Shown here: piece after piece, positions 1 through 64,000 of the stretch | How the letters are laid out: each line of letters begins with the position of its first letter | Numbering within the stretch: the stretch's first letter is position 1 | Notes under the pieces: generated by a model | Database searches by the model: none | Told to the model about the DNA's origin: nothing | Seen by the model: the letters and a program-made list of their open reading frames with translations, nothing else | Translations under genes and position numbers: made by a program | From: Fulvia fulva | Taxonomy: Eukaryota > Ascomycota > Dothideomycetes > Mycosphaerellales > Mycosphaerellaceae | Direction of reading: 5' to 3' | DNA length: 64,000 nt | NCBI RefSeq assembly: GCF_020509005.1 | Contig: NC_063018.1 | Coordinates: 248,001-312,000 of the forward strand

Positions 1-1
1 C

Positions 2-139
2 GATGTGACAATGAACGTATCATCCCACCCAGCATTCTTCGACACCCAGATTCGCGCATACAACCTCAGCGCAACCAGCGCAACAGCAAGCCCAGTCATT
101 GTCGAGACCACAGCTATCACCGCCTCACCGGAGGCATGA
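2..139 (+). CDS. 3' end of an unidentified gene (partial)
   Basis: An open frame enters from the left edge and ends at a TGA at 137-139, giving the last 45 residues of a protein. The tail is rich in Ser, Thr and Ala (for example SATSATASPVIVETT) and has no motif I recognise. Codon use is like that of the neighbouring genes, with many C-ending codons. The start and all domains lie outside the window. It could also be a chance open frame, so confidence is limited. Confidence 0.4.
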   Translation, partial: DVTMNVSSHPAFFDTQIRAYNLSATSATASPVIVETTAITASPEA

Positions 140-1419
140 CCGGACAGCATATCGACTTATTCACCCCCAATGCCGCTGTTGAAAATGACCACACTCTGCT
201 GCCAGGTAGTTCACATCAAGGGCAGAATTCTCGCGACCGAAGCTTACCAGGAGATCGAGGTGCAGAAGATGGATGTAAGCTTGCCTGCTGTCCTCCGACC
301 CCGTCCGCATGTTGGGATGATGCTGGATTGTGAAAGCTTGCGGTGTTTGAGAGGGCTTGAAACACCAAAGGCGTGGTGGAAAGCGGACCATGGTTCGTTC
401 ATAGTGAGAAAGAATTTTGCTTCTTGATGCTGTGTATTTGGTAGTCGCGGCCAACGCTAGAGTTGTTATGCAATCAGTTCTTCGTTGACACATGGACTCT
501 GCGTTCTGTACAAAGCATGCTCTGGGGAACACAGGCGCCAGCATGCGTCACACCACGTTGCATCCTTGCCAGACATGGTGCGAAAAGCAGCAGAGTTCAC
601 AGGGGATCTTCGACAGAACATGCTTGATTCGCAAAATCCTGGTACACCCTCTTACAAGTTACCACCGATCGTAGGAATACCATGGATTACGAGTTCCAAC
701 ATCGACAGGACTTCCTCGCAGATACAGGCTATCCTTCCGTATCTTGTGAGTCACAGTAGCTCGATAACATTGGCTGCGTTAGCAGCTTACTTCCCCTCGG
801 ACAGGCCTTGCACTTCGTTGCGGCGACAATAGTCTTTCTAGAAGGCTAAAAGAACGCTTGAAGTCGCATGACTCCGCTACACTCTGCTGTATTAGGACCC
901 GATGCTGGGATCCTTACACCTTTGGATTTTGCTATGACAGGGTAGAAGAGGATGTATCTGCCAGCAACTTCTCCTCCACCCCGCCCCCCCGACGCCTTAA
1001 CCCCCCTGCTTTGCGGGCGTTTCTAAGCGTTTCGGTCCCCACTTTGCACTCTTGCCCGAACACTCCAAATCGCACCTCGAGGACCCCCCTATCCTATATT
1101 TCTTAAGCAAGGAGCGACGTACGAGCGGGCCGCAGGCCTAATTCGACGCTCATGTATATGCAAAATGGTAGGGGGGTTATGGGAAATGGGGGAAGAGGGC
1201 ATTGGTGACCAGATCCGACGAGGTATCGAGTGTGTAGTTGTCCATACTCACAAGCGAGATCTATGTCGTTGCCCTCAAAACATGATGGATCTGAGCGCGG
1301 TATTGCAAACCTGGCACGTTGTAATCGCGTCGAGGCCATTCCATTTCCTCTACACCGGGACTTTTTTTCGTGGGTATCGTGCTATGAACAAGCTGCTGTC
1401 GAAGTCAAGGCTTCAGGTC
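140..1419. other. Intergenic region, no gene recognised
   Basis: No frame here has convincing coding character. The region holds the presumed 3' flanks of the left-edge gene and of TSR2, which converge on it. A C-rich stretch lies near 980-1010. I see nothing else. Confidence 0.5.
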
Positions 1420-2061
1420 TCACCTGCCCTTCCTCTTCCCGGCAACCTTCATAAACCCATCATCATCAACCACCGGTTCAACCCTCTCCCTAACCGTCGC
1501 GGGCACCAACCTCGGCGCCTCCTCCGGCTCTCCCATCTCCGCATCATCACCCTCCTCATCCTCAAACCCATCCCACTCCTCATCCTCGCCCAAATCCTGA
1601 TTCACCTCCTGCACCTTAATACTACTCCTCATCTGCCCGCGATTCCTATACCGATGCTCTACCTCCCTCGCGGCGTCCAAGCTCCTCTCCTCCCTCATCC
1701 TCTTCCACACGAGCAAGATCTCCCCAGCGACTTTCACCTCACTCTCATCCTCGACGAAACAGTCGAACTCGTCTTGCATGATTTGGAGGAGGAAGACTTC
1801 CATGTCTTCCTGGTCTGTGCCGGGGCCGTCGGGTTCTTTGCGGGAGTTGAGGAGGTCTGAGATGGCGCCGGCGAACCAGTCGCGTTTGTCGGTGCTCTCG
1901 GGGCCGCCCCAGCCGTTGGAGACGGCGTCGTGGAGGATGGGCCAGAGGGAGAGGAGGTACCAGATGCTGTTGTCGAAGGCGGATTGGAGTTGTTCGGGGG
2001 TGGGAGGGAGGGCGAGGCCGCCGGTCGGTTGGGGGCCCGAGGGCGCTGGGGCAGTTGCCAT
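1420..2061 (-). CDS. TSR2: Pre-rRNA-processing protein TSR2
   Basis: Single-exon gene of 213 residues. TSR2 acts in 20S pre-rRNA processing and escorts ribosomal protein eS26 to the small subunit. An N-terminal helical domain (about residues 20-105) carries the family's WGG signature as GWGGPES. It is followed by a strongly acidic stretch (about 155-180) and the typical basic end DDDGFMKVAGKRKGR. The length matches fungal TSR2. The 1.2 kb upstream is free of recognisable genes and is shared as promoter space with the divergent hydrolase gene. Confidence 0.9.
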   Translation of the reverse strand: MATAPAPSGPQPTGGLALPPTPEQLQSAFDNSIWYLLSLWPILHDAVSNGWGGPESTDKRDWFAGAISDLLNSRKEPDGPGTDQEDMEVFLLQIMQDEFDCFVEDESEVKVAGEILLVWKRMREERSLDAAREVEHRYRNRGQMRSSIKVQEVNQDLGEDEEWDGFEDEEGDDAEMGEPEEAPRLVPATVRERVEPVVDDDGFMKVAGKRKGR

Positions 2062-3310
2062 GATGGGTGGTAAAGGGGTGCTCCTTCCTTGAAGGCTGGT
2101 ATAATTGTACTTTGCGGGCGATTGCGCCTTCCGGGTTTGTCGCCGTTGGTTGTTCTCGATGATTTGGCGATTTTTCCGTGCTTTGTCGTTTGCCGGGTCA
2201 CCGTGTCGTTGGTCTTCGCGTCTTGATGGCGATGAGCACTCGATGGGCTGTTCTAGACGATGGGCCGCGAGTAAGTCTGTAAGCGCGTTGCGATGGCGTG
2301 GTGGATGCCGTTTTGTGTCGTGTGAATGGGCTCCACCAAAAATTATTCGCGTGAAGCTTCGTCAGCCAAGCATTTGAATGTCTGCGCGTGTCCTGGAGAA
2401 ACATGCAGGTCACAGGTGGTGTCGTGCATACAGTCCTGGGCATAGTTTTACACCCCCTGTATTTACGCTAACCTCTTCCGGCTATCCATGTCCATCTCAG
2501 AAGGTGTTGCTACCTTCAATCTCACTATTAAGAATGGGCCAAGCTCACACCTGAGGACATACAACGTATATGCAAGAGTATGCGAGAACGCTGCGAGGCA
2601 GTAATAGCCAACAATGGAGGACACACCAGGTGTTGAGCTACGCCAAGCAGTGGATACATCCTTCCTAATGAGGAAAGGTGGAAGAACAGGGGTTGTAAAA
2701 ACCATGCCCAGGACTGTAATTAGTGCAGATTCAGATTCAAGCAGATGTTGGGTGATGTTGGGTGATGTTTGCAGCAAATGGCAATGAAGGCATCCCAGGA
2801 TTGTGCATCCTTCGCAATGCTCATTCGTGTGACTTGCGCCTGCGTGTTGCTTTGGAGCTCAGCGGTACGTCGGACGGGAGTACTTTGTCGTTGACGTTAA
2901 GGTTTGGTAGTGAGATGGAGCCGATGGAGGTATTTGGCCCATACGACTCGACTCCTGAATGCGGGCTCAAACATCTTGCTGCACGCCTCATACACCACGC
3001 CGACCTGGATCTTGTGTTTCAGCATATGCAGGTACCACTTGCCACACCCTGATCTTGTACTGCACTGCCAACTCGAACTTGCATGGAGCCGTCGTGAGCC
3101 GCCTCCTACGCGTTACAGGAAGCAAGGCAGAGGGAGCATCTATTAGCAATGGACTTGTGAGAGGACACAATTGGGACAACAGCACGATGCGACTCCTTTG
3201 ACACGATCGACGATAACCAGCATCAGCATGAGCATGAGCATTGGAAGCAGCAACACTACTCCCACCTTGTAATACTACACTGCGCAGCAGCATAGGACAC
3301 GGCCGGCACC
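2062..3310. other. Divergent promoter region between TSR2 and the hydrolase
   Basis: Non-coding stretch of 1.25 kb between two divergent genes. Short open frames occur on both strands, but none shows conserved motifs or fungal-type codon bias. A near-direct repeat of TTGGGTGATG sits at 2747-2767. Confidence 0.45.
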
Positions 3311-6300
3311 ATGCCCTTCACCACATTTGGCGTCGCGACAGCCGTTACGCCTTCAGTGATCGAGACCTACTTCTCACATTTCCTTAATAGAGGTCCTCTC
3401 AAGCAAAAGCCGACTGCACACATATCCTACCACGAAGGACTGCGCCTGATCCGACAGTTCCTCGACTACAGCGCGAAACATCCCGTGGAAGACTTGCAAT
3501 CTTTCACTGCACAATGGGTACCAGTACCGACCTGGGTCAAGACTCAGGATGTCGAGATCCCTCCGCAGTTCCTTACGCGCTCTGCGAATGTCATCCGGAA
3601 ACAGCTAGGTCCGAATGGAATCGAGCGCGTGGGAGGAGAGAAGTGGTGGCAGTGGAGGCGGAGTGAAGCTCCACTACACGCAGAATGGATCGAGATGAAG
3701 AAGGACTACAATGAGCGGAAACGAATGGGCATCAAATGCGATCGCGTCATACTGTACATCCATGGTGGTGCCTACTACTTTGGATCAGTGGACGAACATC
3801 GGTACCAGATGCAACGCCATGCGCGAAAGCTGAAGGCGAGAGTCCTAGCTCCGCGATACAGGCTTGCACCACAATTTCCATTTCCATGTGGCCTCTACGA
3901 CTGCATAGCTACCTACTTCTACCTCCTGGAGCACTTCGAGCCGAGCCAGATTCTTTTTGCAGGCGATTCGGCTGGCGGAGGCATGGTGCTGAGCTTGCTG
4001 GTGACTTTACGAGATCAGGGATGTCCTTTACCAGCTGGCACCATACTGCTATCTCCTTGGGTTGACCTCACCCACTCTTTCCCATCCACTGCCGGCGACG
4101 GCACGGGCGACTATATACCACCTCATGGCTTCCACCACAAACCTTCCATGACATGGCCGCCTCCACCGCAGACCGAAGAGAAGGCTAACAAACTGGCCAA
4201 GAAGTTCACACAACCCATAGAACAGCCGTTCGAAGTCGTGGAGCTTCCCGCTGACATGGGGACTGGACCGGCGACGGGTAATGCTAGTCGAGGCAACTTT
4301 GGCAGAGAGAAGAAGCCGCAGCCAAACCTCAACCAGCTGCCTGGGATGGGCGAACGTCTCGAGATCAACATCGACGGCAAGCTGCTGGTGCTGAAAGAGC
4401 AGATTCAGCTGTATGCTAAGAACGACTTACTGACGCACCCACTCGTATCGCCTGTACAGCAACCATCGCTTGGTGGCCTTCCCCCAATGCTTATCCAGGT
4501 CGGAGGTGGGGAGCTTCTGCGAGATGAGCAGATCTACCTTGCCCACAAAGCAGCAAATCCTAGACGGTACGTCCCCAGCGAAGCGATCATGGAGGAGTAC
4601 GACCCACAGCGAATCGTTCTCAACCAATACCCTCCGACGGATGTACAGCTCCAAGTCTGGGAAGATCTCTGCCATGTCCCCCACACGTTGTCCTTCACTC
4701 GACCTGCAAAGTACATGTATAGGTCCGTGGCGCAGTTCGGTGCTTGGGCTTTGGCGCGCGCTCAGCACAAGGGGATCGAGATCCTGGACGACGACGCCAT
4801 CTCCATCATTAGTAACAAGTCTGATGGCACATGCGCAACAGAAGGCACTGATGCTTCAGGCGCGGAGCGACAGAGTGAATATGGCAGCATTGGAGCCGAT
4901 GGTGTCACCTCTTCGCAATTTAAGTTGTCCTCTGTTGGTGCAGTGGGCAAGGCTGGCGACGAATTACCGCCATTTGTCGACCACATGATCCGTCAGCGCG
5001 TCAACCGGCACGGTGTTATTTACCCTCTCCCACACGAATCGAACATCGCAAGCTTGCACCTGGACCCTTCCACCATCGGTACCATCAAGGTCGGTCCTGT
5101 TCGAAAGTGGCTTGCAAAGAGAACGGAGAGTGAACAGAAGTTTGCGAACGACTACAAGAAACTGCTCAAGAAGCGGGCGAAAGAGCTGAAAGAAGGCTAT
5201 GATCCTATCGAGACGGGCGAGAATCCGCCGCCCACCGCGTTGTATCTGCGAAGAAAACGAGATGTTGCCCCGGAGGAGAAGAAGAAAAGCAAGAGCTGGG
5301 GTCTGGCAATGTGGAGTGGTTGGGGCAGCTCTCACGATGAAAGCACCATACAACGTGAAGAGAAGGCACTCGATGACAAGTCAATTCAAGACGACAGGCC
5401 AGCAAGCACGGCGCCGAGCACTGCAACCCAGCGTGGAGCCAGCAGCGTTGAGACTGAGCGAGGTCTAGACCACAACACGAGCGACCCCACCACGAAGCAA
5501 CAAACTGTTCCCGGCAACGACGGCACGGTTGATGCTGAGACTACGGCACAACGCAGGAGGTCGAGCGCAAGTGTGCTTTCGGCGATAGCACCATGGTCGA
5601 AGGGCCCGGACCTTCGGCCTCGCAGTCCTTATCGACAGGTGAAAGACGTTGGCCAAACAGAGGTTGAAAGAAGCTCTGCTGTGTCGCCGACACTCAGTCC
5701 TACCAGTCCAGTGCATGGTGGCACACGATGGGACAGTAGTCGGCGATCAAGCCAGGCTTCAAGCATTTTCAAGTTTGCTACACGGCCTCTTAGCGTCGCC
5801 GGCCCGGTTGCCTCGAGTGCGACAAAGAGTCAGCTCCAAACCATCCATACGCCAGCTTCGCCGACTTCGAATGCCATCGCCCCAAGCGCCTCCGACACAG
5901 GCAAAGATGCGGTCAAGGTCCCCGGCACAGATGCGACCTATCTCAACCCGGATGGGAACAGGCCGCATAATGGTGTCGTAGCTTATCCGTTCAAGCTACG
6001 AAGTGCTCAGAACGTGCCGCGTCAGCCATCGCCGAATCCTTCCACCATGACATTGGACAGCAATGTGGACGGCAGCGACAATGCTACCGAACGCAACGGT
6101 TCGCTCACGTATGCTGACGCACCACGACCAGGGAGCACGATTCTGGACCACTACTTTCCACCAAACGTTGATCAGCTAATGCACGCCAAAGACGGCGAGT
6201 CTGTGGGGCAATCGGCGGAGAGGCAGGGTCTTGAAACATCCACGACTGCCGATAACGTGCCGATCACGGGTGGCGTGTCTCAAGATGCATTGAACACATT

Positions 6301-7597
6301 CCAAAGCAATATATCTGGTGGTCGACCTGTCAGTGTGCTCTCTGACACACCGCTTTTCAAGCACTTGAAGTCGCCTGAAGAAGATCCTGTCAGCCCACTC
6401 TCCGAAGCAGCCATTTCTCCACTCGAAGCCAGTTCCGCGACCTCGGCCGACCCTGCATCGAAGCCTCGATACAAGCAATACAAACCCACGAGAGACTCAA
6501 GGCTGGGACTTCTGGGCGGAGACGGCATGCCATTGTCTGCATTTCCAACACCAGACCAGAAAGAAATCGGCATGGCCATCACCGACTCGGCACCAAAACC
6601 AGCTCCGTTCAAGATCCGCAACCCAGTCTTCGATCCTCGAGCGGTACCTGAGCAAGTGCCTGAGCATGCAGCTGTACAGCAAGTCCAACCCGAAGCGAAC
6701 GCTGAAGCTTCGAAGCCCGCACCTTTCAAGATGAGGCACACCATCTACGACTCAAAGGTCGCTCCACCAGGCAGCAAGCATGCCGACGAGCAAACGCCAG
6801 CTGTCCCAGCCAGCAATGGTCGTGCCGCCACGGGCTCTGCAAATGCTACTAAACGAGAGGTAACGCCATCAGAATCATTATCTACATCCCTCCCAGCTGC
6901 TCCAGTCCAGCTGTCGCCAATCACACCAATCTCGCCTTTGGTACCACTGCACGAAGAGAAAGAGGCTGTCATGGCCACAAGCGATATAGCTCCTACCTTT
7001 ATTGAACCACCGGCAAATACTAACATCACGTTCCCTACAGTCAGCAGCTCCAACGCACGCCCAGTAGCTGATCCGCGATCGACTGAGGACCCTCCAGCGC
7101 CACCGCCGAAGGACAAGCATACTGCTCTGCCACAGCTACGCTCGAACCCCAGCAGCGCTAGTATGAATGGAGGGTATTCTCTCGTACCAGCTCTTCGATC
7201 GAAGCCGAGTAATGCCAGCATCAACGCCTCCAGCCCAATCGCGAACTTACGCTCCTCGCCCAGCCAGGCCAGTATGCGGGATGGCAGCATGTCCAGTATG
7301 AGCAACCGAAACGAACGGAACGGCAGCGTGTCTGGAAGCATAAAACGGAAACAGATTGTACCAAAGAGCAAATTCGCTGCTGATCCTGATCGGACCATGA
7401 CGGCTCTCGAGGCTGCTGGACTTGCGCCTGCACCCAAGGCGCCCAAGCCGAAGAAGGAGAAGAAGGACTCGAAGAAGGATAAAAGCTCTACGGGTCTTCT
7501 AGGCAAGCTGAGTTTTGAGAGGAAGGGCAGTGTGCCGAGTATCGAGGAGCAGGTGCAGAAGGGGTATCTTTCGGAGTTGCAGGGTGGGAAGTTCTAG
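3311..7597 (+). CDS. Alpha/beta-hydrolase (hormone-sensitive-lipase type) with a very long disordered tail
   Basis: Single-exon gene of 1428 residues with a good start context (CACCATGCC). The N-terminal 480 residues form an alpha/beta-hydrolase-3 domain. It has the oxyanion-hole motif HGGAYYFGS near residue 150 and the nucleophile elbow GDSAGGG near 218. The probable acid Asp lies in GGGELLRD near 402 and the probable His in DLCHVPHTL near 452. The remaining roughly 950 residues are low complexity, rich in Ser, Pro, Ala and Lys. This tail holds two copies of a KPAPFK-M/I-R motif (near 1095 and 1140) and LRSNPSSAS-like repeats near the end, before a Lys-rich stretch. Family knowledge supports esterase or lipase activity on acyl esters; the substrate is unknown. 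The tail may be a regulatory or scaffold region. Confidence 0.85.
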   Translation: MPFTTFGVATAVTPSVIETYFSHFLNRGPLKQKPTAHISYHEGLRLIRQFLDYSAKHPVEDLQSFTAQWVPVPTWVKTQDVEIPPQFLTRSANVIRKQLGPNGIERVGGEKWWQWRRSEAPLHAEWIEMKKDYNERKRMGIKCDRVILYIHGGAYYFGSVDEHRYQMQRHARKLKARVLAPRYRLAPQFPFPCGLYDCIATYFYLLEHFEPSQILFAGDSAGGGMVLSLLVTLRDQGCPLPAGTILLSPWVDLTHSFPSTAGDGTGDYIPPHGFHHKPSMTWPPPPQTEEKANKLAKKFTQPIEQPFEVVELPADMGTGPATGNASRGNFGREKKPQPNLNQLPGMGERLEINIDGKLLVLKEQIQLYAKNDLLTHPLVSPVQQPSLGGLPPMLIQVGGGELLRDEQIYLAHKAANPRRYVPSEAIMEEYDPQRIVLNQYPPTDVQLQVWEDLCHVPHTLSFTRPAKYMYRSVAQFGAWALARAQHKGIEILDDDAISIISNKSDGTCATEGTDASGAERQSEYGSIGADGVTSSQFKLSSVGAVGKAGDELPPFVDHMIRQRVNRHGVIYPLPHESNIASLHLDPSTIGTIKVGPVRKWLAKRTESEQKFANDYKKLLKKRAKELKEGYDPIETGENPPPTALYLRRKRDVAPEEKKKSKSWGLAMWSGWGSSHDESTIQREEKALDDKSIQDDRPASTAPSTATQRGASSVETERGLDHNTSDPTTKQQTVPGNDGTVDAETTAQRRRSSASVLSAIAPWSKGPDLRPRSPYRQVKDVGQTEVERSSAVSPTLSPTSPVHGGTRWDSSRRSSQASSIFKFATRPLSVAGPVASSATKSQLQTIHTPASPTSNAIAPSASDTGKDAVKVPGTDATYLNPDGNRPHNGVVAYPFKLRSAQNVPRQPSPNPSTMTLDSNVDGSDNATERNGSLTYADAPRPGSTILDHYFPPNVDQLMHAKDGESVGQSAERQGLETSTTADNVPITGGVSQDALNTFQSNISGGRPVSVLSDTPLFKHLKSPEEDPVSPLSEAAISPLEASSATSADPASKPRYKQYKPTRDSRLGLLGGDGMPLSAFPTPDQKEIGMAITDSAPKPAPFKIRNPVFDPRAVPEQVPEHAAVQQVQPEANAEASKPAPFKMRHTIYDSKVAPPGSKHADEQTPAVPASNGRAATGSANATKREVTPSESLSTSLPAAPVQLSPITPISPLVPLHEEKEAVMATSDIAPTFIEPPANTNITFPTVSSSNARPVADPRSTEDPPAPPPKDKHTALPQLRSNPSSASMNGGYSLVPALRSKPSNASINASSPIANLRSSPSQASMRDGSMSSMSNRNERNGSVSGSIKRKQIVPKSKFAADPDRTMTALEAAGLAPAPKAPKPKKEKKDSKKDKSSTGLLGKLSFERKGSVPSIEEQVQKGYLSELQGGKF

Positions 7598-7882
7598 AAA
7601 AGCTCCGCGTGAGAGGATCGACAGCACCGACGCCCGGGATTTCCTTGATCAGCATATGTCATGGCTATTCGAATCCAGATATCAACTCTTTCCAGCGTGG
7701 GCGTTTCTTTGGATCTCAGCATTGAGCCAGGCCGGTCGGCTTTCTCCTTGGTTGGTTGGTTTTGCATAGGATATGTATCGTATGTCGAGATATGTACAGT
7801 TGCATCTTACATTACTAGCTGACAATATGATCCATCTCATCAGGTGCTCGTGTATAAGTCTCATACAAGGTCGTCATCAAGC

Positions 7883-8033
7883 AAAAAATCCCAAACAATC
7901 ACCTCCGTCCCGCGGGCTCGACAGTCACCGGTGGTCAGTTCGATAAATGCCTACATGGACATAGATCGAGTCGACTCCGTGTCCGCTTCCATCAGTATAT
8001 TGCTGATTGCGCCACTGAGGCGGAGGTGGTTGT
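7883..8033 (-). ncRNA. Candidate structured RNA, unit 1
   Basis: Stem arms 7895-7909 and 8019-8033 pair over 15 positions, two of them T-G in plus-strand terms. The inner hairpin is ATCAG/CTGAT at 7991-8007. On the minus strand the unit ends in T6 (plus-strand A6 at 7883-7888). A TATA-like box on the minus strand lies at 8057-8067, 24 bp before the stem. It is followed upstream by a CT/GA repeat (8064-8080). In this unit the wobble pairs favour the plus strand, unlike most others. Confidence 0.6.
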
Positions 8034-8149
8034 CGGAGGTAGAGAGGGCTGGGGGGTATGTGTAGCTCTCTCTCTCTCTACTTGTGTGTGCTGAAAAGAG
8101 ATGGGTTCGGCCAGAGTTGGACGGTCGTGGAGAAGTATAGCATTGGAGC

Positions 8150-8283
8150 AAAAAGATCAAAACAATCACCCCCGTCTCGATAGCAGGAATGCACCAGCAC
8201 GAGGTCTCTGCTATGCAATGATTGCTTGACACCCCGCGATAGCCAATGCACATTGATTGCGCCATCGAGGCGGAGATGAGTGT
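8150..8283 (-). ncRNA. Candidate structured RNA, unit 2
   Basis: Stem arms 8162-8180 and 8265-8283. The inner part (TCGAGGCGGAG with its partner) pairs well; three positions near the base are non-canonical on the plus strand, and two of these become G-U pairs on the minus strand. The inner hairpin is around 8243-8256 (CCAATG/CATTG). The T5 run corresponds to plus-strand A5 at 8150-8154. The TATA-like box is at 8308-8317, 25 bp from the stem. At 122 nt between stem ends, this is the shortest unit. Confidence 0.6.
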
Positions 8284-8408
8284 CGAGAGTCACGCGGTCT
8301 GGTGACGATATCTAGCTTTGCCCTGGGGGTTGATGGGAACATGAAATCTCTGGGGGTTTGAGGGTGGTAGAGATGGTAGGGAAATGGAGGCAAGGTTGGA
8401 GCGGAAGC

Positions 8409-8560
8409 AAAAATTATAGGAACGATCACTTCCGTCTCGAAGGCGCCATAAGAAGTGAAGAAGAGAAGCAAGAGCAACGACTGGTCATCGTTGACCGCTT
8501 TTTCTTCCACCTGGCGGTTTGAGTCAATACTGACTTTGCCATCGGGGCGGAGGTGATTGT
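8409..8560 (-). ncRNA. Candidate structured RNA, unit 3
   Basis: Stem arms 8422-8440 and 8542-8560 pair at all 19 positions, counting four G-T wobbles on the plus strand; these would be A-C mismatches on the minus strand. The inner hairpin AGTCA/TGACT is at 8522-8535. The T5 run corresponds to A5 at 8409-8413. The TATA-like box is at 8583-8593, 22 bp from the stem. Confidence 0.6.
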
Positions 8561-8676
8561 CGAGGAGGTGGATTTGATGAGGTATGTGTAGGGCATCATC
8601 GCTGTTGGATGCTAGACCTTTGACGGCTCGGAGTAAAAAGTAAAATAATATGGTCAACAAGGACAGGCAAAGGAGC

Positions 8677-8823
8677 AAAAAGAATAGAACAATCACCTTC
8701 GTCCAGCTGGCTGGAAATCAGCGCCGCCACCTACAGCTGCGCTCAGCTGTATGAGAGGCGGCGCATTGTACGTCTGACCAATCAATGTCGCATTGATTGA
8801 GTTACCCAGGCGAAGACGATCGT
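8677..8823 (-). ncRNA. Candidate structured RNA, unit 4
   Basis: Stem arms start at 8689 and end at 8823. Here the core has changed to CTTCG on one side and CGAAG on the other, compared with CTCCG/CGGAG in units 1 and 3: a two-sided change that keeps pairing. The inner hairpin is the best in the family, a perfect 9-bp stem with a 3-nt loop at 8779-8799. The T5 run corresponds to A5 at 8677-8681. The TATA-like box is at 8848-8858. Confidence 0.65.
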
Positions 8824-8939
8824 CGAAGCAATCGAAAGCTGGGTGGCATGTAAAGCTTCAATGGGTGACGGAGTGCATGGGATAGCCGCAAGGCCACACA
8901 AGATAGAGGCAGCGACTTGACCATGTGCAACTCAGGGGC

Positions 8940-9088
8940 AAAAAGAAGAAAACGATCGCCTTCGTCCCAGCGGCCGTATGTCTTAGAAAGATATACTCGA
9001 TGTTTGGCAATCATCGAAGATGCCTTCCTAGAGATACCACCAGGAGCCAGTGCGGTACTGACTGCGCCACTGAGGCGAAGACGACCGT
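8940..9088 (-). ncRNA. Candidate structured RNA, unit 5
   Basis: Stem arms 8952-8970 and 9070-9088. Compared with unit 4, two positions that face C on the other arm have changed from A to G, restoring G-C pairs. The inner hairpin AGTCAGT/ACTGGCT (minus strand) lies at 9045-9063 with a 5-nt loop. The T5 run corresponds to A5 at 8940-8944. The TATA-like box (ATGTATAG on plus) is at 9113-9123. Confidence 0.65.
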
Positions 9089-9181
9089 CGACAGCTACGA
9101 GTTTCCGCTGGAATGTATAGATCAGCATACCCCAAGGTGCAAGTAAAATTGACGAGACTCAAAATCCTCCTGAGTAATGGC

Positions 9182-9347
9182 AAAAGAAAGAAAGAACAAA
9201 ACAATCACCACCGCCTCCATGGGATCACAGACACAAGGAAGGACCAGCTGGATACTAGAAGGAAGCATCGGAGCGCGTCTCTAATGATGATGAGATTTGA
9301 GCGAAGAGGTAATCCATTGAATGGGCCACAGAGTCGGAGATGACTGT
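9182..9347 (-). ncRNA. Candidate structured RNA, unit 6 (most diverged of the array)
   Basis: Stem arms 9201-9222 and 9326-9347 pair less well than in the others, with at least two true mismatches on either strand. The small inner hairpin CCATT/AATGG is at about 9314-9324. The T run is only T4 (A4 at 9182-9185), with further A-rich sequence up to 9201. A TATATGG-like element at 9372-9380 lies about 25 bp from the stem. This copy may be decaying. Confidence 0.5.
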
Positions 9348-9455
9348 CGATGGTTTGATGATGTGTCCAGATTATATGGCTTGGGTGTGCGCAACGGGCA
9401 TATGAAAGGCACAAGACTTGCCTTAGTATCATTCTGGCGAGGAAGTGGAATGTGC

Positions 9456-9602
9456 AAAAAGAACAACCACCTCCCACTCGATGGTTGCTATTTCAAGCCG
9501 TCCCAGCTAATGCTAGAGAGCATTAAGGGGAAGCCGAACGTCGGAGCATGAGTCGTCGACCTGCTTCCAGATTGACTACATCATCGAGCCGGAGACGATT
9601 GT
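9456..9602 (-). ncRNA. Candidate structured RNA, unit 7
   Basis: Stem arms 9463-9484 and 9581-9602. Read as minus-strand RNA, about 20 of 22 positions pair when G-U is allowed; on the plus strand five or more are mismatched, so this unit supports minus-strand transcription. The loop contains a further hairpin AATGCT/AGCATT near 9510-9525. The T5 run corresponds to A5 at 9456-9460. The TATA-like box TATGTATAGCT (plus) is at 9626-9636. Confidence 0.7.
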
Positions 9603-9778
9603 CGAGGTGTCGATGTTTTGGTTTGTATGTATAGCTGCTACAAGCCCGGGATGACATGTGATGCGTACACAGCTTAGTGTAGTAGTTTGTATCCGATGCC
9701 AGATCAACCAATGTATGCGTCTCTACCGAGCCCACACATGGAAGGTAGACAGTATTGCCTTTAAGAAGCACAAGATGC

Positions 9779-9929
9779 AAAAAGAACAACCACCTTCGGC
9801 CCGATGATACCCAGCACTTCATCGCCCACCGCCGATGCTATGCAAGCATTGGGGGCAGGTATGGGTGCCAGGCAAACAGGAGCCGATCTGCTTTAAGATT
9901 GACTGCACCATCGAGCCGAAGACGGTTGT
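9779..9929 (-). ncRNA. Candidate structured RNA, unit 8 (best stem)
   Basis: Stem arms 9786-9808 and 9907-9929. As minus-strand RNA all 22-23 positions pair, with several G-U pairs; as plus-strand RNA four would be A-C mismatches. The inner hairpin AUCU/AGAU shows a one-base two-sided difference from unit 7. The T5 run corresponds to A5 at 9779-9783. The TATA-like box CATGTATAGCT (plus) is at 9954-9964. Flanks beyond the box resemble those of unit 7, so the two are probably a recent duplication. Confidence 0.7.
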
Positions 9930-10283
9930 CTAAGGGTCAAAGTTCTGGTTCGACATGTATAGCTTGTGCCGTCCTAGGGTGGCATGTGATCGCTGACGGC
10001 GGAAGATTGGTGTTGCTGCCAAGTGGCCAATCGAGAAGTATGGCATGTTGCGACAATCTGGATTACCGTTTTGTCTTACGATGGAAGGCTCGGTATCCAG
10101 CATTGCTGTGCTTCGACCTCAAGCACAAATACGACGACCAGCCTCGAGAGGAGGCCAATTATCGACCTCTCGACAATGTCCGCGTCCATGCATGTTCAGT
10201 TGATGTGGTTTAGCAGAACAAACGGCGGACTGCCTCAGGATGGCTTCATCTCACATCTTCACATTTTCATCCACTACCCACCT

Positions 10284-11082
10284 CTACAACATTCCCTTAG
10301 CAGTCTGCTCCTTCCTCTCCTCCCAAACCGTCTTCCCACTACAACTACACACCGTCTTATCATTGTCCCAAACCCCCGCACTCCTCGCCACGACCCCTAC
10401 CAACGTATCCGCATCCTCCCTCTCAAACTGCTCCATCTTCCTACTCACCACCACAGACCTCCCAATCATCTCCCAAATCTGAATCGGCTTGTCAACAAAC
10501 ACCGAGCCCAACCCACTCTTCCCCACCTCAATCGTCCCAAACACCCCCTTCACCCCACTCCTACGCTCCTTCTTCGCGGCGATGGCATCCCAGATTCCAC
10601 CGGTTGAGGCCGCGCCGTTGGAGATGTCGCCGGTCTCGCGGACTGTGACGTGGTAGGTCCCGGGTGACACGCCCTTGAGGGTCATGTCAAGGATTGTCAT
10701 GGTGTCGGAGACTTGGACCATGCGGATGAGGCCTCGGACGTGGTCCTGGACTTTTGTCGAGTGGGTTTCGAGGATGCAGACTGCGGCGGATTCTGCTCGG
10801 CCTGAGCCACGGAGGATGGCATCGCGGCCTGTGTCTTGAATGGCGGAGACGATGGAGGAGGGGGCGGCGTTGCCGGTTATGGAAATGAGTTGGGATTTTA
10901 GGTCGGCGGAGACGTTTTGTATGCCTGTAGAGTGTGAGAAGAGAGCGAGAGGTATGAAAGTTGTTCTGTAGTACATGTATCTTACCATTGAGCTTGTATA
11001 ACGACGTAGAAACATCCTTGATGCAGTCTTCGCAACTTAATGGGACGGCAAAGGTAGTCTCAAAAGGTGGTATCGAGGTCAT
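10284..11082 (-). CDS. CCS1: Copper chaperone for superoxide dismutase
   Basis: Two exons, 11082-10986 and 10924-10284, joined across a 61-bp GTAAGA...CAG intron, give 245 residues. CCS1 loads copper into Cu/Zn superoxide dismutase (SOD1) and helps form its disulphide in the cytosol and mitochondrial intermembrane space. The N-terminal HMA-like domain has the copper site CEDC (Cys17, Cys20). The middle (about 75-215) is the SOD-like docking domain. The C-terminal CSC motif (Cys225, Cys227) transfers copper. The gene ends 320 bp from the RNA-like array and runs divergently from the uricase gene. Confidence 0.92.
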
Positions 11083-11520
11083 GGCTGTAAGCGATCTCCA
11101 GACGTGAGCTTCACGGATAGAAATGACCTTGATGGCATCGCCGCTTCGTGCATTGAAGGACGTCTAGCGATAGCGGGACGCGATTTGCAAGCAGTCGGAT
11201 ATTCGGAGCTTAATAAACCATTGAGGGGATCTCATGAAAGATTAGTTGAGCGCCTGATGCATCGGAGCCCGCCGATCGCGATTCTGCGCCAGAGGATCGA
11301 GCTTTACCCAGTGCTTCACCTTCACGGTCATCAGCGATGGCACATGTCTGCAACGTCCGATAGGAACTGTTTCGTCTCGCTGCTATAAGGCTGGGTAAGC
11401 TTCCTTGGTATCTCTTCTCACAATCAGCTCTCCTCAAGTCCTCATTCCTCAGACCTCAAGATCTCCACTCTCACAACCACAGCACCCCAACACAACACCA
11501 CCACCAACAGATCCCCAACC

Positions 11521-12486
11521 ATGGCCTCCCTAACCCACGCCCGCTACGGCAAAGACAACATCCGCCTCTACAAAGTCCACCGCGACCCCTCTAACCCCAG
11601 CCTCCAATCCGTCACCGAACTAACAATCTGCACCCTCCTCGAAGGCGACATCTCCGCCTCCTGGACGCACGCCGACAACGCCAACATCGTAGCCACCGAC
11701 ACCCAAAAACAAACCACCTACATCCACGCCAAACTCAACCCTGTCAACCCGCCAGAACTCTTCGCAGCAAGTCTAGGTTCCCACTTCTTGAAGCAGTACC
11801 CACATATCACTGCTGCGCATGTTGATGTCAAGGCTCATAGGTGGACGCGGATGGTGGTGGAGGGAGCGGAGCATCCGCATTCTTTTATGAGGGATGGGGA
11901 GGAGAAGAGGGTTGTTTCGGCCGTCGTGAGGAGGGGGGAGGGGATTGAGGTTAGGAGCGGGTTGACGGGTCTTCTCGTTCTTAAGAGTACTGGGTCGCAG
12001 TTCCATTCATTTCACAGAGACGAGTTTACGCGACTTCCTGAGACGTGGGACCGGATTCTATCCACAGAGGTCGAGGCAGGTTGGCATTGGAAGACGTTTA
12101 ATGATCTGGAAGACGTCAAGAGAGAGCAGAGTGCATTCGATCAAGCTCACGAGGACGCGAGGCGGATCACACTGGAGACGTTCGCGAGAGAGAATTCGCC
12201 GAGTGTGCAGAATACTATGTATAAGATGGCGGAGCAGATTCTGGAGGCTGCGAGGGGAGTGGAGAGGGTGGAGTATAGTTTGCCGAATAAGCATTATTTT
12301 GAAATTGGTGGGTTGGAACAGATGAAGAAATTGGTGGATAAGAGGCTAACGTTAGTGACAGATCTGAGCTGGTACAATGGATTGAAGAATACTGGAGCTG
12401 ATGCGGAGGTGTATGCGCCGCAGAGTGATCCGAATGGATTGATACAGTGTACTGTGGAGAGGAAGGGTGCGGCTGCGAAGTTGTAG
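11521..12486 (+). CDS. Uricase (urate oxidase), peroxisomal
   Basis: Single-exon gene of 321 residues with a strong start context (AACCATGGCC). It oxidises urate to 5-hydroxyisourate in purine degradation. Both uricase repeats are recognisable. The second ends with LPNKHYFEIGG and a region with AEVYAPQSDPNGLI, typical of the family. The C-terminus AKL is a type 1 peroxisomal targeting signal. The length is slightly above the usual 300 residues. It starts 438 bp from the CCS1 start on the opposite strand, so the two may share a promoter region. Confidence 0.95.
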   Translation: MASLTHARYGKDNIRLYKVHRDPSNPSLQSVTELTICTLLEGDISASWTHADNANIVATDTQKQTTYIHAKLNPVNPPELFAASLGSHFLKQYPHITAAHVDVKAHRWTRMVVEGAEHPHSFMRDGEEKRVVSAVVRRGEGIEVRSGLTGLLVLKSTGSQFHSFHRDEFTRLPETWDRILSTEVEAGWHWKTFNDLEDVKREQSAFDQAHEDARRITLETFARENSPSVQNTMYKMAEQILEAARGVERVEYSLPNKHYFEIGGLEQMKKLVDKRLTLVTDLSWYNGLKNTGADAEVYAPQSDPNGLIQCTVERKGAAAKL

Positions 12487-12981
12487 ATCTACAGTCTTTT
12501 GGAGCTTGGAGTTGGGCAGGATATGTTGGTGTTTTGGGTACATCGAGTCAGCGGTGGGCGGTTGGATGATCACCTTTGAAATATCGAATTCGATCTTTCT
12601 AGCATAGCGAGATACCCATATTTTGAGAGCCCCCGGCAATGCTTCCTAATTCTGTACAATTCGCCAGCGCTATGCAGTGCGGGCACTATACAAGTGACGG
12701 TCCGCTCACGATGGGCGAGTCTCGGCATCACGTCGAGAATCGTTCTCATCGCCCATCTCCATTTCTCTCGTACAACCAGACCTGGCTAGGGTACTTCCTC
12801 AATGGCGTTTTCCCGGGCGCAGCTCGTGCCTGATCTGACTGCTGTCGCTTGTCCAGCTTGTCGCGAAGGCGGATTCTCTCCGCTCGCCAGTGAAATCCCT
12901 AACAGACAGAGTCATAGCCCTCATCGCCAATGCCCCGGCCTTGATCTTTAAAATCTCCTGCATCATCTCCGCATACTGACT

Positions 12982-13536
12982 CTACGCCCCCTGCACAACA
13001 GCCTCCTGCTTCACCATCTTCTTCTCCTTCGGCTTCTGGCCCCTCGCCAACCCGCGCTTTACCGCCGGCATCTCCCCAATACTACCCCCCAACCCATTCG
13101 CCTCACTCACAGCCAGTACATTCCTCTTATACGGATGCGCCTCCCCCTCAAAGCACTTCAACCTCGCCATCCTATCATCCCTCAACCGATTCTTCGGCAA
13201 CATGCCCCTTACCGCCCTCCTCAACACCTCTCCGCCTCCCCATTTATCCATCATCTTATCCATCGTCATCTCCTTTAAACTTCCCGGCCGCGTGGTGTGG
13301 GAGTAGTATTTCTTCTGGAAGCGCTTTTTGCCGGTTGTGTGCAGTTCAGAGCAGGAGGTGCAGACGACGTAGTCGCCGCAGTCGGTGGAGGGGTCGTAGG
13401 TTGGTTTGTGTTTGCCCATGAGGGTTATTGCTATGGCGGAGGCGACGCGGCCTAGAGGGCGTGGGTCGGTGGAGAGGGAGAGGTGGTGCCAGGTGCGGGT
13501 GTAGGAGAGGCGGGTTTGGCCTAGGTAGTGGGACAT
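12982..13536 (-). CDS. MRPL23: Mitochondrial large-subunit ribosomal protein uL13m
   Basis: Single-exon gene of 184 residues, of the L13 family. The core LGRVASAIAITLMGKHKPTYD is the classic L13 signature, and the segment AVRGMLPKNRLRDDRM matches the second conserved block. An extended basic C-terminus follows, as in fungal mitochondrial L13. It is a structural protein of the mitochondrial ribosome. The symbol follows yeast usage. The N-terminus has the MSHYLGQTRLSYTRTWHH form usual for this mitochondrial protein, without a clear cleaved presequence. Confidence 0.9.
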   Translation of the reverse strand: MSHYLGQTRLSYTRTWHHLSLSTDPRPLGRVASAIAITLMGKHKPTYDPSTDCGDYVVCTSCSELHTTGKKRFQKKYYSHTTRPGSLKEMTMDKMMDKWGGGEVLRRAVRGMLPKNRLRDDRMARLKCFEGEAHPYKRNVLAVSEANGLGGSIGEMPAVKRGLARGQKPKEKKMVKQEAVVQGA

Positions 13537-14077
13537 TTTGGGATGGGGTGCCCGAAGGGCGGTGGGGTTTTCGGTGTGGCTCGGGTGTAGTGAGAGGCGT
13601 ATATTTCAATGATGGTTCGTTTGCTCTGGACAGGCGGGAATGGATTGGCAATGGGTGTCGGATCTTGAGTTGCGTCCAGGATAGGAAGTTGCGACCTCCG
13701 AGGTGTGCTGCACCAATGCTTAGCGCGAGTCCTTCAAATATTGCTTGCTGTTGTGCAGAGTGTGGAGTAGATCCGAGCACTCAGATGAGATCAAGGGAGC
13801 TCTCGTTGCTTGTGAAGCATCCTAGGACAACATCGCTGCTGAAATTCCCACTCTGGATCCTTGGACCACGCGACATCCCAGTCCCCACGACCAACACTTC
13901 CTCCAGGCAGGGACAGCATCCGCCAAGAGTACATGCCAGTGCATTCGCGGTGAAGTGGGAGGGAGACTATGACATTGCTATGAGGGGCGAGCCTCACCGA
14001 TCCGAAGACTAAACAACCCATTGATTGTCGCACCTTACAACAAACCTTGAAGTGACAGCCCTGGAGGCACCGTCGCA

Positions 14078-17021
14078 ATGGCCGCCGCTGCGGCTTCCTC
14101 CATCTTCACCAGGGGCATCGGCTCTGGTGGGAGCAAGGAGAACACCATGCGCGGACTCGTCTCCTTCATAGCGGATCTACGAAATGCAAGAGCACGAGAA
14201 TTGGAGGAGAAGCGCATAAACAAGGAGCTGGCGAACATCAGACAGAAGTTCAAGGGAGGCAACTTGACAGGCTACGACAAGAAGAAGTATGTCTGCAAGC
14301 TGCTGTACATCTACATCCTGGGCTGGAACGTCGACTTCGGACACCTCGAGGCTGTGAATCTGATTTCGGCAAACAAGTACTCGGAGAAGCAGATTGGATA
14401 TCTGGCTGTCACTCTATTCCTCCACGAAGAGCATGAGCTGCTACATCTGGTCGTCAACAGTATCCGGAAGGATCTGGCCGACCCCAATGAAATCAACAAC
14501 TGTCTCGCATTACATGCGATCGCCAATGTCGGGAGCAAAGAGATGGGAGAGGCATTGTGCGCGGATGTGCACAGGCTGTTGATCTCGCCAGCCTCGAAGC
14601 CATTCGTGAAGAAGAAGGCTGCTTTGACATTGCTACGGCTGTACCGGAAAGTCCCTACAATTGTGCAGCCGGAATGGAGCGAGCGCATAATAGCCATCAT
14701 GGACGATCCGGACATGGGTGTTGCGCTTTCAGTCACATCACTTGTTATGACCTTAGCCCAGGACGATCCAGATTCATACAAGGGCAGCTATGTGAAAGCG
14801 GCGCAGAGGCTACGGAAGATCGTGGTGGACCAGGAGTACTCTGGCGACTACGTATACTACAAGGTGCCCTGTCCGTGGCTACAGGTCAAGCTTCTACGTT
14901 TAATGCAATACTTTGCACCTTCAGAGGACTCGCACATACGACAGCTGATGCGCGACTCACTCCAAGTAATACTCGACAACGCCATGGAGTCGCCAAAGAA
15001 TGTGCAGCAGAACAATGCACAGAATGCTGTTCTTTTCGAAGCTATCAATCTCATCATCCATCTTGACACCGAACGGGATCTAATGGTGCAGATATCGACG
15101 AAACTGGGCAAGTTCATCGGCTCACGAGAAACGAATGTACGATACTTAGGCTTGGAAGCCATGACACATTTGGCAGTGAGAGCAGAAACGATGGAGCCGA
15201 TCAAGAAGCACCAAGACATTATCATTGGCTCATTACGAGATCGAGATATTACGGTGCGGCGGCAGGGTCTAGATCTGCTATACAGCATGTGCGACTCCAC
15301 GAACTCGCAGAAGATCGTTCATGAGCTGCTCAAGTATCTTCAATCTGCCGACTACGCAATACGAGAGGAAATGGTCCTCAAGATCGCCATCCTTACAGAA
15401 AAGTACGCCACTGATGTAAAGTGGTATGTCGACATATCAATGCGGCTAATCGCCATGGCTGGCGACCATGTTAGTGACGAAGTATGGCAGCGCATCATAC
15501 AAATCGTGACGAACAACGACGAGCTTCAGGTGTATGCAGCTCAGAACATCCTGCAATACTGCCGAGCCGATCACTGCCACGAGACACTGGTCAAGATTGG
15601 CAGTTACATTCTGGGTGAATTCGGACACTTGATCGCAGACACAAAAGGATGCAGTCCCATCGAGCAGTTCCTGGCACTACAGGCGAAGTTTGGTTCAAGT
15701 CCGCCTAATACAAGAGCGATGATTCTTTCAGCCTTCATCAAGTTTGTCAACCTCTTCCCGGAGATCAGACCGCAGCTACTACAGACTTTCAAGACGTACA
15801 GCCATTCGCTTGACTCGGAACTGCAGCAACGAGCCTGCGAGTACTTGGCAATAGCGACAGCACCAACAGACGACTTGCTCAGGACGATATGTGATGAAAT
15901 GCCACCATTCCCAGAGCGGGCATCCGCACTTCTGTCGAAGCTCAACAAGAAGGGGACTGCTGTTGGCGACAAGCGGACATGGGGCATAACGGCAAAGGAC
16001 GGACTTCCATCCCTTGAAAGGAGTACGACACTGAAACGGAACTTCTCTGCTGGGGCTACAGCTACACTTGATGCGAACGGTTTCGCGAATGGGCCTGCGA
16101 CAAATGGCGCGAATGACACACATGCCAATGGCTTGCCCAAGACGCCGATCGATGAATTGGCTGGCCTCGACCTCACAACCGGCGGCGCACCCAACCTCGC
16201 GAGCGCATCACATTTATCACCAGAGTGGGAACCCGGCTACAATCGCCTTCTGCTCAGACCCGAAGGCATTCTCTACGACGACGTCCAAGTCCAGATCGGT
16301 CTGCGCTCTGAATACCGCGCAGAAGTCGGCGTAGTAATCCTCTACTTCATGAACAAATCCTCCTCACCCATCCAATCCTTCACCACAACCCTCGACAATC
16401 GCTCAGGCGACAAGCTCCGCATAGACATCAAGAACCTTCCCGATACAACAGTCCGACCCGGCGACCAAACATCACAAACAATCATGTTCGTCCCCAACGG
16501 CGTCTTCGTCGACCCACCCACAATCCGCGTCTCATACATGGCCGGCGCCCTCCAAGCCTTGACACTTCAACTCCCCGTCGCACTACACAAATACAACGAA
16601 GGCGCCGTCCTGAACTCAGAAGATTTCTTCAAGCGCTGGAAGCAAATCGGCGGCGCGCCGAGAGAAGCACAGAAGATTTTCAAGGCGTGGGACATCACGA
16701 CGGAGAACACCCGACGGTTCCTCCAAGGCTTCAAATGGGTTATTCTAGACGGTGTAGACCCCAACGCGAAGAATTTCGTAGGCGCGACAGTTCTGCATAC
16801 AGGCACGGGCAAGTTTGGATGTCTGTTGAGACTGGAGCCGAATCATGAAAATAAAGTAAGTCTCACCCATTCCCCATCACACACCACATCTCACGCGCAG
16901 CCTACTTACCACTGATGCAACATAGATGTACCGCCTCACGATCCGCGCCACAGACGAAGCAGTCCCGCCAGTTCTGATGAAGTTTATGGAGGAGAGGCTC
17001 AGCCAGCCATTCCCGAACTAA
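14078..17021 (+). CDS. APL3: AP-2 adaptor complex subunit alpha
   Basis: Two exons, 14078-16855 and 16926-17021, separated by a 70-bp intron (GTAAGT...CATAG), give 957 residues. It is the large alpha subunit of AP-2, which links clathrin to cargo and PIP2 at the plasma membrane. The adaptin trunk spans about residues 25-600, including RGLVSFIADLRNARARELEE and the basic patch near KKKYVCKLLYIYILG. A hinge (about 620-720) follows, then the alpha-ear sandwich and platform domains to the end (MEERLSQPFPN). Without the intron the frame would run into a non-conserved tail, which supports the splice. Confidence 0.93.
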
Positions 17022-17634
17022 GAACAGGCACGTGAGAGAGGGAGAGGCATGTTGCAAGTCAGGCGTAACCGGCGCATAGGAGGGAAGACAAGATTATTTG
17101 CATCTCGAGGTTGCATGAGAGGGAATGGATATACCACTTGTAAAGCGTTGTTTTTGTGTACAGATAGCTATTCGAAAGAACATCATTAAAGGCATTATCG
17201 AGCATGACCCCTGCCCGACATCACCGCTCTGCTCCGTGTCAGCCAGGTTCATGACCAATCGCTCCCAGCCGCAACGACTGGACTCAGCAACATGAATCGC
17301 AACGAGGATCAAAGACGAGACGTCATGAGAATGGGACATTCAATACCGATAGGACTTTTGAATTCGTAGAAGCTACCTCAATCCATACCAATCAACTACT
17401 CTACGTACGCCGTTGCTTTCTGGGGGTATTAGTAGTAGTACATCGTTAACTGTGGTGTCGTTACCCTCTTTCGTGCGCATTTCTGGCAATCTCATTTCTG
17501 CCGGCGCTCTCTCGTAATGTTCCTGTCTCAGGTGCTACAGGTGCATGATGGTCATGCCCTCAGCCATGTTCACTCTTCCTCGTTCTTCGTTCTCGACGAA
17601 GACGTTCTCTTTCACGATCTCCATTGTGAAGTGC
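17022..17634. other. Intergenic region between convergent genes
   Basis: Non-coding 3' flanks of APL3 and of the ISH1-repeat gene. I see no repeat or RNA-like element here. Confidence 0.4.
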
Positions 17635-19202
17635 TTACAACTCAGCCTTGGCCTGGTCGGTAGCACTCTTCGCCTTGCCCTTGGCAACGGAAGCTGCACT
17701 CTGGGCAGACTTGCTAGCGGCCGAGGCGCCACTCTGAGCGCTCTTGCTAGCCTCGGAAGCACCGCTCTTGGCGTTCTTGCTGGCCTGGATGGAGGCGGAG
17801 GAAGCAGACTTGGAGGCCTCGATGGATGACTTCGATGCCTGGATGCTGCCAGTGGAAGAGGCAGAGCTCAAGCTCCTGGAGGCCACAGAGGAAGCGGAGC
17901 TCAAGCTGGCGGAGGCCTCAGCGGAAGCGAAGCCGAGCTGGTTGGCGACGACGTCGTAGTAGTAGCGGAAGCCGCTGTAGGCATCGTCGGTGGCCTGGGC
18001 GTAGTAGTTGCCAGCGCTGCTAGTGGCGGCACCGTAGGCGGAAGCGGCCGACTTGGAGGCAGATGAGGCGGTGTTGCCGTGGATAGCCTGCTGGGAGTGC
18101 TTGCGGGCGAGGGCAATGAGCTCGTTGCGCTTGCTGCCCTGTGGAACTGGGATGCCGTACTTGTCGCACCAGGCCTTGATCTCGCTGTCACTCCAGCTCT
18201 CGAGAAGCTGGTCGCTTAAAGACTGCTGAGCAGACTCGGCGCTCTTGGCGGCGGAGGCGTACTGTTCCTTCGCGCGGTCAGAGGCGATCTTAGAGTTGCG
18301 GCGGAGAGAAGCGATGAGCTTGTCACGGGTGCTTGGCTGTGGGACAGGCACGCCGCGCTCATCGAGCCAGGCCTTGAGGTCAGAGTCCGACCAGGAGTCG
18401 TAGAGCCAGTTGCCTGGGTAGGCAGCAGTCTCGCCGGCCTTCTCAGCGACCTTGTGGTAGTTAGAGCGCGCGGTGGAGACAAGAGAGTCGCGAGTGCGTG
18501 GGTTTGGGTTGGGGATGTTGTGCTTGTCGAGGAACTGCTTGAGCTGCGACTCGGTCCAGCTGCGAGGTGTTAGCGGTAGTCAGACAACATGGTGAGGTAT
18601 TGCACATACGTGTCAAAGATCCAGTGCTCAACGTTGTAGTACGCGTCGTTGGCCTGGTCAGTGGTCTGGTACCAGTAGCTCTGGACTTGCTGAATGAGGC
18701 TGTCCTTGTTCTTCTCGGTACCCTTCTTCACTTCCTGGCCCTTGGAGCCAAGATAGCTCTGGAGCTGGTTGACGTCCCACGAGTTGTATGGCTTGACGAC
18801 GTTGTTCTCCCAGTTCTTCTTGACCAATTCTTGCAGGTCCTTGCGGTCAGATGCGGCGGGGTATGGGACGTTGTGGTCGCTGAGCCATCTCTCAAGCTCC
18901 GTCTCGTGCCACTTGTCGTATGCTGTGCGGCCTCAATGTTAGTCGGTATGGCGTCTAACAGTGATATTGTTTGCGAGTGTTGTTTGCAAGGTGAAAGCGG
19001 TGGTGTCAATGGCTTCCACAACTCCACGCGTTCGTGCCAATGTTGAGACGACGCGAGGATGTTGACGTCTTTGACATGCGACGTCTCTCGACCGCTTGTT
19101 GAGGTATTGTGAAGGGGTGAGCTTACCTGCTTTGCCAAACCAATCTGCTGTGGCCTGAGTCGCCAAACAGGCGAGCGCCAATGAGGCGAGTGAGAGCTTC
19201 AT
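17635..19202 (-). CDS. ISH1-repeat stress-response / nuclear-envelope protein
   Basis: Three exons (19202-19127, 18922-18610, 18559-17635) joined by GT-AG introns give 437 residues. A signal peptide covers about residues 1-20 (MKLSLASLALACLATQATA). At least five ISH1 repeats follow, each starting with a Trp/aromatic block: KWHETELERWLSDHNV, SWDVNQLQSYLGSKG, TWTESQLKQFLDKHNI, SWSDSDLKAWLDERGV and SWSDSEIKAWCDKYGI. The last 140 residues are an Ala/Ser repeat with Lys spacers. The family includes S. pombe Ish1 and yeast Msc1, membrane-associated proteins linked to stress response and the nuclear envelope. The exact role here is inferred only by family. Confidence 0.85.
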
Positions 19203-20208
19203 GCTGTGTGGGTGCTCTCAGGATGGTGGATGTGAGGATTGTGCAGGTATGATGGGTGTTGCAAGTGTAGGAGGAGGGTGAAATGTGGTTGATGAAGAAG
19301 ATTTGGCGCGCGTTGAAGAGAGCAACATTCTGGGAGCTCCTGCCTTGTGAATGCAAGTCATTGTGACGTCGGTTTGCAGCTGTGGCGCAAACATCACGCT
19401 CAGCCAATCAGAGAGCTGTGCACAGGAACAGGCATGGCAACGCATTACGGCGACTGGACACGCCAGATTCTCGTCGCAGGACACATGTCATCTTGAGCTG
19501 TCGAGCAAGAAAGACGGCAGGATCGTCATTGAGCACATCGCATACAAACAAAGTCGCAAGGATGTGATCGCGATAGCGAGGCGATAGCGAGAGTGTCGGT
19601 AGAACTACGATGAGCACTTTCATGGTCATGGTCATGCTCATGCTCAGGCACCAGGGAATAGAGACTTATTTGCTTTAAAGCGATCGTTCTATGATACAGA
19701 TACATCTCTGCCAGTCTTCTCTCTGTCAGTCGTCTCGGAGTATAGGTGAACATGAGAGGAGAACAGTTCGCCGCACAACATTGCCCGCCAAGCTTCACAT
19801 TGTGCTGCCAGGCCGGTCCATGCCGCGGTCGCTCTCGTCTTCGCGCCGCCCCTCCGTGCATCATCATGTGAAAGTTTGGGGTCATCCTTCCACTCCCAAA
19901 GCATCGGAATGACCTCCATCATGCTACCTCGTGCGACACATCTTCACGCTGGCATTTGCTTTGCTTGCTGCAGCCTCTTCAAGTGAGCACACCTCTCCCG
20001 CCCCGCCGAGTCACGTAGACTGTTGTAGTGAAGCAAGAGTGATGGGTTTGTTGTATGGCAGCCTTTGGTAAGTGCAACGGCGCAACCATGGCATCTACCC
20101 AAGATGGGCCTGAGGAAGCGACTGTGCAAGAAATATTGGCGGAAAGTCATAGAGCGAGTGCTGATGGAGCGGCCTTTTCCCGCAACAGACACACCTTGGA
20201 CCACGTCA
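19203..20208. other. Divergent promoter region
   Basis: About 1 kb between the ISH1-repeat gene and the peroxin gene, which point away from each other. The only notable feature is a short imperfect repeat of CATGGTCATGGTCATGCTCATG near 19620-19642. I see no supported gene. Confidence 0.4.
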
Positions 20209-21822
20209 ATGAGCGACCGGCCATCCAACAGCCATGCGTACGATGGCGCCCGCGATAACTCTGTGCCTGAGACGACGGTAGCTCCCTTCTCGCCGAATCA
20301 ACAGACTGTTACGAAGAATCGAAACAAAGCGACTGTGCTGATACACCAGAAGTCACCGCTACTTGCTGCCACTCCACCGCAGGTCACGCGAGCGTTGGCA
20401 TATTCGCATCCTTTCATTGTGCCGCTGAACTACTTGGTGGGACTGCTATCATGGACTACAGGAGATCCGTGGGAGAGCTTCCTGATGGTGGCAGTGTTTT
20501 GGTTCACAATACTGTACGTCGATGATCTGCTGCGATGGGCGGGGCCGATAGTGGTCGTCGCAGCACTGATTGCGGGCATGTACTCGAGGAGGTACAGTCC
20601 ACTGTCAAGTACAACATGGAGCGGGCACAAGAGGAAGCGCAGTCGGGCGGCCTCCGAGTCTGAGTACAGAAAGAGCTTGGACGAGATACTGGACACGCTA
20701 CAGATCTTCACGAACCGATGCGATGTGCTGCTCGATCCTCTGCTGCGCTTGACGGAATTCTTGAGCACGCAGACCACTGCGACATCTGCGACAACGAGAC
20801 CTGCTTTGACGTCCATGTTAATACGCTTGCTGGCTATCACTCCAACATGGATCATCCTGATGCTGCCACCCTTTCGCATCATCACGATGCAACGTATCCT
20901 CCTTGTACTCGGGACCATTGGTTTGACATGGCACAGCATGCCGGCACGAGCATCTCGATCCATACTATGGCGAAGCAAAGCTGCGCGGACTGCAGCATCG
21001 TTCATTACTGGACTAAACTACGGAACACCGTCGACAGCAAAGGATAAAAGGACGCCACCGTTTCTGCCTCCACGAGCACCAGCCGCTCTTGTAAATGCTC
21101 TTAAGCGGAAGGGTACAAGCGCAGGCGTTCGCTTCACATTCGCGTTGTACGAGAATCAACGGAGGTGGGTACTGCTAGGATACACAGCCAACCTGTTACC
21201 CAACGAGCGACAAGCCTGGTCCGACGAGCATCAGAACACTGTATCAGGCAAGGAGAACTTCCCGCTACCTGAAACAGACTCCGAAACTACCAAATGGCGA
21301 TGGGTCCCCGACAGCAACTGGAGGGTCGACCCAGCCTGGACGGAGGACCCCAGTGGCAAAGCATCGCGCGATAAGGAAGGCTGGACCTACTACGACAACA
21401 AATGGCAAGGCGGCAGCAGAATCGACGACTGGAACAAATGGACCCGCCGAAGACGCTGGATCCGCGACGCCGAGCTCGTCGAGATCTCACCCGAAGAAGC
21501 AGCAGCAGAAGCGGCCAACACCACCACTGATGCCGACTCCGAATCCATCGCACCCTCAATGGTCACCACCGACTTCGCAGACGGCGACAGTATCAGCACT
21601 GCCGTGAAGAAGAAAGGATGGTTTGGAAGGCGGAAATTGACGAACGAGAAGATCCGAGCCATTGATAAAGTGGAGATCGCCTCGATGAGTGGCAGTGGGG
21701 AGACTGGTGGGACGAGAGCGAGTAGGGACAGCCCGGAGGATGATGTTTATACGCCGCTACAATATCGAGGGAATGAGTATGATCGGAGTATTGGCGATGG
21801 GTTGACGGAAATGTTGGGCTAG
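20209..21822 (+). CDS. DysF-domain peroxin (PEX23/PEX30/Pex24p family)
   Basis: Single-exon frame. I take the ATG at 20209 (MSDRPSNSH), giving 537 residues. An in-frame ATG at 20065 would add 48 poorly typed residues. Hydrophobic segments at about 75-150 (including FIVPLNYLVGLLSW and a strong pair around IVVVAALIAGMY) form the membrane-shaping part. A second membrane pair lies near 225-280. The C-terminal DysF domain has RRWVLLGYTANLLP and the WxW pattern WRWVPDSNWRVD, then GWTYYDNKW and RRRRWIRDAEL. Family members sit in the endoplasmic reticulum or peroxisome membrane and control peroxisome number and size. Confidence 0.88.
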   Translation: MSDRPSNSHAYDGARDNSVPETTVAPFSPNQQTVTKNRNKATVLIHQKSPLLAATPPQVTRALAYSHPFIVPLNYLVGLLSWTTGDPWESFLMVAVFWFTILYVDDLLRWAGPIVVVAALIAGMYSRRYSPLSSTTWSGHKRKRSRAASESEYRKSLDEILDTLQIFTNRCDVLLDPLLRLTEFLSTQTTATSATTRPALTSMLIRLLAITPTWIILMLPPFRIITMQRILLVLGTIGLTWHSMPARASRSILWRSKAARTAASFITGLNYGTPSTAKDKRTPPFLPPRAPAALVNALKRKGTSAGVRFTFALYENQRRWVLLGYTANLLPNERQAWSDEHQNTVSGKENFPLPETDSETTKWRWVPDSNWRVDPAWTEDPSGKASRDKEGWTYYDNKWQGGSRIDDWNKWTRRRRWIRDAELVEISPEEAAAEAANTTTDADSESIAPSMVTTDFADGDSISTAVKKKGWFGRRKLTNEKIRAIDKVEIASMSGSGETGGTRASRDSPEDDVYTPLQYRGNEYDRSIGDGLTEMLG

Positions 21823-21952
21823 TGGCCTTTGATCTGATTATTGTTTTCAGCGCGGCGCTGGTGGAATTACGTACATGGTGAGCAGAGACACCTATGATCA
21901 TGCAAAAGAAACATGCATTCTCTCATCGAAAGCTCAAGTTTGTCGGATGGGC

Positions 21953-22110
21953 AAAACAATCGCCCTTGGCCGAATTGGCCGTAGGCCTCACGGGCTGGAC
22001 TGGCGACAAGTGTCGCCCGTCCAGCAATGTTCTCCCTAACAGTCTGCAGGATGTTTGCGAAGTGCTATTGCGCTTCTTACTGACTGAGCCACTGGGCCAA
22101 AGACGATTGT
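21953..22110 (-). ncRNA. Candidate structured RNA, unit 9 (isolated copy)
   Basis: This copy lies about 12 kb from the array, in the same orientation. Stem arms are at 21956-21978 and about 22088-22110. The core is TTGGCC on one arm and GGCCAA on the other, a third stem variant compared with TCCGTC/GGCGGA and TTCGGC/GCCGAA. The inner hairpin GAAG/CTTC is near 22059-22077. A TATA-like ATGTACATA lies at 22132-22140, 22 bp from the stem. The T run is only T4 (A4 at 21953-21956). At 155 nt it is the longest between stem ends. Confidence 0.6.
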
Positions 22111-22699
22111 CGATAGATGGAGATATGTTTGATGTACATATTTGGTCAGAGGTAAGCAGACTGGATGATGATATATGCTGGATGAGATGCTGACATCTGT
22201 GGAACAGAGCTGGGAGGATCGGCTCGATGCCATACAAGCTCGCATGTGGTTGGTCGACACATTGTCGATTTATGATAGTGTGGGTAGGTCTGCATCGTAT
22301 CTGCAACTGTTGACTGCCTCATCGGCCAGCAAAACGAAACATCCATTGCCGACTCTCCGGAAGAAATCCAGCAACCAAGGCCACAACGACTGCAAAACAG
22401 ACGTCCTTGGTGCAACAGCGCCACAACGCGATCAAGCAGACCGACGACCGCCTTGATTGTCGACCGGCTCAATATCATCGTTGAGTGAAGTGTGATGACG
22501 GTCCTGCTCTGGCTGTCACTACAACTGAGCCATTGCACCAAGAATGTTTGCTGGGTGTCCTCCTTTTGGCATGACTATGTACGTTCAATCGACATCTCAG
22601 GAGGCCAAGATCCTGTGCCGATGGAAAGTGCGACATCGAGAAACGAACGCAAAGATATAGATGTGGTCGGTCGTTGTGCTCCTGCCTCACGGGTACCAG

Positions 22700-22766
22700 C
22701 ATGTGAAAGCCGTTAGACTTAGCGGCGGCCGCTGCCGAAACAGCGACAAGGATGCGCGCCTCGCCA
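22700..22766 (+). repeat. Upstream conserved block, copy 1
   Basis: The block begins CATGTGAAAGCCGTTAG and ends near GACAAGGATGCGCG, about 90-155 bp before the first coiled-coil gene. Two related blocks precede the other two paralogues, so it was probably duplicated together with the genes and may be promoter sequence. Confidence 0.5.
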
Positions 22767-22854
22767 GCATATTGGACCACAACACGCCACTTTCACTTCA
22801 CCTGCCGCTGCTCAACGACTTCACAAATCACAGCACCCGCACCGCCCGCTCAAG

Positions 22855-23889
22855 ATGGCAGCAGACAAGAGGCACCATCAGGTGTTGGGCCGCGCACTAC
22901 CATCAAATGATGCAGAGGATGACGCTCCAAATCAGGGTTACGGCAACGACCTCACCAAAGCGCGCAACCTTTACGACACCGTGAACAAGGCCCTTACGAC
23001 CACCGTCAACGGCGAGTTCTTCGAAGGCACCAAATCGTCCAACGCCAACCGCCAGAGCCAGCTCCCTGAGATCTTTCAGCTTCGCGACCAAATCGAGGGC
23101 CTTGTCGACAGCGTAGCCAAGAAGGAGCGCTTGATCGCCGAGCAGGAGCGCATCAAGAACGAAGGAGCTTCCAAGCCGGCAGTGTCGAACGCCACCATTC
23201 AAGTGATGGTCCAAAGTGCAGTCGAGCAGCAGCTAGAGAAGAAGCTGCGTGATGAGATGATCAAGCGCGAGCGTGTTGAAGGACGCCTGCAGAAGCTGGA
23301 GGACAAGCAGCCTGCCACCATCGAGGGTGCGAAGAAGATTAAGAAGCCAACACCTGCAAGTGCGGATGACCTCAAAGACTTGCGGCGCAAGGTAGCAACT
23401 CAGGAGGCCGAATTCAAGAAACTTGAGGCCAAGCATGAAATAACTATCAAGGAACTTGAAGAAAACCTTCACCACCAGGAAAGTGAGATCCTCGATCTCA
23501 AGACACGAAATGCAACCTTCGCGCGGGAAAGGACCACTCTGGATTCGCGAGTGTGGAGTCAAGGTGTGAAGCTGTCAAAAATGCAGGAGATGGAGACGAC
23601 TGTGAAGGATCATGGCACAAGAATCACGGAGCAGTTCGCGAAGCTAAACCAATTGAGTCGCAAATGTGACGAGTTATGGGAGAGCTTTGGAAACTACCGT
23701 GCGCAGGCAGACAGTGTTCTAGCTGATCTCCATAATTTTATCGACGAGGAAACGGAGCACGAGGATTCCAGCGTGGACGAGGATGAGGGTGGTACTGCCG
23801 GTGACAGCAAGGCCGACGACAGCAGTGACGGGGAGAGCGATTGCTCGAGCTACGACGATTACCGGTATTTTATTAGCCGACGATACTAG
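22855..23889 (+). CDS. Coiled-coil protein, tandem family member 1 (intact)
   Basis: Single-exon gene of 344 residues and unknown function. The N-terminal 80 residues include a block LYDTVNKAL...FEGT shared with the next two genes. A long, probably continuous coiled coil spans about 80-275 (rich in K, E and Q, with heptad-like Leu/Ile spacing), including a KKIKK patch near 165. The tail (290-335) is acidic and Ser-rich, ending YRYFISRRY. No signal peptide or membrane segment is visible. It is the only one of the three paralogues without an internal stop. Confidence 0.65.
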   Translation: MAADKRHHQVLGRALPSNDAEDDAPNQGYGNDLTKARNLYDTVNKALTTTVNGEFFEGTKSSNANRQSQLPEIFQLRDQIEGLVDSVAKKERLIAEQERIKNEGASKPAVSNATIQVMVQSAVEQQLEKKLRDEMIKRERVEGRLQKLEDKQPATIEGAKKIKKPTPASADDLKDLRRKVATQEAEFKKLEAKHEITIKELEENLHHQESEILDLKTRNATFARERTTLDSRVWSQGVKLSKMQEMETTVKDHGTRITEQFAKLNQLSRKCDELWESFGNYRAQADSVLADLHNFIDEETEHEDSSVDEDEGGTAGDSKADDSSDGESDCSSYDDYRYFISRRY

Positions 23890-24130
23890 ATGCATGTTTC
23901 CAATGAGGCGGAAACTTGCTGCAGCTCAGTTGTACAAAGCGTGTCCAGAGGACAAGTCGATGACAGAGCATCTGTACGGGAGGTGGAAGGCGACCCACAC
24001 AAGTCAACAGGACAGAATCAGCTCACCGCAAAAGGCTCGAGTGAGCTTCATGGCGCTTCACATTTCAACGCGTTGTATGGCACTTCACGTAAGACAACAT
24101 ATTTGTTGTTTCCGTCCCGAACCAAAATTT

Positions 24131-24197
24131 GCATGTGACAGCCGTTGCAGGGAAAGACGGGACGGGAGCCGCCGTAAAAAGTGACAAGAATGCGCGC
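24131..24197 (+). repeat. Upstream conserved block, copy 2
   Basis: The block begins GCATGTGACAGCCGTTGCAG and includes GCCGCC and GTGACAAGAATGCGCG. It lies about 100-165 bp before the second coiled-coil gene and aligns with the blocks at 22700 and 25724. Confidence 0.5.
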
Positions 24198-24296
24198 TCC
24201 TTTCGACGAAACTGCACACAAACACTTGCATTTTCTCCTGCCTCACTTGTACCTTCGACTCATCTTGTATACCTGCACAGCGCACTGTTGACAACC

Positions 24297-25400
24297 ATGC
24301 CGAACAAGAAAGAGCAAAAGCTGCGCGAAAAGGCACGAGCAGCACGCGAACAGAAAGGGAAGTTCGCCACCACTGAGCAGCAGCAAGATTTTGACACAGG
24401 TGAACTCGGTACAAGCGTCGTGGAGCTGCTAGACAAGGCACTCGGCAGCAATATCCTTGAGGATGTGAAGTCAACAGACCCGGCGAAGTTCAATAAAGGC
24501 GCTCAGATCTTCGAGTTCCGCGAGGTCATGCAAGAAGTGCTTGTCGCTCTAAAGAAGGCGGACAAGATTGCACGTGAGAAAGACAAGGCGGAATTGTAAG
24601 GAGGCGGGCACTCCTCCTTCTCCCACGCCGAGATACAGCGAATGGTGAAGTCTGCGGTTGAGGTGGAGGGAGCGGAAGTGGTTAAGCGGCTGGGCGACAA
24701 GCAGATTGAAGTCGATCGTTTGCGAGAGGAACTTGAGATGGTCAAGAGTCAACTACCAACCAAGCTCGATGGTTCCAAGAAGAAGAAGAAGCTCAAATTG
24801 GTCAGCGAGGAGGCTTTTGACGACTTGAAAATGCAAGTCGGCGGCCTTGCTTCGGAACACAAAAAGCTACAGCAAGAGAACGCCAGCTCCAAGGCAGACA
24901 TCGCCAGCGCTCGAGCTCGGGAGGCCGTGGCTACACAGAACCATCACAGCATTCAGTTCCAGGTCAATGCGCTCAGCCGGACCATAGGCTCCATTTCACC
25001 ACCCGACACGGTTGTGACTCGACTCTCGACCCTGGAGAGCGACGTACAGAGCCTGCAGAGCATTCCACCCGCCGATCTACAGGCTGGTCTTCTGGCATCA
25101 AAAGTCACGAACTTGGAGGCCGATACTCGCGAACACAAATCTCAGCACAGCGAGCTACGAACAAAGGTTACAAAGGTTGAGCGAAAGGTGCATAGCCTGA
25201 ATGCCGAAACAACCGATTGGACAGAGACGCTCGTTTGGGTGAAGAACTTTAACCTTTGGGTTATGGGACAACTCGACCTCATAGGTGACCCGAGAACAAT
25301 CTTCCCAGGAGTTGCATGGAAGGAAAAGGCACAGAAAGAAAAGTCGGAAGAGATCTGTGGGTGCAAGTTGCCTGGTCCGCTTGAGAAGAAGAAGCAATAG
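24297..25400 (+). pseudogene. Coiled-coil protein, tandem family member 2, interrupted by one in-frame TAA
   Basis: The frame starts MPNKKEQKLREK and would be 367 residues with one internal stop codon. A TAA at 24597-24599 follows residue 100 (KDKAEL). After it the same frame continues for 267 residues that still align with members 1 and 3: HAEIQRMVKSAVE, then a KKKKK patch, then KLVSEEAFDDLKMQV. There is no frameshift. I tested a 43-bp and a 37-bp intron across the stop, and both run into a new stop. It may be a pseudogene, a readthrough gene, or a short protein of 100 residues. A CAA-to-TAA change would explain the stop. Confidence 0.6.
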
Positions 25401-25723
25401 TGTATCAGTGGTGTTGGAAGATCAAGCGAAGCTGTTGATGGCGATGATCGAAACTCTCTGAGGTGGGGCGTGTCTGCAGGCTCGATATAGTGGTCATGGG
25501 GTTCGATTGTGGTGACAGCATTGCGGTCCAGCTAGTAGCGGGTGCAGAGCGTATCGAACTTGTAGACATGAACCACTTTTCTCGACTTTCACCTGCGAGG
25601 TGCTCGGGACTTGGATAATGAAGTCAACCTACGACCCATCATACCGACAGGACGTGCATTTCCATGCGCTATGCAGCGGTCGGTGCTCAAGACATGGTAC
25701 CGATTTGACTTTCACACAGACTT

Positions 25724-25790
25724 GCATGTGACAGTCGCTTAGCGGGAAGCACGACGGGCGCCGCCGAAACAACGACAAGGATGTGCGATG
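25724..25790 (+). repeat. Upstream conserved block, copy 3
   Basis: The block begins GCATGTGACAGTCGCTTAG and includes GGCGCCGCCGAAACAACGAC, 100-165 bp before the third coiled-coil gene. It is closest to copy 1 in its second half and to copy 2 in its first half. Confidence 0.5.
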
Positions 25791-25890
25791 GCTCCTACCG
25801 AATCCTCATCTTGTGCTTAGATCGCTCTTTATCCTCGCTTCGCACACCAAATTCATCATCAAGCATAACAGCATCACATTGGCGGCGAAC

Positions 25891-26779
25891 ATGGTGGCAA
25901 ACGAAGGTGAGACCAGCCAGCAACCAGAGTGCTCACTCGGCTTCACAAACACTAACCCAAAATCTTGCAGGTGACGCTGGCGGCCATCTCCATCTAGGCG
26001 ACAAGATCCTCCGCCGAATCGACTCAGCGCTCAGCAGCACAGTGATCGAGGACATCAAACACTCCCACGACGAAGCAAAATTCAGCAAGGGTTCCCTCCT
26101 CTTCGAGCTCAAGTCACTCCTCCACGATTTCATCAATACCGTCAAAAATTCTGACAAAATCGCCCGCGAAAAAGACAAAGCCGAGACCACAAAGCAAGCA
26201 CCCATCATCTCCGACACCAAGATCCGCGCCATCGTCACCACCGCCGTCGAGGAACAAGTCTCCAAGCGCGTCGGAGACCTCCAAATCGAAAACATCCGCC
26301 TTTGCGAGTAGATCCAAGCTATCAAGACCCGCTTCCCAACTGAGATCGCGGGCGCGAAGAAAGGGAAGATGTCGAAGTTGGTGACGGAGGAGGATGTGAA
26401 GGAGGTTAGGATGCAGGTCAGGAAAGTCAAGGATGAGAATGGCAGTTTGAAGAGCGAGATTGGCAATGTCAAAGATCAGAACAACAACAACAACAACAAC
26501 AACGCGGCGACCACCCAGAGCGAGAAGTGCAAGATGACAAACCTGGAGAACCAAGTGAAGGATTTAAAGGCGAAGCAGTCGACCACGCGCGGAGCTGTTC
26601 TCGAACTCGAGGAGCGGGTCTCGAAGGTGGAGCCCCAGGTGACAGGCCATGAGAGCAGACTGGCCACCATGGGCAGCAAGCTTGATTCTCAGGTGCCATT
26701 CATCCACGGTCACCTTGCACACATTCGTGCTGCTCAGCCTATTTTCTTGGCTCCGTTCGTATGGACAGCGGCAGACTAG
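25891..26779 (+). pseudogene. Coiled-coil protein, tandem family member 3, interrupted by one in-frame TAG
   Basis: Exon 1 (25891-25906, MVANEG) joins 25971 across a 64-bp intron (GTGAGA...TTGCAG). The frame then runs to 26779 except for a TAG at 26309-26311. Around the stop, members 2 and 3 align as DRLREELEMVKSQLPTK and IRLCE-stop-IQAIKTRFPTE, so the stop replaces one residue of a conserved coiled coil. The downstream part, with KLVTEEDVKEVRMQV and an Asn run encoded by an AAC repeat (26478-26502), is otherwise open to QPIFLAPFVWTAAD. The full length would be about 274 residues. Confidence 0.6.
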
Positions 26780-27300
26780 CAACAAGCTGACGCAGCATGG
26801 AACCAGGTCCTACCGGGGGTTATCACATCAGGTTGAGCAGAGATTACAGCGGCGCCAGCTAGAAAAAAGCAGCGAAGTCATTTGCTTGGGAAGTTCTGGT
26901 ACTGCAGAGGCAAAACCGTGACATAGAAAGCCTCAGAACCGAAGCTTGCTTCATTCGCTTGCTAGCATCAACAGGTATCTTCCCAAGCAGTCAAGTCATG
27001 CTTCTTCACATGCCTCACATCATACTCAATACCTCATGCCACACCAGAAAGAATTATCTACCCGCTCGCCTTCATCAATCCAGCTCGACTCATGCCTCCA
27101 GTAAGCGTCCTATCATGACTTCCAATTCGTATCCTCCGCGGCGTGCAACTATGGCGGGCCGCATGTTGCGAATGGGTGATCACATCGGCTGAGGGGGTAT
27201 CAATCTATGCAAAGAGCAGGTAGGGATGAGGGGCATCCGCCGCGGTGGTCATCGTTTCGTGCGTTCATCTTCATCATGCTACAGCAGCAGCAACAGCCAC
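26780..27300. other. Intergenic region, no gene recognised
   Basis: Convergent 3' flanks of the third coiled-coil gene and of the importin gene. I see nothing beyond short unsupported frames. Confidence 0.4.
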
Positions 27301-30300
27301 TCAACTGCCGTTCGCTTGTGGATCGGCGGCGCCTTGTATTGCAGCTGCGGCTTGTTGCTGCTTGATCTTGTCGGCTTGCTCCACGGCGGCCTTGATGACT
27401 TGTTGCTCTTCCGGCCCGAGCATGTTGGTCAACTGTTGGTAGAACTGTGGTTGCTGAGCGGACATGGTGGCGAGTGTGTCCTTGAACAGGTTGTAGGGCT
27501 CCATGGAGTCGAGTGGCGTCTCCAGTAAACTCTCTTCCTCAAGCTCGTCGTCGTCTTCGGCCTCACCCACTGCAGCGTTGAACTTGCTCGCTTGTTGGCT
27601 GAGGAAGTCGAGGTATGCTGTGCTTTCGTCCTTGATGTCGGTCGTCTCCTCGTTCTCCTCGGCTTCCCAGTCTTCACCTTCCCACTCGTCTTCTTCCTGT
27701 TCATGTGTCAGTATAACTTCCAAGCGCACGCCTGCGGTATTGCTTACCTCTTCGTCATCATCGTAGTCACCGCCTAGACCAAAGTCCTCCTCGCGCTGTG
27801 CTTCTTCCCTGTTCTTCATCGCAGCAGGAAGAGTCTGGAACAAGCGAACAATGCCCTGCAGCAATCTTGGCCAGCCTTGCTGCACGCTCTGTGGTACTTC
27901 TTCAGTGCGCAACGTCAGTAGTGCTGTGATCGCACCAATGCTGAGCTTCTTGTCGTGCACCCTCGTGAATCCATCGATACTCGAGAACCACAAGCTGAAG
28001 AACTTGTTCGTCCAGTTGTTTGCCTCCAGCACCCCAAGCGCCAGTCGAGGGTTGTAGTAGATCGAGTTGATAACCATCTCCATCAGGTGTATCCTGTACG
28101 ACTTGACCTTGAGCTCATCGTTCGTGAGAACAGTCATCGCAAGCGAGATGAACTCGGGAACGTAGTTATCGATGCCATCTTTGAGGTTCAACATCAAGAT
28201 CTCGGCGAGCTTGCAACCGCAGATGCGGTCAACACCACCAACCTTTTCGTCCTTGAAGATAGTGCGGACCATATCCACAATCGCATCAAGGTACGCTCGG
28301 TTCTCCAGAAGAGTCTTCCAGCCGTAGTTAACGAAGTTCTCGAGCGCTGGCAGCATATCTTCGAGGTAGAGCTCGGCGCCAGACTTGAATGTTCGGTGAA
28401 TCAGCTCGAAGGCTTGCCACATGGTCGGCGAGATGATCTTGGCGGCGAATGTACAGCTGTCGATGATCTCAAACACTTCGTTGTACAAGTCGTACAGCTT
28501 GTGCTCAAGTGTGATGGTGATGACCGGCATGAGGATTGTCTCGAGATGTGCCAAGACGTCTGGGGTGCTTTCGAGTGTGAGGATGAGGGTGCCAATAGTC
28601 TGCAGCACTCCGAGAGCGGTAATACTCTTATCGTCCAGGAAGTCACCATAGCCATCATCGCCCTCTTTCGAGCTGTGGCGTTCGATCAGCTCGCGCACGA
28701 TGCGCACATAGGTGTCACGCAGCTGTTCGCTCAGTGCAACGGCGAACGGAGTCAGTTCCGCGGCGAAGACTTCGACGAAATCCTCCATGACGTTTGCCAG
28801 AGCATCTACATCGACTTCGTTGGCGAGCTTGAGTAGCTGCTGCATGATCTGAGGGATGTTCTGTTGCATCATCTGGCGGATAGGGTCATGTCGGATAAGT
28901 GGCTGAAGTGCAAGGGCGGCTTCGACTCTCACAGGGAGAGCAGGGTCGGCCATTGACTCGAGGATGTTCCGGTAGATGATGGTGAGGTTGCTTGGGTCCT
29001 TGAAGTCGAGCGATTCGAACTTCTCGAGCGTATCGCAAGCGCGGGCTCGCAAGAAGCCATGAGGGCTGCGGAACTCCGGGAACACATGCCTGACGAAAAA
29101 GTACTCCACCTGGTCTGCGATCGGACTCTTCTTGCCCAGAATGACGTTTGCAAGGGTTCCTATCATTCGCAAAGCTCCTTCCTTCTCGCGTGGGTTCTTC
29201 TGGTCGTCGGCGGCCGCCTCGTACCTGTTGACGATGTTGTTGATGAAGGTGAGCACTTCGAAAGTCTGCTTTCTCCTCGCCTTCGTAAGTGTAACGAGAA
29301 AATTTGTTGCTGCGACGTCCGGAGCTGAAACCTCTTCGTAGAAGTTGAGCTTGCGGTGGAGGTACTCAGCCGGCTCCTCCTCGAACTGTTCCAGGTCCTC
29401 GTCGGTCTGGCACAGCACCGGGAATAGGAGGTGCTCAATAAGCACCGGCATGTGTGGTTTCAGATGATCCCACATAGCCTTTGGCTTGACGCACTCATCC
29501 ATGAAGCCCAATGTGTATGACAAGCAGGGTTTGCTGAGCCACACTGACTTCTGGACCCAAAGCTCAATCTGCGCCAGATAGCCTTTCAAGATCTCTGGGG
29601 CAAAGTTCGCGATGAAGCTCTTAGCGACAGCTGTGTAGTCCTCGCCGTTCCCCTTTTGCAAGCTCGCCGGGTTGCCGTATCGGACGAACAACCTGTTGAG
29701 ATTCACGTATGACCACTTCTTGCACTTCCACCAATGGTTCAGCTCGCGCTCATCGTGATCTTCCATCATCGAGTTCTCCGGAGGGGCCTTCGCAACGATC
29801 TTCAAGAACAGTGTGCACCAGTCCACCATCGATTGATGCGATCTCAACTGCATGGGCAGCTCGAAGTATATGGCGTGCTTATACGCCTTCAACACCGTCC
29901 TCAGCATCTCTCCTGCTTCCAAGCTCGTCTCATCCACCAACTGGTTGCCAATGTTCAGCAACTGCGGGAAGGTCATTTCCACAATCTTGTCAAAGTCCTG
30001 CCTGCTGTCTCCGAGCTTGAATCTGTACGTCCTGCATATCGCGAGCAGACACTGCAGTCCGGCGAAGATGGAGGGGATCTCCTGCGAGTGGAGGAGTTGA
30101 TGGGTGATGGAGACGAAGTCGGGCCATTGTTTGGGGAAGTCGCAGTGGAGGATCTTCTGGAGGGCGACGATGAGTTGCGGTCGGATGTTGGGCGCTGCGC
30201 TCGCGATGATTGGGACGAGACGACGTCGAACGACGGTCTTCTCTTCCTCGGAGATGATGGGGCTCGTGGTCTGGCTGTCCTCGACCTTGGACCAGCCCTT

Positions 30301-30664
30301 GTTGACGCGGTTCTTGAAGTACACGGCGGCTATGTATGTGTCAGCGCACGCTCATATGTCCACTTCCACGCGTTTCCGTCTTTTGCGTGATGGTCACCTA
30401 CTCGATAGCCGCACACTCGCATCTTGCTCTTGCTCGAGGACGCTCAGCAAGCCGTTCAGGAAGCCCGAGGAGTCCTCTGCCTGGATGTCACGACTATGTC
30501 AGTGATGTGCCTGATGTGGATGCCCACGCGACTGGTGGGGGTCCTGCTTCCCATCTTTTGGCCATGTTGCTTACCGCCTTGAGTTCACCCTCTGCCTGCT
30601 TCCGGATCTCAGCGTTGGCATCGAGGGTAGCCTGGATGCGGCTTCTGAGAGCGGCAGCATCCAT
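27301..30664 (-). CDS. Importin-beta family nuclear transport receptor (NMD5/SXM1, importin-7/8 type)
   Basis: Four exons (30664-30575, 30480-30402, 30329-27748, 27696-27301) give 1048 residues. The protein is a karyopherin that binds Ran-GTP and carries cargo through the nuclear pore. The first exon encodes MDAAALRSRIQATLD, the standard N-terminus. The importin-beta N-terminal domain covers about residues 20-100, with AVYFKNRVNKGW. HEAT-like repeats follow to about 870, including LPVRVEAALALQPLI. The last 150 residues are acidic (EEDEWEGEDWEAEENEE) and end in a Q/A-rich tail. The last intron is 51 bp, a multiple of three with no stop, so retention would add 17 residues. Confidence 0.92.
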
Positions 30665-31765
30665 CGCGCCAGTGTCAAGTGGTCCTTGCCAGCCAAAGTG
30701 GCTTGAGGGTGAGGGTGCTCCGTGCCAAGCTGGGGGGGGGGTGTTCTAGTTGATGCTTCCCTGCTAGATGGTGCTGCAGCAGTCGATAGTCGCTCGTGTG
30801 AAGATGCAGAGTATGTGGTAGTGGGCGGTGCACCCAGGATGATGTTTCTGCCACGTGCAAAAAGTGTGTGTTGGCGGGGGTGTCGTTTCGAACAACTGGT
30901 GGAAGTCGTCGAAGAAAGCTCCCTCTGCAACTTTTGGCGTGCTGATCCGAGCGCCCTGAACTTGCAGCTTACACTTTTCCGCGCAAAAACACTCCCGAGT
31001 CACCTCCCATATGATGTGATGATATATCTCGTGCCTGCAGTCACCCCATACAGACGAACATAACAGGTCGCTGCTGGTATGACTTCCACAAACCAAGACA
31101 CACCCCTCACTACCATAACATCGCACCGACAAAGAAACACCAACGCGCCGAGCAAGCAGGCACACCTCCTGTCGCGTGGGCGGTAGGGATTCACTACTCA
31201 GTGGCGTCCGCCGTCCAGCATGCAGGGACCCAAAACACGTCCAGCTGCTGCATCGTATCCAAGCCTGCTGACCTCTTACACCACTCTCGGTCTGCTGTAC
31301 GCTCATAGCCATCTCCCACACGTCAGCCGCGCTCGTTCGATCCTTCTGCCTGCACATCTGACGATTGAAACTTACGGCTAGACCGCCTTGTCGAAGACGT
31401 TCGACACTGTCCGATATATAATCCATGGAAGATGGGACCATTTCCTAGTCTGCCTGGTCAAGTGCTTGACCTTAGACGACACTCCGAGGCCATCCGGCAC
31501 GAAGCGCGAGCATGGCTTCTTGGCTGGTGGACTCGATGTAGGAACTCCATCATGGCTATTTCAGGCGCACAAATGTCCACGATATCTTGCCGCAGACAAT
31601 CGCCTCGCGGGTCTGAATAACGATCTCCACAGGCAAGACTCGATGCGCTGGAATGGTCGATGGGCATCGTGGATGTTCGGCACTCCGAGATCACCAGTAC
31701 AGCTTTTCCCAGCGCGTCTTCGACGACCGTACTCGAAGGATGTTGTGAGCTGACGCCATTTCGTA
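30665..31765. other. Intergenic / 5' flank region
   Basis: Upstream region of the importin gene and possibly an unrecognised 5' part of the next plus-strand gene. A run of nine G lies near 30732-30740. I could not assign a coding exon with confidence. Confidence 0.35.
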
Positions 31766-32503
31766 GGCGGAACCTGTCGAGTTGCGTTGCCTTGCGATCA
31801 CGACATCTCACTTTGTGAAGAAGAGTTCGAAGCACTCACAGACAAGCAATGTCGAGCCGCAACCTGCAAAGAATGCTCCGCCTTCATCCTCCAAGCAAAC
31901 GACAAAGATGAAGTCAAGGCATTCGACGAGCACGCCGCGCTCCAAAAGTACCACAACGCCCACGACGGCTGGCTCGCCCTCGACGCCGAAGACTACGACA
32001 TCACCCGTCGCAACTACTTCACCTTCCCCACCCAACTCCTCAACGACGCCGCCCCCTCCGCCCTCCAAAGCCTCACCACCCCACCCTGGATCCAACCTCC
32101 CGAAACCTCCTTCGCGCACTCGTCCGCCACCGCCTCCGCACTCAAACACTTCCAAAACCTCTTCACCCCACCCTCCAGCACCTTCAAAGAGCGGCCCAAC
32201 AAACTCCTCAACGACCTCTGCGACCTCTTATTCTTCCAAGTCCAGGCCGCCCTAGGCTATGACCTCGAAACGATGCTGCCTGGCTGGAAGCGGTTTCTGA
32301 GGATATGGATGTTGAGGGCCATGAATTTCGTTACGTGTCGGTGTTGTATTCAGGGGGGTTCGGAGCACAGAGGGTTTCATTACCATGATGGGAGCGAGTT
32401 GTATTGGCAGGATACTGGGAAGGCGGCGGAGAGGCTTGGGGAGGAGATGGAGGAGGGGTTGAGGATTGTGGACGGGCCGGGGGGAGAGAGGGAGGGGTGG
32501 TGA
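31766..32503 (+). CDS. Cys-rich hypothetical protein (5' end unresolved)
   Basis: An open frame with clear fungal codon bias ends at TGA 32501-32503 and gives about 245 residues from a likely splice acceptor (CGTAG) at 31765. No in-frame ATG precedes the conserved-looking start GTCRVALPCDHDISLCE, so at least one upstream exon is probably missing from my model. Cys and His residues cluster at the start (CRVALPCDHD, C-x5-CKEC) and near the end (CRCC, HRGFHYHDG), suggesting metal binding. The segment LLNDLCDLLFFQVQAALGYD is helical. I do not recognise the family. Confidence 0.5.
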   Translation, partial: GGTCRVALPCDHDISLCEEEFEALTDKQCRAATCKECSAFILQANDKDEVKAFDEHAALQKYHNAHDGWLALDAEDYDITRRNYFTFPTQLLNDAAPSALQSLTTPPWIQPPETSFAHSSATASALKHFQNLFTPPSSTFKERPNKLLNDLCDLLFFQVQAALGYDLETMLPGWKRFLRIWMLRAMNFVTCRCCIQGGSEHRGFHYHDGSELYWQDTGKAAERLGEEMEEGLRIVDGPGGEREGW

Positions 32504-32704
32504 GGGTGGGGGGTATGGTCCGTTGGATACGGATGCGGATGCGGGTGGGGATGGTGAGCCGTGGTGGATGAGGCCGTGGGTGCCTGTGTGATTCGGTAGG
32601 GGAACGTGGTAGCAAGGATAATTCTTGCATACCAAATATCATTGATTTTGCGCGGTCTAGCACTCTACTGTCGATATGATCTCTTCCCACCACCTTGTCC
32701 ACTC

Positions 32705-33759
32705 TTATTCCGCCATCAAAAACTCCCCCAGCGTCTTCACATAACTCTCCGTCTCCTCCAAAAACGGCGTATGGCTACTCAACGCAAACGTAACCCACTT
32801 ACACCTCGCCCGAATCCCCTTAAAAAACGGCCACACAACCTCATCCTGCGCCTCATCATATTTCCCATTAATCAACAACACCCCGCCAGGCACGAGATCC
32901 TCATCAATCGTCCCCAACTTCCCAACATAATCCCAATCCTTCACAGTGCCCACCACAGTAAACTCAGACGGTCCGTTCATGGTGGCGTAGACGGTGTTGT
33001 CGTCTGCGATGCCGGCGAGGGAGGCTTCGAGGTCGGCGGGGAAAGGGTGCACGCGGCAGAGGTGGCGGCGGTAGAAGGCGAGGGTGGCGTCTTGGTAGGG
33101 TTTGGAGTCGGTTGTGCCGGCGGCTTCGTGTGTGTCTAGGGCGTCTTGGACGTCTTGTGGTAGGTTGCCGCGGAGGCCGTTGCAGACTTTGCTCCAGGTT
33201 GGCATTGCCGCGGGGGAGTTGGAGATGATGAGTTTTTTGAGGCCTTTTGGGCGGTGGTCGATGGCGTATTCGATTGCTTCCATGCCGCCGCAGGATTGGC
33301 CGAGGAGGTAGAAGGTGGTTATTCCGAGGTGTTGTTTGAGGTTTTCAAGCTCCGCGATGTGCAGGGCGAAGGTGAAGAAGCTGGTGTCGTGTTTGTGGTG
33401 GGGGAGGTGGGTGTTGTCGCCGCAGCCGAGTTGGTCGTACATTATTACGGGGATGTTGTAATCGCTGGCGATTAGGGAGATGGGGCGGATGTAGTCTGGG
33501 AGTGAATGTCAGTGATCCCTGTGGTTAAGGTAGTTGGTGATGGTGTGCGCTTACGGTGCAGCATTCCTGGTCCGCCGTGGAGACAGATCAAGGGAGTCAC
33601 ATCGGGGGATAGTTTGCCCCATATTCTGTAGATTGTTGTTCCCTTCTCGCCAGTCTTGGGGACTGTGAATTCGACTGAGCCTGTCGAGGTTTCTTTTGGA
33701 TATGGTCGAACCTGACCAGGAGGCTTGGGAGTGTTCTCGTCTGGGATGTTGTAAGACAT
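32705..33759 (-). CDS. Proline iminopeptidase-type alpha/beta-hydrolase (S33 family)
   Basis: Two exons (33759-33555 and 33495-32705) across a 59-bp intron give 331 residues. The oxyanion-hole motif LHGGPGM is near residue 64. The nucleophile elbow GQSCGG puts the Ser near 136. The catalytic Asp is probably in INGKYDEAQD and the His in LSSHTPF near the C-terminus. These are typical of fungal proline iminopeptidases and related L-amino-acid amidases, which release N-terminal residues from small peptides or amides. The elbow differs from the bacterial GGSWG form, as is common in the amidase-like branch. There is no signal peptide. Confidence 0.88.
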
Positions 33760-34033
33760 GATCGTTCGCTGTCGTGATGATGTATAGATCTAGTAGGTGT
33801 CTCAGATCTGTAAATCCGGCGTTCAAGGCTTCGCGAGGTAGTACAGCTACAGCTCATAGCTTTATACAACGTGTTTCTCTGAGGCTAGGTGTACCCCGCA
33901 CTTGCATGCTGTTTGCGTGACAGGTGGGTCGTGGCTAGCTAGCGCCAGGGACGAGCATGAAGGATCTTTCGAACCATATCGAACAGAGAGTTGACCAGGG
34001 AGCTCAGTGGTGCTGAGATGGGTATCTAGATGT

Positions 34034-35319
34034 TCATGATGTTTCGTATGTAACAGTATATTCGACTTCGCGTCTGATGATGGGCTCGTGAGACTGCGTG
34101 CTTCCTTCGCTGGGTTTCCGTGCGCCGTGGTAAATTGCTGCTGAATATTGTATGTCGTCTGCCCGGAACTGTTCACCCTTTGGCGGAGGTTCATTGCTGA
34201 CATCTCTGTGGCCAGATCTTGATTGTGTATGGCGACCTCCAGACAGCTCCTTGAGCCGATATCCCTTGGGCGAGAACTTGTTACTCCCATGTCCATAGGT
34301 GCTATCGTTTCTTGTGGCCAGGTCCATACCGAAGCCAGTGTGGAAGTCCCTGAGGAACGGTCTCAAAGCCACGACCATGGCGGACAGCAGTGACCAAGTG
34401 AGGCCGACCTGCTGCCAAGCCAGTGGCTGTATGATGCGGACAGCTGGGTTAGGGTCCTGTTCAAAGGCGGAAACGTAGTGCGCATGGACACCCGCGAATG
34501 CGATGCAGCTATGTCGGTCAGTACGTGAGGGAAATGTGTGTGTGTGTGAGAGCACGTACAAGAGCCGAAGGCCAAGAATGGCCGCTGAAGTCCATTTGTA
34601 ATTCCACTTCATCTGGAGGGACCAGACAATCTTACAGAAAAGCGAGAAGCCCCAGATCTCTGTGACAGTGTCTGCAATCGCTACAGCTATCCAGCGAGGT
34701 TGCTATGTCGGTGTTAGTAGACTCCCAGCATCTGATCATTGTGCACATACCTGATGACAATGCCCGTCTACATTCGGCATGAGACTACCGCTGCCGCACT
34801 GTACTATGACCGCAAGAAGCGAAGCCAGACCGAGCGCGGCCACGACAGCGAGTGTCAAGTGAAAGACAATCCGCATTCTCGCATCTCTGGATAATAGCCC
34901 CCGAACTGTCAAAAGCACGGCGGCCTTTGCGGTCCAGGTGGCTAGCACGTAGAATGCTTCGCTGGCCATGAATAGCTGTTCGCAAACATCAGTCATCAAG
35001 CTTGCCAAAACACCCAGACCTGTCCACTCACCTGCCAAAGAGTCCGTATGCGGTCTGCACTTTGTAGTGTCGAGGCCGTGGTTCCCAACCCCATCGCCAC
35101 GGCTGCGAAGGACACGGCCACTTCCGCCAGAATGAGCACGCATGCCACCAGGATGGCATAGTCGTCGATCTGGAATCTCCTCCATCGCACAAAGAGCCGG
35201 ACGGCAAATGTGAGGTAGATGAAGGCAAAACATATCACTCCGACAGTCCACAGGACGCCTCTTTGGTCATCCTGGTTGATGACGGCCAGTGGCGGTGTCA
35301 GTGTATCGGGTATAGCCAT
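34034..35319 (-). CDS. Fungal rhodopsin-like seven-TM integral membrane protein
   Basis: Four exons (35319-35032, 34975-34751, 34702-34560, 34508-34034) with consistent phases give 376 residues. Seven hydrophobic segments are visible, including VGVICFAFIYLTFAVRLFV, YAILVACVLILAEVAVSF, AVVAALGLASLLAVIVQCG and a last one around VGLTWSLLSAMVVALRPF. The family motif RxFxRWRRFQIDDY follows TM1. A polar cytosolic tail of about 110 residues ends the protein. No CFEM domain precedes the TM region. The family is large in Dothideomycetes and related to PTH11-type receptors; the ligand is unknown. A TG repeat lies inside the third intron (34537-34549). Confidence 0.85.
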
Positions 35320-36189
35320 GCTGGTGTGGCCGGTGTCATGATGCTGTCGCTGCTCCGCGCGGTGGTGCTAGCATGTCGGCATGGGCATGTTCATATCACC
35401 AGCAGGCGAGCATCCGGCGAGATAGCTGCTGTGGTGAGGAGGAAGAGCAACACGACCGGCCGCTTACCGAGAAGTGCAAGGCGGGAGCCAATCGTGTCGG
35501 AGGCATGGTCGGCATACGACGTTCCCGCCGCCCATCTATTAAGCTCCGGCGGTTGGTGTAACCGACGTTTATGGTTACTGCGCCAATCTGCAAGCTCCCG
35601 ACAACGCAGCGCAGTGATAGGCGCGGAAGAATGCAAAGGATGTGCACTGTGCAGAGTGCAGCAGGATGTGAAGTTGGATTTGCCTCGCCAGCAGTCCGTG
35701 ACATGCCTGCCCCGACTTGGCCGCACAGCAGATCCCAGAAGGGAGAACCTCGACATCACTTCCTCATCTCGACACGACACGACACGACACTGCGACAGCT
35801 GGAGAATTCCCAGCCGTCAACCAAACATGACACCGCCGATCAACAACGAAGAATTTTGCTCCGGCATGGGGTCGTCGCCTACCGGCCAATGGCGCAAGAG
35901 GACGCCACCTGCAATAAGCTTCGGGTCTTGCTGGTCGCGCCCCAAAGCCACTTAGCTGCAGCATGATTCGGTAGTGTCGCCTTCTCGGCCACCCATCCCA
36001 CACTCCTCTGCTGCACGTGATAGGAGATTGGCGAGAGAACCGGCGCCCGCCCATCCTGCGACGGGCCTTGCCCTCTGGATCAGGATCCTCCGGCCGAGAC
36101 CATCACCAACACCAACAATGCCGACTATTGCGTAACTGAAGAAATCGCCAGGCATGTTTTTGTATCCCGAGTGAGTGATCCGCTGGAGC
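35320..36189. other. Divergent promoter region with a CACGA repeat
   Basis: About 870 bp between the rhodopsin-like gene and the permease gene. A pentanucleotide repeat (CGACA, about four copies) occupies 35768-35790. I see no supported gene. Confidence 0.45.
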
Positions 36190-37981
36190 ATGACTACATC
36201 GTCGACCACCATGGACTCCAAGGACAGGTCCGTCCACAGTGATGGCGGCGCCTACAAGGCCACGAGGGGCGGAAATGCCAACGACCAGAGAGACATGGCG
36301 AGGATGGGGAAGACTCAAGTACTGCAGAGGAATTTCAAGCTGGTCACGATGTTCGGCTTCAGTGCTATCTTGATGTGCTCGTGGGAGTCTCAGCTGAGCA
36401 GCTTGAGCATTGCGCTTCAAAATGGTGGGACCGCGGGACTCATCTGGACGTGGCTGATATCATGGATGGGCTTCACTGCGGTATATGCCTCCATGGCAGA
36501 AATGGGATCGATGGCGCCGACTACAGGTGGCCAATATCATTGGGTTAGCGAGTTCTCACCGAGAAAGTATCAAAAGGTTCTGAGTTACTTTGTTGGATGG
36601 CTTGGAGTGCTCGGATGGCAGGCTCTTCAAGCATCAATTGCATTCCAGGCCGGCACTATCATTCAAGGACTTCTGGTGTTGAACTATCCTTCCTACGTTT
36701 ACGAGCGGTGGCACGGAACACTGCTCGTCATCGCGGTCCTGGTCTGCGGTGCTCTATTCAATATCTTCCTGGCTACGCGACTGCATCTGGTCGAAGGTAC
36801 TATCTTGGTCGTCCACGTCTACGGCATTTTCTGCATTCTGGCTCCTCTTTGGATTCTCTCACCGCGCTCCTCCTCCGAGTATGCCTGGCAAGCATTTCAG
36901 GACCCTGGTTGGCATAGCGCTGGACTGTCTGCTTTGATTGGTATGCAGGCCAGTGTGGTGCCCCTACTTGGAGCAGACGCATCAGTACACATGTCGGAAG
37001 AACTCAAGGATGCAGCGTATACACTGCCACGGTCTATGATGTGGGCAACTTCCCTTAACGGTGCACTGGGATGGGTCACAGCCATTACTGTTGCATACTG
37101 CATAGGCGATCTTGAGTCTGGTGAGTGAAGCTGGAATGGTGCACACATCTGCTATACTAACGCAGCCCAGTGGTCAACACGCCCACGAACTATCCCTTCA
37201 TACAGATCTTCTACAACACAACCGGTTCAAGACCTGCAACGAATGCCATGGCAGCGGTAGGCTGACCCGCAGGATGACACCCTCGCAGCTAGCAAGTGCT
37301 GACATGCCGCAGATCATTATCCTCATGGACGCTGCAAGTGCCATCTCAATTCAGGCCTCTGCATCACGCCAGATCTTTGCCTTTGCGCGAGATGATGGTA
37401 CACCGTTTGCTGCCTGGCTATCAAGAGTACGTTCTTGTTCACCTAGAGATGTGTCTTGCTTCAAACTGACGTTTGAACAGGTCAGCCCACGTTTGGACGT
37501 ACCTCTGAATGCCGTGATCTGCTCCACAACAATCGCGTGCCTTCTTTCGCTAATCAACATCGGAAGTACGGTCGCCTTCAACAGCTTAATTTCCCTTACC
37601 AACGGAACGCTCATGGTGTCTTACGGCATGTGCATTGGTTGTTTTGTATGGCGGCGACTCTCAAAACAGCCAATGCTACCTTCGCAGTTTCAGCTCGGCC
37701 GATATGGATTGCTAGTCAATCTGCTAGCAATGAGCTTTTTGTCGGTGGTCTTTGTCATGGTAAGTGCGAAGAAATCTGATGTAAGATCCCCTGATCTCCA
37801 CATACTAATTGAACGCTAGGCCTTCTTCCCGCCAACACCGCTACCAGCATTGACCGTAATGTCTATGAACTGGTCTTCACTGGTATTCACTGTTGTCGCA
37901 GTATGGGGCATTGTGTTCTACCTCGTATGGGCGCGTTTCAGATACTCTGGGCCCGTAGAGTACGTGCGAAAACTGGACTAA
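36190..37981 (+). CDS. APC-superfamily permease (choline/GABA/amino-acid type)
   Basis: Five exons (36190-37120, 37171-37256, 37313-37426, 37481-37759, 37820-37981) with in-frame GT-AG junctions give 523 residues. About twelve membrane segments are visible. The N-terminus has the usual MARMGKTQVLQRNF and the first helix block FSAILMCSWESQLSSL. The loop SMAPTTGGQYHWVSEFSP and the segment HMSEELKDAAYTLPRSM are hallmarks of the fungal choline transporter (HNM1) and GABA-permease family. It imports a small nitrogenous solute across the plasma membrane. I chose the ATG at 36190; one at 36175 is also in frame. Confidence 0.88.
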
Positions 37982-38385
37982 AAGTAATGAATCATGGCAT
38001 GACGACTTTTCTGGCACCCTCCCGTGCCTCTTCACACCCGTCCCGTATGGCTAATTTGCCATCCACATCTTATCCAAGCAGAGCAATATCGCAGGATCAA
38101 ACTTTCGCTCCACGAGACCAGAGATGGAGCACACGCGTTGAGCACGGCTGCACGTGGCTTGCCAAAAGATCGGCACGGCTTTGCACCATCCACCTGCCTA
38201 AATGAAGCTAGCCATGAGCAGCTTGCAGCTTGCCCCATCTTTATCACCAGTAGCACCCACGTTGCCGACGCCTTCGTGTTTCGACTTACACTTCCACCCT
38301 TCGCCGACGAGAGGGACGCCACGCCGTGCGACACCGACACACCATGCTGGGCTCGTCGAGAAGCGACGTGCATCCACTCCGGACC

Positions 38386-39910
38386 ATGTCGAAATCCGAA
38401 GACTACACGTACAACGCCTACGACGCCTCGGGCCAGGACTCACCACGCGGCAATGGCGATTATGACAGCCGCGACGTTTTCGGCCACGAGGAGCACCACG
38501 ACATCAAGTACAAAACGCTCTCATGGCAGATTGTGAGCGTGTTGATGATTGCGGAGATTGTGTCGAATGGGATGCTCTCGCTGCCTTCGTCGCTGGCGGT
38601 CGTCGGGATGGCCCCGGGTCTCGTTTTGATTATCTTTCTGGGAATCTTTGCGGCGTATACCTCGGTTCTGCTGGTGCGGTTCAAGCTGCGACATCCGGAG
38701 GTGCACAATATGGGCGATGCGGGAAAGATTATGTTTGGAGTTGTTGGGCGCGAGGTTTTTTCCTTTGGAACGATCGCGTTTGCGTTTCTTCTCGCGGGCG
38801 GACAGATGCTTTCGGGGCAGATTGCGCTGTCGAATTTGAGCAGTAATGGACTCTGCAATGTATCGTTCACGGGGATCTTTGCCGCTGCCACGTTCCTGTG
38901 CGCCTTGCCGCGAACGTTCGATGGACTTGGGTGGATTTCTATTCCCAGTGTGCTCAGCATTACGATTGCTGGAATCGTTGGCATGGTTGGTGCTGGCACT
39001 CATCCAGTGGAAGGCCGGTCTGTGGTTGCGGCACGCTCCAGCGATTTCTACACGGCGTTCTTCTCGATCACGAACCCGGTCTTTGCATACTGCGGTCACT
39101 TCATGTGAGTAGCATATGCTCCAACATCCCTTTGACGCAGGACTGACGAGGATTAGGTTCTTCGCACTCATGTCTGAGATGAAGAGGCCTCAAGATGCGT
39201 AAGTAGCGAGAACGCCATATCGCCTCATCCGACTCAGGCTGACGATTTTACAGCGTGAAGGCTGCATACACTCTGCAAGGCTTTGCCACCACATACTACG
39301 CCATCTTCGCCGGTGTCACCTACGGCTTCATCGGCAGCGCAGTCCTCTCGCCATCCTTTTCGTCTCTCGAGACTGCATGGGCGAAGGCGGCCTACGGTAT
39401 CGCTCTTCCAAATCTGCTCATCGCAGGCGCACTCTACGTGCATACCGCCAGCAAGATCATCTTCGTTCGATTCTTCCGACATTCTCGCCACCTTCACGAC
39501 CACACAGTCCTGGGCTGGGTTGTTTGGGTTTCGCTAGTTGCAATCTTCAGCGCCATTGCCTTCGTGTTCGCAGTGGGAGTACCTATCTTCAACTACTTGA
39601 TTGGTATCACTGCATCCCTGTTTGCGGCATGGTTCACCTATGGAATGTAAGTTTTGGCAGTGCACCCGTTCAATCGATACCGAGCTGACAGATCTCCAGT
39701 GCTGGTATGTTCTGGCTGCATGACGCTTACCATGATGGAGAGGGCATCAGGAGCTGGCGAAAGAGATGGGGCGGCACCTTGATGGCAGTCCTGACCATTG
39801 TCGTCGGTTTGTTCATTTGCGTTGCCGGTCTGTATGTGACGATTCGTGCTATCGTGGACGCATACGCCAATGGCACGATCACGGCGCCTTTCAGCTGCGG
39901 AACTTCTTAG
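38386..39910 (+). CDS. Amino-acid transporter, AAAP family (neutral amino-acid permease type)
   Basis: Four exons (38386-39104, 39157-39198, 39254-39646, 39700-39910) give 454 residues with about eleven membrane segments. The start of the core, LSWQIVSVLMIAEIVSNGMLSLPSS, and the segment GHFMFFALMSEMKRPQDAVKAAY are typical of Neurospora MTR-like permeases, which take up neutral and aromatic amino acids by proton coupling. An in-frame ATG at 38344 would add 14 residues. It follows the choline-type permease by 400 bp on the same strand, but the two belong to different families. Confidence 0.88.
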
Positions 39911-41087
39911 CTTATTTGTATAGCGTTTATGACAATCTTGGGTGGTGTACTCGGATATGACAGTAGTGATTTGAACAGCAGCAGTGCTTTCGTACTTTGA
40001 GCAAGGTGGAACTTCGCATCCTGATTCCTGCGGTCCACCATGGGTAGAACTGCTTGTCCACGAAAGGGCAAACTCGTACGACTGGGATGAATGGCGACAA
40101 AGCCTCATTGACTCCAGTCTATGCATGTGACAATGCAGGTATCTGATAGAGTCGTGAACAATTGGCCCTGCAAGGGGGCGAACTTCAGAACCCCTGCTCT
40201 TGGCAGAAGTCTGACCAACTTTTCGCCGCTTCAGATCGGAAACACCACGTTCCCTTCACGCACGCACATCAACATCCAACCCTTCATTCACGCGAACTGC
40301 TCCAGCATATGTCCTCCCAACGATGCACCCACGGCACCTCGGAGCCCACTCCTGATTATGCTCAACCTCAATGCCGAAGCCGCTGCATTTCCCGGACGCG
40401 GTGCGATCTTCATCATCTATCTCTTTGCGGAGGTAGTGAGCAGTAGTGCCAGCGAGTCACGCAGTAGTCTGCAACAGCTCGACCTCTGACATGACTCTCC
40501 TGCTACGTCGACGAGCACTATGCCCACTGCGACACCTGTGGACACACCTGTTGCGGATGCAGGTCCGAAACGAATGCTCGCACGCGCTCGGGATGGCGGG
40601 TTTCTTGTGACATCTAGCAGCTTGCTTGAGTACACGAAGGCTGTTATACAAGTGCTCCGGTGCGAAATACCGACTATTGCAGTGGTGTTTGCTCGTACGA
40701 GTCAAGGGCCAACGTCCAGGACTGCCAACACGAAGGCATTGTTGTCTCATGGCAAGTGCCGCAGCACTTCGACTGTTCTCGAGGCATCATGTCTTCTGAC
40801 GGCGTGGCGCAAGCTCAACCAAATTCACTAACAGCTTACAGGGACTTCCCGGCCACGTTCTGTCAATCAAAACATGCCGATCAGAGAGCTTTCAGGCCAT
40901 CGCAGTAAGGCCGCGTAGAAGAAGGTTTCGAGGGACGTTGAACCCGTTCGAAGCATGCCTATCAGGCACGTCACTGCGACTAGATGTTGGCAGTGGGTAT
41001 TTTGCATGAGAGAGGTATAAGGATTGCAACGTCCAGTCTCGATGGGTCTCGCCGAGGTTGCTCGACATCTGTAGCTCTCTGTTCGAT
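39911..41087. other. Intergenic region, no convincing gene
   Basis: About 1.2 kb. Plus-strand frames at 40121-40489 and 40520-40831 are open, but no family motif or intron pattern supports them. I see nothing else. Confidence 0.4.
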
Positions 41088-42102
41088 ATGTTCAGCGTTT
41101 CATCCACCCTTGGGCTGGCCGTCTGGCTGGCCTCTATCATCGGCACTGAGGCGCAATGCAGGAACACTGTCAGTGTGTACAACCCAAACATACGCACTAT
41201 GTCCACGAACAGCAGTAAGTAGGCCCGCCTCACGTTACTCTTGCGGATACTGATACATTTCCATAGCCTGGTTCATCGTCCCCGTGCCAAAGGCAGCAGT
41301 TCAGAGTGCCGTCAAAGCAGCTTTCCCACTCCAAGCGCTGACGCTCCTCGACGTCCCATCCGACCCAACATTATTCCCTAACGGCTTCCCGGCTGGTCAA
41401 CACCCGGTCATGGTGTCTATCGGTCTTACCGACGATATCCGCATGTCTGTCTTGCAAATCGATGGACCCCTGCTAAACAGCAACATCTATGCTACATACG
41501 TCAGCCAGAACGGAAACCCAGCTCCCCTGGCGGCGGGTTTGAACTCTTACATCGCTGGTCCTGACGGCCCTCTGCCGAACGGATTGGTACCTGCAGTGGC
41601 ATCAACCTTGCTGTTCGCCGGAAACCCTCTCAGACTCGGACAATTCGCGCCTGAAGCTGCTGCATATCAGGATCAAGGCGCAGGCAACCTCTTCGCACAG
41701 GCCAAGTGGGCACTTATACCCAACCCGATCTCAGGACCAGGAGTTTATCCCGAAGCGGCCGACTTCGCCTTCACCACGGCTAGCACTTCTCGATACACTC
41801 AGAAGACATTCAAGGAGTTGGCCAACCAGCCCATCATCCTTCCATCCGGACAATGCCAGAGGAACGCAGCCTACTTCACGAACGTGACGGCCATGCCAGT
41901 CTTCCGCAACGGCGATGTCACTTTGGGACCGGGTGCTGATGGACTTGGTGTCACGTCAGGCACGTTGATGCAGGCGAGCCCAGATAAGAGCGGTGTATAC
42001 AGCAATCAGGATGGTTTCAGCGCTTGTGCGCAGGTTGTTGGCAATAACCCTGAGGCTTGCGATGCGGCCTCAGCTAATCGTGACCCGAACACGCTGGCTT
42101 GA
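41088..42102 (+). CDS. Secreted hypothetical protein
   Basis: Two exons (41088-41214 and 41267-42102, intron GTAAGT...CATAG) give 320 residues. The first exon supplies a signal peptide (MFSVSSTLGLAVWLASIIGTEA, cut near 22). The mature part has WFIVPVPKAAVQSAV, then VMVSIGLTDDIRMSVLQI, and ends with a few Cys (GQCQRN, ACAQVV, EACDAA). It has Asn-glycosylation-type sites (NST, NVT). I do not recognise the family; a fold like acetoacetate decarboxylase is a weak possibility from the layout only. Confidence 0.7.
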
Positions 42103-42723
42103 AGGGCATTGCCGAATAGAGGGCAGTAACATTACAAATGCAACTTCAGTTCGCTGTCATCTCAATATCAGTCTTGAGGTTTGAAGGACACTCTGCTTCT
42201 TGGAACGACTCTGATTTGAAAGTACAAGGGCCTTCACATCAGATTTATATCACGCCGGACAGAAGCAACACCACAACGCCGGTATTCCGCAGAAACACTG
42301 GCGGGTATCGCTCCTGCATACTGATCGAGCTTAGACGCCTCCAGTTGGTCTCCTGTCGACAATTATGCCTTCATTCACGTAGAGAATCCAACGACAGTAT
42401 CCCAGCAACACCTCTTACCACTTCGGGAGACGTGATCCTCCGTGAGCAGCATCCTAGTCTGAGCTCGCTTCAGAGCTGCAGGTACCCTCAGCTCGTACTG
42501 ATCAACATCAAGGATTATTAGCAAGCTGAGCTCTAGAGCTGCCCGCAGATTTGACAGTAGAAAGCTCACGAGCAGGACTGTGCCAGCGAAACTGCTGCTC
42601 TTTGTCACTCTGTCAAGTTAGACGAATACTTGCCGTTGTGAAGACTATCAGCACTTGCTCGTTGCCAACACTGGCGCATGCACTGATATCGCTCTCTGCA
42701 GCTTATCGACAACGACATCGATC
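42103..42723. other. Intergenic region, no gene recognised
   Basis: Short frames only. The stretch is the 5' flank of the acyl-CoA dehydrogenase gene. Confidence 0.4.
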
Positions 42724-44117
42724 ATGATCGACTTCATCCTCTCCCCAACGCAACAGCAAATGCGCAAAGAAGCGGCCGGCTTCGCAGACCAAGTCCTCAA
42801 GGGTGCTCACGCCGTCTACTCCAAACATGCCTCCCAATCCGAGCGCTTCAGATCTACTCGCCAGTTCTACCGCATGGCCACAGCTGGCGGTATGATCAAA
42901 GGACAGATTCCCACGGCTTTAGGTGGTGCGAACGAGTCGCTTGTAGATGCTGCAGTAACTTTGGAGGAGCTCTTCGCAGCGGACACGAGTGTGACGCTGA
43001 CTGTAGCTGCGACCGGACTGGGTTTGACGCCGCTGATCATGAGTGGACATGAGAGGTTGCAGAAGGAGTATCTGAAGCCGTTCTTGACTGGTGAAGGAGA
43101 GCCTTTGGCTAGTCTTGTGCATTCTGAGCCGGGTGGTACGGCAAATTGGTTGGAGACGGGTGGCAAGGGGTTGAGGACTACGGCAAGGAAGGAGGGAGAT
43201 GAGTGGATTGTGGAAGGGGAGAAGGCAAGTATGGTTGCTGTCGAAGAACCTGGCGGCATGTCCAGCTAATCCTGTTGTAGTTATGGACAACCAACAGTGG
43301 CGGCTGGGATGGCAAAGGCGCAGACCTACAGTGCGTTGTCTGCCGCAAGATCGTTGAAGGCCAAACCAACGGCGACGACAAGGACGTCGAACCCCGATCA
43401 TCAGTGATCATCCTGCTGGTCACCCGCGATATTATCGCACAGAACCACCCCTCCGCTTACACGATCCTCGATGAACCAGAGTTGATGGGCTTCCCAGCTC
43501 ACTCAGGACCACACAGCAGATACTCGGGTCTGCGTGTCCCAGTCGACAACGTCCTAGCCGAAGGCGAAGCAGCCGCATCTCTAATCGAAATGTCCTTCAC
43601 AGCCTCTGCTGCTTTAGTCGGCGCATTCTCCGTGAGCATCATGCGTGCAGCTTTCGACGCTGCTCTTGCTTTTGCGAAGTCAGACAGTCGCGGTGGGAGC
43701 GTGCCGATCATCGAGAGGCAGAGTGTTGCGGACTTGCTGATCGATATCAAGATGCGAGTCGATGCTTCGAGGTTGTTAACCTGGAAGGCGTTGCATTCGC
43801 TGGAGAATGGGCCGGGAGATGTGAAGTCGAGGCAGGAGCTGTGCTACGAGGCGAAGATCTTTGCTTCGGATAATTGTGTGAGGAGTGTGACGGATGCTAT
43901 GAGTGCTGTTGGGATGTAAGTGCTTAGGTTTGATTGTAGTGGTTCGGTCTCGCTGACGTTTCGCAGGACCTCATATCGCAAAGACCAGCCATTTACACGG
44001 CTTCTGAGCGATGCATCCTGCCTGCCCTTGTTCGACGGAGGCAATATGGGAGTCAGGAGGCGCCAGCTTGAGAGGATTTTCCAAAGTGAAGACTACAATT
44101 CCTTGGGTGGCCTTTGA
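42724..44117 (+). CDS. Acyl-CoA dehydrogenase family flavoprotein
   Basis: Three exons (42724-43224, 43281-43915, 43967-44117) give 428 residues. The first intron begins GCAAGT and ends TTGTAG, a GC-AG intron. The second is GTAAGT...CGCAG. The N-terminal helical domain starts MIDFILSPTQQQMRKEA. The middle beta domain has the FAD-binding region SEPGGTANW and LWTTNSGG. The C-terminal helical domain has RQSVADLLIDIKMRV. Family members oxidise acyl-CoA thioesters or related small substrates such as nitroalkanes with FAD. The conserved final catalytic region is partly atypical, so the substrate is left open. Confidence 0.85.
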
Positions 44118-44396
44118 GAGCATGAGTGCATGATGGTACATGTTGCTGCTTGTACATCGTCATACATATATTGCTTCCCACCACATTTAGTCTCTACGTG
44201 TCATCCCATAATTCTATGCGAGCAGATAGAGGCGGAAAAATTACTGATAGCGATTTCTGTCTTGCCCAAAAGAATGTGTATGTCTATACATCATACGAAC
44301 GTGATGCTGCGTCCTATAGCCCCTTATGCCATTTCCCCAAGCCTCATTACATGCTAGACATTTTGTGATTACATTTTACAGCTATGGTCCTGCTCT

Positions 44397-45867
44397 CTAC
44401 AAGAAAGCAACGGCCGCAGCAGCTGCGAGCACCATAGCGGAGGCGGCACTACCAACCATGGCAGAAGCGCCACCAGTGTACGAAGATGGGTTGCTTCCAG
44501 TGTACGATGGTCCAGTGTAAGTGGTGTTGCCTTGAGTGGCGTTGTTGCCAGCTGCTGGCTGGTATGATGAGCCAGAGCCGGATGAAGTGCCTTGCTGGCC
44601 AGAGCTGGATGAGCCAGAGCTCGACCCGCTGCTGCTGGAGCCAGATCCGCTGCTGCTGAAGCTCGATCCGCTGCTGCTGGAGCCAGATCCGCTGCTGCTG
44701 GAGCCAGATCCGCTGCTGCTGGAGCCAGATCCGCTGCTAGCACCTGACTGAGCGGCGTTCTGGGCGTCGTCGTTTGGAGTACCCGCGGCAGCACCGCCCG
44801 AAGTGGCGGAAGAACCTGTGGCGGTAGCGGCGGCCTGAGTAGCAGAGCGCGAGCCAGAAGCTGAGGCAGTTGGCTGGGTGGTATCGGCGCCCTCGCAGCT
44901 GAGATCGTAAAGAGGAGCACGGCGATCGGCGGGGATGACCTTGAACGAAACCTCTTGATCAGCTCCGTCGTTGAGCTGGTACCAGAAAGTGTTGGTCTTG
45001 CCCAAGAGCTTGCATGCGACAGCCTTCCAGTATTTCTCGGCGTTCTCAGTTCCAGAAGTGGCAGCGCCGGACCGTGGGCCAGTCACTGGCCAACCCGTTT
45101 CTGTCACCCAAACCGGCTTGCCCATCGAGGCGCCGACAGTGGCGTCGTATGCGTCGAAGAAGAGGCCTTCAGCGTTCTCGATGCTGTTCTCGTTGACGGT
45201 CTCGAAGTATGGGTATGCGTCGACGCCCAGGAAATCGAGAGCTTCGATGAGTGGGTTGTTGGAGGCGTTGACGTACGCAGTCCAGGTATCGACGTGGCCG
45301 ATTGGCTGGCAATGTGTCAGTATGGTCGCTCGTCATGTCGATAGGGTTGTTGCTTACAACATCAGCCCAAGCGGTACCCTGGATAGCCTCGCGAGCCTGC
45401 GAAACGTAGTTCACAAGCTGCTGTGGTCCAGCACCTGGACCGCTCTCGTTCTCGATACCAGTGGGCGAGATGCGGTAAAGATCCTCAGATCCAATGGAAA
45501 TACCAAGGATCTTGCCCTGGAGCTGCTCTCCGTACTGCTGAACCGCAGCACGCAGGGCCGTGATCTCGTTCTGGAAAGCCGCGTCACCACCGCTGCACCA
45601 CAGACCCAACAACAGCGATGTGTTTGTGGCGACCGCGGCTGGCAGAGCAGAGATAATGTCGCTCTGCGAGTATCCCTGGACCATCGTGAAAAGACGAGCC
45701 GATGTGAAAGCACCAACTCCCGGCAGCTCTTGCGCAGCCCTGAAGTCTGCCTCCCAGTCTGACAACATACGGGCTCTGTTGTCGGCGTACAAAGCGCCAT
45801 AGTTGAAGCCACGGATCTGGGCCGTAGCCGCGCCAGCAAGGGCTAGAAGAGAGAGTGTGAAATGCAT
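44397..45867 (-). CDS. GPI-type glucan endo-1,3-beta-glucosidase, GH17
   Basis: Two exons (45867-45358 and 45305-44397) across a 52-bp intron give 472 residues. The signal peptide (MHFTLSLLALAGAATA) is followed by a GH17 barrel with the proton donor Glu128 in SIGSEDLYR and the nucleophile Glu239 in WVTETGWP. A Ser/Gly/Thr-rich linker (about 300-440) contains SSSSGSG repeats. The end is small and hydrophobic after a Ser/Gly/Ala site, a GPI-anchor signal. The enzyme should act on cell-wall beta-1,3-glucan at the cell surface. Confidence 0.93.
44628..44732 (+). repeat. 21-bp minisatellite inside the GH17 linker
   Basis: Five tandem copies of a 21-bp unit (GCTGCTGCTGGAGCCAGATCC on the plus strand, cited as its 21 positions 44628-44648) encode SSSSGSG on the minus strand. 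The second copy has several changes. Being a multiple of three, copy-number change would alter linker length without breaking the frame. Confidence 0.75.
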
Positions 45868-46439
45868 TTTTGAAAAGACTGTGGGTGATACGAAAATTGG
45901 TGAAGAGCGTGTTACAAGGGGTGAGAGAAGAGGAAGTCCTTTGTGATGGTCCACGCATGCGCACTCCAGACAAAGGATGACGGGTCCCAAGCCTTGGCCA
46001 GGGGCAATAGTTTGGTTCGCTTCTAGAGACGCGTTGACCGCGGAACCGCTGGCGCTAGATAAAGCCAAAGCGCACGACTCTGCCACGATGTTCCGAGACT
46101 TGGCGGAGGATCGTTGCGCCATACATTGAAAGGAAAGAAATGTTGTTGGTGGTGTCGTAGAAAGGCACTTTGATCGCGAGACTTCAACGAGGCAGTCATT
46201 CACCTTCTTACCTTGCTGCCAAGCCAAGACGCCGTGATATTTCCGCAACATGGGTGAGACAACGTTGAACACCGCGCTGAAGAACGGCCACGATTGGAGT
46301 GCTGTTGGCGGTCATTTACCATCGTTTACGTTGGACACCAGACGGCGAGATAGCACCCATGTGGGAAGTCATGACCCTCTCACATTGGCACTCTTATTTG
46401 TCCATGTTCTCGTTGTGCTGAGGGCGCAGTGTCAACGCT
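45868..46439. other. 5' flank of the GH17 gene
   Basis: No supported gene. The flank leads into the broken gene region that starts at 46440. Confidence 0.35.
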
Positions 46440-48059
46440 CTAGACCACCTCTTGATCCCAATCTATCTTCTGTTGTTTGACGGATGCATGTTGGCGGATC
46501 ATAGGTCGCACGAGCAATCTCTTAGCCGGCATTGCATCCATGACGACAGCCATCTTGATCTTGTATGATCGTAGCTTCCCGTCGCGCAGGACAGACAAGA
46601 GCGAAAGCACTGCAATATCCAGATCGTTTCGATCATCTGCGGGATCATTGGCCCATCGACATCGGTCCAGACGGTAAATGACAATCGTGATCTCTGTCTG
46701 TATATCGAACGCGGTCAGTATTGGTACCAGCAGCGCTGACATCTGTCCAAAGGCCATGTCATCATCATCGTGCTGCCAGAGCTGAGACTGAACGGCATCT
46801 TCAATGTCGTTACGCAGATGCCATAGCGCTTCCGGGTGTTGAGCTGCCAGCTGGTATACAAGATGACGGACAACATCTGACTAGCTCGGTCGTGTGTGCT
46901 TGCTGGCGAAGGACGTGGGCTGGCATAAGTAGCAGACCACCACTGGAGTCGGACCAGGCAGACCGCTCAGCAGGAACTCTGCCCGCTTCTGCTCACAGCC
47001 TTCTATGATCAGGAGAATGGCATAAGACGACCAGTTGAGCTCGGTCTGGCTGTCTCCAAGCCAGTTCTGCCCTGCCAAAAGTAGCAGTGGGCGCTCAGTC
47101 TTGATCCAGGCCTGGAAAGCTGGCTCCGTGGTCAGCGCATGTCCCATGTCGGCTTTTGCAGAGTGCCCTTCTGGCACTCACGACGTGAATGCTCGTTGTC
47201 GAGAACAGCCTTTGATCTTGCTGTTGATGAGCTTTCAAGACGCGACGCAGATCGCCAAGATGTGCATCACGTGCTCGATCGTCTGCGGACTGCCAGTGGG
47301 TCTGTGCCTCTTTGACGCGCCAGTTCGTATCTGTTGTTGTCGTTGTCAACTTCTGCAACTGTTCCCGCATATCATATATCTCAGTTCCAGGATTACGATT
47401 TCCCGCTCCTTGCACATCTCCAGGAGCCGCCCGCGGATCTGTGCGACTGTCTCCATCTTCGATTCCTTCGGAGACATGGCACTCGCGAGCCTTCGCAGGC
47501 TTCCTCGAGGCGCGAGGCCTTCAGCAGTTTCGCGGCAAAACTCGATGACCAGTCCGCACACGTCTGCTAATAGAGTACGCAGGCTATCTTTTTGATTGGG
47601 TCGCTGAAGCGTTTGGAGTCGGGGAAAGGCATACGCAAGCTCTTGCAATGCTTGCTCAATGCTGTCCTCGCGCTGCTGCTTGTGGACTGCCACGCTCAGG
47701 AGTAGCGATATTGTACCATATGTGAGACCTCCATACTGCGAGTCCGCTCCTTTGATCAGCTCTGCGATGCCTGAAAAGCTGCCAAGAAACTCTGCAAAGG
47801 TACAAAGCAGACCTTGGAATCCTGAGCATTCTGCGCATGATAGAACTTGCTTTGGGCCTTTGCTTCATCTGAAGCAGCTGAGTCGGCCTCGATGAGGCTT
47901 TTGATCTGCTGTTCGACGTCCACTCTGTTCAAGCCGTACAGGGAAGAGGGATCTTGTGCAGTCAAAGCAGATCTGTTTCCGCTCAGCCGCTGACGCTGGG
48001 ATTGTGATCAATGTCAAGTCACTTTTGGAATCATGGAGCCTCTGAATCGACGCCAGCAA
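46440..48059 (-). pseudogene. Broken STAND-like gene with a DUF7708-like region
   Basis: On the minus strand, blocks in several frames resemble one fungal protein of the STAND/NACHT type. The N-terminal block (about 47830-47400) has YGGLTYGTISLLLSVAVHK and ALQELAYAFPRLQTLQ, like DUF7708. A coiled-coil block (KLTTTTDTNWRVKEAQTHW) follows, perhaps across a 44-bp intron. A good 70-bp intron (GTGAGT...TTCCAG, 47181-47112) joins it to AWIKTERPLLLLAGQNWLG and a region ending HTRPS. There a TAG (46883-46881) interrupts the frame, which continues as SDVVRHLVYQLAAQHPEALWHLRNDIE to 46440. The 5' part around 47830-48059 could not be joined in frame. It is most likely a decaying gene; a mis-modelled intact gene is less likely. 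Confidence 0.5.
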
Positions 48060-48265
48060 TCTGAAATATATGAGTCAATTGTACAACGCATTGTCAAGAC
48101 TCACTGCTCACGGAGAATGTTTATCGCCCGCAGCGAGCCAGGCTTGAACTTTTACCGGCTCCATAACGAGGGTGAGACCATGGTCTTCGTGAGTTTGATG
48201 CTCGTTAGCAATTGACCAGACTTCATGATCATCGTCAGAGCGACATCCATCGCCGCTTCACCGCT

Positions 48266-48631
48266 TCACCGGTCCACCTCCGCAGTCTCGGAGTTCTCCT
48301 CAGAGAGGTAGTGTGCCGCAACACGCTGCATCTGTAGCAAGGATGGTCTATTTCTGCCTGCGGACGGTGTTGCTGCTTCGGCCGTGTGGTGCTCAGCTCG
48401 CTTAACAACCATGTCTGCAGTCACGCTCGTCTGGAAGATCATGCAACCCCCAGGTAAATTCGGACGAATGACATACGAGTTGGATCCCTCAATAAGCACA
48501 ACCGGTATGAGGGCTCCACTGTACGATCGCAGGCGCGCGGCTAGATGGACATATCGACACCTGGCGGGCAGCTGGGTCGCGTCAGGTCCCTGTTCGGCCA
48601 GGACGCAACGCTGCTGCTCCAGAAGAATCAT
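48266..48631 (-). other. Unassigned open frame of 121 codons
   Basis: An open frame with no recognised motif lies between two broken genes that face away from each other. It could be a fragment of the minus-strand STAND-like gene or a chance frame. I do not call it a gene. Confidence 0.2.
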
Positions 48632-48829
48632 AAAGCTCGTCGCCTCTCATGCAAAGCGATCGGTGCCATACGATACGTGCACAAATCCGAACAATCAAAT
48701 GGCAGGCCAGGCTGACGGCTCATTCGTGCCTAACGAGCACAGCATGGGTTTGTGCTACACCAGATGGTACTTCGGACTAACGACTCATAGTTTCAGCAAA
48801 GCCCCCACAGCAACACATCGAGCCACGCA

Positions 48830-50736
48830 ATGGCATCGTACCTTGAGGCACGGGTTGCGCAACTCGAATAAGCTTTGGCACAACGCTCCTATCTGGAGCA
48901 GAGTGGCTACCCATCCAATTATCAGCAAGGTCTTGTCGGCGGTCCTTTGGCATTACAATCGAAGCGCTAGAGTCATGGTTTCGATCGCGAGACACCATGA
49001 AAGCGTTCGGCAAGATCAAGTTTGAGCTTCTGTGGACCCTATTCCCCCACTGTTCGAAGATATATGCCCGGACCTACATGACCGAATTGCAGCTGCTCGA
49101 GCTGCGAAGTTGCTCTGATCTCGAACTGGAGGCTGGCGAGAGTTTTCGAGTGACATGTGGCAGTCTCGACTGGGATGGAAGTAGTTACTCGCGCTACAAT
49201 TACGGTTTCTACATCAAGCCTTTCAGCGATGAGCGACCAATCAATAGTCTCGAAGTGTTCCCGACAGAATACTACTCCAACGAAGCGGGGCAGTACAACA
49301 ACAGTGAGTTACGCAGCCATGTGGTCGAGCGTGGGCGGAAATATAGTGAGCTGTGCACTGGGGACCCGTTCACGTTTCAGTGTCACTATTCTGGTGCGGT
49401 TCTAGTAAGCCCCAATGGTCTCAACGGAGCTGTCTCTAGCCGCTTGGACTTTGCGGCTACGATTCGTTTGCTCAACCGTCAGCAGCATTTCCGGGATCGG
49501 GGAGATAATGAGATGATATCCGTTGATCTGGTGGAGAAGCAAGCACGCGTCATACTTGACAATCACGTTTTCCTGCGGTCGGAAAGGAATGCTTCTGAAA
49601 CGGGTGACACACCTCCGCTTGAGAGAAAGATCTCGACATTGGTTCAGACCGAGTGTTTGTGCTCAAGCTGCGCAAAGTCCTCATTGCAGCAATGGGGACT
49701 GACTGATCAAACAAGCCGCTTCACGGACAATGAGGAACGCCTGTCCATGTTACCTCCTAGGCTTCTTGGATTCGCGTTGAAAAAGAGCCTCTGGTGTCAA
49801 TTCAGCGTTGATAAGGCCACTCGCGTTAATCTCGAGCAGACCCGAGAGACAGAGCCTTTCGAGAGGGAACTGCAACTTGACCCTGAATCAAAAAGGCTTG
49901 TCATGGCACTGGTCAAGGAGCATGAATCTCATAGGTCGGCGCTGTCATCGAGTATCGGTGGACCGGTTGACGCTAAAGCTTTTGACATTAATCGAGGGCA
50001 AAGGTCAGGGCGTTGCCGTTATGCTGCATGGGCCTCCAGGTGTCGGCAAAACTCTCACTGGTAAGTGCCCAGGGATAAAGCCATCGCCGTCTGTCCAACC
50101 CATATCGCCGCGGTGCATATCAGCATTTACTCTCCATACAGCGCCATAGCTAACGAACTTCATCCGTAGCTGAGACCATCGCCCTCGCAACTGGACGTCC
50201 ACTTTTTACCGTATCGGTCGCGGAGATCGGTATCGAGCCTCCGGAAGTCGAGAGGAAATTATCTGACGTGTTCGCCGATGCTGCTCGTTGGGGTGCTGTG
50301 CTATTCATCGATGAAGCAGATGTATTTGTGGAAGAGCGAACCAAATTTGACCTGAAAAGGAATGCCATGGTTTCTGTTTTCTTGAGATGCTTGGAGTACT
50401 ACGATGGTGAGTTGCATGCATATACCGCTCGAGTACCCTCTAGGCTGATCGTTATGCAGGCATCATCATCATGACCACCACCAATAGGATTACATCAATC
50501 AACGTAGCCGTTCAGTCTCGAATCATTTGGCCATCTAGTACCACGATCTAACCCAAGCTCAACGCATCGAGATCTACAAGAATCGAGTAGAGCGAATCCC
50601 CGAAGTTGAGATCGAAGATCGAAAGGACTTGCTCGAAAGTCTGACCCTTGATCGGGTCACAAGGCGACCGCGGTCAACTGAGCGATGCCCTTGGCCACTC
50701 CTGACCGCGTGTGCTGAAGGCGATCCATCGACATAG
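48830..50736 (+). pseudogene. Broken AAA ATPase gene (DUF7025 + AAA type)
   Basis: The remains of a fungal AAA ATPase. A coiled-coil start (MASYLEARVAQLE) is cut by TAA at 48869-48871. The DUF7025-like middle (IEALESWFRSRDTMKAF...ELLWTLFPHCSKIY) is open from about 48961 to 50010. The Walker A region GVAVMLHGPPGVGKTLT sits in the next frame, so one base is gained near 49990. After a GTAAGT intron come AETIALATGRPLFTVS and Walker B AVLFIDEAD. After another intron (GTGAGT...TGCAG, near 50407-50460) comes IIIMTTTNR. Then one base is lost near 50526, a TAG follows at 50536-50538, and the frame resumes as YHDLTQAQRIEIYKNRVERIPEVE. The product would be truncated. Confidence 0.7.
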
Positions 50737-51167
50737 CTAAATGGATAAGGCCTGCCAAGCTTTGGAACAAAGGCATTGAGCGAAATAAGTGTCTGGCTTG
50801 ATAAAGACATCGATCTTCCCGACTTGCCGGCTAACAGAGACACGCATGCATAGCAGATCAATGCCTTGCAACATCATAATGCGTTGATTCTGTTCACACG
50901 ATTCATTCATGACACTGCGCAACACATTCCCTAGGACCATTATACTCAACAACACATTGAGCACACGACACATCAAGACAAAGATGGTCTCTTCCATATA
51001 TATACCTTGAGGTCACGGTCCTTTTACACATTCCTTCTACCCAGAGTCCCATCCACCACTGCAAGAACACCACCCTTTGCATTCAAAACCACACACATCC
51101 AACCGACTCTACCAAACCAACCACACAAACACACCACTTACCTCCGCCAACAACCCACCTGCACATC
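50737..51167. other. Intergenic region; 5' flank of the small secreted protein
   Basis: The last 100 bases before the start are C/A-rich with few G, as in many highly expressed fungal 5' leaders. A TATATATACC sequence at 50997-51006 lies about 165 bp before the ATG and may be a TATA box. Confidence 0.45.
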
Positions 51168-51587
51168 ATGCAGGTTCTCACCCTCCTCCTCGCGACCACA
51201 GCCGTGATCACCGCCTCACCCATCCCGGCCAACTCCGCCACGGAGACCCTCGACCATACTAACCTCACCAAGCGTTCTTCCGCAATGTGCCTCGATTGCT
51301 TCTCGTGCAAGGCAAAGCAGCAGGGGCCCGTCCTTAAGTACACACTCCGCATCGGCGCCCCGTACATCAACGGTGCTGGCTGCGACTCGATCAAGAAGCA
51401 ACTCACGGACGATGACAGCGTGCCTGAGATCGACAGCTGGAGCTGCAAGGACGACAAGGGCATGACCAAGATCTCTTTCGTCGCCTGGGACTACAACCAG
51501 GGCTGGCAGATATCGCAGGCATTCAATCGCGCGTACCCATCTATCAAGGCTAAGCACCCATACGGGTTCAACTGTCCGAACAACTAA
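51168..51587 (+). CDS. Small secreted cysteine-containing protein (effector-like)
   Basis: Single-exon gene of 139 residues. A signal peptide covers about residues 1-17 (MQVLTLLLATTAVITAS). A pro-region of about 19 residues ends at a Kex2-type LTKR (residues 33-36). The mature part is about 103 residues with six Cys: C-x2-C-x2-C at the start, then single Cys in GAGCDS, SWSCKD and FNCPNN, enough for three disulphides. It has no similarity I recognise. Small size, processing site and even Cys number fit a secreted effector or antimicrobial-type protein, but the role is inference. It sits next to the decayed gene region. Confidence 0.8.
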   Translation: MQVLTLLLATTAVITASPIPANSATETLDHTNLTKRSSAMCLDCFSCKAKQQGPVLKYTLRIGAPYINGAGCDSIKKQLTDDDSVPEIDSWSCKDDKGMTKISFVAWDYNQGWQISQAFNRAYPSIKAKHPYGFNCPNN

Positions 51588-52296
51588 TCGAGCCTAGGCT
51601 TGACAGTTGGGGGCGAGGGATCATGAGATAGCGGAGTGAGAAAGGGGACGTGTACGATAGTAAATTGGAAGTGATCAGGGCCAAGGGTGTACAATAGCAA
51701 TTTGGACGTTATGGGAATGCGGATATGCCTTTCTCTTCGATAGAATGTATTAACACTGGGTTCATAAACTTCTTGTGCAGTCTCATATTCGAAATGCGTC
51801 TAATTAACGAAATCTGTATTAGCTCCAGCAAAATATTCTGTATGCTTGTCTTCATTATATCCTACACAAAAGTGATGGTCTCCAGCGGAACTTTCAAACC
51901 ATAAGTTTACCACATCTTCACAAGTAATTCTTGAATCTGACTCCAGGAACCGTGATTCATTTAATCTTCGCTGTTTGAGGCGGCGGGGGGGGGGGGCATG
52001 CTGTATCATGTCTGACCAGTCGTGAGTAAAAAGCAAACGCACCACGACGTAGAACGTGCTCGCTCGAACTTTAAGCGGGGCACATGTGAATCTTGGCTGG
52101 TAGCAGGAAGTTTAATTGCGGGGCGAGATCCATTTTACAGACAGAATCTTCATAAAGCGCTGCGCTTCACCCCCGCTTGAAGCAACCCGGTCTATCTTCC
52201 ACGCACAACATTATGCGCTCGACCGCACTTCCCTCGCGCTGAGATCGAGAAGTAGCAGACTATCCGCAGCACTCCTACCACAGCCAGTGTCGTAAC
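51588..52296. other. Intergenic region with a poly-G tract
   Basis: A tract of about 13 G lies at 51984-51996 within a GGCGG context. The flanks at 51780-51960 are A/T-richer than the rest of the window. A minus-strand frame at 51800-52045 has no recognised motif and is not called. Confidence 0.45.
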
Positions 52297-52902
52297 ATGA
52301 ATAAAGTACGGATTCATCAACTGACCTCAATGCAGATGTCTGCCACAAAAGCACTTTCCGACGCCGCCGCATGCCTCAGCAATCTCACGATCTGCGATGA
52401 AGCATCGACCTCTTCGGAACCAGTCACTCGAGCTTCCACGAAAGTGTTCGCCATTCCCGAGCTGGTCGAGAACATCCTCGACCACATCACCTCACCACTC
52501 GAGCTATTCGCCCTCGGCCGAGTCAGCACCGTCTTCCACGACACCATTGGAATGCAGAAGAACAAGGTCAAGGTGTTTCTGGAGCCAAGCGCTAGCCCAA
52601 AGTTACGCGTCTTCCACCTCACCAAGCTGCTGCTCGCCAAAGGCCTCTGGAACTCGCTCTACCCTTTCAGATTCGCCGGCCTCACCTACCGCGAACGCGT
52701 ACGGGACGAAGACGCTCATCAAATCGCCGTCGACCAAATCGTGCTCAAGCTGCAAGTCGATCGGGAGTGGGCACGCGAGAACTACAGCAAAGCGAAACAA
52801 GACATCTTCGACGATAGTCTACCATACAAGCGCGAAGCATCATGGCAGAGTGTGCGCCTCGGAGACGGCAAGCGTCAACTTCGAGTCGAGATCTTGAACT
52901 AG
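52297..52902 (+). CDS. F-box-like protein, paralogue 1
   Basis: Single-exon gene of 201 residues. An F-box-like helical motif covers about residues 48-85 (KVFAIPELVENILDHITSPLELFALGRVSTVFHDTI). The rest is a short domain with MYC-like PFRFAGLTYRERVRDED and ends RLGDGKRQLRVEILN. F-box proteins link substrates to SCF ubiquitin ligases through Skp1; in this short fungal family that role is not proven. ATGs at 52330 and 52336 could also be the start. It is related to three other genes at 58.8-62 kb. Confidence 0.7.
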   Translation: MNKVRIHQLTSMQMSATKALSDAAACLSNLTICDEASTSSEPVTRASTKVFAIPELVENILDHITSPLELFALGRVSTVFHDTIGMQKNKVKVFLEPSASPKLRVFHLTKLLLAKGLWNSLYPFRFAGLTYRERVRDEDAHQIAVDQIVLKLQVDREWARENYSKAKQDIFDDSLPYKREASWQSVRLGDGKRQLRVEILN

Positions 52903-53361
52903 GTTTGTCTCAAGTGCGGTCCAGGAGAAGAAGTCACTCTGGCACAGATCTTGAGAGCTTGTGAACAGCACGTATTGTCGGCCGAGATTGTGATGGCAAG
53001 GCCCAAGCGCACCATGTCTGCTATCAGGTACTTGGCGAGCTTGAAAGAGGACACTGAGTACGTTACGACCGAGCACAGAGGCATCGTCCGGTAGCGCTCT
53101 GGTATGAGAACGCTTCTCGGAGTGGCTCTGGGCAGCTTGCTCGACTCGATGCTCTAGGGAGTTGAGATGGCTGCTGTCACAGTGAGCACAACGGTACTGT
53201 CGTCATTGCCCAGTGGCTTTTGTAGTTGGTCACTGATTGTGTTGGAAATGGCGAGGCCTCTCCACTGTCCTTCTGTCAGAGGTGAAGGTCCAGGACTGCT
53301 AGCAGCTGCCCATCATGGCACTCCAAGAACGATCTGCTCCTTCCTTGAGTCAGACCAGCTC

Positions 53362-54137
53362 TCACGCCGCACTCAACTCCACAACCCTCCACTCATAATC
53401 CCCAAGCACCACCTTGCCACCCATCACCAAATCCTTCGCCTCCATCGCCACCCCAGTCGGCATCCACATATCCCCCAACCTCACCTCCCTCCTCCACCCC
53501 ATCTTCGCCTCCCACCCCCACCTCTCAACCACCACATGGTTATCCCCAACCCTCATAACCCCCTGACACCACTGCCCAACCCTAACCACCATCCCCGTCG
53601 CCTTCCCCTCATACCCATCAAGCACCAACACAACAACATCAACCTTGCCATCCTCCCGTTGCGACTCAACTTTCTCGTCGTTCCAGACTTCCTCGTACTC
53701 GGTGACCTTGCCCGTGTCAGGATTGAGCATGCTGCCTTTCTCGAGAGTGCGGTTGTCGGTGAGCGGGAACATGTCGCCTTCATCTGTCACGTTCTCCACG
53801 TTTGTATATCTTGAGTCGATCCAGTGCGTCCAGGTTGAGTGCATGGTGGGGCTTTCGTCCGTGGATCTTGGTGGGATGATGGTGGAGGAGGATGTGCCGG
53901 CGAAGGCCCAGTCGAGGGCGGTGAAGGACTGGACGCCTGAGGTAGTGTTAGTCAGGAGTATTGACAGCTGTTGGGAGGATGTATGAGAATACCTGGTGCG
54001 ACATCTGGGACTGCGTTGAGCATGCGGATATCCACGAAGCGGTTTTCGGGAGATGTCACGACGATCGTGGTCGTTGGTTCGCTGGGTTTTTCGGGAAGCC
54101 AGCGGATGTTTTCGCGCTTCGATATGCTTGGTGCCAT
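53362..54137 (-). CDS. HRI1-family protein
   Basis: Two exons (54137-53993 and 53936-53362, 56-bp intron) give 239 residues. The N-terminus MAPSISKRENIRWLPEKPSEPTTTIVVTSPENRFVDIR is typical, followed by LDWAFAGTSSS, then STWTHWIDSRY, GDMFPL and EYEEVWND. Yeast Hri1 is a small two-domain beta-barrel protein with weak ties to protein translocation; the function is not well known. The length matches the fungal family. An intact, conserved gene set among accessory genes. Confidence 0.85.
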
Positions 54138-54399
54138 GCTGCGGCGATGATGTGTCTGTTTACGAGTGGCGATGAGAGAATATTGTTGACGAAGTGAGGT
54201 CTGAAGCTCGGCGTTTGAGATACGAGGGAAGTCGCCACCACTTTCGGCAGTCGCAACTACATTATGTTCATTCACTATGTACAACATATGTGCTCATTAT
54301 ATACAAGTAGTCACCACTCCGTCGTCTTTGTACACGTATATACAGTCTGTAAGCCACACCACGCAGCTTAGGAAATCTCATCGCAGTCCTTCGCAGCAG

Positions 54400-55425
54400 T
54401 CACATTACCGCTTGGCTCATTTGGCGCTGCTCGGCGGTGATCTCTGGCACTGGAGGCACGCCAATGGTGTCGAACGGGTCCATGCCTTCATCTTCAGTGG
54501 CAGGCGTTGGCGGAATCATGGACAGCTTGTGACCCATGAAGCTGTTCTTGTTGAAGGCGTCGAAGTTCACGTTCGAGGGCATGCTAGTCGGGCAGCCAGC
54601 ACTGACACTGTTTCGTACGTAGTTGGGCGTGCGGTAGACTGGCATAGAGCCACCGACTGGAGCTCTGGTAGCGCCTGCGCTTGCGACGCTGGAGCTGCGA
54701 CTGTCAGTGGCTGGCGTCGACTGGAAAGCGGTTGACATTCTGCGGAAGAGATTGCTGCCAGCACTCGAAATGCTGAGGTTGCGTGGTGCCTTGTCCTCGT
54801 TGTTCTGGTCGTGCGTATCCAGCATGTAGAAGATGCCTTTCAAGCCAGCGTTTGCAGCCAGGACTGATGCCTTGATAGTGTTGAAGCTGTCCTCGAGTCG
54901 AATGAAGTCGTCGATTTTCTGGTCCAGTGTCTCGAACTGCTTGGTAACTACCTCAACACAGTCTGCAATGATGGTTAAGCCAGTGATGTAGACATTTGCT
55001 GCCTGCTCCTGTGCATGAATCGGAGTCTGGTTGATCAAGGCAATGGCGGAGTTCGAAAGCTTGTCAATGGCCATTTCTGCTTTACTCTTCTGCATGCTGA
55101 TATCGACATAGAGCTTCGACCGGTCTGCCTGCTTATCATCGTCCCGCATCGAGTTCTTCAAGTTGTCGTGAACAACTTGGAAGGCATCCTGGTGCATGAA
55201 CGACAAAGCACCGTTGAGGTTGTCCAAAGCAGCCAGGAGTGCATCTGCCTCGTCGCCCAAGGTCGCTGAGAGTGTTGCAAAGTGGTTCGTGCCTTCCAAC
55301 AGGCCAGCTGCCTGCAACGATTTGAAGAAGCCAAAGTCACCGCTGCGACTAGCTGCATGAAGATTGTGTCGGACAAGCGTAATTCGTTGCGTCCAGTGCA
55401 ACTGTTTGATGGCTGGAGTGGTCAT
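54400..55425 (-). CDS. Hypothetical helical protein
   Basis: Single-exon frame of 341 residues from the ATG at 55425 (MTTPAIKQLHWTQ). The frame stays open 48 codons further up, but that part looks non-conserved. Residues 20-225 appear fully helical (ALLAALDNLNGAL, AEMAIDKLSNSAIALI, FETLDQKIDDFIRL). Residues 230-341 are Ser/Pro-rich and disordered (RMSTAFQSTPATDSRSSSVAS). There are no membrane segments or signal peptide. I do not recognise it; a BAR-like or plasma-membrane scaffold helix bundle is only a guess from composition. Confidence 0.65.
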   Translation of the reverse strand: MTTPAIKQLHWTQRITLVRHNLHAASRSGDFGFFKSLQAAGLLEGTNHFATLSATLGDEADALLAALDNLNGALSFMHQDAFQVVHDNLKNSMRDDDKQADRSKLYVDISMQKSKAEMAIDKLSNSAIALINQTPIHAQEQAANVYITGLTIIADCVEVVTKQFETLDQKIDDFIRLEDSFNTIKASVLAANAGLKGIFYMLDTHDQNNEDKAPRNLSISSAGSNLFRRMSTAFQSTPATDSRSSSVASAGATRAPVGGSMPVYRTPNYVRNSVSAGCPTSMPSNVNFDAFNKNSFMGHKLSMIPPTPATEDEGMDPFDTIGVPPVPEITAEQRQMSQAVM

Positions 55426-55569
55426 GTTGTGAGAGTTTCTTGTTGGTGCACAACTCGAGTCTAGATCCTTCTCTTTCGGGAAGCTGCAAGTCAATTGTGA
55501 TATGTACAACGAAGCGGTGTCGAGTCCGAAGAGTAAGAAGATACGGGCCGAACGGGATACGGCAAACAC

Positions 55570-57163
55570 CTACTCATAGTATATGCGCCGGGCAGTCATT
55601 GTTGCAAAAGGTGGATGCTGATGGTCTGGATGGTCCACGGCGACGCCGCCAAAGACTCTTGTCGCATGGGTGACCCAGTGAGGATATGCTCGGCTGTAGA
55701 TAGGGACGCTTCTGGGCAACACAGATCTGTCGCGAAACCTGTTCCAGTAGCACGCAGTCGGTAGCGAGGAATGTGTGTGGTAGCCGTTCGGTTGGTATTG
55801 CCAATTCTTTGTAAGGCAACTGCTCGCGGAAAGTCTTCGTTGCACAGGCAGCTTGACACGAAACATCGGACAAAGGGCATATAAATCCTCCTTTCATTGT
55901 GATTTTCTGCCAACCAGGTCGTTGGGAAGTGTTCAGCCATATGCGGGCAAGAAACTCAGACAGAAAACGTCATTTTGATCAGCATCCAGGTGCGCAGCAG
56001 GACCGTAGAAGAATCGGATCTTCTAGGACTAGTCGACATTGAAGGGCTCGCTGGCCATGAGCAATGGGGCTGTCATCGTGGTGGTCATCCTGGCGAGCGG
56101 CTTCTCTGTCTTGCTCGCATGGGCCATCTGCAGGAAGTGGCGAGGAGAACCTGATGGAGTGTCATCGTCGTTCGCTTGATGGGCAGGGTATCAGGAGACA
56201 TTGGCAATGGTGCAATGGTTGAAGGAGGAGAAGTTGAACGCGAAGGCAACACGAAAGATGGCTCGTGGCTGACTCATGGCTTGGCTGCGACTCGAGCGAT
56301 CTGCCCGATCCTTTCTACAGCCTCGACACCACCAGCAACACGTCAATGATGTGAGATATCGATGTTGCCAGTACTGCTGTGGGAGATTTACAGAACACCC
56401 TAACCGCCCATACGACTGACCCCAACGATGCTTGTGCGATGCACGCCGAGACAGCAGGGACGACATGACCTCTGACGAACCACGAATCCAACAAGATGTA
56501 TGCCGACCCTCCGTCTCAAGGCAGTGCCTGTGAACGAACAATGTTGGTATCAGGCTCTGTGCTTTTAGACTGAGGCCATGGGATAGCAAAAGGCCTAGAA
56601 GGATATGGTGATCTACGATGCGAATCCTTTCCATGTCCACAACAACATCAATGCTAAGGCTTATGGCTCAAGAGAAGAGGTGGCGAAGGACTGATACGGA
56701 CAACCCCAAGAGCCCAAGAAATTTTGTTGGGCAAGAACGACTCGACACCATCATTGCTGGAATGAAGCTCTTCTGCGGCATCTCTGGATACAGTAAGCGT
56801 TTCATGCTGTTCACAGGACCTTCGTGCCTGCAAAGCAGTTCTGTCCATCCTCGCTTTGTCAGCGATACAATACAATGCTGCGGCTATACCACTCTAGTCA
56901 TGCTCCTTTGTCCAGGAATAGCCGCTTTGTGGTGGCTGCGACAATGGCATGGTCATCACCAACACTGCTGCGTCGTTCCCCTCGATACTACTTTCTACAG
57001 ACAATCTTGACGCTGCGCGCTACCATTACCAATTGTCTTTCCCAAGCTGCAGGCCAGCATTGCTCATCGTTCCGTTTCTCTTGCCACGAGATCACGACTT
57101 GCTTCCGGTAAGCATCTACGACTGACGATTCTATCTACGAACGTTTCTGGTAAACGATACAAC
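55570..57163. other. Intergenic region, mostly without genes
   Basis: About 1.6 kb between divergent genes. Only the short frame at 56057 looks interesting and is listed separately. Other frames show no motif. Confidence 0.4.
56057..56179 (+). CDS. Possible single-TM microprotein
   Basis: A 40-residue frame starts MSNGAVIVVVILASGFSV, has one strong membrane segment (about residues 4-26), then a positively charged flank CRKWRGEPDG and a Ser-rich end. The pattern is that of a small membrane protein with a cytosolic tail, or the last exon of a larger unrecognised gene. It has no homologue known to me. Confidence 0.3.
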   Translation: MSNGAVIVVVILASGFSVLLAWAICRKWRGEPDGVSSSFA

Positions 57164-58702
57164 ATGGCGTCTAATGACTACATTGACTCAGCGCAGCACG
57201 CTTACTGTAACCGCTTCTGCTGCTCTGACTTCTTCAGGTACCAGGAAGCTGAGCTTTCTCTTCCGGCATCGCTGCAAACCGAGATCCTCCCAATCTTCAG
57301 CCAGGAACACTTCACTGCAGACAAGCAGTACGCTACTGGGTACGATGCCATAGCAGACTCTCTCAGACTTGCCAGTCAGTTACTGCTGAGTGGCGGAGCT
57401 GCTCGCTATATCTGCACGATGGTCGAAGGCAACGTCTTCCACATCCACGAGGATGACACTAGGACCAGAGTCACTCTGCCGGACATCTACAGACTCCGAG
57501 CGGAAGGTAAGAAGCCATTGTTCGCCCAATACCCACGCAGTAAACATGTCCAGAATAGCGTTTACACCAAAGCCAGAGCACGACAGATTCTGGACAATCT
57601 GTCGAAGCTGGTGACCTTCCACTTCGACGACTCGCTTCCTGACGGCATGAACGGTATGACCCAGACCCTTCCGGGCCCACTGACTACTGAGCAGGCTCGA
57701 GTCTTTCCAGGGGGTTCCAACGTCCGCATCCGCATAGCAGGTTTTATCTACAAGAAGCTGAACTCCCTTAACGCTCAGCAGGACCCCCATCGCGAGTACA
57801 GTCAACGCGATATCGAGAAGGTCCTTCACATACGCTTCACCCTAGCGAAGCTCCTCGTCCACGAACTCGGTCACGCCCTCAACATTGCTGTTCAAGGCTC
57901 GATCAAGTCCATCGGCGAGCCTTTCGATGGTGATTGTGAGCTTTCTGAGGGTGGCTTTGCGCTCGAGAATGCTATCTTCGACGGCATCCTTGGTGTGAAT
58001 TCCTGCATGTCCCACAAAAACTACACAAACAAATGCAGCCGAGCCTGTACTGACTTCGCCAACACAACCTCCACGATTCCCCTCACGCTCGACGAGTGGC
58101 CATCGGGTACGTATCAGCACAGCTACCAGCGAGCCGGTCTCCTGCTAGCTTCACGCCGCCAGCTGCCGAAGGTCGATAAGACACATCGAGTCCCGCTGAT
58201 GTTTCTACAGAACCTGTTCTCGCGAGCCTACTGGGAGCACTTCGTTGACCCCGAGAGTCTAGGTCCGTTGACGGTACCCACGGCGGGGATTTGGTACGGT
58301 AATTGTGAGTCTACACCATGCGAGATTGACGAGATTCAGGAAGGGGAGTTTCCGAAAGATGCGCTGTGGGATATTGTTATGGATGAGGTCGCTGCTGGCA
58401 GTAGACCTCTTGTTACGATCACGAGTGATGAAGATAGCGAGAAGGTGAGACACGTGCCTTTGAGAGGTTCTATTGATTCTGATGTGTCTGCTACTGACCT
58501 GACGGAGGCTGTTGAGGTCGATCAGCCTGTGGCGTTGATCGGCTGGGCTGAAGCGGTTGAGCAGCCTGTCGCAGTTGTGAAGCAGGTTGCGTCGGGTAAG
58601 CCTGTTGTGGTGACCCCGCCTGTGGCTGTTGAGCTTTGTGCTGAGCAAGGTTGGGCGGGACCTCAGCCGTTGTGGTTGATGGCTGCGGAGCGGGCTGTTT
58701 GA
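57164..58702 (+). CDS. Zinc-metallopeptidase-like protein (HELGH)
   Basis: Single-exon gene of 512 residues. The zinc-binding motif HELGH is at residues 233-237 (LLVHELGHALN), followed about 25-35 residues later by CELSEGGFALENAIFDG, whose Glu/Asp could be the third ligand. This is the layout of gluzincin-like peptidases. The N-terminal 170 residues include VTFHFDDSLPDGMNG. The last 90 residues are Val/Ala/Pro-rich with three repeats like QPVAVV and look disordered. There is no signal peptide, so an intracellular role is likely. Similar proteins are common hypothetical genes in Dothideomycetes; catalytic activity is not shown. Confidence 0.7.
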   Translation: MASNDYIDSAQHAYCNRFCCSDFFRYQEAELSLPASLQTEILPIFSQEHFTADKQYATGYDAIADSLRLASQLLLSGGAARYICTMVEGNVFHIHEDDTRTRVTLPDIYRLRAEGKKPLFAQYPRSKHVQNSVYTKARARQILDNLSKLVTFHFDDSLPDGMNGMTQTLPGPLTTEQARVFPGGSNVRIRIAGFIYKKLNSLNAQQDPHREYSQRDIEKVLHIRFTLAKLLVHELGHALNIAVQGSIKSIGEPFDGDCELSEGGFALENAIFDGILGVNSCMSHKNYTNKCSRACTDFANTTSTIPLTLDEWPSGTYQHSYQRAGLLLASRRQLPKVDKTHRVPLMFLQNLFSRAYWEHFVDPESLGPLTVPTAGIWYGNCESTPCEIDEIQEGEFPKDALWDIVMDEVAAGSRPLVTITSDEDSEKVRHVPLRGSIDSDVSATDLTEAVEVDQPVALIGWAEAVEQPVAVVKQVASGKPVVVTPPVAVELCAEQGWAGPQPLWLMAAERAV

Positions 58703-58851
58703 CAGAGGAGGCGAGGGCAGGTTTGTAGAAAGTAAGTGTAGAGTGAACCCAACATGTCTGCGACTTTGCTGATGTTCTTGTGCACTTTCCCGCCTCTGAA
58801 GTACAGCACATCATATTCCGCTCCTCCGCTGTGGTTGACGCAAATGGAGCG

Positions 58852-59436
58852 TCACGAAAGCCATTTGCCTCTGTACTTATCATGCTTATGGCAGAACGCG
58901 ATGTCGTTCCATTTCCTCTGCACGATCTTGAATCCTTGCTCGACGACATGGCCAAAAGTAGGGTCGCCAGGCAACATCGTTGCGGTGCTGGCTATCAACA
59001 AACCTTGACAAGAGATGAAGAACCTGAATTTCTGACCAGGAAAGCCGACTCGGACACTGGTCCAAGATCCCAAGCCTGCCAAGTATGTTGGATCGTTGAG
59101 TAACGCGACGACTTGATCTTCCTTGTGTGCTTCGATGAAGTCGCGCCGAAGCTCGAACTCAAGGTCGAGCGCAGAGCCAATGCGGGTGATCCAATCGATG
59201 CGAAATGGGTACACTGTAGCATGATGGTGTAGACAGCGGTGAATGCGGCCGGAAAGCTGGTAAGGATTTCCATAGCCATGCTCGAGGCACATCAAGCGGC
59301 GAATGTGTAGCGAGCGTCCGATCAAGGCAGAGAAGGCGGTGTTGACGCGGCGTATCATGAACAAGCGGTACGGTTCGCAGCTCAAGAGGATGTTCTCGAG
59401 AAGTTCCGGGATCGCGAAGACTCTGGCCGCCGCCAT
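58852..59436 (-). CDS. F-box-like protein, paralogue 2
   Basis: I take the ATG at 59436 (MAAARVFAIPELLENILL), giving 194 residues. The frame stays open to 59487, and a splice acceptor-like CCCAG lies in between. The F-box-like motif covers residues 5-42 (VFAIPELLENILLSCEPYRLFMIRRVNTAFSALI). Then come RRLMCLEHG and YPFRID, shared with paralogue 3, and a C-terminal block with WTSVRVG. It runs divergently from paralogue 3, and the two starts are about 400 bp apart. Confidence 0.7.
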   Translation of the reverse strand: MAAARVFAIPELLENILLSCEPYRLFMIRRVNTAFSALIGRSLHIRRLMCLEHGYGNPYQLSGRIHRCLHHHATVYPFRIDWITRIGSALDLEFELRRDFIEAHKEDQVVALLNDPTYLAGLGSWTSVRVGFPGQKFRFFISCQGLLIASTATMLPGDPTFGHVVEQGFKIVQRKWNDIAFCHKHDKYRGKWLS

Positions 59437-59839
59437 CTTGGCTGTGTCAGTATTGGTGATCTTAAGCTGGGCGTGTGACCAGAACAAACGGTGTTGAGGT
59501 GTATGGACTCGAAAAGAAGCCGTTGAGTGAGCTGGTAGCGTTTGTAGACGAAAGCTGAGGTGGGATCGAGCTTGAGCTTGGAGCTTGGATCAAGCAAACG
59601 GCGTGCGGCTTTTGCCGAACTTGGCGTCACATGCCGCGTTTCAGATCGCGACGTCGTTCTTGCTCCACTTGCACGTTCCTTCCTCACAAAAGAATCCACA
59701 TCTACAGACCAGAGCCTGATTACGAGAGTCAAAATCGCCACGCGCGCCACTTCCACCACCACGATCTTCAGATCCGCAGCAAGGTAAGCGACAACGGTAG
59801 AGATGAGTGGCACACAAAGGCTAACAGCACTGCGCGCAG

Positions 59840-60445
59840 ATGACATCGAAGACCGAACCACGCGCGGCAGCTCAAGTCTGCGCTATTCCTGAACTGCTCG
59901 AAAACATCCTTCTCAACGTGGAACCGTTCAAACTCTTCACACTACAATCGGTCAACAGCACGTTCCAGGATTTGATTCAGAACACGAAGTCCTTGAGGCG
60001 GCGGATGTGCCTGGAACCATCAGTCGATCGCGAAAAGGTCGCACAACTCTTACAAGAGCCTCGCATCAGAAAAGTCACCCACCCATTCAGAATCTCTTTG
60101 CATCATGGCAACGAAACGTCGGGGGTTCCTCGGTACTTCAACTTCGAGCTACAATGTGCGTGGGTGGCCCAGATGCAGCGCGAGTTGCCAGATGAGACGA
60201 CACCTCCTCGCGCGGACCGCTTTGAGTGCATGGGAGGCGGCAATTGGCGGAAGATCAAAATCGGCGATCCAGGTGGCTCAACGATATCTGCAGATCTATC
60301 GTGTGAAGATACTATGGTCCTGGAGAACACACTTGCCGTGAGCTGCGACGCCGATCTGGGTTCTGCCACGGCGCGAATGGTCAAGAAAGTGCAGCGCAGC
60401 TGGTTCGACGTCTGCTGTATGTATGATGGTGATACGGACACATGA
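59840..60445 (+). CDS. F-box-like protein, paralogue 3
   Basis: Single-exon gene of 201 residues. The F-box-like motif is at residues 11-50 (QVCAIPELLENILLNVEPFKLFTLQSVNSTFQDLI). RRRMCLEPSVDRE, then HPFRISLHHG and WRKIKIGDPGG follow; the last two match the PFR and W-x-VRLG blocks of the other paralogues. The head-to-head layout with paralogue 2 suggests an inverted duplication. Confidence 0.75.
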   Translation: MTSKTEPRAAAQVCAIPELLENILLNVEPFKLFTLQSVNSTFQDLIQNTKSLRRRMCLEPSVDREKVAQLLQEPRIRKVTHPFRISLHHGNETSGVPRYFNFELQCAWVAQMQRELPDETTPPRADRFECMGGGNWRKIKIGDPGGSTISADLSCEDTMVLENTLAVSCDADLGSATARMVKKVQRSWFDVCCMYDGDTDT

Positions 60446-61208
60446 AGTTGGAGACGAAGAGCGCTTTTACATCCGATCGCAGGTAGAGAGTAGACTTTCA
60501 TTTTTTAGGCTGAACTGCGAACGACTTTTTGATGAGCAATCGATCCTTCGATTACGATAACTACTTTTGGCATGGCGGACAATCGAAGGGTCACTTCATA
60601 GCGCAGTGATACAACTCAATCCTTCGCGCAATAAAGCCCTGTTAGCCTCAGCTAGGGGTACACACGACATCACGACTCGAGTACACGAGAGCGCGAGAAC
60701 GGCTCAGCGAGATGCTAGGGAAGTGTATGGAGGTTCCGGCCATCTTTTTCTGGTACATGTTGAAGAAGTAAGACAGAACGAAGATCTAGGCTCAGTCTTG
60801 GAAAGGATGATGGGTGCTACACAGAGAGGCTGGCGTCATGTTATTTGTTACTGCTAACTAGGGAACGTCGCGTGGAGGGTGGCACACACTTGAGGCCCAC
60901 GATTCAGGTGCTCGAGAGCGCGGGAGAAATTGTGAGAAAGCCGCTAGCGAAGTACAAGGAAGTTTCGAGCTCATGCGATTGACTTTTATGCAAGTGAGGC
61001 GCAAGTGAAATGCAGTCCGTGCAGAGTGGTCTGTTATTCACATGCTCTAAGGCGCGAGTCATCTTCAATGTATTTCTGCAAGCAAAGCACCTCTTCACAC
61101 TCGTCATCAACTTCAATATCAACTCGTCGAAAAACCGCGCCACCAGGCTACACAGCGTACTACGCCTTTTCTCAAGCCATTGTAACTGTCGCTGACCTGA
61201 TACAGACC
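60446..61208. other. Intergenic region between F-box-like paralogues
   Basis: Frames are open at 60567-60857 and upstream of 61209 on the plus strand, but neither has a motif. I see nothing else. Confidence 0.35.
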
Positions 61209-62048
61209 ATGCAAAGCACCATCTCAAGTTCTGTAACTGGCGCCTCCACAGAAAGTGACTGCAGCGTGAGCCAAACCAAGGCAAATAAGCAACAGATGCC
61301 TCTCGAAACAGAGCAAAACGTCACGACGGCAGCAAGCAAAGCAATGGCAATCGTCGAGTTGGCGGAGATGATCACGCTCCAACTACCACCCAAAGACATC
61401 GTCGCCGTACAGCGCATCGACAAGCTATGGGAGAACGTCAGCAAGCGCATCATCTCGAGATCTCCATACCTCAGCACGGCTTTCTCCACCTCGCCGGCAC
61501 CTCCGAAGGGATATGTCGAGCTTCACAGCAGCGCTGGTAACATCACCGCAGGGTATCATCTCCACTACACTCAAGACAGAACCAGGCAACCTAGCAAAGC
61601 AATCCTGCAGATCCACCCCGCGATCAGTCTCCAGACCAGACACGCCGACCAGCTCAAGGAGATGGTCCTAACCATCAACCCTTCTCATCTCCTTTCCTGG
61701 GGTGCAGGATCCTGGCGAAACATGTTCCTAACCCAACCGCCAATCTTCTGCTCGGATGTTCTCTCGTTTGGGATGGGTGTTGAGCATCTTTCGGGCGGCT
61801 ATAGGCCTGGTGGACGTCACGATGTAGTCCCTTTCGACGTACCATTGACTCTGGGGATTCTACACGCTGTCGCTGTCGAGCTGGCTGGAGGACGTTTGCT
61901 GCTAAGATCGAGATATGCGACGGCGCTCAAGATCACGTTGAGGAACTATCAGAATCACCGCCAAGATTTCATTGACGAGGGAAGTGACTGGGTTCGTTTG
62001 GCGAAGGAAGGATCGATGCAAAGTATCCCATATGAATACTGGGATTAA
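61209..62048 (+). CDS. F-box-like protein, paralogue 4 (diverged)
   Basis: I take the ATG at 61209 (MQSTISSSVTGAS), giving 279 residues; the frame is open further upstream. A diverged F-box-like segment is at residues 45-85 (AMAIVELAEMITLQLPPKDIVAVQRIDKLWENVS). The rest includes AILQIHPAISL, LLSWGAGSWRNMFLTQPPI (the W-R-M-F-L-T-QPP block typical of fungal F-box-like families) and a C-terminus KLTLRNYQNHRQDF-like region. It is longer than the other three and belongs to a different subgroup. Confidence 0.7.
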   Translation: MQSTISSSVTGASTESDCSVSQTKANKQQMPLETEQNVTTAASKAMAIVELAEMITLQLPPKDIVAVQRIDKLWENVSKRIISRSPYLSTAFSTSPAPPKGYVELHSSAGNITAGYHLHYTQDRTRQPSKAILQIHPAISLQTRHADQLKEMVLTINPSHLLSWGAGSWRNMFLTQPPIFCSDVLSFGMGVEHLSGGYRPGGRHDVVPFDVPLTLGILHAVAVELAGGRLLLRSRYATALKITLRNYQNHRQDFIDEGSDWVRLAKEGSMQSIPYEYWD

Positions 62049-62430
62049 AGTTGGCGCTCACTCGACCCACAATCCGGTCGAACTTGAGGGGGCTGGAGTG
62101 AAACTACGTTCTGGTCATGAAGATGGTTTTCAGAGTTGAGGCTGGGCTAGAGGTGATGTATCGGTAGAAGTATCCCACTCGAAATGGACCATGCGGGAAA
62201 GAAGCACCAGCGAGATGTGGAGAACAGACAAGGTGAACTTAGGTCACAAGAACGACAGACTCTTGTTCCAGTGTCCATGTTAGCATTACGCCATTGATCT
62301 AGTTGAACGCAATCGCTTAGAATGTCCATAGGATATGCATTTGCAAATCTGTAGTGGATGCACCGACTTCGTCACAAGCAGGACAAGCACGTCGTCGAGG
62401 GCACAGGTCAGCGGACATGGTCCATCCCCG

Positions 62431-63578
62431 TTAGTCCTCGTAGTAGTCCTCACGCTCTTCTTCGAGCTCCTCGCGTGCCTCCTGCAGATCCTCAAGCTCG
62501 CTACTGCTGGCATCGGAGTCAGCGGCTGCCTCGACGGCCTCGTTGTAGTCCTGCTGGGCCTCGTGGAGTGACTCGGCGTCGCTGTCATGTGCTGGTGGAG
62601 CGGCAGGTGTGCCGTAAGCGTATGCTGGATCAGCTGGTGGGGAGACGAAGTTGGGGTTGCCACCTGCAGGGGCGGCGTGGTGTCCGTCATCGCTGTCCGA
62701 GTCGTCTGTGAAGTGGTTAGTACTGCGATGGTGGCGATAGATATCAAGAAGCGGCATGGCTCACGAGCAATGGCAGCACCAACAAGACCACCCACGGCCA
62801 GACCACCAGCACCAGCTAGCAGCATGTTGCGAGTGTCATTGTCCTTCTCCTTCTTCTTGTCCTTCTCCTTCTTGTCAATGTCGCCGTAGTAGTTCTGAGC
62901 ATTCTGCTGATGCTGAGGATCGTTGTAGCCTTGAGCGGGCATGGCACCTCCGTACTGGCTGTGGAAGCCACCTGCATCCTGACCGTGACCTCCGCCGCCA
63001 CCCATGTGGCTGGCACCGTAGGCAGCTGCACCTGCCGCGCCAAGACCGGCCACGCCAGCAGCTGTTCCGAAGCCGCGGTCACCGCCAGAGCTGGCGTGGA
63101 AGTCGGAAGGTGGGTTCCACTCAGCGCGGCCAGTGGTCTCTACGTAGTATTCGCGCTGGCTTTGCTGGTCGAACTGCTTGATCCAGCGTTGTGGTTGAGG
63201 AGGCGAGCCCTGTGGGCCGCCGTGTTGAGGTTGGCCGTACTGCTGGGATTGGTCGTAATGGGGTTGCTGGCCGTACGAAGAGTGGTCGCCGCCGTAGCTC
63301 TGGTTCTGTGGTGGGCCGCCGTACTGCTGTTGGTGGCCACCATATTGCTGCTGCTGGCCGCCGTACTGAGGTTGGCCGTACTGTTGCTGCTGCTGTCCGT
63401 ACGAATCGTGTCCGCCGTACTGAGGCTGGCTTGGAGGAGCACTGCCGCCGTAGTATGAGTCGGATTGGCCACGAGTGCCTTCGTGACTGCTGTCCGCTGG
63501 CTTCGACTCGGACTTCTTGTCATCACCGACGTTGAACTTTTCCTCGAACTCCTTGGTCAGTTTCTTGAAGAACGACAT
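62431..63578 (-). CDS. Q/Y/G-rich protein with a WW-like segment
   Basis: Two exons (63578-62765 and 62705-62431, 59-bp intron GTGAGC...CACAG) give 362 residues. The N-terminus MSFFKKLTKEFEEKF is basic and amphipathic. Residues 40-130 are a prion-like QYGG repeat region. A WW-like segment spans about 131-157 (RWIKQFDQQSQREYYVE then WNPP). A Gly/Ala-rich hydrophobic stretch (170-200) and another (AGAGGLAVGGLVGAA, about 255-270) suggest membrane association. The exon 2 tail is acidic and coiled (EDLQEAREELEEEREDYYED). Without the splice the frame would continue in a non-conserved tail. The function is unknown; WW domains bind Pro-rich peptides. Confidence 0.75.
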
Positions 63579-64000
63579 CTTTGCTGCTGGTAAGATGGAG
63601 AAGTGTTCGAGGGTCTGGAAACTAGTGTCTGGGGAGGGAGTGATTGATGATGAGTGAGGTTTGTTTGTTTGTACGAAGGATCAGCTTGGGCAAAGCTATT
63701 TGAGCGATGGCGGGGCAGGCACGGTGACTTATCGATATGACCCCTGCAGACTCGCGACACTTGCATGTCTCGCATGTGAGGCCTCCTGCTAAAATCGGGT
63801 CCAAGAGTCCACATGTTCTACAGTCCACCTGCGTTGTGGAATCATGCCAAGCCGCGAATGCAGGACGTCTTTGTTGGCGTGCAGAGTAGATCTCATGCTG
63901 GCTTATCCGAGCGAACGATGTCGCGGCGGTCCATACAAGCGCAGCTTCGTGACAGCTGAGCTCTATGCGACCCTTGCTGCTGTCCATACATATCCCGCTC
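63579..64000. other. 5' flank of the Q/Y/G-rich gene to the window edge
   Basis: No gene is supported. A T/G-rich stretch (GTTTGTTTGTTTG) at 63658-63671 lies about 85 bp upstream of the start. Confidence 0.35.

What the first reader, a model, noticed from the sequence alone, without database searches (positions are those of the whole stretch)
7883..9964. Tandem array of eight candidate structured RNA genes of unknown class
Eight units at about 260-bp spacing share a layout but little sequence: long closing stem, small inner hairpin, variable loop and end motifs. Stem ends sit at 8033, 8283, 8560, 8823, 9088, 9347, 9602 and 9929. No open frame is conserved. I know of no fungal RNA family with this layout. 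Possible roles include small-RNA precursors (some Neurospora milRNA precursors are known Pol III transcripts) or a lineage-specific regulatory RNA.
Basis: partly seen in the sequence, partly recalled or inferred. Interest (0 to 1): 0.93.

Follow-up and report, generated by a model that had tools for sequence, protein, structure and literature searches.

The report
Large fungal Pol III RNA family
The eight repeats look like small RNA genes read from the opposite strand, and they belong to an apparently undescribed, highly diversified family of perhaps a hundred such genes scattered through this tomato-pathogen genome; whether they are expressed and what they do is still unknown.

Summary
The eight units lie on the minus strand. 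Each has a TATA-like element about 30 bp upstream, a fixed start (CGACA), a closing stem of 23 pairs that holds an A-box-like sequence, a small hairpin, a variable part and a T-run. That is RNA polymerase III gene anatomy; the SRP RNA and U6 genes of the same genome share the TATA position and T-run. A covariance model found a ninth unit (21953-22112) and, with pattern searches, 74 units on 11 chromosomes (65 strong, 9 weak); held-out places extend this to 13 chromosomes and an estimated total of roughly 110. Interiors are nearly unrelated (median identity 0.50), yet the stem covaries strongly (94.8% of cells paired; 16 of 23 pairs with changes on both sides). G-U far exceeds A-C in a fixed register, pointing to selection on the minus-strand RNA. 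No target-site duplications, B box, tRNA, curated Rfam match or Ro60 gene was found. Most likely these are stable, end-paired Pol III RNAs: constant handle, variable head. The chief rival is Neurospora-type milRNA precursors. Expression and presence in other species could not be tested.

The parts
7883..8035 (-). unit u1: predicted Pol III RNA gene, CGACA start to T6 run
   Evidence: R1 107.8 bits (in the R1 training set); T6 at 7883-7888
8059..8064 (-). TATA-like element of u1 (TACACA)
8150..8285 (-). unit u2
   Evidence: R1 108.2 bits (training set); T5 8150-8154
8309..8314 (-). TATA-like element of u2 (TAGATA)
8409..8562 (-). unit u3
   Evidence: R1 101.1 bits (8410-8562; training set); T5 8409-8413
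8585..8590 (-). TATA-like element of u3 (TACACA)
8677..8825 (-). unit u4
   Evidence: R1 97.8 bits (training set); T5 8677-8681
8849..8854 (-). TATA-like element of u4 (TTTACA)
8940..9090 (-). unit u5
   Evidence: R1 117.3 bits (training set); T5 8940-8944
9114..9119 (-). TATA-like element of u5 (TATACA)
   Evidence: position -29
9182..9349 (-). unit u6, with interrupted T-run TTTCTTTCTTTT
   Evidence: R1 92.6 bits (9189-9349; training set); T4 9182-9185
9373..9378 (-). TATA-like element of u6 (CATATA)
9456..9604 (-). unit u7
   Evidence: R1 92.4 bits (training set); T5 9456-9460
9628..9633 (-). TATA-like element of u7 (TATACA)
9655..9660 (-). upstream CACATG element of u7
   Evidence: -56
9779..9931 (-). 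unit u8
   Evidence: R1 102.7 bits (training set); T5 9779-9783
9956..9961 (-). TATA-like element of u8 (TATACA)
9983..9988 (-). upstream CACATG element of u8
   Evidence: -57
21953..22112 (-). unit u9, found by the model, not in its training set
   Evidence: R1 36.7 bits, E 6.8e-8 (alignment); T4 21953-21956
22135..22140 (-). TATA-like element of u9 (TATGTA)
22394..22553 (-). probable tenth unit u10 (diverged 5' end CAGCAAACATTC; A-box-like TGGCTCAGTTG; TTTTGC end); not among the 74
   Evidence: R1 12.4 bits, E 0.09 with filters off; single-sequence fold -59.2 kcal/mol with a long closing stem

Best explanation
Each unit is a small gene transcribed on its own by RNA polymerase III. A TATA-like element at about -30 would place TFIIIB, an A-box-like sequence inside the 5' arm would help TFIIIC, no B box is recognisable, transcription starts at or next to the conserved CGACA and stops at a T-run just past the 3' arm (often TTTTTGC). 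The RNA, about 130-175 nt including the T-run, pairs its own ends in a stem of 23 pairs (one mismatch), followed in many members by a small hairpin and then a variable part, and ends in U residues. About 110 such genes, in head-to-tail arrays and singly, lie on 13 of the 14 chromosomes. Shown here: the family, its dispersal, the covarying stem, the fixed positions of the signals. Inferred from sequence: transcription by Pol III. Inferred, less surely: these are stable scaffold or adaptor RNAs that work like Y or stem-bulge RNAs, with the constant stem and U tail as a protein-bound handle and the fast-evolving head as the part that differs in specificity between members. I give the gene-level claim about 0.85 and the scaffold role about 0.4.
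For: Stem: 92.2% of cells paired in 10 units; in 42 units the closing helix is 94.8% paired with changes on both sides at 16 of 23 pairs; over both helices counted (28 pairs) the covariation score is 0.475 against 0.254 shuffled and <=0.168 slid (that alignment was fitted to the model, so it leans towards it). Cognate 5'/3' arms bind at -32.2 against -21.7 kcal/mol for arms of different units, 0 of 20000 permutations as good; the own arm ranks first in 9 of 24 units and in the top five in 20 of 24 (arm ends set by a simple motif, a few bases off in some). Fixed 14-pair register in 74 units (first pair excluded): Watson-Crick 0.806, G-U 0.137, A-C 0.024, against 0.621, 0.128, 0.070 for mispaired arms: selection acts on the sense RNA. 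Best TATA-like site at -32..-26 in 48 of 74 units (50 with ties broken otherwise; 7 of 114 starts, about 4.5 expected), 39 of 64 outside the training set; upstream sequence was not part of the model. T4 or longer within 45 nt after the 3' arm in 71 of 74, T4+GC in 60 of 74, against 74 and 46 of 444 upstream control windows (the model does include some of the T-run). The SRP RNA gene has TATATAA at -30, an A-box-like AATGGCTCAAACGG and CTTTTTGC; U6 has GCTATATAC near -30 and TTTTTTGC. Reversed-pattern controls gave 0, 0, 1 and 1 rows against 11, 20, 50 and 52. CACATG/CATGTG at -90..-38 in 28 of 74, against 2 of 74 for the same motif further upstream and 1 of 74 for a rearranged motif.
Against: No expression data of any kind. 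No second species could be examined. No B box (same as control), so TFIIIC use is uncertain. In 24-26 of 74 units the best TATA-like site lies elsewhere, though among those 24 the in-place site still ranks second or third of 114 in 19. The training units and pattern searches favour the window's subfamily; nine of the 74 units are weak (eight with E above 0.001, and L032_1501 taken from the pattern alone). A first, shorter pattern was not specific (31 rows against 25 in its control). Not all held-out places passed: 4 of 17 gave no model hit. RNase MRP of the same genome does not show a TATA at the expected place at the boundary reported. The interior folds only a little better than shuffled (mean z -1.24; 17 of 74 above 0), so a conserved 'head' structure is not shown, and the small hairpin pairs in only 73.8% of cells. 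Ro60 was not found, so the Y RNA mechanism proper is unlikely to apply.
Confidence: 0.75

Rival explanations
1. The units are Pol III-transcribed precursors of microRNA-like small RNAs: the closing stem of 23 pairs is cut by Dicer into roughly 21-25-nt pieces that load into Argonaute, as for Neurospora milR-1 to milR-4.
For: Neurospora pri-milR-1 is about 170 nt and intergenic, and milR-1 to -4 are Pol III-made and share a T-run immediately after the milRNA (PMC3547838, passages seen): similar size and end anatomy. Two Dicer-dimer matches and eight Piwi matches at six places. Many whole RNAs fold as long, nearly continuous rods.
Against: In the family the stem is the constant part and the head the variable part; milRNA genes would be expected to vary in the small-RNA arm. 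No small-RNA data. PMC3547838 states milR-1 has no predicted A or B box, unlike the A-box-like sequence here. The only Rfam microRNA signal in 8 loci is one sub-threshold match (MIR828, 30.2 bits against a cut-off of 69).
Confidence: 0.3
2. The units are copies of a SINE-like retroelement or a MITE with terminal inverted repeats, and the 'stem' is a relic of element ends.
For: Dispersed over 13 chromosomes in many copies; tRNA-like A box (resemblance recalled).
Against: No target-site duplications: 0 of 74 units share a word of 9 or more between the flanks compared, mispaired flanks 3.9%. No pair of interiors exceeds 70% identity in 2701 pairs. Compensatory changes and G-U over A-C are not expected of decaying inverted repeats. 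The TATA-like and CACATG elements lie outside the repeat ends.
Confidence: 0.04
3. The units are decayed or remodelled tRNA or SRP-RNA genes kept only as Pol III/TFIIIC landing sites (chromatin or boundary function), and the RNA itself does not matter.
For: A-box-like sequence resembles that of the SRP gene and tRNA D-arms (recalled); Pol III-like promoters in place; TFIIIC-only sites with chromatin roles are known in yeasts (recalled).
Against: Strong selection on pairing of the RNA ends, with sense-strand G-U bias, is not needed for a landing site; no B box; ARAGORN finds no tRNA in the window and, in 14 loci, only one call without a full anticodon, away from the unit there.
Confidence: 0.06
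4. Chance: inverted repeats and A-runs in a patchy spacer.
For: Single inverted repeats of this size do occur by chance in spacers.
Against: Eight in register, 74 genome-wide, pattern controls 0-1 rows in the four specific searches, permutation 0 of 20000.
Confidence: 0.005

Closest known systems
Y RNAs and nematode stem-bulge RNAs (sbRNAs)
   Same: Small Pol III RNAs (Y RNAs 100 +/- 20 nt) folding into stem-loops with conserved stems and a variable inner part, retained U tail, several paralogues, clustered in human (PMC4726728, passages seen).
   Different: Longer (about 130-175 nt), far more genes (74 catalogued against at least 18 sbRNA genes in C. elegans per PMC4726728), no Ro60/TROVE match in the genome, no Rfam match in the array. 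PMC4726728 (2015) says no Y RNA or sbRNA candidate was known in plants or fungi.
Neurospora Pol III milRNA precursors (milR-1 to milR-4)
   Same: Fungal, Pol III, TATA-like elements, T-run immediately after the milRNA, about 170 nt for pri-milR-1 (PMC3547838, passages).
   Different: Four major loci, no shared-stem family described in the passages seen; milR-1 reported without A or B box; there small RNAs were sequenced, here not.
Vault RNAs
   Same: Pol III, about 100 nt, ends paired, small tandem cluster (recalled).
   Different: Internal A and B boxes (recalled), whereas no B box here; no Rfam match in the array; major vault protein was not searched.
SRP RNA and U6 genes of the same genome
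   Same: TATA near -30 and T-run followed by GC; SRP has a similar A-box-like sequence.
   Different: One match each, different RNA families, no upstream CACATG in the stretches shown.
15 structured RNA motifs of fungi (Li and Breaker 2017, PMC5640933)
   Same: Structured non-coding candidates from fungal genomes.
   Different: The motif list (outline) names ribozymes, gene-linked motifs, an AU-rich hairpin and atypical snoRNAs; in what I saw (outline with abstract, section 13 and passages) none is a Pol III multigene family.

Membership tests
Pol III-transcribed small RNA gene (generic) | T-run terminator directly after the RNA | tested here: met
   T4+ within 45 nt after the 3' arm in 71 of 74 units
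Pol III-transcribed small RNA gene (generic) | TATA near -30 as in other Pol III genes of this genome | tested here: met
   48 of 74 with the best site at -32..-26; U6 and SRP alike; MRP not, at the boundary reported
Pol III-transcribed small RNA gene (generic) | Transcript made by Pol III | not testable with these tools
   no RNA-seq, inhibitor or ChIP data
Y RNA / sbRNA | Ends paired in a conserved stem, variable interior, U tail encoded | tested here: met
Y RNA / sbRNA | Partner protein Ro60 (TROVE, PF05731) in the genome | tested here: not met
   0 matches; six-frame search, exon by exon; 1 of 14 control genomes rang
Y RNA / sbRNA / vault RNA and other Rfam families | Match to a curated Rfam covariance model | tested here: not met
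   window 0 at gathering score; array 0 at E<=1; 8 further loci: one sub-threshold MIR828 match
Vault RNA | Major vault protein in the genome | not tested
tRNA | Cloverleaf and B box | tested here: not met
   ARAGORN 0 in the window; B-box scores no better than the reversed control
Neurospora-type milRNA precursor | Pol III-like ends with T-run next to the stem arm | tested here: met
   compared with passages of PMC3547838
Neurospora-type milRNA precursor | RNAi machinery in the genome | tested here: met
   Dicer_dimer 2 matches, Piwi 8 matches
Neurospora-type milRNA precursor | Discrete Argonaute-bound small RNA from one arm | not testable with these tools
   no small RNA-seq held
SINE or MITE | Target-site duplications | tested here: not met
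   0 of 74 with a shared flank word of 9 or more; mispaired 3.9%
SINE or MITE | Copies alike over their whole length | tested here: not met
   median interior identity 0.50, none above 0.7 in 2701 pairs

The most novel reading that the evidence does not exclude
A previously undescribed class of eukaryotic non-coding RNA: about a hundred Pol III genes in one fungus with a constant end-paired handle and hypervariable heads, many under a shared upstream TCACATGC-like element. It would be a diversified RNA repertoire, comparable in gene number to snoRNA or tRNA sets (recalled), in a kingdom where no Y-type RNA was known, with each member aimed at a different partner.
Probability: 0.45. Interest if true: 0.95.

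Novelty: new variant of a known kind. Interest (0 to 1): 0.86.

Why it matters
If expressed, this would be among the larger Pol III RNA families outside tRNA, 5S RNA and SINEs (comparison recalled), and it is easily missed because its members share almost no sequence outside stem and promoter. It gives a ready-made test set for two open questions: whether fungi have a counterpart of Y/stem-bulge RNAs without Ro60, and whether Pol III milRNA precursors form gene families. It also shows that structure-plus-promoter searches can find an RNA family that a plain DNA similarity search misses.

Tried and rejected
Plus-strand reading: rejected; the T-runs, TATA-like elements and A-box-like sequence are all in minus-strand register, and antisense model scores are far lower (34 bits at most against 92-117; the model was built on the minus strand). 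DNA similarity search of the array against its own genome finds only itself, because the units share too little sequence. tRNA, tmRNA and Rfam searches: nothing at curated cut-offs, one sub-threshold MIR828 match. B box: none above control. Y RNA proper: Ro60 not found. SINE/MITE: no duplications. Protein coding: stops in all three sense frames of 5 of 9 window units; the 161-aa ORF 8211-8696 overlaps units without matching their boundaries.

Rows left out of the 74: pattern places without an R1 hit (L005, L009, L010, L026; L044, L055; L051 apart from u9); L020 1396-1531 (15.4 bits), dropped as degenerate; antisense rows and overlapping duplicates; u10; the 17 places. Of those 17, 13 gave a sense R1 hit at E<=0.01 (one of them, L086, only 71 nt) and 4 did not (L072, L079, L084, L085); on the 3' arm alone, which the pattern does not contain, 11 of 17 beat 95% of shuffles (L084 among them, which I think is chance). 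The first pattern was not specific: 31 rows, 25 in the control. The TATA test with a matrix trained on the window units put the best site in place in only 9 of 16 other units; the broader test is. The mispaired control also favours G-U over A-C (0.128 to 0.070), so part of that ratio is base composition; the excess in cognate arms is the evidence.

Literature: 10 searches of the open PMC library (listings read) showed no description of such a family; subscription papers and preprints are not held.
Full report
WHERE IT IS. The window is G000:C7:248001-312000 of a 67,169,167-base, 14-contig genome. The Cladosporium (Fulvia) fulvum Race 5 assembly has 67.17 Mb in 14 contigs (PMC9453070, passages). 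In the part of its table that I saw, Chr4 to Chr11 have exactly the lengths of contigs C4 to C11; Chr3 differs from C3 by 192 bases (6,232,865 against 6,233,057), so the record may be a slightly later version. The array lies between an alpha/beta-hydrolase gene on the plus strand (3311-7597) and a Cu/Zn-SOD-domain ORF on the minus strand (10284-11015).

Read on the minus strand, the eight units start with CGAC (AGAC in u8), carry an arm like CGACAATCATCTCCGCCTCGATGGCGCAGTCA, a small hairpin, a variable part, an arm like GCCATCGAGACGGAGGTGATTGTT, and a T-run. A TATA-like hexamer (GCTATACAT in the clearest cases) lies 27-32 bases upstream of each. Each unit therefore has its own start and stop signals.

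THE STEM IS SELECTED AS RNA. RNAalifold put the closing stem on the first alignment unprompted. On 10 units 92.2% of the cells of 23 pairs are standard pairs, against 87.8% in shuffles and at most 58.3% when slid. Across 24 units, arms of the same unit bind each other far better than arms of different units (-32.2 against -21.7 kcal/mol; 0 of 20000 permutations; own arm first in 9 of 24, top five in 20 of 24). In a register chosen by Watson-Crick pairs alone, 74 units give Watson-Crick 0.806, G-U 0.137, A-C 0.024, against 0.621, 0.128 and 0.070 for mispaired arms. Inverted DNA repeats under decay should not favour G-U over A-C beyond base composition (1.8 to 1 in the control); here the ratio is 132 to 23, so the minus-strand RNA is what is constrained. 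In 42 units 94.8% of the cells of the closing helix pair and 16 of 23 pairs have changes on both sides, with up to six pair types per pair (an alignment fitted to the model).

A GENOME-WIDE FAMILY. The array as DNA finds only itself. A covariance model from ten units (R1) found a ninth unit in the window, 21953-22112, at 36.7 bits, and with filters off a probable tenth, 22394-22553. A first short pattern was unspecific (31 rows, control 25) but led to two further units on C9. Four stricter patterns (11, 20, 50 and 52 rows; controls 0, 0, 1, 1) and R1 on the fetched loci gave 74 distinct units: 65 at E below 0.001 or in the training set and nine weaker ones (one, L032_1501, rests on the pattern alone). 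They lie on C1, C2, C3, C6, C7, C8, C9, C10, C11, C12 and C13, singly or in clusters (eight in L065, five each in L066 and L068); held-out places add C4 and C5. No row of these searches lies on C14. The pattern matches 28 of the 74 units and 45 distinct places in the genome (52 rows, counted by hand); 13 of the 17 new places have R1 support. So the family has roughly 74 x 41/28 = 108 members. This is crude, because detection favours window-like members.

SIGNALS OUTSIDE THE MODEL. The model contains no upstream sequence, yet the best TATA-like site falls at -32..-26 in 48 of 74 units, 39 of the 64 not used in training, where about 6% is expected; in the rest it mostly ranks second or third (19 of 24). 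T4 or longer follows the 3' arm in 71 of 74, with GC after it in 60. A CACATG element lies at -90..-38 in 28 of 74 units in either orientation, against 2 of 74 further upstream; in the 31 sites the base before is T in 26 and the base after is C in 19. The SRP RNA gene of this genome has TATATAA at -30, an A-box-like AATGGCTCAAACGG and CTTTTTGC; U6 has GCTATATAC near -30 and TTTTTTGC. RNase MRP, at the boundary reported, shows no such TATA. No B box stands out from control.

WHAT VARIES. Interiors have a median identity of 0.50 and no pair above 0.70 in 2701. They fold somewhat better than shuffled sequence (mean z -1.24; 18 of 74 below -2, 17 above 0), whole units much better (mean z -5.5). 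The small hairpin after the A box pairs in 73.8% of cells. So the constant part is promoter plus closing stem; the head diversifies.

WHAT IT IS NOT. No tRNA, no Rfam family at gathering score in the window or at E<=1 in the array, no shared open frame, no target-site duplications (0 of 74), no Ro60 match.

HOW IT PROBABLY WORKS. Shown: the anatomy and the selection. Inferred: TBP/TFIIIB at the TATA, help from the A box, Pol III initiation at CGACA, termination at the T-run, La on the U tail. Further inferred: paired ends give a stable RNA with a common protein-binding handle and member-specific heads, as in Y or stem-bulge RNAs (PMC4726728, passages, which also says none was known in fungi in 2015). 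The main rival is a Dicer substrate: Neurospora milR-1 to -4 are Pol III transcripts with a T-run right after the milRNA (PMC3547838, passages), and this genome has two Dicer-dimer matches and eight Piwi matches. The constancy of the stem and variability of the head speak mildly for the scaffold; only RNA data can decide.

NOVELTY. Ten literature searches (listings only) found no description; the 15-motif fungal screen (PMC5640933: outline with abstract, section 13 and passages) does not list such a family; the fungal hairpin re-analysis (PMC9757828, passages) has no occurrence of 'dothideomycet', 'zymoseptoria' or 'tandem' in its main text. I rate it a new variant of a known kind (end-paired Pol III RNAs): the family itself appears new, while its working principle may prove familiar.

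Noticed in passing
L086 (C13:1085060-1085440), 127-197: A 71-nt R1 match (37.9 bits): full 5' arm and A box but a much shortened body; possibly a compact family member.
   Followed up: no
upstream of 28 of 74 units, e.g. window 9655-9660 and 9983-9988: TCACATGC-like element at -49 to -86, either orientation; it resembles a bHLH (Cbf1-type, recalled) site and is not seen in the U6 and SRP upstream stretches shown. It may mark common regulation.
   Followed up: partly
L029 (C11:2308 kb) and L039 (C2:5170 kb): Pairs of divergent units (c11b/c11c; L039_1495/L039_1781) share one CACATG element between them.
   Followed up: no
G000:C13:119170-120167: A Piwi-domain match split in two pieces, one with an in-frame TGA; may be a broken or intron-containing Argonaute paralogue.
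   Followed up: no
G000:C12:2274572-2275087: RNase MRP RNA match spanning 516 bases against a 266-position model, so it carries large insertions.
   Followed up: no
window 21823-22854: The ninth and probable tenth units lie between a Pex24p-domain ORF (20065-21822) and an ORF without Pfam match (22855-23889).
   Followed up: no
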